DNA from: a virus
Strand: one strand, 5' to 3'
IMG/VR virus record: IMGVR_UViG_3300036860_000387
Span: 1-34,967 of that record
Length of the DNA stretch: 34,967 nt
Shown piece by piece: positions 1-34,967 of this stretch; the stretch's first letter is position 1; the number at the start of each line of letters is the position of its first letter. The notes below the pieces were generated by a model. The model had not been told where the DNA came from and did no database searches. It saw nothing but the letters and a program-made list of their open reading frames with translations. The position numbers and the translations under genes were made by a program.

Positions 1-101
1 TGGTCGACCAGCACCACTTTGATCGTGTCGGTATCCCAATCGAGCGCGGGGCTCTGCGAGAGGAAAGATTCCCGCGCCTTGTCGAAGAGTGCGTTCGCCA
101 C
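1..101 (-). CDS. 5' fragment of the duplicated virion-associated protein gene
   Basis: This is the redundant copy of the first 33 codons of the 34475-34888 gene, truncated by the window edge. The GTG start at 101 is preceded on the minus strand by an AGGAGGG Shine-Dalgarno (SD) sequence. It is not a separate gene; see the entry at 34475-34888. Confidence 0.9.
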   Translation of the reverse strand, partial: MANALFDKARESFLSQSPALDWDTDTIKVVLVD

Positions 102-180
102 GTCTTTTAACCCTCCTGCTTCGTTTTGACCGGCGCGTTGGTGTCGTCGACCTCGTACTCGACGGTCGATTCGATCAGTC
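1..180. repeat. Left copy of 180-bp terminal redundancy (contig circularity)
   Basis: Bases 1-180 recur at 34788-34967 with one difference: C at position 54, T at 34841. On the minus strand this is a CAG/CAA change in a Gln codon of the 34475-34888 gene, so it is silent. The repeat begins inside one gene and ends inside the portal gene, which is what a circular assembly cut at an arbitrary point gives, not a biological terminal repeat. The mismatch suggests population variation or a read error. Confidence 0.95.
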
Positions 181-1963
181 CCGTCGCCTCGTTGCGGCGC
201 ACCACATCACGCCGCGTGCGCTTCGGCTTCTGCGGATCGTTCACTCGGACATCGACGTGCGGCGCCGGCGGTGCCTGGACCGTCACGGGTACGTCGACCA
301 TGCGCTCCGGGAGCTGCACGGTCACTGAGGTCACCTCGGATCGCGAGGTAACGCCCAGCTTGCGAAGCACGCGGTTCACATGGCTCTCGACCGTGCGCAC
401 GGAGATGAAGAGGCGCTCGGCGATCTCCTTGTTCGAGAGATCGCGTGCGAGCAGGTCGCGGATCTGGCGCTCTCGGGGCGTGAGTTCGATGTCGTCCTCG
501 TCGCCCTCTTCCTCGAGGCCCTCGGGCACGGGCACCTGCGCGCGCGGAGCGGGCCCCGGCGGAAGCGCGGGCGTGGGCGTCGGCGGGGGGAGCTGTGGCG
601 GCGATGCGGGGGGCTCTTCCGTCTCTGGCGGCTGCAGCTGCACCGACGTGAGCCCGGTGTGCTTGCCCTTGAGACGGGCGATGTCGCCGGCGACGACGGC
701 CTCGATCGCAGCGTCGGGCTCGAATCCCGCGTTGATGAGCGTCTGCAGCGTCTTGGCCTCCATGTCGTGGATCTCGGCGGCATCCTTGACGTCCTCGCGC
801 AGATAGGGGATGTCGCGGTCGTCGTACCAGAGCTCGGAGTCGTCGGGCACGTTGATGAGGTACGCGAGCGACCCTGCGACGTTCTGCCACAGGAAGGCCA
901 TCGAGCCGTTCGCCCACGCGCGCCGAGCCTGCACGTAGTTCGAATACGTCGCGGCGTTCAGGCCCTCAGAGAGCCCGGCGATGATCGGCGGCACCTGCGC
1001 GGCCGCGGCGATACGCGTCTCGCCGGCACCCTGGACGTTCTTGAAGTCGATCTGCCGCATCACGGCACCGAGGGGCGTGACCGTCGCGCCGGCGCCGAGG
1101 TAGAGCGTGCGGTATGCGTTCTCCTTGCCGTCGCTCTTCTCTTTCATCAGCTCGCGCCAGGTCTTGAAGACCTCGGGCGAGATCGACTTGTCGAGCGCGA
1201 CCGCCATGTTCGGCGTCGCGCCGTTCTCGAAGAACCGCAGCTTGTGCTCGGTCGCCGCGGCGTCGCCGAGGATGTCGGTGAGCACCGGCGTGATCCAGCT
1301 CATGCCGCGGAAGCGGAAGGACGGGTCGGGCATCGGCGCGTAGTGGGCGACCTGCTCGGGCAAGAGGATCTGCGGCTTCTGACTCGAACCGAGCCCGCCT
1401 GGGCTGTAGAGGTAGCCGACGACCTCGGCGTCGAGCTGCCAGTTCGGGTCATCGGCGTCGGTCTCGCTGCCGACGACGATCGTCATCCAGTCTGGGCGCA
1501 CCGGGCGGATAGCCTTGCCGCGTCGCACCGCGTAGAAGTTCCCGGCGAGCGAGGCATGCTGCTCGGCGCGCGCGAGGAGATCGCCAGTCGTCGCGCGCGA
1601 CCACGGCCGCTCAAGGACCGCGAGCTCCTTGCTGCCGTACAGCTCGCCGGCGCGACCGTTCAGGCGCCGGCGGAACTGGAAGCGCGCCTGCGAAAAGAGC
1701 ATGAGGCGCGCGGCCATGCAGGCGAAGACGATGCCGTTGCGCTTGTAGATCCCGGCCACGTAGCTCTCGAACGTGCCCGATGGGACCTCCTGCTTCGACG
1801 TGATCGTCTGCTGCGGCATGAACGGGTAGCTCAGCCCGCCGAAGCTGAAATACGACAGGTACTCGCTGAACGACAGCGCATCGCGCTCCGATGCCGGCGC
1901 GAGCCGACGCGCGAGATGCGTGCGCAGCGCGTCGATGAGGCCGAGCCCCCGCGGCACGATCAT
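107..1963 (-). CDS. Portal protein with an embedded LuxR-type HTH domain
   Basis: HK97-type portal, 618 aa, the dodecameric ring at the unique capsid vertex through which DNA is packaged and ejected. It follows the large terminase directly (ATGA overlap, 1960-1963), the standard portal position, and residues 1-440 have portal-like organisation. I chose ATG 1963 rather than GTG 1969 because of the overlap and a GGAG 5 nt upstream. Residues ~441-490 are a Pro-rich then acidic linker. Residues ~494-544 are a full GerE/LuxR HTH ([31 protein letters not shown]). After it comes a tail of about 70 residues, with a basic patch [12 protein letters not shown], ending near the stop. The HTH is in frame and inside the tail, so it is a domain insertion rather than a neighbouring gene. 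Portal identity is strong; the role of the HTH is unknown. Confidence 0.9.
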
Positions 1964-3561
1964 GCCCACTCCACGAGCGGCTGGGCCGGCGGCGCAAGCG
2001 CGCCCTTCTCGATCGCCTGGCCGCGCGCGACCTCGGCGAGGATCCCGGCGACGAACGCGTCGATGAAGAGACCCTGCTTCTTCGGGACGACCTTGAGGTA
2101 GTACGGGTTCGCCGCTGGGCTCTCATCCGGCCGCGGCGCGCGGCGCTTGCCCTTCGTGAGCGCCGCGCTCTTCGCGTGCAGGGCGAGGATCGGGTCGCCG
2201 TTGTGCGTGAACGCACCCTTGAAGTGCTCGAGGAACCGCGTGATCGCGTCGTCCATCCGTCGCTCGACGTTCGTCGGGAACTCGACGATCCGCTCCGGCC
2301 AGCGCGCCGCCCACATTGCGAAGTACTCCTGCCAGCGGTACGGATCGCCGAAGAGGAAGCGCACGTCGTACGCGTCGAACGCCGCGGCGAGGACCTGGTC
2401 GACCTCGCTGCGCGGCACGAGCCCGTCGGCGTAGTCGGCGGGGTTCCACACCTTGATCGGGAACCAGCGACCGTCGCTCACGCGGCTCGCGACGAGCGCG
2501 GTGAAGTCACGCGACCGGGAGCCATCGAAGCCCAGCGCGATCACGGTGCCGCGCTCAAGCTCGCCCGGCCGGGCGGCCGCGTCCCATCTCGCGGAGTCGA
2601 CTGCGTCCGTGACGCCGACCTCGATCCTGTTGAAGAAGTAGCGCATCGCCGTCGCCGGCGAGGAGCAGACCGCCGGATCGCGCGCGTCGGCCAGCACGCG
2701 GACCAGGTCGACCCACCAGCTGTCGCCGTACACGATCCCGAGCTGCTCGAGCGACTCCTGATCGTCCTCGAGGTTCGGCCGCCGCAGCTCGCGGCCCGCG
2801 CGGTCCTTGCCGCCGTTGTAGTCGATGAGCACGTCCGGGGCGCGGCTCTCCTGGGTGCGCTGCGCCACGGAGGACTCCGACGGGTCATACGCGTTCGTGG
2901 ACTCGGCCCACCGGCCGCCCATGCCGGCGATGTTTCGCTTCATGTTCTCGGCGAGGACGACGCCGCCGTTCGACACGATCATGAGGTGCGTCTCTTCGAA
3001 GTGGCCGTAGGTGAGGCGCGCGCCCAGCCGCGCGCGCCCCGACGACGTCTGCGGCTCGAGCTGCCCGCCGCTCTCGAGCTTGATGTCGAGCATCCCGACG
3101 TCGACGCCGGGCAGATCCGCGATCGGCCCCGCGACCATGCCGAGGATCGCCAGCCAGGTGTTGTCGGTCTGCGCCTCGCTCGTCGCGACGATCTGGATCC
3201 ACGGTGTGGGCTGCGGACGGCCCACCGGCTCGCCGTCCGCGTCCCAGCCGTCGAAGCGCACAGGTCCGAGGAGCTCGCACAGGTCGATCCCGCCGCAGAA
3301 CGGGCTCTTCCCCCACTTCTGCGCGCGCATGAGCTGCGCGCCGCGGTAGACGAAGGCGCTCGAGGGACGGCGCTCGTCGAGGACCGCATCGGGGTGCAGG
3401 CGATAGAAGCGCTTGAGGAACACGAGCATCTCGTCGGTGAGCCGGTACGGCTCTCCCTGGTGGAGCCCGTCTGGAATCACGCAGAAGGCCTCGATCCATT
3501 GCGCGACCTGGATCCCGAGCGTCGGGTACTCGCCCGGCCGACGCGCGCCACGCCACGGCAT
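1960..3561 (-). CDS. terL: Terminase large subunit
   Basis: ATP-driven packaging motor and nuclease, 533 aa. The N-terminal ATPase half carries a degenerate Walker A-like stretch QKWGKSPF (residues 81-88). The C-terminal RNase H-like nuclease has the three expected acidic positions: D346 in GFDGS, D406 in LFGDP and D501 in FIDAFVAG. It starts at ATG 3561, sharing one base with the stop of the small-subunit gene (TGATG), and overlaps the portal start by 4 nt. The long open frame continues upstream of ATG 3561, but that part overlaps the small terminase out of frame and is not credible. Context and motifs make the call firm. Confidence 0.93.
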
Positions 3562-3989
3562 CAGTCGGCCACCTGGTCCATGCGCGTCGCGATGTCGACG
3601 ACGTTCGGGCCCGCGTCGTCGCCGACGTCGGTGATCTCCCACCGAAGCCGCAGCATCGACATCGGCGAGAGCCCGAGCCGGTCGGCCATCTGCCGGCGCT
3701 CGCCGAGGAGGATCGCGGGGCACTTCGGGCGCTCGCACGCCGCAAGCAGCCGGACGTAGATCGCGACCTCGTCGTACCAGCCGAGCCGCTCCCAGGCGAC
3801 GGCCTGCGGCGTGGCCCACACGCGGGCCCAGAGCTCCTTCTCCCGCTTCGAGGGCCGTTTGATCGGCCAGGCCGGCGGATCGCCGGCGCGCCCTGTCGAC
3901 GGCAGGCGCATCGCCGCAGCCGCTCCGAGGCCTCGGCCCTTGCGTCGCTGTTGCGATTCCGGCTTCGGCGCCGGCCCCATGCCCGCCAT
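3561..3989 (-). CDS. terS: Terminase small subunit
   Basis: DNA-recognition subunit of the packaging enzyme, 142 aa, identified by position directly 5' of the large terminase and by composition: a basic disordered N-terminus (residues 1-45), then helical segments ending in a TRMDQVAD C-terminus. ATG 3989 is preferred; GTG 3992 and ATG 3980 are possible because none has a strong SD. It sits downstream of an HNH endonuclease gene and a 100-bp non-coding stretch with CTGGGCC repeats, an arrangement seen in cos-type HK97-like phages, where small terminase binds near its own gene. Confidence 0.8.
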   Translation of the reverse strand: MAGMGPAPKPESQQRRKGRGLGAAAAMRLPSTGRAGDPPAWPIKRPSKREKELWARVWATPQAVAWERLGWYDEVAIYVRLLAACERPKCPAILLGERRQMADRLGLSPMSMLRLRWEITDVGDDAGPNVVDIATRMDQVAD

Positions 3990-3992
3990 CAC

Positions 3993-4104
3993 GCGTGTCC
4001 CGTCTGGGCCCGCCGCGATGGCCCAGACCTGTCCGTCTTGCGAGAAACCTGGGCCAGGGGTCTACGTTTCAGAACGCGTTCGCGCGAGACCCCCATCCCC
4101 CCCG
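3993..4104. promoter_or_regulatory. Candidate cos / terminase-binding region with CTGGGCC repeats
   Basis: Non-coding gap between HNH endonuclease and small terminase. It holds a perfect 9-bp stem (4002-4010 with 4020-4028, 9-nt loop) and an 11-bp palindrome CCTGGGCCAGG (4048-4058). Together these give CTGGGCC at 4004-4010 and 4049-4055 and its complement at 4020-4026. The location beside terS and an HNH gene suggests packaging-site DNA or a TerS operator; a start-proximal hairpin in the mRNA is the alternative. Confidence 0.45.
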
Positions 4105-4425
4105 TCACTGAGAGCTCGCGCCTTTCGACGCGTTGCATGAGCGGCAGAGCACATCGATCACCTCGCCGTCGCCGCTACGTGCCAGCGCATCGCGATGGTC
4201 CCCGGTCAGATCGAACGATGGATGCGGGGCGCGCTTCCATCCTGGACACACCCAGCCGTACATGGCCACGTGCGCCTCCACCGCTGCACGTGAGCGAGTG
4301 CGCCAGATGCGGTCGTACCCCCGGTATGAAGCGCTGCCCCGCCTCGCTTCGAGCGCACGCTGATGGCGCGCGCAACGTCGGCCGGTGGCAGGGGTACCGC
4401 AGTCGAGACACGCACGAAGGACCAC
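4105..4425 (-). CDS. HNH endonuclease (terminase-associated)
   Basis: Small HNH nuclease of 106 aa. It has an N-terminal C-x2-C motif (CLDCGTP), the tyrosine/arginine-rich SYRGYDRIWR segment typical of terminase-linked phage HNH proteins, the catalytic GDHRDAL stretch, and a closing CRSCNASKG zinc-knuckle end. It lies just upstream of the small terminase, where HK97-like phages use such a protein to assist terminase cleavage at cos. The start is GTG 4425; an ATG at 4432 overlaps the upstream stop but opens a different frame without HNH motifs. The call is firm, the start less so. Confidence 0.85.
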   Translation of the reverse strand: MVLRACLDCGTPATGRRCARHQRALEARRGSASYRGYDRIWRTRSRAAVEAHVAMYGWVCPGWKRAPHPSFDLTGDHRDALARSGDGEVIDVLCRSCNASKGASSQ

Positions 4426-4428
4426 CGC

Positions 4429-5100
4429 TCATGTGAAGACGCCACCCTGCAGAAACCCGTGGTAGTCACCGCCTTGAATCGACCCCGCGCCGGCGGCGCA
4501 CGTGGTGGGCGCTGATGCATCGGAGGTTCCGGCGTTCTTGTCGACCGTGAGCTTCGGCGGCGTACCGTGCCGGATCCAGCAACGGTGCGTCTTCTCGCCT
4601 TTCATGGTGCAGTTCGAGGCCGGGCCGTCGATCATCCACTCGTGCCCGTTCGGCAGGACGACGACGAGGCACCGGCCATCGACCCCGCGCGCGTATTCGC
4701 CCATCCAGGGCGCGTCCCACATCATTCCCGGCACCTGATCGCGCAGGGTGTAGACGCCGGGCTGGCCATCGATGCGGACATAGAGATCCCGGTGGCCAGC
4801 CTGCCACTCGTCCTCGGCCCGAAACTCATAACCACACGGGCACGCCTTCGGCCAGCGGGGATCCTCGTGGGGGAACTCCGCGCTATCCAGCTCGAAGTTG
4901 CACGTGCCATCGGGGTTGTCTTTCGTGTGCGGACGCACATCGAGGTCGACGCTCGCCTCGTGGTAGCCGTGCACCAGAGGGCACGGGCGCGCGTAGCTTG
5001 AGCGCTGCGCAACAGGATCCCAGGTCGACTCGCCGTCATAGCGACGAAGGAAGACGCGCGCTTCGTTCTTCGGCACGACGAGAAAGGCCTCGACGCCCAC
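4429..5100 (-). CDS. Cysteine/histidine-rich protein of unknown function
   Basis: A 223-aa soluble protein I do not recognise. It has several cysteines and histidines in zinc-ribbon-like spacing (PCPLVHGYHE, KACPCGYEF, CTMKGEKTHRCWIRHG) and an acidic, Trp-rich middle (VPGMMWDAPWMGEYARG). The GTG start at 5100 shares one base with the TAG stop of the upstream gene (TAGTG), so the two are translationally coupled. It is the last gene before the packaging-associated HNH gene, in the distal early operon. A structural or host-interaction role is possible; there is no motif for an enzyme. Confidence 0.75.
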   Translation of the reverse strand: MGVEAFLVVPKNEARVFLRRYDGESTWDPVAQRSSYARPCPLVHGYHEASVDLDVRPHTKDNPDGTCNFELDSAEFPHEDPRWPKACPCGYEFRAEDEWQAGHRDLYVRIDGQPGVYTLRDQVPGMMWDAPWMGEYARGVDGRCLVVVLPNGHEWMIDGPASNCTMKGEKTHRCWIRHGTPPKLTVDKNAGTSDASAPTTCAAGAGSIQGGDYHGFLQGGVFT

Positions 5101-5246
5101 TAGTGCGCGATCTCCACGAGCTCGAGCTCGACCTTGTTGAGATCGTGGCGCGCGCGGAAGTGCTTCTGGACCTCGGCCATCTTCGTCTCGTCCGACCAGG
5201 TCTGCCCGCATCGCTTGCAGGCGAGCTCGTATCGCTTCTTGCTCAT
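5100..5246 (-). CDS. Small C2H2-type zinc-finger protein
   Basis: A 48-aa protein with a near-canonical C2H2 pattern: C10-x2-C13, then H29-x4-H34 (CKRCGQTWSD, QKHFRARH), followed by an acidic helical tail. Such tiny zinc fingers are common in phage early regions and usually bind nucleic acid or a host protein; the target here is unknown. ATG 5246 overlaps the stop of the 40-aa gene upstream (ATGA). A longer reading from further upstream overlaps that gene out of frame and is rejected. Confidence 0.75.
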   Translation of the reverse strand: MSKKRYELACKRCGQTWSDETKMAEVQKHFRARHDLNKVELELVEIAH

Positions 5247-5365
5247 CGGCACACCAGCGCGAAGGCCCCGTTCGCGTAGACGCTCGAGCACTTAGGCCCG
5301 CCGAACGTGCCGATCGTGCAGCTGCCCACCATCACGCCGACGAGGAAGATCACGAGCGCTCTCAT
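5243..5365 (-). CDS. Tiny predicted lipoprotein
   Basis: A 40-aa gene below usual length cut-offs. It has an N-terminal hydrophobic segment (MRALVIFLVGVMVGSC) with a lipobox-like VGSC, placing the modified cysteine at residue 16, then a short tail with two more cysteines. ATG 5365 overlaps the stop of the upstream gene by ATGA, and its own TGA overlaps the start of the zinc-finger gene by ATGA. Coupling on both sides is the main evidence that it is real. It would be a membrane-anchored surface peptide; its function is unknown. Confidence 0.65.
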   Translation of the reverse strand: MRALVIFLVGVMVGSCTIGTFGGPKCSSVYANGAFALVCR

Positions 5366-5544
5366 CGCAGGGCACCTGCGCGTTCACGCAGATCCAGTAC
5401 CTTCAGCCCGCCCTCGTACTGCGCCAGGGTGAGATCCGTAGGCGGCTCGGTGCCATCGGCGAGATAGAGTCCGGTCTTCGGATCACGCGGCAGATCCCGC
5501 GAGCTCGAGCGCTCGAGGATCATGGCGATCTCGAGTGGATCCAT
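5362..5544 (-). CDS. Small conserved-looking phage protein, unknown function
   Basis: A 60-aa charged protein, probably largely helical, with no membrane segment, cysteine pair or recognisable domain (starts MDPLEIAMILER, ends LDLRERAGALR). The central segment RDPKTGLYLADGTEPPTDLT looks like a folded turn rather than a linker. Its ATG shares one base with the upstream stop (TGATG) and its stop overlaps the next start (ATGA), so it is part of the coupled chain. No function can be assigned. Confidence 0.6.
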   Translation of the reverse strand: MDPLEIAMILERSSSRDLPRDPKTGLYLADGTEPPTDLTLAQYEGGLKVLDLRERAGALR

Positions 5545-5738
5545 CAGCTCAGCGCCTCGGCCGCGGCGCGGCCCAGATCGTCGGCGATCCACTCGTACGC
5601 GAAGTGCGCGCCGAGGATGAGCCACCATGCGACGACGCCCGCGCGCAGCATTCCGCGCACGTGCGAAAGCGTTCGCCGACGTCTGACCGACGCGTAGAGC
5701 TCGTAACCGGCGAGCGCGATCGAGAGCGCGCCGATCAC
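5544..5738 (-). CDS. Small membrane protein
   Basis: A 64-aa protein with two hydrophobic segments: residues ~1-16 (MIGALSIALAGYELYA) and ~34-46 (VVAWWLILGAHFA), separated by a basic SVRRRRT loop. This suggests an inner-membrane hairpin with a cytoplasmic basic turn. GTG 5738 overlaps the stop of the 32-aa gene upstream (GTGA). It is far from the amidase, so it is probably not the main holin. Membrane location is inferred from hydrophobicity only. Confidence 0.6.
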   Translation of the reverse strand: MIGALSIALAGYELYASVRRRRTLSHVRGMLRAGVVAWWLILGAHFAYEWIADDLGRAAAEALS

Positions 5739-5833
5739 CCCGTCACGTTCCCGGTGACGTCGAGCGCGGAGCCCGCCGGCGATGACGGATCCGCGCCCGA
5801 CGCACGCAGGTGGGGAGGTGGGGAGGACGACAT
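5735..5833 (-). CDS. Very small Ser/Pro-rich open frame (32 aa)
   Basis: The frame MSSSPPPHLR...LDVTGNVTG fills the only gap between two minus-strand genes. Its ATG shares a base with the upstream stop (TGATG, 5833) and its TGA overlaps the next GTG (GTGA, 5735-5738). No domain is visible and the composition is disordered. The positional fit at both ends is unlikely by chance, so I list it, but it could be only a ribosome-transit leader that couples its neighbours. Confidence 0.4.
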   Translation of the reverse strand: MSSSPPPHLRASGADPSSPAGSALDVTGNVTG

Positions 5834-6063
5834 CAGTGATTGCGCACCAGGAGCCAGACGACGCCTCGAATCGCGCTCTCGCGATAGGGAGGCAGGCCGT
5901 TGCGTCGGCGGAGGCGCATGAGCTCGAAGATCTCGGCGACGATCCGACGTGCGGTGGAGCCGCGGCGACCGCTCACCGCATTCTGGATCTCGATGCGGGT
6001 GAGCACCTGGTCGTATAGATCTTCGATCCCGACCTCGTCGCCGACCTGTTTCTCGACGAGCAT
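5833..6063 (-). CDS. Small helical protein, unknown function
   Basis: A 76-aa protein starting MLVEKQVGDEVGIEDLYDQV, with basic helices (ARRIVAEIFELMRLRRR) and a hydrophobic C-terminus (GVVWLLVRNH). ATG 6063 has a good AGGAGAGGG SD on the minus strand, which makes this an independently initiated gene after a ~100-bp gap. It could bind nucleic acid through the arginine-rich helix, but no known family is recognisable by eye. Confidence 0.65.
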   Translation of the reverse strand: MLVEKQVGDEVGIEDLYDQVLTRIEIQNAVSGRRGSTARRIVAEIFELMRLRRRNGLPPYRESAIRGVVWLLVRNH

Positions 6064-6103
6064 CGGCCCTCTCCTCGCCACGCGACCTCCCTGGCCGAGT
6101 CGG

Positions 6104-6181
6104 TCACATGGCGTGCATTTTGGGAGAGCCAGAGGGCGTCGTGGAGCCGCGACTAGTGACTCCGTACCGATAGAAGGTCAC
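6104..6181 (-). CDS. Possible 25-aa coupled peptide
   Basis: A GTG at 6181 overlaps the stop of the LuxR-type HTH frame (GTGA) and opens 25 codons ending at 6104. There is no SD or motif. It is listed only because the overlap pattern matches the rest of the operon; it may equally be chance. The gap 6064-6103 beyond it holds the SD of the next gene and nothing else I can see. Confidence 0.2.
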   Translation of the reverse strand: MTFYRYGVTSRGSTTPSGSPKMHAM

Positions 6182-6435
6182 CTCGCGAGCTCGCAGAGCT
6201 GAATCCGGTTTGCAGCTCCGACCTTCGCTCGCGCGGCAGCGACGTGATTGCGCACGGTGTGTATGGAGATCCCGAGCTCGTCCGCGATCTCCTTGTCGCG
6301 CAGCCCCCGCCTGAGCCGCGCGATAATCTCGCGCTCGCGTTTGGTGAGACGATCGACGGGGCTCAGCCGGAGGCCACCGATGCTCTCCCTGTGAAGCGCG
6401 CGAAGATCCGCCGCGTGAACGCGATCGCGCGGCCA
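6178..6435 (-). CDS. LuxR/GerE-type HTH module, -1 frame to the endonuclease, no standard start
   Basis: The frame open from 6435 to the TGA at 6178 encodes a clear LuxR-type HTH: LTKREREI, KEIADELGIS, HTVRNHV, ending LCELAR at the stop. Aligned without gaps, 22 of 51 positions match the HTH in the portal. No ATG, GTG or TTG exists in this frame before the domain. The upstream stop is at 6436-6438 and the endonuclease ends inside it at 6363. Options: a -1 ribosomal frameshift making an endonuclease-HTH fusion, initiation at a rare codon (ATC 6381 follows AGGGAG at 3 nt), or a one-base assembly error. I cannot see a classic slippery heptamer. Confidence 0.5.
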   Translation of the reverse strand, partial: WPRDRVHAADLRALHRESIGGLRLSPVDRLTKREREIIARLRRGLRDKEIADELGISIHTVRNHVAAARAKVGAANRIQLCELAR

Positions 6436-6791
6436 TCATTGACTTGGTCCGTCGTGAAGCGGAAGACGCGCCAGCCGCGGACCACGGCCTCGTTATATTT
6501 CTCCGAGTCCTGCTCGAAGCGGGCACCTCGGTTGTGGGATCCCTGGATCCAACTGCCGCCCTCAACCTCGATGGCGATCTGCGGCAGCGGCCAGGCGAAG
6601 TCGAACCGCCATCTGCGCGGCGGGGCGAAGATGAACTCGCGCTCGCAGCCCTCGGCGAGTTGCGCGTCCTGCAGCTGGAGAAAGAACAGCAGCTCGAGCA
6701 GCGAGCCGACACGCGTGCGCGCTCGAGCGCCCTCGGAGGCGTAGGTGTCATCCGCCGACGAAGGCGCTCGGCCGCGCGCGAGATCGCTCAT
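6363..6791 (-). CDS. Vsr/DUF559-like endonuclease
   Basis: A 142-aa nuclease of the very-short-patch-repair/DUF559 type (restriction-endonuclease fold). The core shows the expected order: RRWRFDFAWP (catalytic D), IAIEVEGGSWIQGSHNRG (catalytic E-x-E-like segment), a downstream FEQDSEKYNEA helix and GWRVFRFT. Related phage proteins are often encoded near replication or early genes and may act as nickases or Holliday-junction-like nucleases; the substrate here is unknown. ATG 6791 overlaps the upstream stop (ATGA). The C-terminus overlaps the LuxR-type HTH frame by ~70 nt. Confidence 0.75.
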   Translation of the reverse strand: MSDLARGRAPSSADDTYASEGARARTRVGSLLELLFFLQLQDAQLAEGCEREFIFAPPRRWRFDFAWPLPQIAIEVEGGSWIQGSHNRGARFEQDSEKYNEAVVRGWRVFRFTTDQVNDGRAIAFTRRIFARFTGRASVASG

Positions 6792-6952
6792 GCGAGCACC
6801 GCCGGGACGTCACGGTCGTCGACTTGTATGCGCCGCTGGCAGACCATGAAGTCCACCACGCGGGCACACTCGACGATCGCGCCGGCGGCGTTGAACTTGA
6901 TGAAGCGCCAGGGCCCGGATCCGCCGCAACGCGTGCAGACGACGTCGGTCAC
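6788..6952 (-). CDS. Small zinc-ribbon-like protein
   Basis: A 54-aa gene with GTG start at 6952. The N-terminus VTDVVCTRCGGSGPWRFIKF has a C6-x2-C9 knuckle followed by a glycine-rich turn, and two more cysteines follow (C29, C38), enough for one zinc site. The start overlaps the stop of the gene upstream (GTGA) and its TGA overlaps the endonuclease start (ATGA). It probably binds nucleic acid or a protein partner; the partner is unknown, though coupling to the endonuclease gene suggests related timing. Confidence 0.7.
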   Translation of the reverse strand: MTDVVCTRCGGSGPWRFIKFNAAGAIVECARVVDFMVCQRRIQVDDRDVPAVLA

Positions 6953-7206
6953 TTGGGAAGGAACCGCCCAGTCGTGCTGAGCCAGCCGACATGCTTCCCG
7001 GCTGCGTCAGTGACCCACGCGTACCAGCCGGTCTCGTCGACGCGCTCGGTGTAGAGCTCGAGGCGCCAGCCCATCTGTGAGCACCACTCGATGGAGCGCT
7101 TGAGGGTGTCCCATTGCACCGTCTGGGGTCGAGCCGCGATCACCTGCAGGGCCCCGCCGATGAAGGGCAGCGCGACGGCGCGTCGGAGGAGATCCCGCCG
7201 CATCAT
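6949..7206 (-). CDS. Small protein with twin-arginine-like signal
   Basis: An 85-aa protein whose N-terminus MMRRDLLRRAVALPFIGGAL has an RR-x-LL motif and a moderately hydrophobic stretch ending near Ala-Ala-Arg, resembling a short Tat signal peptide. The rest (WDTLKRSIEWCSQMGWRLEL, TGWYAWVTDAAGKHVGW) looks like a small mixed alpha/beta domain. ATG 7206 overlaps the upstream stop (ATGA). If exported it would act at the envelope, for example in exclusion. A plain basic amphipathic N-terminus is the alternative. Confidence 0.65.
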   Translation of the reverse strand: MMRRDLLRRAVALPFIGGALQVIAARPQTVQWDTLKRSIEWCSQMGWRLELYTERVDETGWYAWVTDAAGKHVGWLSTTGRFLPK

Positions 7207-7571
7207 CGGCAGCCACCCTCGACAACGATGAGCTCGATGCCGGCGAAGCCGCCGCGGATATGTCGATAGAGCAAGTTGCCCTTCGCGTCGCACCCGCGCG
7301 ACGTCCAGTCATCGACGCGCTCCCAAACGACCTCGTCCCGTCTAACCGGCGCGAGCGCCACTAGGACGCCGAGCGCGATGAAGCCGAGGATGACAAGAGC
7401 CCATACCAGGGTTTCCAGGAAGCGCCGCGTCATCGGCTTCGGTGCGTGCTCTTGACACGACTCGCTGTGCTCCCAGGAGTGGCGTGGCGCCCCGAGTGTC
7501 GTGTAGCACAGACAGATGCGCCTACGGCCGCCAACCTCGGTCGCGATCGGCCCCGGATCATCGCGCCTCAA
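7203..7571 (-). CDS. Membrane protein with Cys/His N-terminal segment
   Basis: A 122-aa protein. Residues 1-46 hold a Cys/His cluster (ICLCYTTL, HSWEHSESCQEH) that could bind a metal. Residues ~52-74 are one strong membrane segment (LVWALVILGFIALGVLVALA), followed by a ~45-residue basic domain. The TTG at 7571 overlaps the upstream stop as TTGA, matching the coupling pattern. ATG 7433 would give a 76-aa version without the metal-site candidate but has no SD. Topology N-in or N-out cannot be told. Confidence 0.6.
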   Translation of the reverse strand: MRRDDPGPIATEVGGRRRICLCYTTLGAPRHSWEHSESCQEHAPKPMTRRFLETLVWALVILGFIALGVLVALAPVRRDEVVWERVDDWTSRGCDAKGNLLYRHIRGGFAGIELIVVEGGCR

Positions 7572-7825
7572 GACTCGGCACCGATGGCGAAGGTGAGCAG
7601 CTTCCGCAGCCAGCCGACGCTCCGCTCGAGATTGCCCATCCGCTCGAGGAACGCGTCGAGCGCCTCCGCGGTCTTGAGGTCACGGATCCGGCCCTCGACC
7701 AGGCGGTGATCGAACCTCCGCGCGAGCTGGCGATCGAGCGCGACCTCGACGAGGCTCTTCTCGCGCAAGGCCGGGCCGATCGTCTCCGTGGAGGCGGGCG
7801 CGGCCGCTCTCCCGAGCTGCGTCAT
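7568..7825 (-). CDS. Helical protein downstream of integrase
   Basis: An 85-aa, mostly alpha-helical protein (LVEVALDRQLARRFDHRL, LDAFLERMGNLERSVGWLRK) with no membrane segment. ATG 7825 overlaps the integrase stop by ATGA, so it is made together with the integrase. Small helical partners of large serine integrases can be recombination directionality factors, which are diverse and hard to recognise; position makes this a candidate, nothing more. A coiled-coil interaction protein is the plain reading. Confidence 0.6.
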   Translation of the reverse strand: MTQLGRAAAPASTETIGPALREKSLVEVALDRQLARRFDHRLVEGRIRDLKTAEALDAFLERMGNLERSVGWLRKLLTFAIGAES

Positions 7826-9378
7826 GCGCTCGCCTCCTCACGGGCCCAGGCGAGCCATTCCGCCAGGCCCTCTACGCGCGGTGTGCGGTCACGTCGGGCT
7901 GGGTCCGAAGAGCCCTGCGCGACTGCACATGCCGCAGCCGCCTCGAACACGAGCGGCCGGTACTGCTCGCGGACGCGGACCTCGATATCGCCGTTGCGCG
8001 CGAGACGGACGTGGTCGAACCACTCGTCGACGAAGCGCCGCTGCAGGCCGAGATCGGAGCGCTCCCAGACGTCGCCGATCTTCGCGAGGAGCTTGAAGGC
8101 CTCGGCCGGCGGCTCGGCCGCGGTCGATGTGGGCAGGGCCTCGAGGGCGCGTGAGAGCCGGCGGCGATCGGCGAGGTACTGGTCCTCGGCCATGTCGCCC
8201 CAGCGGTAGAGGTCGCGGATCCGGCCGAGCTCGCCCTCGAGCTGCTGGCGGCGGATACCCGCGACCTGGTTCGTCGACGCGTGGTCGCGGATGTAGCGCG
8301 CGACCCGGGTCTTCGCCTCGGCGCCCAGGCGCCACTGGCGGAACCACTCGCCGAAGATCCGCAGGAGCACGTGCTCGCTGAACGTGCCCTTGCGGCAGCC
8401 GCGCGGCGCATGGCGGATCCGTGCATGCCAGCGGCGCGAGGGATAGGTGATGTACTGCCCGCCCTGGAAGCCCTCGCCGCAGTCGGCGCAGCGCGCGACG
8501 CCGCTGAACACGTACTGGTGGGTCCGCGTCGGCTTCGGCCGCTCGGCGCGCTCGTCTATGAGCGCCTGGACCTTGTCCCAGAGCTGGCGCGAGACGATCG
8601 GCGTGACCGCGTCCTCGCGCGTGACCGTCTCGCCCTTCGTGTCGCGGCGCAGCGTGCCGATGGCGATCGGGTTGTGCAGGATCTCGTCGACGGTGAAGCT
8701 CTTGAACGGCTTCCCGCGGATCCGCAGGCCCTGGCTGTTCAGCTCGTCGGAGAGCGAGAGGAAGCTGTACGCGCCTGTCGCGTAGCGCTCGAAGATGAGC
8801 GCGCGGGTCGGCGCGTCCTCGTTCAGCTCGAGGCTGCGCTTGTCGGCCGAGCGCCGGTAGCCGAAGGCCGCCCATCCGCCCGACGTGCCGCCCCTGTCCC
8901 ACTTGCGCTCGTAGCCGCGGCGGACGTTCCGCGCGAGCTTGCGCGAGTAGGCGGCCGCGGCGTTGATGTGCTGGCCGATCTGATCGCGCCAGTCCTCGTC
9001 GTGGATCGTGAGGATGTCCTCGTCGCAGAAGTAGACCGGCACGCCGATGTCGCGCAGCGCGTCGAGGTAGACCCAGGCATCGGTCTCATTGCGCGCGAAG
9101 CGGGAGACGTCGTACGCCAGGAGCACGTCGAAGCGCTTGGCCCGGGCATCGGTGACCATCCGCTGGAAGTCCGAGCGCTTAAGCGCGTTCGTGCCCGAGA
9201 CGAGGTCGGTGTAGTAGTCGCCGAGCGCGCGCAGGCCGAGCTTCTCGACGGCGCGCTGCTGGGCGTGCTTCTGGATCTCGGGGCCGAAGCGATCGTCCTT
9301 GCCCTGGGCGACCGTCGACTCGCGGATGTAGCCGCGCGGCTTCTTGTCCTTGAGCCAGTCGCGATGTTCGCCTCTCAC
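7822..9378 (-). CDS. int: Large serine integrase (site-specific recombinase)
   Basis: A 518-aa recombinase that would insert the phage into the host chromosome through a 5'-phosphoserine intermediate. The N-terminal resolvase domain has the catalytic serine in GYIRESTVAQG (S21) and the D90/R93/R96 cluster in AYDVSRFAR. The recombinase domain follows (WAAFGYRR, LNSQGLRIRGKPF, LHNPIAIGTLRRD), then a zinc-ribbon segment (RCADCGEGF and a later C in RGCRKG) and a helical coiled-coil region. GTG 9378 overlaps the stop of the RHH gene (GTGA). Unusually the gene sits inside the early operon, with no non-coding space beside it for an attachment site. Confidence 0.93.
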   Translation of the reverse strand: MRGEHRDWLKDKKPRGYIRESTVAQGKDDRFGPEIQKHAQQRAVEKLGLRALGDYYTDLVSGTNALKRSDFQRMVTDARAKRFDVLLAYDVSRFARNETDAWVYLDALRDIGVPVYFCDEDILTIHDEDWRDQIGQHINAAAAYSRKLARNVRRGYERKWDRGGTSGGWAAFGYRRSADKRSLELNEDAPTRALIFERYATGAYSFLSLSDELNSQGLRIRGKPFKSFTVDEILHNPIAIGTLRRDTKGETVTREDAVTPIVSRQLWDKVQALIDERAERPKPTRTHQYVFSGVARCADCGEGFQGGQYITYPSRRWHARIRHAPRGCRKGTFSEHVLLRIFGEWFRQWRLGAEAKTRVARYIRDHASTNQVAGIRRQQLEGELGRIRDLYRWGDMAEDQYLADRRRLSRALEALPTSTAAEPPAEAFKLLAKIGDVWERSDLGLQRRFVDEWFDHVRLARNGDIEVRVREQYRPLVFEAAAACAVAQGSSDPARRDRTPRVEGLAEWLAWAREEASA

Positions 9379-9557
9379 TTCCCCGCCTCCCTAAGTCCCT
9401 GTCCGAGGAGCTCGCAGATCTGATCGTTCCGGCTCCACGCCTCGGGCCGCAGTCCCAGCCTTGCGAGCTCGCCCTGCTTGCGCTTGTGCCGCGCGTCGAC
9501 CGCGTGGAGCAGCTTCGCCGGCATCCGCACCACCACCGCGCTTCTTGCCTCCGCCAC
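9375..9557 (-). CDS. Ribbon-helix-helix-like regulator upstream of integrase
   Basis: A 60-aa protein with an N-terminal beta strand (SAVVVRMPAKLL) and two helices, the outline of a CopG/Arc-type RHH DNA-binding protein that works as a dimer. GTG 9557 has an excellent AGGAGG SD five nt upstream. Its stop overlaps the integrase start. A nested inverted repeat lies 15-48 bp upstream (9572-9605), so it may regulate its own transcript and the integrase. It overlaps a second open frame (9391-9690) over most of its length; the strong SD favours this frame. Confidence 0.7.
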   Translation of the reverse strand: MAEARSAVVVRMPAKLLHAVDARHKRKQGELARLGLRPEAWSRNDQICELLGQGLREAGK

Positions 9558-9690
9558 GTCCGCCTCCTGCGTTGTGATGCGGGTATGATATCACAATCGC
9601 ATCACGCGGGGCTTTCGCAGCCGCCAGGGCCATCGCGGCGAGGATCCGCAGGCCGGGTTCCTGCTCGGCCCGCAGGTCCACATCGGTCAT
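9391..9690 (-). CDS. Coupled open frame overlapping the RHH gene
   Basis: ATG 9690 overlaps the preceding stop (ATGA) and opens 99 codons. The first ~45 residues (MTDVDLRAEQEPGLRILAAM, then AAAKAPRDAIVISYPHHN) look like ordinary protein; the remainder is Gly/Arg/Ala-rich and is the out-of-frame reading of the RHH gene. Either a true overlapping gene, or a short gene that has lost its stop by a frameshift. I recognise no family. Confidence 0.4.
   Translation of the reverse strand: MTDVDLRAEQEPGLRILAAMALAAAKAPRDAIVISYPHHNAGGGRGGGKKRGGGADAGEAAPRGRRAAQAQAGRARKAGTAARGVEPERSDLRAPRTGT
9572..9605. promoter_or_regulatory. Nested inverted repeats upstream of RHH-integrase pair
   Basis: Two interlocked inverted repeats: TTGTGAT (9572-9578) with ATCACAA (9590-9596), and GTGATGCG (9574-9581) with CGCATCAC (9598-9605). 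The stretch is AT-rich compared with its surroundings. It may be the RHH protein's operator or, since serine-integrase attP sites are ~50-bp imperfect inverted repeats near int, the attachment site. Confidence 0.45.
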
Positions 9691-9830
9691 TGACGGTACC
9701 GCTTCGCCGGGCAGCGCCCGCAGACCCATCCACCGGGGTTGCTGACCGTGCGGCCGGCCATCGTGAACGTGTGGCCGTAGTACGGCCACCACTGGTGCAG
9801 ACCGATGAAGCAAAGGATCCGGCCGATCAC
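9687..9830 (-). CDS. Small Cys/His protein (47 aa)
   Basis: GTG 9830 overlaps the upstream stop (GTGA) and the TGA at 9687 overlaps the next ATG (ATGA). The product is aromatic-rich at the start (ILCFIGLHQWWPYYGHTFTM) and ends with a knuckle WVCGRCPAKRY. C7, H12, H20, C37 and C40 could hold one zinc. Small proteins of this look recur in phage early regions. Function unknown; coding status is well supported by overlaps and by the motif. Confidence 0.65.
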   Translation of the reverse strand: MIGRILCFIGLHQWWPYYGHTFTMAGRTVSNPGGWVCGRCPAKRYRQ

Positions 9831-10120
9831 GCGCTGAGCTCCTGCTCGGCGATCGCCTGGATGATCTCGATCGCGGTCTTGTTCGCGAGCTCAGCTGTCT
9901 CCTTCGGGTGCTCCACCATCGAGGCAAAGCGCTCGCGAGCTCGCTCCATCGGCGCCGCATGCGGACCCGGATCACGGCACGCGTTGAAGATCGCGACCGC
10001 CTCGCCCGTCTCGGCGTTCCATCCGCTGAGCACGAAGCATCGGCACGGCCAGCGATGCATCCAGTCGTCGTCGGAGATCGTCGGCGGAAAGCCCGGCTGG
10101 AACACGGTGATTGCGCTCAC
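9827..10120 (-). CDS. Hypothetical early protein, 97 aa
   Basis: GTG 10120 overlaps the stop of the 187-aa gene (GTGA). The protein begins VSAITVFQPGFPP, has a strand-rich first half (WPCRCFVLSGWNAETGEAVA, then IFNACRD) and a helical second half (KTAIEIIQAIAEQELSA). Two cysteines near residues 28-30 and one in NACRD do not form an obvious site. An extended upstream reading overlaps the previous gene out of frame and is ignored. Function unknown. Confidence 0.65.
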   Translation of the reverse strand: MSAITVFQPGFPPTISDDDWMHRWPCRCFVLSGWNAETGEAVAIFNACRDPGPHAAPMERARERFASMVEHPKETAELANKTAIEIIQAIAEQELSA

Positions 10121-10680
10121 TCGCCGACCTTCCGCATCGGCCGCCGGCGATCGCGCTCGCGCGCGAGCTGAGCCATCGCCTCGCGCTCGAGCTCGGGGAT
10201 GTTCCCGAAGGCGACATGCACGCCGGGCGGGCCCTGGCAGATCTTGCAGGGGTCGCCGTCGGGTCGGTGGTTGCCCGGTAGGCGACGCGGATCGTGGCGC
10301 GCGACCGGCCCGAGGATCTCCGCGACGCGCGGGTCGACCGGCGCGGCCGCGGCCTTCATCCGCTGCGCGTGTTCGGTCTCCTGACGCTCTTCGTCGCGGA
10401 TCTCCATCACGCGCTGCAGCCCGAGCATCGACTCGTGCGCGTGGAATCGGTCGTACTTGAGCGCGAGCTCGACGGCGACCTTCTCGATCTCGTCCGCGCG
10501 CCAGCCACCGCGCAGGAGGTTTCCGATCATCGCCGCGACCATGCTCTTGAGCCGCTCGTCGAGCGGCGGCACCGAGTGCTTCGCGCACGCGAGCGCGATC
10601 GCCTTCAGGACGGCGTACTTCGCCTTGCCGTCGACGGTCGCTCGGCGCGCCCGCCGCGGGCGGTCGTCGAAGAGCTTCAT
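10117..10680 (-). CDS. Replication-region protein, unknown function
   Basis: A 187-aa basic protein coupled by ATGA to the replication-initiator-like gene upstream. Residues 15-110 are helical (YAVLKAIALACAKHSVPPL, MIGNLLRGGWRADEIEKVA). The C-terminal half carries a single CKIC pair and a long charged helix. Position directly after an initiator-like gene is where helicase-loader or initiator-partner proteins are found, but no Walker motif is present, so an AAA+ loader is excluded. I leave it unassigned. Confidence 0.65.
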   Translation of the reverse strand: MKLFDDRPRRARRATVDGKAKYAVLKAIALACAKHSVPPLDERLKSMVAAMIGNLLRGGWRADEIEKVAVELALKYDRFHAHESMLGLQRVMEIRDEERQETEHAQRMKAAAAPVDPRVAEILGPVARHDPRRLPGNHRPDGDPCKICQGPPGVHVAFGNIPELEREAMAQLARERDRRRPMRKVGE

Positions 10681-11237
10681 CGGGCCGTGCGGCCGCGCCG
10701 CACGTCTCCGTTAGGAGACGGGGTACCTATAGGGGACGGGGTACGGGTAGGGGTACGGGGCTGGTGCAGCTGTACCAGCACGTCACCAGCAGGCTGCTGG
10801 TCTGCTGGTGCGAAACGCCCGTCTTTATTGCGTCTCGCGTCCGCCGAGCGAGCGAGCCCGCCGGTCCGTTTTCCGCCCCGTCGGCCGAGGATGCTGGACC
10901 GTGACGGGTTGTACGCGAGGTAGTCGTGGATCCGCCAGCCGGCGATTACCTTCGTCGCGCCGTCCCGGAGCTCCTCCCAGAGGCCGGCACGCACCAGGAT
11001 CCCGGCGAGCTCGAAGACGTCGACGCGCATCGGCTCGGTGAAGAGCTGCCCGTCCCCGGTGACCGCGACGCCGTTGAAGACGGCGAGGGTGTGGATCGCC
11101 TGGACCGGGATCTGGCCGTCGGTGAGGTGGCGCGCGCTGTAGCAGAGCCCGGCGAGGTGCAGCCAGCCGGCGATCGGCCCGGCCTTGAGGAGCTTGGGGT
11201 GATCGGCGAAGTGGTCGTCGATCCGGACCCAGGTCAA
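10677..11237 (-). CDS. Replication initiator / replisome-organiser-like protein
   Basis: A 186-aa protein with the N-terminal signature of phage replisome organisers: WVRIDDHFADHPKLLKAG, then an HTH-like helical region (AGLCYSARHLTDGQIPVQ) and FELAGILVRAGLWEEL, IHDYLAYNPSR. The C-terminal 60 residues are disordered, rich in Gln, Pro, Thr and Arg. The start is TTG 11237, overlapping the upstream stop (TTGA). It would recruit host replication proteins to the phage origin. No phage helicase or polymerase is visible, so host enzymes are presumably used. The origin may lie in this gene, as in lambda O, but I cannot point to iterons. Confidence 0.65.
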   Translation of the reverse strand: MTWVRIDDHFADHPKLLKAGPIAGWLHLAGLCYSARHLTDGQIPVQAIHTLAVFNGVAVTGDGQLFTEPMRVDVFELAGILVRAGLWEELRDGATKVIAGWRIHDYLAYNPSRSSILGRRGGKRTGGLARSADARRNKDGRFAPADQQPAGDVLVQLHQPRTPTRTPSPIGTPSPNGDVRRGRTAR

Positions 11238-11416
11238 CCGACGCCCCCACGGAAATGCCCGCGGCCGCGCTTGGAGGCGACGTGGTACTGGTCGCTGAAC
11301 GGACAGCGATAGATCCGCTTGTCGGGATAGCGCCGGCGCGCATCCTCCTTCGTCGCGTGGCAGCGCTTGCCACACGCGCAGATCGGCAGCCGCCGCGTGA
11401 TCGAGCCGATCTTCAC
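11234..11416 (-). CDS. Small zinc-ribbon protein
   Basis: A 60-aa protein with CACGKRCH near residue 13, then YRCPFSDQYHVASKRG, a two-knuckle arrangement common in tiny phage and prophage proteins of GC-rich hosts. GTG 11416 overlaps the previous stop (GTGA) and its TGA overlaps the TTG of the initiator-like gene. Likely a structural zinc site that binds nucleic acid; no enzymatic role visible. Confidence 0.7.
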   Translation of the reverse strand: MKIGSITRRLPICACGKRCHATKEDARRRYPDKRIYRCPFSDQYHVASKRGRGHFRGGVG

Positions 11417-11820
11417 CCGAGCGTCTCGAGGCCCTGGATCGCGGCGTCGAGCAGCTCGCGCTTCTTTCGGAGCTCGGCGAGGAGCATTCCGCGCGCCACG
11501 AGCAGGCCGTTGCGCTCGGGCTCAGTCGAGACCGCAATCGGCGCCGCCGATCCCGTCGTTGTCTCTGACGCTTTCGCAGATGCGGCGGCTCTGTGAGCTC
11601 GTACGGGTTTACGCGCGGGCCGGTCGACTTCCTGATGCCGGCGCCGACGTGCATCGAGCCGCTCGATGCGTCCGCGGGTCTGCGGCTTGCCCGCGCACTT
11701 GAGCGCGTGGGCCGTGTACCACTTCGCGTAGCCGAACTTCCGGCCGCACTTCTCGCAGGTGAACTCGCCCTCGCCATGTGGGCCTGTACTCTCTTTTCCC
11801 GCGACCGCGGTCCTCGTCAT
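11413..11820 (-). CDS. Zinc-finger protein with helical C-terminus
   Basis: A 135-aa protein. C22-x2-C25, H38 and C42 (TCEKCGRKFG, TAHALKCAGK) form a C2HC-type finger; a basic, disordered middle follows (ARRRRHQEVDRPARKPVR), then a helix LAELRKKRELLDAAIQGLE. I use ATG 11820 because GAAGGG lies 7 nt upstream; ATG 11844 gives eight more residues. It heads a block of replication-type genes and probably binds DNA or RNA. Function unknown. Confidence 0.65.
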   Translation of the reverse strand: MTRTAVAGKESTGPHGEGEFTCEKCGRKFGYAKWYTAHALKCAGKPQTRGRIERLDARRRRHQEVDRPARKPVRAHRAAASAKASETTTGSAAPIAVSTEPERNGLLVARGMLLAELRKKRELLDAAIQGLETLG

Positions 11821-11974
11821 GTGCGCGTCCCTTCCCGCCTGCATGGGCAGGCCGTTCTCTCCTCCGAGCTCGGGTGCCGCCCGGCACCGTCGCTCAGCTC
11901 CCCATGACGTCGCGGGAAGCGCCGCTCCGTCCTATGCGCCGCGGTCCTGCTCCGAGGTGCCGCGACGCGGCTCG
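11821..11974 (-). promoter_or_regulatory. Non-coding gap with a GGTGCC hairpin
   Basis: About 150 bp without a credible gene inside the otherwise gap-free early operon. It includes a perfect 6-bp stem with a 4-nt loop (11873-11878 with 11883-11888). No T-run follows, so it is not a classic terminator. It may hold an internal promoter, an attenuator or a processing site; I could not identify convincing -35/-10 boxes. Confidence 0.35.
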
Positions 11975-12265
11975 CTAGCTCTCTTTGCCCTTGTTGCTCG
12001 ACGACTTGCCCTTCGCGGTCGACGTCTCGGGCTCGGTCGCGCCCGTCGCGGCCACGGCCGGCTCGTCGTTGACGCGCTCGGCGTAGCCCTCGCGCTCGAG
12101 GTAGGCCGCGTCGTTCGCGCTGACCTCGATCTCGGTCCCCGTCTTGACGAGGCCGAGCTCGTCGCGATTGATCGTCGAGCCCGCGAAGTCGATGAGTGCC
12201 TTTACCTTCGCCACCAGCACCTCCTTTCCGTCAAGCTCGTAGCGAGTGCGCAACGTGAGCGGCAC
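11975..12265 (-). CDS. Small beta-rich early protein, unknown function
   Basis: A 96-aa protein: residues 1-65 look folded (VKALIDFAGSTINRDELGLV, then TGTEIEVSANDAAYLEREGY), with an Ala/Thr/Ser/Lys-rich disordered tail. The pattern of a short domain with a DAAYLEREGYAE-like helix resembles small phage proteins that bind tail or head components, but the neighbourhood is early. GTG 12265 follows the upstream stop by one base. No function assigned. Confidence 0.65.
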   Translation of the reverse strand: MPLTLRTRYELDGKEVLVAKVKALIDFAGSTINRDELGLVKTGTEIEVSANDAAYLEREGYAERVNDEPAVAATGATEPETSTAKGKSSSNKGKES

Positions 12266-12266
12266 G

Positions 12267-12644
12267 TCAAAGCGCGATCCGGAGCTGCTCGGCGGGCCAG
12301 CGCCGGTCCGCCGCGGCGTCCATCGCGCGCAGCTGCGCGCCGAACGTGCCCATGCGGCTCATGAGCTCGAGGCGCTTCCAGAGCTCGTACTCCGGACGCG
12401 TCTCGGCGAGCCGGTAGAGGTGCAGGGGCCCAGGTGTCGTGATGACGAGCTCGCCGCGCCGGCGAGCCTCTTCGATCGTGCGGCGCATCCGCCGATCGGT
12501 GACGTCCATCTTCTGCGCGAGGATCGTGCGGTCCTGGGCAGCCTCGGCGAGCCAGCGGAGCAGCTGCGCGACGTCGCGGTCCAGCTGCGCCGGCGACGCG
12601 CCGCGATCGCGTGACGGCGCCCGCGGGAAGCGCACCGCGCGCAT
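12267..12644 (-). CDS. Winged-helix DNA-binding protein
   Basis: A 125-aa protein with a winged-helix layout: helix LDRDVAQLLRWLAEAAQDR, then ILAQKMDVTDRRMRRTIEEA as the turn and recognition helix, and ELVITTPGPLHLYRL as the wing. A C-terminal helical region follows (YELWKRLELMSRMGTFGAQ). Its ATG shares a base with the upstream stop (TGATG). It probably acts in early transcription control or at the replication origin. Partner and site unknown. Confidence 0.65.
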   Translation of the reverse strand: MRAVRFPRAPSRDRGASPAQLDRDVAQLLRWLAEAAQDRTILAQKMDVTDRRMRRTIEEARRRGELVITTPGPLHLYRLAETRPEYELWKRLELMSRMGTFGAQLRAMDAAADRRWPAEQLRIAL

Positions 12645-12814
12645 CAGCGACCCTCACGCCCTCGCGCGATCTCGCGCGCGATCGCCTCGATCCCTGGAAG
12701 CGTGGCTGCGGCGAGCGCGGCGTAGAAGCCCGGATCCTCCGGGATAGACGTCGAGGAACGGCCGGCTTCCAGTTCGACCGTCCCCGCCGCCCTCGGTGTG
12801 ACGAGCTCTTTCAT
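12644..12814 (-). CDS. Small early protein, 56 aa
   Basis: ATG 12814 overlaps the upstream stop (ATGA) and its TGA is shared with the next start. The product, from MKELVTPRAAGTVELEAG to IEAIAREIARGREGR, has a short disordered first half and an amphipathic second-half helix. No motif. Coding status rests on the precise overlaps at both ends and the lack of a better frame. Confidence 0.55.
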   Translation of the reverse strand: MKELVTPRAAGTVELEAGRSSTSIPEDPGFYAALAAATLPGIEAIAREIARGREGR

Positions 12815-13002
12815 GCGCGGGCCAGCGCCATGCGCGCGGTCCGCGCGATCGCGGTGGGCGTCGCGCCGCCGCAGGTGCGCTCGATGAGCTCCTCGGCCTG
12901 GCTCACGAGGACCTCGACGCATTCGCGAGCGTCGCCGAGCCTGTGCTCATCGATCCATCGCTCGCAGACCACGCAGAGGCCGGCCTTCGCGAGTGCGCTC
13001 AT
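12811..13002 (-). CDS. Small Cys-containing early protein, 63 aa
   Basis: Begins MSALAKAGLCVVCERWIDEH with a C-x2-C pair, followed by a helical acidic stretch (ECVEVLVSQAEELIERTCGG) and an Ala/Arg-rich end. Coupled on both sides: ATGA with the ParB-like gene and ATGA with the next gene. It may be a zinc-stabilised helical partner of the ParB-like protein, to judge only from adjacency. Confidence 0.6.
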   Translation of the reverse strand: MSALAKAGLCVVCERWIDEHRLGDARECVEVLVSQAEELIERTCGGATPTAIARTARMALARA

Positions 13003-14366
13003 CGCTTCGTCTTCTTCGCGACGACGTAGCCGAGCTCGATCGGGTCGACCTTGAGATCGGCGAGCACCGCCTCCATGCCGCGGTCGGTCTTCTTCGAGCC
13101 GTAGCTCCCGGCGCCGCGGATGACCTTCTGCACGCCGAGCCAGCGGATCCGCTCGCGGACCTGCTTCGGCGAGAGCGCCTTCACCGCCTGCCAGGCGAAG
13201 TACGTGTACGAGGGCGCGGACATGTGGTCGGCGAGGGCCATGAGGATCACGCGCTCGACGTCGCGGTGCTTCACGAGCTTCTTGTGGACCGCGGTCTCTT
13301 TGGGCGTGTAGCGGTGGTAGCGATGCACCGAGGCGACGGCGTTCACGGCGTCGTCGCGCATTTCCTTCTCGCGCTGTGCCTTCGTCTTCGGGCGCGCGTA
13401 GCGGTCGTGGGTCCGTCCGCTCGGGTTGAACTTCTTCCAGCCCTTCGCGTCGACGCAGACCCGCTCGAGCCGCAATGACGCGCGGTCGTCGGGGCCGCGG
13501 TACTCGCTTACGATCTGGAACGCCTCGCACTTGCAGCCCTTCGCGTGACGTTTCTGGTCCCAGATCTCGCCGAGCGGCTTTGCCGGTGGCTTACCGAGCG
13601 CCTTCGCGAAGAGCCCGCTGCGTCGGCCGCCCTCTTCGACTGCCCACGTGATCGTGGCCGTCGGGTGCTTCGTCTTCGCCTCGGCGAGGAATGCGCGGAG
13701 CTTCTCCTGTGCGGGCGGGCCCTCGCTCTCGTAGCGTTCGTTCGCGCGCTCGACGACGTAGCGGAGCTCGGTAACGCGCACTTGCCCGTCTTCGCCCTCG
13801 AAGCGCACGGCGCGATGGCCCGCCTCTTTCAGGGCCTCGGCGGCGTCATTCGGATCCTTCAGCGTGAGCAGCACCCGGACGTGCTCCGCGCCGATCCGTT
13901 TCGCGCGCAACGCATCTTGGACGAGCTTCGGCGCCTCGAGGAGGCGGAGCGCGTTCGCGATCGTGGACGGCGCGAGCCCGACCTTCTCGGCGAGCTCCTT
14001 CTGCGTCTTGCCGGTGAGCGCGAGCCAGCCGCGGAAGGCCTCGGCCTGCTCGAGCGGCTCGAGGTCCTTGCGCTGCAGGTTCTCGATGAGCGCCGCGGCG
14101 GTCGCCTCGGCCTCGTCGAGCTCCATGACGCGGACGGGAACCTCCCCCACCTTCGCCTTGCGCGCCGCGGCGAGGCGGCGGGATCCGGCGACGACCTGGT
14201 ACTTGCCGTTCTTGCGCACCGCGACGATCGGCTCGATGAGCCCGACGCTCTTGATCGAGGCGGCGAGCTCCTCGAGGTCGCCCTGGACCTTGCGCGGGTT
14301 CGAGGGATGGACCTCGAGCTTGCCGAGATCGATGAGCGCGATCTGCTCGGCCTTCTCGACGGTCAT
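12999..14366 (-). CDS. ParB-family protein
   Basis: A 455-aa protein. The N-terminal ParB/Srx-like domain (residues ~10-105) has SNPRK, the GSRRLAAARKA box and ENLQRKDLEPLEQAEAF; the central HTH follows (KTQKELAEKVGLAPSTIANAL). The C-terminal 250 residues are unusual for a segregation ParB and look like a separate DNA-associated region, with a Cys pair (GCKCEAF) and many basic helices. No ParA gene is present, and the gene is in the early operon, so a role in replication, DNA modification or regulation is more likely than plasmid partition. ATG 14366 overlaps the preceding stop (ATGA). Confidence 0.85.
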   Translation of the reverse strand: MTVEKAEQIALIDLGKLEVHPSNPRKVQGDLEELAASIKSVGLIEPIVAVRKNGKYQVVAGSRRLAAARKAKVGEVPVRVMELDEAEATAAALIENLQRKDLEPLEQAEAFRGWLALTGKTQKELAEKVGLAPSTIANALRLLEAPKLVQDALRAKRIGAEHVRVLLTLKDPNDAAEALKEAGHRAVRFEGEDGQVRVTELRYVVERANERYESEGPPAQEKLRAFLAEAKTKHPTATITWAVEEGGRRSGLFAKALGKPPAKPLGEIWDQKRHAKGCKCEAFQIVSEYRGPDDRASLRLERVCVDAKGWKKFNPSGRTHDRYARPKTKAQREKEMRDDAVNAVASVHRYHRYTPKETAVHKKLVKHRDVERVILMALADHMSAPSYTYFAWQAVKALSPKQVRERIRWLGVQKVIRGAGSYGSKKTDRGMEAVLADLKVDPIELGYVVAKKTKR

Positions 14367-14674
14367 CGGAAGGCCTGCCCGAACTCTGTGACCTGGGATG
14401 GCAGGCGGCGGGTCATGTGCCGCCGTCCGGTGGAGCTCGTCCAAACGACCGTCACGAAGCGCCGGCCGAGCTTCGCGACGAGCCCGATCCCGGGCTTGCG
14501 GTTCCCGCGCGCGAAGGTCACCTTCTGGCCGACGACGAAGCGCGTCGGTCGCGTCGGTGTGAAGTTGCAGGTGGTGCAGGAACGCTCGTCCTCATGCGTG
14601 CCGCCCACCGGCAGGATCCGGCCGTCGCGCGAGGTGTAATGCCGCGGGTCCTTGATCGTCGCGGAGGTCGCCAT
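14363..14674 (-). CDS. Small basic protein with CxxC and SH3/KOW-like stretch
   Basis: A 103-aa protein: a CTTC pair at residues 33-36, then a beta-rich section (FVVGQKVTFARG, GIGLVAKLGRRFVTVVW) resembling a small SH3/KOW-like barrel that often binds nucleic acid or ribosomal partners. ATG 14674 has a strong GGGAGG SD, so it initiates independently after a 50-bp gap. Its stop overlaps the ParB start. No precise function. Confidence 0.65.
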   Translation of the reverse strand: MATSATIKDPRHYTSRDGRILPVGGTHEDERSCTTCNFTPTRPTRFVVGQKVTFARGNRKPGIGLVAKLGRRFVTVVWTSSTGRRHMTRRLPSQVTEFGQAFR

Positions 14675-14700
14675 GTTCGTCCTCCCTTGCCCTGCGCCTG

Positions 14701-14718
14701 CGGGCGCTCGCGCGCCCG
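14701..14718 (-). terminator. GC hairpin with GCGA loop between early genes
   Basis: On the minus strand CGGGCGC-GCGA-GCGCCCG makes a perfect 7-bp stem closed by a GNRA-type tetraloop, 7 nt after the stop of the membrane-protein gene at 14725. There is no T-run, so it may be an attenuator or mRNA-stabilising hairpin rather than a full terminator. Confidence 0.45.
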
Positions 14719-14724
14719 ACCTCC

Positions 14725-15009
14725 CTAGCGGTTGACCGAAAGCGCGAACTGCCAGAACCCGAGAAGCGCGATGAGCCCGAGCGCGAGGTAGACGACGACC
14801 GCGAAGAGCTCGTACGCCGCGGTGCCGACGGTCGTCCACCGCCAGACCGCCCAGGAGAGCCGCACCAGACCGAGGCCATCACGCTCGTGGCCGTGGATCG
14901 CGCTGCACACCGGATGCGAGTGCTCGACGACGCCGATGCCGCGAGCGCGGTAGTGGCGGTGAGCCCACTCCCCCATCACCGCGGGGCGGTGGCGGATGAG
15001 CTCGCTCAC
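14725..15009 (-). CDS. Small membrane protein with His-rich N-terminus
   Basis: A 94-aa protein with a histidine-rich soluble start (EWAHRHYRARGIGVVEHSH, AIHGHERDG) and one long or two short membrane segments at the C-terminus (YELFAVVVYLALGLIALLGF). GTG 15009 overlaps the previous stop (GTGA). Third gene of the leftward early operon, next to another membrane protein. A role in exclusion or membrane remodelling is possible; nothing specific is visible. Confidence 0.6.
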   Translation of the reverse strand: MSELIRHRPAVMGEWAHRHYRARGIGVVEHSHPVCSAIHGHERDGLGLVRLSWAVWRWTTVGTAAYELFAVVVYLALGLIALLGFWQFALSVNR

Positions 15010-15257
15010 TTCATGCCCTTCGCGAAAGCGATCGGGACGAGCGGCTCGTCGACGATCTCGCCGCGGGCGCGCGCGGCGCGCTCCTCAGCGAGGCGCTCGT
15101 ACAGGTTGTAGCCGCGGAAGAGGCCGAGGCCGTAGACGGCATCGCGCTCCCGCAGCCGCCACACCGCGAAGTCGATGAGCCAGCAGATCGCGATCGCGAT
15201 TGCGACCCACGCAAACGGGTCGACGTCGTCGAGGAGCGCGAAGACCTGCTCCTTCAT
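15006..15257 (-). CDS. Small single-span membrane protein
   Basis: An 83-aa protein with a hydrophobic segment FAWVAIAIAICWLIDFAVW (residues ~15-33) and a charged C-terminal half (LYERLAEERAARARGEIVDE). Likely N-out/C-in by the basic residues after the segment. ATG 15257 and GTG 15009 overlaps couple it to both neighbours. Function unknown. Confidence 0.6.
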   Translation of the reverse strand: MKEQVFALLDDVDPFAWVAIAIAICWLIDFAVWRLRERDAVYGLGLFRGYNLYERLAEERAARARGEIVDEPLVPIAFAKGMK

Positions 15258-15526
15258 GACGCCGCAGCTTCCTCGAGGAGCGGCAGCTGCTGCGGTGCGA
15301 GGCGATCGATGTAGCCGGTGAGGACCCGCAGGTCCTCGCGCAGCGCGGCGCGGTTCGAGTCTTCGAGCTCGTCGAGGCGTTCGAGATCGTGGACGTGGCG
15401 GTGGATCCGCGCGATGACCGCGTCCTCGCGGCTGTCGATCGCGGCGGCCTCGTCGAGCCGGGTCTGCGCGTCGATCCCGCGACCCACGATGCTCGAGCGC
15501 TGCCGTTCGGGGAAGCCGGCGCTCAC
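15254..15526 (-). CDS. Helical/coiled-coil early protein
   Basis: A 90-aa charged helical protein (LDEAAAIDSREDAVIARIHR, HDLERLDELEDSNRAALRED) with heptad-like leucines and a C-terminal APQQLPLLEEAAAS. GTG 15526 overlaps the stop of the Cro-like gene (GTGA), so it is translated right behind the regulator. It may be an antirepressor-like or interaction protein, judged only by position. Confidence 0.6.
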   Translation of the reverse strand: MSAGFPERQRSSIVGRGIDAQTRLDEAAAIDSREDAVIARIHRHVHDLERLDELEDSNRAALREDLRVLTGYIDRLAPQQLPLLEEAAAS

Positions 15527-15810
15527 GCGACCTGCGCCGCCGCGTGGATCTCTCGGACCATGTCGTGGCTGTACAGGTGTTCCGGCGTCACCTGGAGCGC
15601 CGTGGCGAGCCGCTCGAGTTCTCCCCAGGTCGGGATCGCGTATCCCGTCTCCCAGGACGAGAGATGGCCCTGCCGGACATCGCACTGCTCGGCGAGGGCC
15701 ATCTGGGTCAGACCGCGCTCAGCCCGCCAGCGCGAGATCGAGTTACGGATAGCCCCTTCCCGCGTTCGCGGGCGGCCCCGGCCTTTTTCGCCGCTATCTA
15801 TAATGGCCAC
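15523..15810 (-). CDS. XRE-family Cro-like regulator
   Basis: First gene of the leftward early operon. From GTG 15810 it is 95 aa: a basic N-terminus with an AT-hook-like core (KGRGRPRTR, residues 9-17), then an XRE HTH (residues ~23-80: ISRWRAERGLTQMALAEQCD, HLSSWETGYAIPTWGELERL). TTG 15846 is also in frame, but it coincides with a perfect -35 box (TTGACA). GTG 15810 lies 7 nt after the TAGTTT box 17 bp downstream of that -35, so a leaderless mRNA is likely. Opposite it is the plus-strand repressor candidate. A Cro-type role fits its place on the lytic side; roles could be swapped. Confidence 0.8.
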   Translation of the reverse strand: MAIIDSGEKGRGRPRTREGAIRNSISRWRAERGLTQMALAEQCDVRQGHLSSWETGYAIPTWGELERLATALQVTPEHLYSHDMVREIHAAAQVA

Positions 15811-15815
15811 GGCGG

Positions 15816-15859
15816 GCAAACTACATTTGCTTTTCTCCGTTGTCAACGACCTAGTTTGC
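15816..15859. promoter_or_regulatory. Divergent switch: promoters and operators
   Basis: Between the two regulators lie GCAAACTA (15816-15823) and its exact complement TAGTTTGC (15852-15859), plus an 11-bp palindrome CGTTGTCAACG (15838-15848). Leftward promoter: TTGACA (15846-15841), 17-bp spacer, TAGTTT (15823-15818), then GTG 7 nt later. Rightward: TAGTTT (15852-15857), ATG 7 nt later, with only a weak -35 (TTGCTT 15827-15832, 19-bp spacer). GCAAA-N5-TTTGC (15816-15830) is a further dyad. This resembles a strong lytic promoter facing a weak maintenance promoter. Confidence 0.65.
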
Positions 15860-15864
15860 TGGAC

Positions 15865-16284
15865 ATGCTCCGCTCGCTTGCTTGGGGTCCAGATTTCCCC
15901 TTCGTGGCGCGGAAGTCGGCACCCGCCAGGAAGAGCCTGGTCGTCCTGCGCTTGGAGGAGCTCCGTCGGGAGCAGGACATCGACCGGAAGGAGCTAGCGG
16001 GCGCGGTGGGAAAGAGGCGTCAGACGGTGGACTCGGCGCTCCGAGGAAAGTCGAACATGCTGCTGCCCGATGCGGAGATGATCGCCGAGAAGCTGAACGC
16101 GAAGCTCGAGGTCGTCCAGCACCGGAACCCTGTCAACGAGTTTCGGCGGGCCCTCGAGGCCAACACCGACCTCAGCGAACAATGGCGCGAGACGATCTGG
16201 TCCGCGTTCCGGCAGGCGAAGGCCGATGCGGTCGCACCCGAGCGCGCACGCCCAAAAGGGCGGGCGGTCGGCACCTCGAGGTAA
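15865..16284 (+). CDS. XRE-like repressor candidate (immunity)
   Basis: One of only two plus-strand genes. From ATG 15865 it is 139 aa: a short N-terminus, an HTH (residues ~28-62: VLRLEELRREQDIDRKELAG, QTVDSALRGKSNML), then LLPDAEMIAEKLNAKLEVV and a helical C-terminal part (DLSEQWRETIWSAFRQAKAD) that could dimerise. It has no LexA-like Ser-Lys protease domain, so induction would not be by RecA-stimulated self-cleavage. There is no SD, and the ATG is 7 nt behind a -10-like box, consistent with leaderless translation. GTG 15904 is an alternative start. Confidence 0.75.
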   Translation: MLRSLAWGPDFPFVARKSAPARKSLVVLRLEELRREQDIDRKELAGAVGKRRQTVDSALRGKSNMLLPDAEMIAEKLNAKLEVVQHRNPVNEFRRALEANTDLSEQWRETIWSAFRQAKADAVAPERARPKGRAVGTSR

Positions 16285-16290
16285 TCGAGG
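16274..16290 (+). other. Hairpin over the repressor stop codon
   Basis: CCTCGA (16274-16279) pairs with TCGAGG (16285-16290) with the TAA stop in the loop. A 10-bp palindrome GGGAATTCCC follows at 16304-16313. No T-run. These may slow or partly end transcription between repressor and lipoprotein genes. Confidence 0.35.
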
Positions 16291-16320
16291 GCCGCAAGGC
16301 CGCGGGAATTCCCCCACCGC

Positions 16321-16369
16321 TTGCTTCGGAGAGTTCAATAGCGCATAAGCGCTAGAGAACTCAGGGAGG
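16321..16369 (+). promoter_or_regulatory. Promoter and operator-like palindrome of the lipoprotein gene
   Basis: TTGCTT (16321-16326), a 17-bp spacer and CATAAG (16344-16349) make a plausible promoter. The -10 box is at the centre of a 32-bp two-part palindrome: GAGTTC/GAACTC (16331-16336, 16357-16362) and TAGCGC/GCGCTA (16339-16344, 16349-16354). An AGGGAGG SD follows at 16363-16369. The layout suggests control by a dimeric repressor or an RNA hairpin near the SD. Confidence 0.55.
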
Positions 16370-16375
16370 TCTGCG

Positions 16376-16894
16376 GTGAGACGATCACGATCACTACTGG
16401 CTTTCACGATCTTGCTGGCATCGTGCGGAGGTTCCGCGGCACCCGCGGCTGCGCCTTCCGCCTCGACAACCATCCCGGCAGCGACGCCATCAGCAGCACA
16501 ATCACCGAGGCCATCAGCGACGCCGACGGCGCTCTCGAACAACGTCGTGGTCGCTTCGCTGGAGGCGAGCGGGCTGCCGGTGACCGGGATCGTCGCCTAT
16601 ACGGCGGAAAGCGATCCCAACAAACTGCTCGGGCGGCCGGGGCAGTACGTCGGCAAGGTGTCCTGGAAGGATTCGCGAGCTGGCCAGAGCGCCAGCGAGG
16701 CGACCGTCGAGTGGTTCGGCGACGACCAATCGTTCAACGCCCGCTTCACGTATCTCGACGGCATCATCAAAAGCAGTCCGCTCTTCCTGCAGTACATGTA
16801 CAAGAACGACGCGCGTCGGGCGATCGCGCGCGTTCCGAAGGAGCTCACCCCAGCGCAGGCTGGCGATTACGAGGTCTGGCTAAAGAAGATCTAG
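16376..16894 (+). CDS. Secreted lipoprotein, lysogenic-conversion candidate
   Basis: A 172-aa protein with GTG start and strong SD. Signal peptide: RRSR, hydrophobic LLAFTILLA, lipobox LASC with C17 as the lipidated residue. A Pro/Ala/Ser/Thr-rich linker (residues ~18-52) follows, then a compact domain (residues ~53-172: VTGIVAYTAESDPNKLLG, GQYVGKVSWKD, ARFTYLDGIIKS, QAGDYEVWLKKI). It lies behind the repressor on the strand used in lysogeny and has its own promoter-like region. Surface lipoproteins in this position commonly block superinfecting phage or alter the lysogen's envelope; that role is inferred. The linker style is that of host-derived proteins. Confidence 0.8.
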   Translation: MRRSRSLLAFTILLASCGGSAAPAAAPSASTTIPAATPSAAQSPRPSATPTALSNNVVVASLEASGLPVTGIVAYTAESDPNKLLGRPGQYVGKVSWKDSRAGQSASEATVEWFGDDQSFNARFTYLDGIIKSSPLFLQYMYKNDARRAIARVPKELTPAQAGDYEVWLKKI

Positions 16895-16926
16895 GGTGCG
16901 CGCCCATCCAACGTCCGAGCTAGTCG

Positions 16927-17370
16927 CTAGGCCCCGTTCGCCATTGCGCCCTGGTGAACCTCGGCGAGATCCTCCCGGAGACGTCCGACGACCTTGCGGA
17001 TCAGCCGAGCCTTGCGCCCATCGACTGATCGCCCATCCGTGATCCGGATAACCGCCCCCACCACATCATGGATCGACCCGAGGCGACTCTCTACGTCACC
17101 GATCCGGGTGTGTGCCCAGGGCGCCGCCTTCGCCCATTCCCCGGTCAACTCATACCGCCAGCGCTCACCCTTCATCTGAGGTGTGCAGACGAGCGTTCCG
17201 TCGCTGTCGCCCCCGAGGATCCGGCGGAGGCGACGGACCGCTCTCATGAACGTCGGATAGTCCCACCCGAACTTCGCCGCGACATTCTCGTAGACGAAGC
17301 CCTTGCGATGCGCGGCTGCGAAGTCGAAGAGCTCCGCGGCTCTTTCGTCCTGTGCGCCAGACCTGATCAT
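16927..17370 (-). CDS. Winged-helix-like protein
   Basis: A 147-aa protein. Residues ~10-80 look like a winged helix (AAELFDFAAAHRKGFVYENV, MRAVRRLRRILGGDSDGTLV, ERWRYELTGEW), with a helical C-terminal half rich in Arg. ATG 17370 overlaps the upstream stop (ATGA), so it is made with the 243-aa protein. The gene is convergent with the lipoprotein, 32 bp between stops with no clear terminator. Likely a regulator acting outside the early operon. Confidence 0.65.
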   Translation of the reverse strand: MIRSGAQDERAAELFDFAAAHRKGFVYENVAAKFGWDYPTFMRAVRRLRRILGGDSDGTLVCTPQMKGERWRYELTGEWAKAAPWAHTRIGDVESRLGSIHDVVGAVIRITDGRSVDGRKARLIRKVVGRLREDLAEVHQGAMANGA

Positions 17371-18098
17371 GCCGAGAGCCCTCCCCTTAGTACCTCGAGC
17401 TTCTTCTCAGCAACGGCTTTCCCTGCGATCGCGGTGCGGGCCAGCTGCAGGCCCTCTTGGACCTCGCCGATGGTGTGCAGGAGAAGGTCACGCTCCTCGC
17501 GGTCGAACTCGGCCCCGATCGCCGCATCGATCGCCTCGACGACCTTTCGCTTCGCGTCCTGGAGCTTGCCCTCGGTCTTCACCCATTGGAGCCCGTGCCG
17601 CTCGCGCTGCTCGTCCTTCTCTCGTTCGCGGGCCCTCTCGGCCTTCACGGACCATTCGGCAGCTCGGGGCAACTCCTCGTCGATCGTGGTTCGTCGCTGC
17701 TCTGCCCGCTCTCGCGCCACTTCGCGCACTCGCCGTATCTCATCCCGGTGGTGCTCACGCGCGGTATGGGCGGCCACTCCGCGAGCCTTAGCAACTGCCT
17801 CGACGGCCTTGAAACTCTCGACGCTCATCCTCGCTCGTTCGCGAGCTTCATCGGGGGGCACCGCCCCCCGGCGGACGAGCTCGAAGGCTCGAGCGTCACG
17901 GCGGATCGTCGCGTCGTCTGCGCCTACCTCTTTGGCGTACTGAACACTCGAGACGCGCTTGGAGTTCGCCTCGTTCGCGGTCCAATGCCAGCGCAGCTTC
18001 ATGAGCGCAGTGGACGCGCCCGAAGCAGCTTTGGCGAGACGATGGTCCTCGTCGACGACGTTCTTGGGCAGGGGTGCGATGGATTGCGCTTGGGCCAT
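17367..18098 (-). CDS. HTH plus coiled-coil DNA-binding protein
   Basis: A 243-aa protein. Residues ~45-85 contain an HTH-like stretch (VQYAKEVGADDATIRRDARA). Residues ~95-190 form a long, highly charged helix or coiled coil (REHHRDEIRRVREVARERAE), and the C-terminus is helical again. ATG 18098 has a GGGGAG SD 7 nt upstream; GTG 18113 is possible. It is separated from the lysis genes by a strong hairpin and has its own promoter candidate. A nucleoid-like or partition-like DNA-binding role fits the shape. Confidence 0.65.
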   Translation of the reverse strand: MAQAQSIAPLPKNVVDEDHRLAKAASGASTALMKLRWHWTANEANSKRVSSVQYAKEVGADDATIRRDARAFELVRRGAVPPDEARERARMSVESFKAVEAVAKARGVAAHTAREHHRDEIRRVREVARERAEQRRTTIDEELPRAAEWSVKAERAREREKDEQRERHGLQWVKTEGKLQDAKRKVVEAIDAAIGAEFDREERDLLLHTIGEVQEGLQLARTAIAGKAVAEKKLEVLRGGLSA

Positions 18099-18149
18099 GA
18101 GGCCGCTCCCCACTTGGCGCTGCCGGAAGCGTGCGCGCCGTGAACAGAC

Positions 18150-18179
18150 ATTCTACGCCCGTTGAGGCCTGCTGAGCAA
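18150..18179 (-). promoter_or_regulatory. Promoter candidate for the 16927-18098 pair
   Basis: On the minus strand TTGCTC (18179-18174), an 18-bp spacer and TAGAAT (18155-18150), with 52 bp to ATG 18098. The -10 differs from consensus at one base. The -35 overlaps one arm of the 18174-18239 inverted repeat and resembles the TTGCTT boxes at the lipoprotein and repressor genes. Confidence 0.45.
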
Positions 18180-18239
18180 GCTTGGCGGGCGGCCCGCCGC
18201 CCCACTCGGCGGGCCCCCGCGAGCTAGGCGGGCTTGCTC
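18174..18239 (-). terminator. Large GC-rich inverted repeat at the end of the lysis cassette
   Basis: GAGCAAGC (18174-18181) pairs with GCTTGCTC (18232-18239). The ~50-nt interior holds three GGCGGGC copies and their complement, including GGCGGG-CGG-CCCGCC. It spans the stop of the last holin-like gene and separates it from the next minus-strand gene. It probably ends or attenuates late transcription; no T-run is present. Confidence 0.5.
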
Positions 18240-18457
18240 GTCTCCGGTGTGATAGCGACACCCGGCGGCGGTCCGCCGATCGCCTTGAGCTGGTTGATCG
18301 CGTAGCTGCCAGCGCCGACCGCGAACGGGATGCCGACCAGCAAGAGCCACGGGTTGGTGATCCCGAGCTGGTTCACGTTGAGCGCGATGAGCGTCATTAG
18401 CACGTTGAAGAGCACGATCACGTGCACGACGTAGGACTGCCAAGCGATGCGCTGCAT
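18224..18457 (-). CDS. Holin-like membrane protein
   Basis: A 77-aa protein with two membrane segments, VVHVIVLFNVLMTLIALNV (residues ~10-28) and PWLLLVGIPFAVGAGSYAI (~36-54), and a Pro-rich soluble tail. ATG 18457 has a near-perfect GAGGAGG SD. It is the last gene of the lysis cassette, after an amidase and another small membrane protein, so holin or antiholin is the natural reading. Which of the two membrane proteins opens the hole cannot be told. Confidence 0.7.
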   Translation of the reverse strand: MQRIAWQSYVVHVIVLFNVLMTLIALNVNQLGITNPWLLLVGIPFAVGAGSYAINQLKAIGGPPPGVAITPETSKPA

Positions 18458-18468
18458 TCGTTTCCTCC

Positions 18469-18597
18469 TCAGATGATGAACGTGAGCACGTAGCACGCGA
18501 ACGAGGCGGCCAGCAGGTTGATGCGGCTCGAGACGCCGGCCGCGGCGATCACCGCGAGGATGAACGCTGCGATGTAGAGCACCAGGTGCAGGTTCAT
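18469..18597 (-). CDS. 42-aa membrane peptide of the lysis cassette
   Basis: Two short hydrophobic stretches (LVLYIAAFILAVIAAAGV and LLAASFACYVLTFII) joined by SSRIN fill nearly the whole peptide. ATG 18597 overlaps the amidase stop (ATGA), and its stop codon abuts the SD of the next holin-like gene. Size and position fit an antiholin or pinholin. The gene is short but the hydrophobic hairpin and coupling make it credible. Confidence 0.7.
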   Translation of the reverse strand: MNLHLVLYIAAFILAVIAAAGVSSRINLLAASFACYVLTFII

Positions 18598-19316
18598 TCG
18601 TTCCCTCCAAGAGCTCTCGGTTTGAGCGCTTCGTCCTTGACGCCGGACTGAGCCTCGACGATGAGCTTCACGCCATCCGGCCCGAGCGCGTTCTCGATCT
18701 TTGCGATCGCGGCCTCCTGATCCGCGTCGAGCTTCCCGTTTTCGCGGGCCCATGCGACCAAGGGGTCATAGGCCTCCTTCATCGCAACGAGCGTCGGGGT
18801 GATGATCCGCGTCGTCTTCTCGATGAACTCCTCGTCTTCCACTGTCTCCTCCTCCTTGTCGCCCTGGATGAACGCGTAGAGTTCGTCGCCCGGGCACTCG
18901 GTCCGGGACCAATCGCGGTGCCCGTAACGGACGTGGCCCACAAGGTCCCGCGCGAGTGAGGCGAGCTGCTCCGGGGTCGGCGTCTGGCCCTTCCCGGTCA
19001 TGACCTGCCATGCGGCGCTGTGCAGGTTTCCCTCGTCCGTATTCGAGTGCCAGAGGATCGCGTCCTCGTCGCGCGTCATCAGCACCGAGCCGTCGGGCGC
19101 GTAGAGCCGGTGGTACATGATCCCGTCACCGTGCGCGCCGGATCCGTCCGATGACCAGTCCTTGTCGATGTGGAACTGAGCGTCGGCCTTGGCCACATTG
19201 AGCGGGTTCGCCTCGTAGTCGACGGCCGGACCGTTCCAGTGAACCGTGACGCTGGCTTTCGGCGCGGTGCCGATGGACCAGTCCGCTCGGGGGAGCAAGG
19301 CGCGGACGTCGATCAT
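18594..19316 (-). CDS. Endolysin: N-acetylmuramoyl-L-alanine amidase
   Basis: A 240-aa endolysin that would cut the amide bond between MurNAc and the peptide stem. The N-terminal amidase_2/PGRP-like domain (residues ~1-150) has zinc ligands H26 (TVHWNGP), H133 (YGHRDW) and C141 (ECPGDELY). MYHRLYAPDG and ILWHSN, typical of the fold, lie between. The C-terminal 90 residues are helical and acidic, without a recognisable cell-wall repeat; they may bind the wall or multimerise. ATG 19316 overlaps the upstream stop (ATGA). Confidence 0.88.
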   Translation of the reverse strand: MIDVRALLPRADWSIGTAPKASVTVHWNGPAVDYEANPLNVAKADAQFHIDKDWSSDGSGAHGDGIMYHRLYAPDGSVLMTRDEDAILWHSNTDEGNLHSAAWQVMTGKGQTPTPEQLASLARDLVGHVRYGHRDWSRTECPGDELYAFIQGDKEEETVEDEEFIEKTTRIITPTLVAMKEAYDPLVAWARENGKLDADQEAAIAKIENALGPDGVKLIVEAQSGVKDEALKPRALGGNE

Positions 19317-19777
19317 CCGCGGCGCCGATCCTGCCGCCCATCCCAACGCTCTTCCTGGATGGTCAGATGGATCTCATTGAGGACCTTGGTGTTCTCGCTC
19401 AGCGCTTCGACGATGGCCCGGTGCTCCTGGGCCTGCTTGAGTTCGTTCTGCTCGATGCGCGAGGAGAGTTGCCCCCGTAGATCGTGCCCGGTCTTGATGG
19501 CGTCGGTGATCTCGGAGAGGAAGCTGCTGATGATCATGGTCTGGGCCTTCATCGCATCGACTGCCGCGCCGAAGTCATAGCGCTGCTTCACGAGCGCGCT
19601 CAGGCCGATGTTCTCTTTGTCCAGCGAATCCACCCTCTCCTCGAGTGATTTGATCTTCGGCCGGTCCTCGCGGTAGCGCAGCCATGCCTGCACCCCGGCG
19701 ACGACCAGCGCGAGTAGACCGACCGGCGTGAGCAGGTCACGAAGCTCCATCGGGGGCGGGGTCTCGAGGAAGATCAC
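19313..19777 (-). CDS. Membrane-anchored coiled-coil protein of lysis region
   Basis: A 154-aa protein with one N-terminal membrane segment (LLTPVGLLALVVAGVQAWL) followed by ~110 residues of charged helix with heptad character (KIKSLEERVDSLDKENIGL, LKQAQEHRAIVEALSENTKV). It is coupled to the amidase by ATGA. This is the shape of an i-spanin or of a holin with a long cytoplasmic or periplasmic rod; no o-spanin lipoprotein partner is adjacent, so spanin is not certain. GTG 19777 overlaps the preceding stop. Confidence 0.65.
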   Translation of the reverse strand: MIFLETPPPMELRDLLTPVGLLALVVAGVQAWLRYREDRPKIKSLEERVDSLDKENIGLSALVKQRYDFGAAVDAMKAQTMIISSFLSEITDAIKTGHDLRGQLSSRIEQNELKQAQEHRAIVEALSENTKVLNEIHLTIQEERWDGRQDRRRG

Positions 19778-20082
19778 TGGGCTTTCTGGCCCACGCGTCG
19801 TCGGCGCCGGTCAGCGCGATTGGGCTTGGCCGGCTCGATCACTGGGCCCGGAGGCGTGACGGCGTTCGCATCGACGCGCCGGAAGAAGAGCTTGTCCTTC
19901 TTCTCGACGAGATCGACGCGGAAACCTTCGGCGGTTTCGGCGTCGAGGTCGTAGCCCATGCCCTTCGCCACGGCGTTCGTGACCCGCTGGGTGCGATCGG
20001 CGGCCTGGGCCTGCAGTGCGACGCACTCGCGGATGTCCTTCGCGGCCGCAGGCGGGATCTCGCGCTCGTCGATCTCAGTCAT
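19774..20082 (-). CDS. Hypothetical protein near lysis cassette
   Basis: A 102-aa soluble protein: helical N-terminus (IPPAAAKDIRECVALQAQAA), a short beta-like stretch (VEKKDKLFFRRVD) and a basic end (NRADRRRRRVGQKAQ). ATG 20082 overlaps the HNH gene stop (ATGA). No domain recognised. Its place between an HNH gene and lysis genes gives no clear hint. Confidence 0.6.
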   Translation of the reverse strand: MTEIDEREIPPAAAKDIRECVALQAQAADRTQRVTNAVAKGMGYDLDAETAEGFRVDLVEKKDKLFFRRVDANAVTPPGPVIEPAKPNRADRRRRRVGQKAQ

Positions 20083-20555
20083 GGCTTGGCCGCCAAAAAC
20101 TCGGCCAACGTCCTGTCGCGTTTCCGTAGATTGCAGGTAAGACAGGCCGGGACGATATTGGTGATATCGTTCCGCCCTCCGGCGGAGAGCGGAATCTTGT
20201 GGTCAATGGTCAGTATCCGCGTCTCGCCGCAGTAGACGCAGACATTGCCAAGCAGTGCGCACTTCTCCCGCCACTCGGCCGCCGTGAAGGAACCGCCATT
20301 TCTGCGTTTTAACCCGCGACGATTCGCCGCCGCTAGTTTGTATCTCTGCGGATTCGCGCGATATCGCGCGCGATCGGACGCACGAACTTCTCCGAGTCGC
20401 GCGCGCCTCCAGGCGACGAGGTATGCCCGCATCGCCTCGCGCCGCTTTTTCCGGTGCCGCGCATCCGCCGCAAGCTGCTTCTCGCGATGGGTCCATCGAT
20501 AGGCCCGCATGTACGCTGTGTGCCGGGCGCGACGTTGCTCAATGGATTCATTCAT
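20079..20555 (-). CDS. HNH homing-type endonuclease
   Basis: A 158-aa protein: a long basic N-terminal region (RKKRREAMRAYLVAWRRARL, RGLKRRNGGSF) followed by an HNH/zinc module: CVYCGETR, LTIDHKIPLSAGGRNDITN, then CLTCNLRKRDRT. H in TIDH, N in RNDITN and the two Cys pairs are all present, so it should be active. Free-standing HNH genes like this move between phages; its place among tail-fibre and lysis genes is consistent with a selfish insertion. The frame has slightly lower GC than its neighbours. Confidence 0.85.
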   Translation of the reverse strand: MNESIEQRRARHTAYMRAYRWTHREKQLAADARHRKKRREAMRAYLVAWRRARLGEVRASDRARYRANPQRYKLAAANRRGLKRRNGGSFTAAEWREKCALLGNVCVYCGETRILTIDHKIPLSAGGRNDITNIVPACLTCNLRKRDRTLAEFLAAKP

Positions 20556-20557
20556 AA

Positions 20558-20782
20558 CTAGGCCTTCGGAAAGTCCACGCTGATGGCCGCCTCGGTGTCT
20601 GGGTTGACGGCGGTCTGACGGACCTGATGCTCGGCCATGAAGCAGAGCTCACGCAGCCAGTCGCGGCAGGCATCTTGGACCTGAGCAAGCGATGCGGGCG
20701 GCGTGATGCCCTTGGCCACGGCAACCGCGTTGCGCACCCGAAGGACCGCCGCGTCGGGGATCGTCACGCTCAAAACGGCCAT
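20558..20782 (-). CDS. Small protein after tail fibre
   Basis: A 74-aa protein beginning with a beta strand (MAVLSVTIPDAAVLRVRNAV) and continuing as helices (QDACRDWLRELCFMAEHQVR). ATG 20782 has an AGGAGGAG SD that overlaps the stop of the fibre gene region. It may be a fibre-associated chaperone or assembly factor because of its place; there is no sequence proof. Confidence 0.6.
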   Translation of the reverse strand: MAVLSVTIPDAAVLRVRNAVAVAKGITPPASLAQVQDACRDWLRELCFMAEHQVRQTAVNPDTEAAISVDFPKA

Positions 20783-20792
20783 CGCTCTCCTC

Positions 20793-22313
20793 CTACGTCC
20801 AGACCGGGATGAAGTACGTCGTCGTGGAGTTAATCCTCACCGGGAGCCAGGAATTCTGTGAGTTCGTCGCCGGACCGGTCCCACCGATTCCTCCGAGCGT
20901 CGCGGGGCCGCCGCCACCGAGCGCTACGGTCGCGGTATTGATCCGCACCTTGCCCGTTCCCTTCGGTGAGAGCCCGAGGTCGATGTTCGCATCGGTGCCC
21001 TGCGGCGAGATGTCCGGCGCAGCCCCAGTGGCCGCGGGAGCGATCTGCACGTAGTTCACCGCGCTCGCGACGTCGAGGAAGTTCGCGAGGACGCGGCCGC
21101 CGGCGTTCGAATAGAGAGTGATTGAGCCCGTGCCTTTGCTTACCAGAAGAAGTGACACGTTCGCATCGGTGCCGGTGGCCTGGATCTGGGGCGCGGCTCC
21201 CGTGGCTGCTCCCTGGACTTGCACATAGTTCACCGCGCTCGCGATGTGCGCGACGAGGAACTGGACTAGGCTCGCCCCGGTATAGAAGATGTGCGAACCG
21301 GTGCCCTTGCTCTGAAAGGCGATCGCGACATTCGCGCTCCCGCCGGCCGCCGTGAGATTGACGGTCCCAGTGCCTCCAATGAAGCTGAAGTAGTCCGTGA
21401 AGTTGAGCGGGAGATTTACGCTGCCCGTGCCCTTGGCCCGTATGACCATTGAGATGTTCACGTCCGAGCCGATGACTTCTAATGTCGGCGAGGAGCCGGC
21501 CGCCTGGCCTGTCACGTACCAGCCATTCACCGTGCTGGCTGCGGCCTCCCAGCGCATGATCTGGCCGCCGTTGCTCACCGCAGCGAAGGTGTTCGCGCCC
21601 ACCCTGTAAAAGCCAGTGTCGGGGTCGCTCACGAAGCCGATCGAGGGCGCGCTCACCGTGCCGTCCGCCTGCAGGCCGGTGATCGTCACATTGACGCGAC
21701 CGTTCGCCGCGTCGTCCGTCGCGGTCACCGAGGCTCCGATGTAATTAACCTTGCCGCGGGTGTTGACCGCGACGCCCTCTTCCTGGACCTCGATCGGCGC
21801 CACTGGGGCGGAGATCGGGATCGAGAGCTCGAACATGCGCATCCCGCTGGCGACGTCCTCGACCTCGATGTAGTAGTCGCGGGTGTCCTCGGCCCAGAAC
21901 GAGACGTTGCCGCGATCGCCGACCCAGCCGACGTTCGTGTTCGTGTTCGAGAAGCCGACACCCAGGGTGCCCTGCAGCGTGATCGTCTTCGCGCCGCCGT
22001 TGATCGCGGTGATGAAGCGCTTGCGGGTGTTCGTCCCGTCGTAGATACGGATGCGATCGCCAAGCGCGAACGGCGCGACGTCGGCGACGGTGATGACGTT
22101 GTCGCCCGAGACCGCGGTCACGGTGAGCGTGGTCTGCTTGCCGGCGTTCGGGAACAGCGGGCTGGGCTGCGCGACGCCGCCCGAGCTGGCGTTGTAGACG
22201 GTTGAGCCGACCGTGAGCGCCTCGTCGTCGAAGATACGGACCTTCGTCAGTGAGCCGCCCGTCTTCGAGCCGCCGTCGACGCGGACCGGGATCGACCACA
22301 GCCGGCGCGCCAC
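20793..22313 (-). CDS. Tail fibre / receptor-binding-type protein with repeats
   Basis: A 506-aa structural protein. The N-terminal ~175 residues are a tail-attachment-like beta domain (YYIEVEDVASGMRMFEL). A middle collagen-free beta region follows (SIGFVSDPDTGFYRVGANTF), then four ~45-residue repeats built on ASAVNYVQV, AATGAAP, GTDANVSLLL and SKGTGSITLY. This repeat type is common in trimeric phage fibres. GTG 22313 directly follows a TAG stop. The short C-terminal end (VRINSTTTYFIPVWT) may be the host-contact tip. The repeat number probably varies between relatives. Confidence 0.75.
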   Translation of the reverse strand: MARRLWSIPVRVDGGSKTGGSLTKVRIFDDEALTVGSTVYNASSGGVAQPSPLFPNAGKQTTLTVTAVSGDNVITVADVAPFALGDRIRIYDGTNTRKRFITAINGGAKTITLQGTLGVGFSNTNTNVGWVGDRGNVSFWAEDTRDYYIEVEDVASGMRMFELSIPISAPVAPIEVQEEGVAVNTRGKVNYIGASVTATDDAANGRVNVTITGLQADGTVSAPSIGFVSDPDTGFYRVGANTFAAVSNGGQIMRWEAAASTVNGWYVTGQAAGSSPTLEVIGSDVNISMVIRAKGTGSVNLPLNFTDYFSFIGGTGTVNLTAAGGSANVAIAFQSKGTGSHIFYTGASLVQFLVAHIASAVNYVQVQGAATGAAPQIQATGTDANVSLLLVSKGTGSITLYSNAGGRVLANFLDVASAVNYVQIAPAATGAAPDISPQGTDANIDLGLSPKGTGKVRINTATVALGGGGPATLGGIGGTGPATNSQNSWLPVRINSTTTYFIPVWT

Positions 22314-23471
22314 CTAAGCCTCCGTCCGTGCGGCGAGGATCGCGAGCGCGGTCGCGAGATCGGGCTGGTAGCTGCCAAGCTCGAGCGCGTATGCGAACTT
22401 CCCGTTGCCCAGCGGCTCCGTCGCGACCTTCTGGATCAGGAAGCGCCCGCGATAGCCCTCATCGAGCTTCGCGGTCTTCGACGGCGCCGCCAGGCTGAAC
22501 ACCTCGGGGTACTGGCCGAAGTCGTTCAGCGTGCCGATGCGTGTGTTGACGACGTCGATGGCCTGCCCGGCCTTCGCGCCTTTCACGTACACGCGGCCGC
22601 GGCCGAGCCGGCGGATCGCCATCGTCTTGAGCTCGGCGTAGGTGCGCCGCTCGAGCTCGCTCGCGGGGATCCCGGTGTCGTTCTTGTAGGGGTCCTCGAG
22701 GATCCGGCCGATGCGCGCGTAGCTCACCTCGTCGAAGGCCGTGACCTCCGAGCCGCCTGCGCCACCGCGGCGGAGCTTGTTGCGGTGGCCCGCGAGCTCC
22801 TCGGTCTCTTCCCAGTTCTCGACGCCGACGAGATCGACGCCGTCGGGCGCGCTGTGCAGCGCGAACGGCGCGAGCGTGTCGCCGAGCGGCGCGTATTCGA
22901 GGATCTTGTCGGGGCGGATCCGCAGGTAGTTGCCCGGCGCGTACTTCGCGAGGTTGTCGAAGGCGGTCTTCGGCGGCATGTACGACCAGTCCAGACCGGT
23001 GAGGAACATCGTCGCCTTCACGCCCGGCCAGTTCGGCTCGTTGGCGGTGATGATCGGATCGTCGATCCCGGTGCCGCGGCCGAAGCTCTGGTTCTTGAGC
23101 GCGTCGCGCATGATCGCGATGACGAAGTTGCGATCGCTGTCGACGACGCCAGTTTTGTTGAGCGAGCCGGTCGCCGTCTCGAAGAGCCGCGCGTTGTGGT
23201 CCTGGAACGCGACCTGCCAGCGTCGCTTTATGGGCCGGGTCTTCTCGACGACGCTGAAGACGCGGCCGCCGAAGAGCGACGTGACCAGGTCGTCGTCGAG
23301 GAGATCCGCGGAGAGCCCCCACGCCGGCACCTTCGGGCAGCTGCCGCCAGTCTTGTCCTGCAGCACCGCACGCATCACGCCGATCTGGTTGCCGAGATCC
23401 GACTCGGACGGATCGAAGTCGATCGCGTTCGTCCAGGCCGAGACGTCGACGCCGTCGATCTTGAGCTGCAC
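22314..23471 (-). CDS. Distal tail / baseplate hub-type protein
   Basis: A 385-aa protein directly after the tape measure, where siphophages encode distal-tail and tail-hub proteins. It begins MQLKIDGVDVSAWTNAIDFD, an N-terminal beta domain, and continues through mixed beta/alpha sections (WQVAFQDHNARLFETATGSL, MPPKTAFDNLAKYAPGNYL) to QKVATEPLGNGKFAYALELG. The pattern is that of gp27-like hub proteins. GTG 23471 follows TAG without a gap. Assignment rests on order and general shape rather than a single diagnostic motif. Confidence 0.65.
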   Translation of the reverse strand: MQLKIDGVDVSAWTNAIDFDPSESDLGNQIGVMRAVLQDKTGGSCPKVPAWGLSADLLDDDLVTSLFGGRVFSVVEKTRPIKRRWQVAFQDHNARLFETATGSLNKTGVVDSDRNFVIAIMRDALKNQSFGRGTGIDDPIITANEPNWPGVKATMFLTGLDWSYMPPKTAFDNLAKYAPGNYLRIRPDKILEYAPLGDTLAPFALHSAPDGVDLVGVENWEETEELAGHRNKLRRGGAGGSEVTAFDEVSYARIGRILEDPYKNDTGIPASELERRTYAELKTMAIRRLGRGRVYVKGAKAGQAIDVVNTRIGTLNDFGQYPEVFSLAAPSKTAKLDEGYRGRFLIQKVATEPLGNGKFAYALELGSYQPDLATALAILAARTEA

Positions 23472-25256
23472 CTAGAGTCCCTGCCCGGCCAGCGCGGCGC
23501 CGGGAATCACGACTCGTCCCATTGCGCGCGCAATAGCCTCGCCCTCGACCTGGACGACGATTGGCTGGGCCATCCCGAGGTCGCCGTGGCCGCGCCAGCC
23601 CGCGGCGATGTCGGCGGGGTCGATGTTCCGCTCGAAGAACCCACCGGGCCCGCGCACGCCGCCGCCGCGGCCCCAGATCGAGCTCGAGCCCGGGCCGTTG
23701 ATGCGGCTGTAGACCGAGTCGAGCGCGTCGAAGGCGAGCTGCTTGTTCTTCACGACGCCCTGGGCGAACCCGGCCATGACCTGGAGGCCCATCTCCTCGA
23801 AGACCGTCGAGGGCGAGTGGATCCCGAGGAAGTCCTTGATGCCCTTGATCGCGTCGCCCAGCGCTGCCACGACCTTCGCGACGATCGCGTCCTTCAGGCC
23901 GCCGAGTCCGTTCATGAGACCCTCGATCATCCCGATGCCCAGCTTCACGAAGAAGCCGATCACGCCGGGGATCGCCTCGGTGAACACCCATTTGCCGATC
24001 GTGAGCAGGATCCCCGGCAGGTGCTCGAGGATCGCCGGTATCGCGGTCGTCAGGATGAACTCGCCAAACTTGAGGCCCCATCCGATGAGCGTCTGCCCGA
24101 TCTCCTCGGCGTGATCGTTCAGCCAGTGCAGCGCGCTGGTCAGCAGGCCGAGCAGCTCGTTCAACATCGGGCCGATCTGCGGACCAATCCAGGCGATGAA
24201 CTCCTTCGCCCAGGCAAGCAGCGCGTCGAGGATCTTCGGCACGCTGTCCCTGACGAAGCCCAGCAGCCCATTGAGGATGCTGCTAGCGCGATCCTTGAGC
24301 GTCGCGAAGATCGCCGGGACGTCGCCCGACAGCACGGCCTTGAAGAGCTCGCGGATGAAGGCGAGGCTCTGCATGATCGCTCCGGCGATCTCCGGGCCCA
24401 CGATCCGCTTGAGCGTCTCGCCCGCCGCAGGTGCGCTGCCGGTGATGACGCCGAACATCTCGACGAAGATGTCCTTCGCCGTCGAGACGACCTGGCCGAG
24501 GTTGCCGAAGAAGGCGAGGAAGGCTGGCTGAGTGACGAAGGCGCGTAGGCCCTCGATCACCCCGACCGCCGCCTGGGCGAGCCCAGTGAACGCCGGCAGG
24601 ATCGCCGCACCGACGTCCTCCTTGAGGTTGTCCATCTGGTTCTGGAAGATCTGCCACTGGCCGGCGGCGGTCCCGACGTACGCCGCGCTCTGTCCGCCGA
24701 AGCGCTTCTGCACGTCCTCGAGGACCCGCGTGGCGTCGGCGCCCTTCTCGACGTGGATCCCGTAGCGTCCGAGCACGTTGGTCGTCTCGTCGGTGACCTT
24801 GCCCAGGAGCTTCGATGCGGTCGCGAGGTCGATGCCCGCGCCGCGCGCGAAGTCCATTGCGATGGGTAGCCGTTTCATGGCCTCGTCCACATCGCCGGTC
24901 TGCGCACTCAGAAGCGAGAGCGAGTCGCGCATCTCGCCGTCACTGAACGCGGTGAGCTTCTCCCAGGTCGCGATCTGATCCTCGATCGTCCCCTGCAGCT
25001 CGTCCCAGTTGCCGCCGGCGTTGCTCACCGCCTGCGCCAGGCGGAAGATGCCCTGTTCCTCGTCGGCGGCCGCGCGGGCGAAGTCGACGCCGGCGAGGAC
25101 CGCCGCGCCCAGGCCCGCGGTGAGCCCGCCGAGCGCGAGCTTCGCGAGGTCGCCGGATTTGCCCAGCTTGTCGAGCTGACCGCCGATGCCGGACAGCACA
25201 CCGCTCGCGGCATCCTTCGCCGCGAGGATGATCGCGACCTCGACGGCGTCGGCCAC
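23472..25256 (-). CDS. Tape measure protein
   Basis: A 594-aa protein that sets tail length and is ejected with the DNA. It starts with the usual VAIILAAKDAASGVLSGIGG segment, has several long hydrophobic and amphipathic helices (ALGGLTAGLGAAVLAGVDFA, PAILEHLPGILLTIGKW) and a C-terminal domain with an IWGRGGGVRGPGGFF loop. At about 0.15 nm per residue the tail would be about 90 nm. It follows the two frameshifted chaperone frames, as expected. GTG 25256 is immediately behind TAG. Confidence 0.85.
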   Translation of the reverse strand: MADAVEVAIILAAKDAASGVLSGIGGQLDKLGKSGDLAKLALGGLTAGLGAAVLAGVDFARAAADEEQGIFRLAQAVSNAGGNWDELQGTIEDQIATWEKLTAFSDGEMRDSLSLLSAQTGDVDEAMKRLPIAMDFARGAGIDLATASKLLGKVTDETTNVLGRYGIHVEKGADATRVLEDVQKRFGGQSAAYVGTAAGQWQIFQNQMDNLKEDVGAAILPAFTGLAQAAVGVIEGLRAFVTQPAFLAFFGNLGQVVSTAKDIFVEMFGVITGSAPAAGETLKRIVGPEIAGAIMQSLAFIRELFKAVLSGDVPAIFATLKDRASSILNGLLGFVRDSVPKILDALLAWAKEFIAWIGPQIGPMLNELLGLLTSALHWLNDHAEEIGQTLIGWGLKFGEFILTTAIPAILEHLPGILLTIGKWVFTEAIPGVIGFFVKLGIGMIEGLMNGLGGLKDAIVAKVVAALGDAIKGIKDFLGIHSPSTVFEEMGLQVMAGFAQGVVKNKQLAFDALDSVYSRINGPGSSSIWGRGGGVRGPGGFFERNIDPADIAAGWRGHGDLGMAQPIVVQVEGEAIARAMGRVVIPGAALAGQGL

Positions 25257-25768
25257 CTAGCTGCGGGCCTCGGCCGCGCGCTGTTCGGCCTCGTAGTACG
25301 CGGCGCATTCGCCGACCCAGTCCATCGGCTGCCGGCGGTAGACATAGTCGTCCATCCAACCGGCCCAGCGCCGGAACTTCATGTCGGCGTAGCCGCCGGG
25401 GACGTCGCCTCCGTATCCGAGGAGAGCGGCGAGGAGGAGCTCTTCGTCGTCAGCGCTAAAGGGGAGCGCGCCTCGTCGCGGAAACGCCGCAGGCACTCGC
25501 CGATGAGGTCCGGCCCGCACCTGCGCCAGTTCGCCGACACGTGCAGGTCGATCGGCTCGCCGACGTCGTCGACGAAGTTCGAGTCGCCGGGGAAGATCTC
25601 GCGCAGAAGCTCGTACAGCTCTGCCGGCCTCTTCACCACGTCGATCTCCTCGAGGATCCCGACGTGCGCGTTGATCCGCACGTCGATCCACCAGCCGGCG
25701 TAGTCGCCCTCGAGCTCGACGCGCCGGATCCGCATGGGCATCCGGCGCGTGCCGTTCTGCTCGCTCAT
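25257..25768 (-). CDS. Tail assembly chaperone, frameshifted long form (gpGT-like)
   Basis: The -1 frameshift at C-CCT-TTA (25463-25457) joins the first 104 codons of the short chaperone to 66 codons in the overlapping frame, giving ~170 aa and ending at TAG 25257. The extension reads SADDEELLLAALLGYGGDVP and on through FRRWAGWMDDYVYRRQPMDW to the stop. The heptamer has the X-XXY-YYZ form in the correct phase, and the two frames lie between major tail protein and tape measure, the universal place for this pair. In lambda-type tails the ratio of the two forms is essential. Confidence 0.85.
25379..25768 (-). CDS. Tail assembly chaperone, short form (gpG-like)
   Basis: A 129-aa protein: strand-rich start (MRIRRVELEGDYAGWWIDVR), helix (VVKRPAELYELLREIFPGD), then the slippery site at codons 103-104 and a short low-complexity end (SSSSPLSSDTEATSPAATPT) if no shift occurs. 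It coats the tape measure during tail assembly and is absent from the virion. ATG 25768 overlaps the stop of the major tail protein (ATGA). Confidence 0.85.
   Translation of the reverse strand: MSEQNGTRRMPMRIRRVELEGDYAGWWIDVRINAHVGILEEIDVVKRPAELYELLREIFPGDSNFVDDVGEPIDLHVSANWRRCGPDLIGECLRRFRDEARSPLALTTKSSSSPLSSDTEATSPAATPT
25457..25463 (-). other. Programmed -1 ribosomal frameshift site CCCTTTA
   Basis: The minus strand reads C CCT TTA in the short-form frame; slipping back one base gives CCC TTT and enters the frame ending at 25257. Both codons re-pair at first and second positions. Slip sites of this kind are the hallmark of tail chaperone genes. Confidence 0.85.
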
Positions 25769-26745
25769 GGCAGGGTGACGAGCGCGTTCACGTGCTCGTA
25801 CTTGGTCGCGTAGCCGAGCACCGTCGAGTAGGCCTGGTTGAGGCTCATCTCAATCGTGATCGAGTTGCCCTGCTCGGCGATCTTCGTGTCCTCGTACCAG
25901 CCCGGGGCGTAGTGCACGTACTCGCGCAGGTTGCCGCCGCCGGCGTCGGTGCCGTTGAACTTCACGGCAATGAGGCGCTGAGTGTTGGCGGCCCACTTGT
26001 CGTACTCGGCGCGGTTGTTGAAGCGGAAGAGGAACTTCGTCATGCCGGTGCGCTCGCCCGGCGGGATGTCCGAGAGGAGACCGCCGTCCGCGTTGTCCAT
26101 CGTGTACAGGCGGTCGTCGGCGATCGCGAGCTCGTGCTCGTAGCCGAGCAGGCGCCCCGCGACGATGGTCGTCTTGATCGTGCCGCCCGGCTCGTCGATG
26201 TAGAGCGTCGCGGTACGGCCGAGCACCGTCTCGACCTGGCGATCGTTAAGCGCGCCGGTGAAGGTCGTGGTCGCCCGGTCCTTCGCGAAGATCTCGACGT
26301 TTCCCTCGAGCGGTCCGCCCGGGGTGCCCTTGATGCTGAGCTTGTTGGCCTTGCCGAAGACCGCCTTCCAGGCCTGGAAGTCGTCGCCCCACTCGAAGGT
26401 CGCGGTCTTGCGATCGTCGGCGTTCGTCGTTGGCGTGTGCGTATAGCGGTACGCCGCGGTGCCGCCGATCTGCACGCCGGCCACGCCGCCCTTCGCCAGG
26501 AGCTGCATCCACCAGGGACCGTCCTCATACGTCCAGGGGAAACTGATCTTTCCGCCCGCCTCGACGAGCAGCGCGAAGCGATCGCGCCGACGGTCGAGCG
26601 ACTCGACGTCGAGGTTCGGGTAGAAGCCCGGCTGCTTCTTCTCGATCGAGCCGAGCGCGCCGAACCTCCGGGTCGCCGCGACCCCGGTGCCGGGCGTGGA
26701 TTCGAGCCCGGCCTGCCACTTGCGCAGCACCTTGATACCAGCCAT
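25765..26745 (-). CDS. Major tail (tube) protein
   Basis: A 326-aa protein upstream of the chaperones, with the organisation of siphophage tube subunits: an N-terminal loop region (GLESTPGTGVAATRRFGAL), repeated beta strands (YRYTHTPTTNADDRKTATFE, NKLSIKGTPGGPLEGNVEIF) and a C-terminal half with a similar beta pattern (KFLFRFNNRAEYDKWAAN, GNSITIEMSLNQAYS). Two-lobed sequences like this are seen in longer tube proteins. It forms hexameric rings of the tail shaft. Confidence 0.8.
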   Translation of the reverse strand: MAGIKVLRKWQAGLESTPGTGVAATRRFGALGSIEKKQPGFYPNLDVESLDRRRDRFALLVEAGGKISFPWTYEDGPWWMQLLAKGGVAGVQIGGTAAYRYTHTPTTNADDRKTATFEWGDDFQAWKAVFGKANKLSIKGTPGGPLEGNVEIFAKDRATTTFTGALNDRQVETVLGRTATLYIDEPGGTIKTTIVAGRLLGYEHELAIADDRLYTMDNADGGLLSDIPPGERTGMTKFLFRFNNRAEYDKWAANTQRLIAVKFNGTDAGGGNLREYVHYAPGWYEDTKIAEQGNSITIEMSLNQAYSTVLGYATKYEHVNALVTLP

Positions 26746-26747
26746 CG

Positions 26748-26990
26748 CTATGCCTCCTCGGGCGCGGCCGCGCCCTCATCGGTTGATTCGGGTGCGGGGA
26801 CCTCGCCGTCGATCGGCGCGTAGAGCTTGCTGGCCACGAGCTCGCGGGCGCGCGCCTCCGTCACCTGGGTCTCGTCGTTAGGGGTCTCGGTGATGAGCAG
26901 GTCCGCCTGCGGCACGCCGGCGATGTACTGCTCGGGGCGGCCGACGAACTTCAGCTTGGTCGCGCTCCTCGCGTGGGATCGTGCGGGCAT
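26748..26990 (-). CDS. Small protein upstream of the major tail protein
   Basis: An 80-aa protein beginning MPARSHARSATKLKFVGRPE. The middle (YIAGVPQADLLITE) is beta-rich and the end acidic and Ala-rich (APESTDEGAAAPEEA). ATG 26990 has an AGGAGG SD and is the real start; reading further upstream has no support. Such small proteins between tail terminator and tube are frequent and may be tail-completion factors. Function not assigned. Confidence 0.65.
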   Translation of the reverse strand: MPARSHARSATKLKFVGRPEQYIAGVPQADLLITETPNDETQVTEARARELVASKLYAPIDGEVPAPESTDEGAAAPEEA

Positions 26991-27015
26991 GGGGGACCTC
27001 CTCGCGATATTTGGA

Positions 27016-27507
27016 TCAGGCGTAGGCGACCGCGGCTTCCTCCTCGACATCGAATGCGAACTCGAGCGCGACGCGGCCCTCATAGAGCGGCACGGCCTCG
27101 CGCGGCCCGGTGACCTCGCGGATGAGCGAGCCGTTCGTCGCGGTGCCGCCGAGCCAGGTCTCCTCCGTGTCGAACCGGTTCACCACCAGCGGCACGAATG
27201 GCTGCAGCTTCGCGATCGCGAGCGCCAAGTCGCTGCGCGCGATCGAGAGCAAGAGCTGCAGGCGAACGTCATGCTTCCACACGGTGAGATCGCCGGCGTC
27301 GCCGAGGATCCGTCGGCTGCCCGCCGCGAAGACGACACCGAGGACGCCGTCCTGGGCAAACGTGCCGATGTCCGGGAGGATCGCCCAGCACGCCTTCACG
27401 CCGGCGATGCCGCCGACGCCGCGGTAGAGCCCGGTCATGTCGCCGCCGGTCGGACCACCGCCGACGCGCAGGGCGATGCGGTTGAGGATGAGCTGGGTGT
27501 CGTTCAC
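27016..27507 (-). CDS. Tail terminator / neck protein candidate
   Basis: A 163-aa protein in the position of the tail terminator, between the gp10-like neck protein and tail tube. The N-terminal helix (DTQLILNRIALRV), mixed alpha/beta core (VWKHDVRLQLLLSIARSDLA, LQPFVPLVVNRFD) and final beta strand (GRVALEFAFDVEE) match the size and layout of that family. GTG 27507 overlaps the previous stop (GTGA). Assigned by position mainly. Confidence 0.65.
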   Translation of the reverse strand: MNDTQLILNRIALRVGGGPTGGDMTGLYRGVGGIAGVKACWAILPDIGTFAQDGVLGVVFAAGSRRILGDAGDLTVWKHDVRLQLLLSIARSDLALAIAKLQPFVPLVVNRFDTEETWLGGTATNGSLIREVTGPREAVPLYEGRVALEFAFDVEEEAAVAYA

Positions 27508-27995
27508 TGGGTGATCGCCTTCGCGACCGGCTTCCAGACGGTGTCGCGGAAGATCTGCGCGACCTTCGAGCGTGTCGCGCGCAACGTCGCGCCCATCACC
27601 GGGCGGCCGCGCGTGCCGCGCGCTGCGATCGCGAGCGCGATCGGCCGTGCGGCTGCGTCGGGCAGCCCGTACTGGCGCGCGATGCGCCGCGCGGCCTTCA
27701 TCGAGGGCGGCGTGCGACCCGGCCCGCGCGAGCGCTGCGCGAACACCGCGGCCTGGCCGGCGCGGCCGCGGCCTGGCCCGATCTTCACGCGCGTGTCGTC
27801 CGCGGTGCCGGAGACCAGGTAGCGGATTCCCGAGCGCGCGTGGCCGCCGGGCGAGTGGATCCGCTCGCGCGCCTCGTCGCGCAGGGCGGTCCCGGCCTCG
27901 CGGAACGCCGCGGGGTACTGGGCGCGCATCTTCTTCGGGGCGTCCTTCACCGCGGCGCGCACCTTCGAGAGGTCCATCCGCACGTCGACGCTCAC
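27504..27995 (-). CDS. HK97 gp10-like neck / head-tail joining protein
   Basis: A 163-aa protein of the HK97 gp10 type: N-terminal helix (MDLSKVRAAVKDAPKKMRAQ), then RDEARERIHSPGGHARSGI and beta segments (VKIGPGRGRAGQAAVFAQRS), ending in a helix with basic residues. GTG 27995 overlaps the connector gene's stop (GTGA). It would help join head to tail. A longer frame upstream overlaps the connector gene and is not used. Confidence 0.75.
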   Translation of the reverse strand: MSVDVRMDLSKVRAAVKDAPKKMRAQYPAAFREAGTALRDEARERIHSPGGHARSGIRYLVSGTADDTRVKIGPGRGRAGQAAVFAQRSRGPGRTPPSMKAARRIARQYGLPDAAARPIALAIAARGTRGRPVMGATLRATRSKVAQIFRDTVWKPVAKAITQ

Positions 27996-28606
27996 GGCAG
28001 GTAGATTCCCTGCTGGTAGCCGTGGGCCTTGAGGATCGCGATCGCGCGCGGCGTGAGGCCGCGCGGCAGCATCTCGAGCTCGCCCTCGAGCGCCCCGGGG
28101 AGGTTGCTCGCGCCCTGGCCGCGGTTGCGCCAGGCCTGGATCACGAGCTCGTGGCAGACGTCCTTGATGTCGCCGGGGATCGCGGCGCGGCCCCACGTGC
28201 CGGCGATCTCGACGGTTCCCTTGCCCGCGGTGAAGACCCGGACGCCGCTGTTGAGCCCGGCGCCGAGTTCGATCCAGCGCGCGGGATCCGCTGTCGGCCG
28301 GCCGGCCGGCTCGAGGTAGAAGTCCGCGGCCGGCACCGTGACCTGCGTGGTGCCCTCGCCGCCGGTGCGCACCTTCAGCGTGGTCACTGAGACGAGCGGC
28401 CACGCCCAGGGGAGGATCAGCTTGGACGTGCCCGACCCGTCGAAGGTCTTCGTCGTCGCGGTCACCGGCTCGAAGATCTGGCCGTTGCAGAGCCGCTCGA
28501 TGTCGCGCGACGCCTGACCGATCAGCGTGGTCAGGAGCGCGTCGTATTCGCTTCCGAGATCGGAGAGCTTCTCCTTCACCTCGGCGAGGGTCAGGTAGTC
28601 GCCCAC
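27992..28606 (-). CDS. Head-tail connector (gp6-like adaptor)
   Basis: A 204-aa adaptor that would dock below the portal. It begins with the typical helical bundle (YLTLAEVKEKLSDLGSEYDA, LLTTLIGQASRDIERLCNG), followed by the beta section (FDGSGTSKLILPWAWPLVSV) and a helix (VCHELVIQAWRNRGQGASN). Position after the capsid-region genes and before the gp10-like gene supports it. GTG 28606 start; SD weak. Confidence 0.8.
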   Translation of the reverse strand: MGDYLTLAEVKEKLSDLGSEYDALLTTLIGQASRDIERLCNGQIFEPVTATTKTFDGSGTSKLILPWAWPLVSVTTLKVRTGGEGTTQVTVPAADFYLEPAGRPTADPARWIELGAGLNSGVRVFTAGKGTVEIAGTWGRAAIPGDIKDVCHELVIQAWRNRGQGASNLPGALEGELEMLPRGLTPRAIAILKAHGYQQGIYLP

Positions 28607-28609
28607 GGC

Positions 28610-29047
28610 TCACCCGTACTCGATGACGTAGTAGCTGGGCACGCCGTAGTCGGTGTTCGCACCGATGCCCTGCGTGACCGTCTTGATCTTGAAGCCCGGC
28701 GGCAGGATGAGGCCCGCCGGCAGCGACCCGTTCGAGCGAATGTTCGGCGTCGCGCCGATCTGGCCCGTCACCGGAAGGTCGACGCCCCAGGTGTAGTTCG
28801 CGGTCGTCGACGCGCCCTGCGCGGCGCTCGTGCCTGGGAACTCAGCGACGACGTTGTCGTTGGGATCGGTGATCTGCAGATACGGCAGGGGCGTCTGGGT
28901 GATGCCCTGGACGAGCGGGACCTGCACCGTGAGCAGCTCCCAGAACTTGCCGGCGGGGACTGCGTCCGTGACCTCGACGCCCGCGGCCGGGTTCGTCCCG
29001 GCGACGCGCTTGAAGACGGCGTTGTTGCTCGGAACGGGGCGCGGCAC
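28610..29047 (-). CDS. Beta-rich head-associated protein
   Basis: A 145-aa protein, almost all beta strands and turns (VFKRVAGTNPAAGVEVTDAV, LLTVQVPLVQGITQTPLPYL), lacking long helices. Its place between capsid and connector, and composition, suit a capsid decoration or fibre-like head protein. GTG 29047 follows TAG with no gap. I do not recognise a family. Confidence 0.65.
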   Translation of the reverse strand: MPRPVPSNNAVFKRVAGTNPAAGVEVTDAVPAGKFWELLTVQVPLVQGITQTPLPYLQITDPNDNVVAEFPGTSAAQGASTTANYTWGVDLPVTGQIGATPNIRSNGSLPAGLILPPGFKIKTVTQGIGANTDYGVPSYYVIEYG

Positions 29048-29263
29048 CTAGCGCTCCCCCCGCTTCACGCCGGGATCCTTCGTCGCGTCCTCTAGCTCGT
29101 AGTGAACCTCGATGGGCTTGAAGAACTCCGGCCACTTCTCGGCGACCGGGTGTCCTTCGCGCACGCGGGTGATGCCCTTGCGGAACTCGACCGGCGTGCC
29201 GTCGTCGAGCGTGCCCGAGCCCGACTCCGTCGCGATGAGAATCCTGCCTCGGCTGTTCGCCAT
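29048..29263 (-). CDS. Small head-region protein
   Basis: A 71-aa protein. I use ATG 29263, which has AGGAGG 8 nt upstream; GTG 29272 is too close to that SD. The first half is strand-rich (ANSRGRILIATESGSGTLDD), the second short and charged (RKGITRVREGHPVAEKWPE). It is the first gene after the post-capsid hairpin. Function unknown, perhaps a head-completion accessory. Confidence 0.65.
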   Translation of the reverse strand: MANSRGRILIATESGSGTLDDGTPVEFRKGITRVREGHPVAEKWPEFFKPIEVHYELEDATKDPGVKRGER

Positions 29264-29295
29264 GCTCGCCACCTCCTCTCGATCGGCAGAGCGAA

Positions 29296-29327
29296 GGGAC
29301 CGGAGCCGCCGATCGGGCTCCGGCCCC
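29296..29327. terminator. Strong hairpin after the major capsid gene
   Basis: A 12-bp stem (29296-29307 with 29316-29327, one G-T-type mismatch) and 8-nt loop lie 9 bp past the capsid stop. The T-run (TTTT, 29328-29331) is on the plus-strand side, so it is a good intrinsic terminator for rightward transcripts; for the leftward capsid mRNA it is a hairpin followed only by CCCTTCGC. It may trim or stabilise the capsid mRNA end. Confidence 0.55.
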
Positions 29328-29335
29328 TTTTGCTA

Positions 29336-31057
29336 CTAGGCGACCTTGAGGAACTTGAACTGCGACTCGGAGAGCGTCTTGCCGCCGTTCCGCCAGAAGG
29401 CGTACAGGCCCCGCTGTCCCGTCGGGAAGCGGTTCGCCGCGCCGAAGAGGTGCGGGATGATCTCGAGGGACATGCCGACGCGGTCGATGATGATGAAGTA
29501 CCGGAAGTTGCCCATGAGCAGGATGCGCGAGCCGGTCGTGACCGTCGCGAGCATCTGCGAGCTCTCGTACACCGGGTAGCCGAGACCGGCCGCGCCGGTG
29601 TTTCCGTCGCCGCGATCCGAGGACGGCTTGTTCGCGAGACCCTGCGGCCAGTAGAGCCAGAGGCCCGCGCCGCCGGCGGTGTCGAACTGCCGGATCTTGT
29701 TCAGGATGGTGCGGTTGCCGACGATCGTGGAGCGCGGCCGCGCGCGCGGCACGACGCCCTCCTCGAGCTTGAACGTGTCGCCGATGACGAACGCGCCAAC
29801 GCCCGCGGTGGCAATGTCGGCGCCGGCGCTCATGGCATTGAGGCCGAAGGGCTCGTTCGTGCCGGACCCGGAGAAGAACTTGTTCGACTCGAGGTCATCC
29901 TTCGCGTCGGCGATGAGCACCGACATCTCGCGCTGCAGGGCGGCCCAGTCCTGGTCCGCCTCGATCGAGAACGGGACGAACGCCTGCGCACGGACCGCGT
30001 CGACCGAGGGCTGCGCCATCGTGGGCGTGTTGTCTGACGCTTCCGTCGCTTCCGCCGCGTACGCCGCGGTGATCGCGCCGCTCGTCGCGCCCTTCCAGTT
30101 GTTCGTGACGACCTGCTCCGTGCGGCAGATCGCGCGCCACGGGTTGACCACGCTGTTCGACGTGGGGATCACGCTCGCGTCGAGCGTGAAGGGAAGCGGT
30201 ACGCCGGTCGTGCCGAGGCCGAGGGCGCGCTCGGCGGCCATCGTCCGCTGGTACGCGCGCTGCTCTTCGGCCGTCAGGTCGTAAGCCGGGACGTTGCGCG
30301 CCATCGCGCGCATGAGCTTGGAGAACGCGCGCTTGTACGACGGATCGGACGACGCGAGCACGTAGCGCGCGAAGTCGCCAGTCTCGTCGCCTTCGTCGAT
30401 CGCCTTGTCGAGCAGGCGCTCGACGTGCCCGCGGGCGCGGTCGTTCGACCATCCGCCGTAGACCCGGACGTTGTCGGGGTCCTCGGTAATCGGGAACTTC
30501 ATGACTTCGATCGCCTTGCGGGCTCGATCGTGGAGCTGCTGCCGCGTGCGCTCGGGATTCGAGAGGTCGACGCGGATGGTCGAGAGGTCGTAGATGTCAC
30601 GCTCTTTGTTCGAGCCCCGCGCCTCGGGGTGTGAGTAGAGGCGCTCGTCGTCGCGCTCGGTGTGCTCGGGCTGGTCGGAGATCCGCTGCACGTAGGCGAG
30701 GCGCTTCTCGTACTCCTCGACGCGGCGCTGGGCCTCGTCGCGGGTGTCCTTGAGCTTCGACCACTCCTCGCGCTCGGTGTCGGTCAAGGGCTCGACGCCG
30801 TGCTCGGTGTGGATCTCGGTCATGCGCTCGTCGATCTGCTTGACGAGGTCGACGAGGCCCTGCTTCTCGCGGATCGACTTCAGATCCGGGATCTCGAGGA
30901 CGGTGCCGCCGACCAAGAGCAGCGGCCCGAAGGCGGCCAGCTCGAGGACGCCGGCGACGTATGCGACCGCGAGCGCCGCGAGCGCGAAGGCGAAGCCGAT
31001 CACGATCGGGGCGGGCGGCAGGTTGCGCGCGAGACGGGCTAGAGCGTGCGGAGCCAT
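29336..31057 (-). CDS. Major capsid protein with hydrophobic N-terminal extension
   Basis: HK97-fold capsid, 573 aa from ATG 31057 (GAGGAGGG SD, ideal spacing). Residues ~14-36 and ~39-52 are hydrophobic (PIVIGFAFALAALAVAYVAG, AAFGPLLLVGG), then a coiled-coil delta-like scaffolding region (~56-130: DLKSIREKQGLVDLVKQID, EEWSKLKDTRDEAQRRVEEY). The mature shell domain runs from ~210, with the usual late motifs (ANRFPTGQRGLYAFWRNGGK at the C-terminal end). The adjacent protease would remove the N-terminal part. A membrane-like segment ahead of the delta region is atypical: normally such proteins begin near residue 55 of this one. Capsid identity is firm. Confidence 0.88.
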   Translation of the reverse strand: MAPHALARLARNLPPAPIVIGFAFALAALAVAYVAGVLELAAFGPLLLVGGTVLEIPDLKSIREKQGLVDLVKQIDERMTEIHTEHGVEPLTDTEREEWSKLKDTRDEAQRRVEEYEKRLAYVQRISDQPEHTERDDERLYSHPEARGSNKERDIYDLSTIRVDLSNPERTRQQLHDRARKAIEVMKFPITEDPDNVRVYGGWSNDRARGHVERLLDKAIDEGDETGDFARYVLASSDPSYKRAFSKLMRAMARNVPAYDLTAEEQRAYQRTMAAERALGLGTTGVPLPFTLDASVIPTSNSVVNPWRAICRTEQVVTNNWKGATSGAITAAYAAEATEASDNTPTMAQPSVDAVRAQAFVPFSIEADQDWAALQREMSVLIADAKDDLESNKFFSGSGTNEPFGLNAMSAGADIATAGVGAFVIGDTFKLEEGVVPRARPRSTIVGNRTILNKIRQFDTAGGAGLWLYWPQGLANKPSSDRGDGNTGAAGLGYPVYESSQMLATVTTGSRILLMGNFRYFIIIDRVGMSLEIIPHLFGAANRFPTGQRGLYAFWRNGGKTLSESQFKFLKVA

Positions 31058-31836
31058 TCGTCCCTCCTCAGGGGGGAGTGCTCGCGGCGCTTCGTGCCGG
31101 CCGCGGCGGGGGTCGCGATCGTGCGCGAGTTGGAGCGCGAGCGAAGGTGCGCGGACGCCTCGGGGTACTGCGGGAACGTCACCGGGCCGAACTCCTCCAC
31201 CATCGCCTCGGTGATGACCCGCTCGGGGATCCCGCGCGGGTTGTACGAGCTCGTCTTGGGCTTCTCGGTGAACTGCTCGCTCATCACGTAGAAGCGGAAG
31301 GACGCGCCATACGCGCCGGCGCGCAGGCCCTCCATGACGAGGTCCGGGATCCCCCGGTAGAGACCGACCTCGTAATACGCGCCGGTGTCGTCCTCCTCGA
31401 GGACATCGATCGAGCCGAGGACCTTGTTCCCGAGGTAGGGGTCCCGGCCATGATTGAACGTCGAGCGCATCTGCGCGCGGTCGTTCTGGATCGTCTTTGC
31501 GAAGGCGCCCTTCGCGAACGACTCCATGAAGTTGCCTTCCCAGAGCGACTCGATCTCGCTCCAGACGTCGAAGACCGCGAAGTGACCGACCATCGTGGGC
31601 TGGCTGCCCGGGTCCTCGGCGCGCATTGCGCGCGCAACGGGGAGCTGGCGCGCGGCGTGGGCGGCGACAACACGCCGGCATGCACGCTCATCGACGCGCT
31701 CGCCGGTGAGGAGCTCGCGACGGAAGTCGAGGGGCAGAGCGCGGTACTGCGCCTGCAGGCGGGCGCGCTCCTCGCGATGGCCCGCCTCGTGCGCCCGGGT
31801 GATTGCGGCGCGCAGGGCGCCGACGGCCCCTTCCAT
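31039..31836 (-). CDS. Prohead serine protease (HK97 gp4-like)
   Basis: A 265-aa protease that matures the prohead by cleaving delta domains. The core runs from ~80 to ~190: MVGHFAVFDVWSEIES, TFNHGRDPYLGNKVLG with H129, and GLRAGAYGASFRFYVM with nucleophile S179. The 80 residues before the core are a helical extension. ATG 31836 is preferred over TTG 31893; neither has a good SD. The gene overlaps the capsid start by 19 nt, and the capsid SD lies inside its last codons. Confidence 0.88.
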   Translation of the reverse strand: MEGAVGALRAAITRAHEAGHREERARLQAQYRALPLDFRRELLTGERVDERACRRVVAAHAARQLPVARAMRAEDPGSQPTMVGHFAVFDVWSEIESLWEGNFMESFAKGAFAKTIQNDRAQMRSTFNHGRDPYLGNKVLGSIDVLEEDDTGAYYEVGLYRGIPDLVMEGLRAGAYGASFRFYVMSEQFTEKPKTSSYNPRGIPERVITEAMVEEFGPVTFPQYPEASAHLRSRSNSRTIATPAAAGTKRREHSPLRRDEWLRTL

Positions 31837-31910
31837 CAGCGGCGAAGAGTGCGGCGGACCGCTACGGACTCCGCAACACCTACAACTACGCAAAAACTAC
31901 GCAGCTGCCT
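31837..31910 (-). promoter_or_regulatory. Short gap with GCGTAGTT direct repeat before the protease
   Basis: On the minus strand GCGTAGTT occurs twice with a 3-nt spacer just after the stop at 31911. This is the only AT-enriched spot near the capsid operon start, so it could be a late promoter or regulator site. I cannot define boxes with confidence. Confidence 0.3.
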
Positions 31911-33329
31911 CTAGGTGCTGCTCTCGCCCTCTCCCATCCCGAGGTCCCGCTCGTCGGCGAGCTGACGCGCGCTCGGCCGGATCCGCACCTCTGAATCGCC
32001 GCCGAGCGCGCCGGCCGATCGAATACCGCGGATGCCGATGTTGAGCCGGAGTCGCGGTGCACCGACCCGCTCGGCGCTCCGGATCGCCGGGACACTAATT
32101 GACCTTGCCTCGGGCTCGATGACGATGATCCGCATCACGCTGCCGACGCCGCCGATGACCAGCCCGGTGAGGAGCCGCGGTGCCCCGACCGCCTCCGACG
32201 TCGAGATACCGCCGGCGCCGCTGATGGTCTGAGGCCCCCCGACCTGGACGATCGTCGCGTTCCCGAACGTCTGGCCCGAGGCGATGGCCCCGGCAAGCGA
32301 GAGCGTGAAGTTGAGCTTGTCGCCGGTCGCGACCGCCTCAGCGGAGGGGACCGCGCCGGCTCCCAGGACCGAGAGGTTGACCTTCGCGCTCGTGGGCACG
32401 ACCTCGCCGGAGGCGATCCCGGTCACGAGGATCCTGAAGTTCACCTGCGGCGCCCCGAGGCTCTCCGTCGAGGCGATCGCACCGGGAAGGATCGAGAAAT
32501 TGACCTTGAGCGTGCCGAACGCCTCTGCAGACGCGATCGCGTTGCCGCCCAGATCGATCGTCTGCGGCGAGGCGGCTGTCGTCGACGGCTCGATCGGGTA
32601 CGGCCGGCGGAGTGCCCGGATGAGTTTCCGCCGACCAGGACCCTTCGTCGCCGGAAGGTGCGCGACCGATCGCGTGTACGCGCCGCCCGCGGCGGCGGAG
32701 AGCGCGATGAGCGTGCCGATGTTCACACCGGCGGCGACGGCGGTGCTGGTGCGCGAGCCGGTCGCGGCTCCGGTCGTGGTTCCGGTGTCGAGGCATTGAC
32801 CGACCTCATTGACCCCGAGGCCGGTCTCGTCATCACCGCGCTCGGTGAACGTCGGGTTCGTGCCCGAGAAGACCCCGAATGATTCCGGGGTGCTCGTATC
32901 CGTATTGGCGATCTGCCCGATGGCGAGGACCAGGCCGTCAGGATCCGTCGGCGTGATGGTGGGCGCGGTCACCGTGACCGAGGAGGCATTGGTCTGCTGC
33001 CCGCTGGCATTGGCCGGATCGCCCGCGGTCACGCAGCCGCGGAGGCCATAGATCTGCGCGACGATGCTGTCGCCGGCGGCGTGGGTGACGAGCGGAGCCG
33101 TGTCCCCGGCCACGGCGCGCCGCCACGCGATCGTGCCGCGCTGGATCGTGGTGTTGTTGACCTCGAACCACTTCGTCCAGCCGGCGGGGAGCGTCACGGC
33201 GACGTTATCGCCGCTCGTCACCACCAGGACATGGATGTCATCCGCAGCCCAGCCCGGCGGCAGGCCGGGCGTGACGTTGCCGCTCGCGGCCTTCGCTGAG
33301 GTGCCGACGTTGACGAAGCTGACCGGCAT
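31911..33329 (-). CDS. Repeat-rich virion appendage protein
   Basis: A 472-aa protein in two parts. Residues 1-225 form a beta-sandwich-like domain common in phage appendage proteins (LPPGWAADDIHVLVVTSGDN, LPAGWTKWFEVNNTT). Residues ~262-450 hold about eight ~20-25-residue repeats built on AIASAEAFG followed by a hydrophobic strand (IAS/IRS/VPS at 265, 285, 305, 327, 349, 375, 416, 436). It lies between portal and protease, an uncommon position. It could be a head fibre or tail fibre. ATG 33329 abuts the TAG of the upstream gene. Confidence 0.7.
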   Translation of the reverse strand: MPVSFVNVGTSAKAASGNVTPGLPPGWAADDIHVLVVTSGDNVAVTLPAGWTKWFEVNNTTIQRGTIAWRRAVAGDTAPLVTHAAGDSIVAQIYGLRGCVTAGDPANASGQQTNASSVTVTAPTITPTDPDGLVLAIGQIANTDTSTPESFGVFSGTNPTFTERGDDETGLGVNEVGQCLDTGTTTGAATGSRTSTAVAAGVNIGTLIALSAAAGGAYTRSVAHLPATKGPGRRKLIRALRRPYPIEPSTTAASPQTIDLGGNAIASAEAFGTLKVNFSILPGAIASTESLGAPQVNFRILVTGIASGEVVPTSAKVNLSVLGAGAVPSAEAVATGDKLNFTLSLAGAIASGQTFGNATIVQVGGPQTISGAGGISTSEAVGAPRLLTGLVIGGVGSVMRIIVIEPEARSISVPAIRSAERVGAPRLRLNIGIRGIRSAGALGGDSEVRIRPSARQLADERDLGMGEGESST

Positions 33330-33644
33330 CTAGGGCACCCACGACCAGGTGAGCTCGTACGGGATCTCGAGCGCGACATGCGTGCCGTTCTTGTCGATGT
33401 AGGTAGTCGGGACGAGCGATCTCCCGAGCACCGCCTGGATCAACTTGGGGTCGCTGGCTTGGCGATCCAGCGGACCGAAGACCACGGCATCGGTCTCCGG
33501 ATCGCGAAGCGTCACCGTCAGCGTGCCCGGACCGTCCTGTTTCACGACCAGCGAGCTGATCGCGTTGGTCAGGTCGTCGTACTCGATGGAGATCTCCGCG
33601 GCGCCGTCGTAGGCCGCGGCGATCTGCCGGGTCTGGGTCGCCAT
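33330..33644 (-). CDS. Small structural-region protein, 104 aa
   Basis: A beta-rich protein (AEISIEYDDLTNAISSLVVK, GTLTVTLRDPETDAVVFGP) with an aromatic end (LEIPYELTWSWVP). ATG 33644 follows the 268-aa gene by 13 nt, and its TAG abuts the next ATG. No family recognised; composition and neighbours suggest a virion or appendage assembly protein. Confidence 0.6.
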   Translation of the reverse strand: MATQTRQIAAAYDGAAEISIEYDDLTNAISSLVVKQDGPGTLTVTLRDPETDAVVFGPLDRQASDPKLIQAVLGRSLVPTTYIDKNGTHVALEIPYELTWSWVP

Positions 33645-33657
33645 CTAGGACGGCCCC

Positions 33658-34464
33658 TTAGTTCACGCCGTAAACCGCGAGCTGCAGGAGCTGCATGATG
33701 TTCGAGGCGCTCGACGTGCCGCAGGCGCAGTTGTAGTTGATGAAATTGGTGATCGAGATGTCCACCGTCGCGACCGTCCCCGGCGAGGCCGCCCCGCCGA
33801 AGAGCGCGCCGGCGAAGGGCGAGGCGAGCGACGTTCCGCCCTCGACTAGCCCGAGACCCTGGAACGTCGAGTTCGCTCCCGCCGCACCAGTCGTCCGGCA
33901 GACGACTCGGCCGCCGCCCCGCCAGATCTGGTTCGTGACCGTCGCGCCCGCAGTCAGCGCGGCCGATCCGAGCACGATCGGCCCGGCGGTGCCTGACGCG
34001 CCGAGGCGGATCGTCCAGGTGAACGTCGGGGAGACCGTCGTCGAGAGGATGCCGTACCCCTCGATCTCGATGGTCTTGCCAACCCCGTAGACCGGCTGAT
34101 AGAAGTACGGATCGAGCTTCGCCTGCGCGCCCATGCCCGCCGTGTCGTTCTGCAGGCCCTCGGCGGTGAACGTGTTCCGCGCCGTGCCCGACGCGGTGTT
34201 GATGTAGAGGAGCTCTTTCCACGTGCCCGTCGTCGAGGAGCCGCCGCTGATCGGAGGCAGGAGTGCTCGGCAGCGGTACGCGTCGGCGAGGAAATCCCAC
34301 AGCCGCTCGAGGCCGCGCATCTGTTCTTCTGCTGTCTTGCCGTTGCGTCCATCGACAATGCCGATCCTCGTGATCGGGTGCGCGCGCCCAGTCTTCGCAC
34401 CCTCCCTCGTGATGAGGGGCTCCGGCACGTATAGACGCCGCCGCTCGTCCAAGAGCAGGTCCAT
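33658..34464 (-). CDS. Structural/appendage protein, unknown
   Basis: A 268-aa protein. Residues 1-70 are helical and charged (EEQMRGLERLWDFLADAYRC); the rest is Gly/Thr/Ser/Ala-rich beta (IEIEGYGILSTTVSPTFTWT, GATVTNQIWRGGGRVVCRTT) like phage surface or fibre head domains. ATG 34464 has AGGAGG just upstream, overlapping the stop of the previous gene. A jelly-roll-like fibre or decoration protein is plausible. Confidence 0.65.
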   Translation of the reverse strand: MDLLLDERRRLYVPEPLITREGAKTGRAHPITRIGIVDGRNGKTAEEQMRGLERLWDFLADAYRCRALLPPISGGSSTTGTWKELLYINTASGTARNTFTAEGLQNDTAGMGAQAKLDPYFYQPVYGVGKTIEIEGYGILSTTVSPTFTWTIRLGASGTAGPIVLGSAALTAGATVTNQIWRGGGRVVCRTTGAAGANSTFQGLGLVEGGTSLASPFAGALFGGAASPGTVATVDISITNFINYNCACGTSSASNIMQLLQLAVYGVN

Positions 34465-34474
34465 CCTCGACCTC

Positions 34475-34888
34475 CTAGAGCTTGAAAATCTTGTTCGCGC
34501 CGTTGTCCCACTGGATCGTCACGTCACCGCCATTGGGCGTAAACGGCAGGCCGGTCGCGGTATCGATGAAGGCGATGAGCGGGCTCGTCGTGTCGACGCC
34601 GGTGTCCTTGTAGACCACGATCGACTCCACGCTGGCGCCGCTAACCGCGGCGATCGTGACATCCGCGGCATCGGCGACACCGGCAGTCACGGTCTTCCCT
34701 GTGAGCGCACCGCTCGTCGCGATGCGCGCCCCCGCCGCGATGTCGGAGAGGAACTGATCCGTCGCCGGCGCGGGCGTGTCGACACCGTGGTCGACCAGCA
34801 CCACTTTGATCGTGTCGGTATCCCAATCGAGCGCGGGGCTTTGCGAGAGGAAAGATTCCCGCGCCTTGTCGAAGAGTGCGTTCGCCAC
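34475..34888 (-). CDS. Widespread phage virion-region protein, 137 aa
   Basis: The sequence MANALFDKARESFLSQ, then DTDTIKVVLVDHGVD, LTGKTVTAGVADAADVTI, SPLIAFIDTATGLPFTPNGG and QWDNGANKIFKL matches the pattern of a family I know from many siphophages, near portal and appendage genes, with no established function. GTG 34888 has AGGAGGG 9 nt upstream. It immediately follows the portal gene across the contig junction (portal stop at 107 equals position 34894). Probably a structural or appendage component. Confidence 0.8.
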   Translation of the reverse strand: MANALFDKARESFLSQSPALDWDTDTIKVVLVDHGVDTPAPATDQFLSDIAAGARIATSGALTGKTVTAGVADAADVTIAAVSGASVESIVVYKDTGVDTTSPLIAFIDTATGLPFTPNGGDVTIQWDNGANKIFKL

Positions 34889-34967
34889 GTCTTTTAACCC
34901 TCCTGCTTCGTTTTGACCGGCGCGTTGGTGTCGTCGACCTCGTACTCGACGGTCGATTCGATCAGTC
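34788..34967. repeat. Right copy of 180-bp terminal redundancy
   Basis: Second copy of bases 1-180. It lets the genes at both ends be joined: the 137-aa gene at 34475-34888 is complete here, and the portal gene that ends at 107 begins its 3' end again just after 34888. The true genome is therefore about 34,787 bp, circular or circularly represented. Confidence 0.95.

Follow-up and report, generated by a model that had tools for sequence, protein, structure and literature searches.

A LuxR-type helix-turn-helix on an HK97-type phage portal suggests a ring that grips the packaged genome inside the head

The portal protein of the phage genome analyzed here carries a LuxR/GerE helix-turn-helix (HTH) in frame behind an HK97-type core. 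In related soil phages this position holds either the same kind of HTH or a different one, an indication that the portal ring grips the packaged genome inside the head. With its 34,967 bases the window spans an entire IMG/VR virus record, and its ends share a direct repeat of 180 bases (1-180 and 34788-34967) with a single mismatch at base 54. Given this terminal overlap, the genome probably closes into a circle and is nearly complete, at about 34.8 kb. The integrase, terminase, portal, capsid and tape measure genes all lie on one strand (Table 1), and no tRNA genes were found in the window.

Table 1. Features of the window and of its portal protein
Feature	Position	Strand	Basis
Portal gene, 620 aa from GTG 1969 or 618 aa from ATG 1963	107..1969	minus	Pfam Phage_portal, PHROG 12
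Portal core, residues 81-401	767..1729	minus	Pfam PF04860
Pro-rich then acidic linker, residues 441-495	485..649	minus	sequence; pLDDT mostly 37-60
LuxR/GerE helix-turn-helix, residues 496-548	326..484	minus	PF00196; AlphaFold; PDB 1fse
Second low-confidence linker, residues 551-582	224..319	minus	pLDDT ~35-37 for 551-580
C-terminal beta-hairpin, residues 583-608	146..223	minus	predicted strands 584-592, 599-607
Terminase large subunit, directly upstream of portal	1960..3819	minus	PHROG 19179, PHROG 9
Terminase small subunit	3561..3992	minus	Pfam Terminase_7, 39 bits; also PHROG 226 'minor tail protein'
Stand-alone GerE reading frame, upstream of terminase genes	6181..6375 (frame to 6435)	minus	PF00196, 54 bits
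Serine integrase	7822-9378	minus	gene match
Tape measure protein	23472-25256	minus	gene match
Major capsid protein, 781 aa, long N-terminal part	29336..31681	minus	PF05065 residues 512-779, 99 bits; PHROG 10

The portal reading frame runs uninterrupted from either start to a stop at 107-109. Its core falls in the HK97-type family by its match to PF04860 (103 bits, E 2.1e-29, cut-off 39.1), and the gene matches PHROG 12 with 128 bits. The best Foldseek match is 9lw9, the head-to-tail interface of mycobacteriophage Mycofy1, at 46% identity; together with matches to the portals 6te8 and 8fql and the large terminase gene that adjoins upstream, this gives the protein both the fold and the gene place of a portal.

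An LuxR-type HTH in frame on the portal had been claimed in the initial annotation, and the GerE profile bears this out with 65 bits (E 4.8e-18, cut-off 23.5), with the small correction that the Pfam domain begins at residue 496. The closest solved domain by sequence is GerE from Bacillus (1fse, E 3e-11). An AlphaFold model built with 50 relatives folds the segment into four helices (498-508, 513-520, 524-538 and 543-550) with a pLDDT of 96-97, which disposes of the concern that it might not be an HTH; the linkers that flank it on both sides fall below 50, and the first is predicted to be mostly disordered. The computed net charge of the HTH is +3 or +4 in the GerE portals and +4 in the window. 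Ahead of the HTH are portal and linker rather than a receiver or ligand-binding domain, and the protein is no stand-alone GerE, so it does not have the architecture of a LuxR-family transcription regulator; nor is the fused domain an enzyme, as it would be in an effector fusion of the polyvalent type. An internal start that would yield the HTH as a separate product was rejected, given that no in-frame start before the HTH is conserved and that L007, a related contig, has none in the preceding 75 codons. Matches returned by PADLOC reflect the HTH only. The description of some 70 further residues after the HTH needs amendment, as a beta-hairpin is predicted at 584-607 beyond the second linker. 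By eye, the portals of L003 and L007 and the HTH-less portals of L008, L018 and L020 have similar-looking ends. The tails of L008, L018 and L164 have repeated Val-Pro-rich segments, such as VNVPEQP, followed by a charged C-terminal end.

The window is a metagenome contig, in which misassembly or a frameshift could fuse a portal to a LuxR gene, but the probability of such an artifact here is close to nil. No stop or frameshift interrupts the junction, and a chimera is ruled out by two independent contigs from other metagenomes, L003 (3300036864_000178) and L007 (3300044711_000022), which share the order of core, Pro-rich linker, GerE domain and tail, with the GerE domain above the Pfam cut-off at the matching site. 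Their cores diverge from that of the window by 17% and 27%, and their portals are 71% and 62-63% identical to it. The 3' end of the portal gene also falls within the 180-base overlap of the window's ends, and GC3 is high throughout the junction (0.82-0.93).

About 168 distinct related portal C-termini were collected and read by eye, with a Pfam profile survey of 51 portals and a search for GerE in 50 records. Most of these portals end in a disordered tail with no domain. Six distinct portals end in an HTH, and the true count may be higher, since weak HTHs can escape reading by eye. The search of the portal family for GerE domains that had been proposed at the outset thus found them in L003, L007 and L009, the last with a shorter GerE-like C-terminal domain at the same place (41 bits, above the Pfam cut-off). 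The other two, L052 and L066, have an unrelated HTH_23-like domain at the extreme C-terminus, behind linkers of very different length; in L066 it spans residues 481-525 and is modeled with a pLDDT of about 97. A quick tree of 120 portal cores places the window, L003 and L007 in one clade (support 100), L009 with them in a clade of seven rows (support 96), and L052 and L066 in a separate clade (support 99). The tree requires at least two changes, and by counts alone gain is not told from loss, but the two clades differ in the kind of HTH, so that the second probably represents a separate gain. The portal of the window is therefore not a one-off, since GerE domains were found on three portals and a GerE-like one on a fourth, with an HTH of another kind in a separate clade.

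Searches farther afield returned no more cases. Among GenBank phages, no match to the HTH query lies under a feature annotated as a portal, with about two thirds of the matching records unannotated. Among prophage portals at 29 loci, mostly from Actinomycetota, an HTH is absent from every one whose tail is complete. The cassette query A7 matched only its own two contigs, and the window's cassette query brought up seven GerE proteins, none of them in a frame that reads as a portal by eye. No description of a LuxR or HTH portal was found among open-access papers, in agreement with the initial annotation, which knew of none.

Within the trio of GerE portals, which relative is nearest depends on whether the core or the C-terminal cassette is compared. 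The cores of the window and L003 are the closest pair, at 83% identity, whereas the HTH of L003 is 72% identical to that of L007 and 51% to that of the window, and its hairpin 88% and 33%, respectively. Because the two kinships differ, the cassette seems to have been exchanged, or to be diverging fast in the lineage of the window. C-termini are hypervariable across this portal family, and in L174 (5132-6004) a portal of the same family is fused to an ADP-ribosyltransferase (Pfam ADPrib_exo_Tox, 43 bits, cut-off 23.4). Long C-terminal extensions in L169, L175 and L193 match no family at its cut-off; that of L175 is GNAT-like by eye. Elsewhere in the family, the portal frame of L093 (1322-4120) has a long insertion that by eye is intein-like, and that of L047 (4768-7401) is 877 residues long, with about 400 residues preceding the core.

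The leading explanation, tentative and held at somewhat below an even chance, is that an HK97-type portal uses a LuxR/GerE domain tethered to its crown to grip DNA within the head. The GerE domain would hang from the crown, at the C-terminus, on the flexible Pro-rich linker of about 55 residues. Solved relatives suggest a dodecameric ring with the crown inside the head, and if the ring of the window is the usual dodecamer, there would be twelve HTH copies per vertex, placing twelve DNA-binding heads in the capsid lumen. The heads would most likely grip incoming DNA, at its leading end or where it winds round the portal; such a grip would keep the genome from slipping, initiate its spooling or signal how full the head is. 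Because unrelated types of HTH occupy the same place, generic or avidity-driven binding is more likely than a highly sequence-specific one.

This explanation is ranked first because homology and the portals of phages 812 and P22 would put the HTH in the lumen. In phage 812, both crown and wing are on the capsid interior, and an anchor loop of DNA is bound by the wing ring; the authors of that study regard DNA contacts by the crown termini as plausible and propose that wing and crown anchor the leading end of the genome (PMC12886913). The C-terminal barrel of the P22 portal reaches into the virion, and a role in sensing packaged DNA has been proposed for this portal (PMC5290284). The suggestion of twelve heads at the packaging vertex keeps a real, shared, in-frame HTH as its basis, but a grip on terminase-bound DNA outside the head is less likely than one inside, as the portal C-terminus is expected inside. 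In favor of an in-head grip are the confidently predicted HTH, the retention of GerE at the same place in L003, L007 and L009, and the HTH_23-like domain in a clade distinct from that of the GerE portals. Against it, most relatives have no HTH, and the usual setting of a GerE domain is a sequence-specific regulator. A broader proposal, somewhat more doubtful, is that some tailed phages have portals that read the genome, in which twelve tethered HTHs inside the head, gained independently from different families, would set the order of anchoring, spooling or ejection, possibly by gripping the incoming genome at a preferred sequence, or would be released as a virion-borne regulator.

Next in rank, though unlikely, is that the HTH rides on the portal as cargo, to be freed in the head by a maturation protease and delivered with the DNA to act at phage or host promoters. 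The enzyme domain at the same place in L174 points to cargo rather than anchoring, and the extensions of L169, L175 and L193 occupy the same site. Published fusions of portal or MuF proteins to PBECR, 2H, Nudix and ART domains have been proposed to be packaged and injected (PMC5512222, PMC9503650). The genomes of L009 and L066 encode a head maturation protease, and the disagreement between core and cassette kinship also fits. Delivery would, however, require a portal-bound domain to be cut off at a putative cleavage site, the window's capsid protein has no protease domain above the Pfam threshold, and HTHs of different families in two portal clades are better explained by a shared need to bind DNA than by one regulatory target. 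Ranked third, and a little less probable again, is a role before assembly, where free portal would bind phage DNA in the infected cell as a packaging mark or as a regulator, possibly in concert with the stand-alone GerE protein or in opposition to it. GerE is a domain of transcription regulators, and a further pointer to regulation is the stand-alone GerE frame that accompanies the GerE portals wherever the upstream sequence is long enough. In the window, L003 and L009 this frame precedes the portal by about 3.5-4.4 kb, and it occurs in 3/3 GerE-portal genomes versus 1/14 other records (Fisher p 0.006, kinship ignored), counting records with at least 4.4 kb of upstream sequence, with lengths worked out by hand from contig ranges. 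The three genomes are close kin, so co-inheritance may account for the co-occurrence. Moreover, none of ATG, GTG and TTG precedes the HTH in the stand-alone frame of the window, where a possible CTG start overlaps the stop of the upstream frame. The portal and stand-alone HTHs of one genome are only 33-43% identical, no closer to each other than to GerE or other LuxR domains, so the portal HTH was rejected as a fresh copy of the stand-alone one. A small terminase is present, which also counts against a role before assembly and removes the idea that the portal HTH substitutes for it.

The lowest-ranked and improbable alternative of the four is that the HTH has no selected role, having been captured by recombination at a C-terminus that tolerates extensions. 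The hypervariable C-termini, and the absence of these domains from most members, would fit. However, the HTH of the window is kept at 44-51% identity to its relatives while the following linker is at only 15-19%, pairwise HTH dN/dS within the GerE trio is 0.37-0.71 (short, rough estimates), and HTHs are present in separate clades.

An in-head grip would bear on two structural questions: what holds the end of a phage genome that is packaged first, and how its spooling begins. With a portal whose DNA-binding head is defined, foldable and mutable, genome anchoring could be tested with point mutants, and the known portal-fused domains would widen from enzymes to DNA binding. Domains appended to portals are already known, including ART, Nudix, 2H, PBECR and InPase (PMC5512222, PMC9503650), and so the portal of the window is best regarded as a DNA-binding variant of a known architecture: no description of a DNA-binding fusion was found among open-access papers, but the fusion of a domain to a portal is not in itself new.

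Compared with the HK97-type portals of actinophages, namely Mycofy1 (9lw9) and the Gordonia phages RavenCo17 and Eyre, the portal of the window has 46-48% core identity. RavenCo17 and Eyre share with it the gene order of small terminase, large terminase and portal, but their portals end after a short acidic tail with no HTH. The HTH of the window matches the whole four-helix domain (PF00196) of GerE, NarL and DosR, yet unlike theirs it is attached to a structural ring protein. As in the effectors fused to portal or MuF proteins (the polyvalent proteins with ART, Nudix, 2H or PBECR), a domain is appended to a head or portal protein, but here it is a DNA-binding fold and not an enzyme. The likeness to the genome anchor of the Staphylococcus phage 812 portal would be one of function and not of family, in that a portal surface within the head would hold genome DNA; phage 812 does so with a wing belt and disordered crown ends, whereas the portal of the window has a folded HTH.
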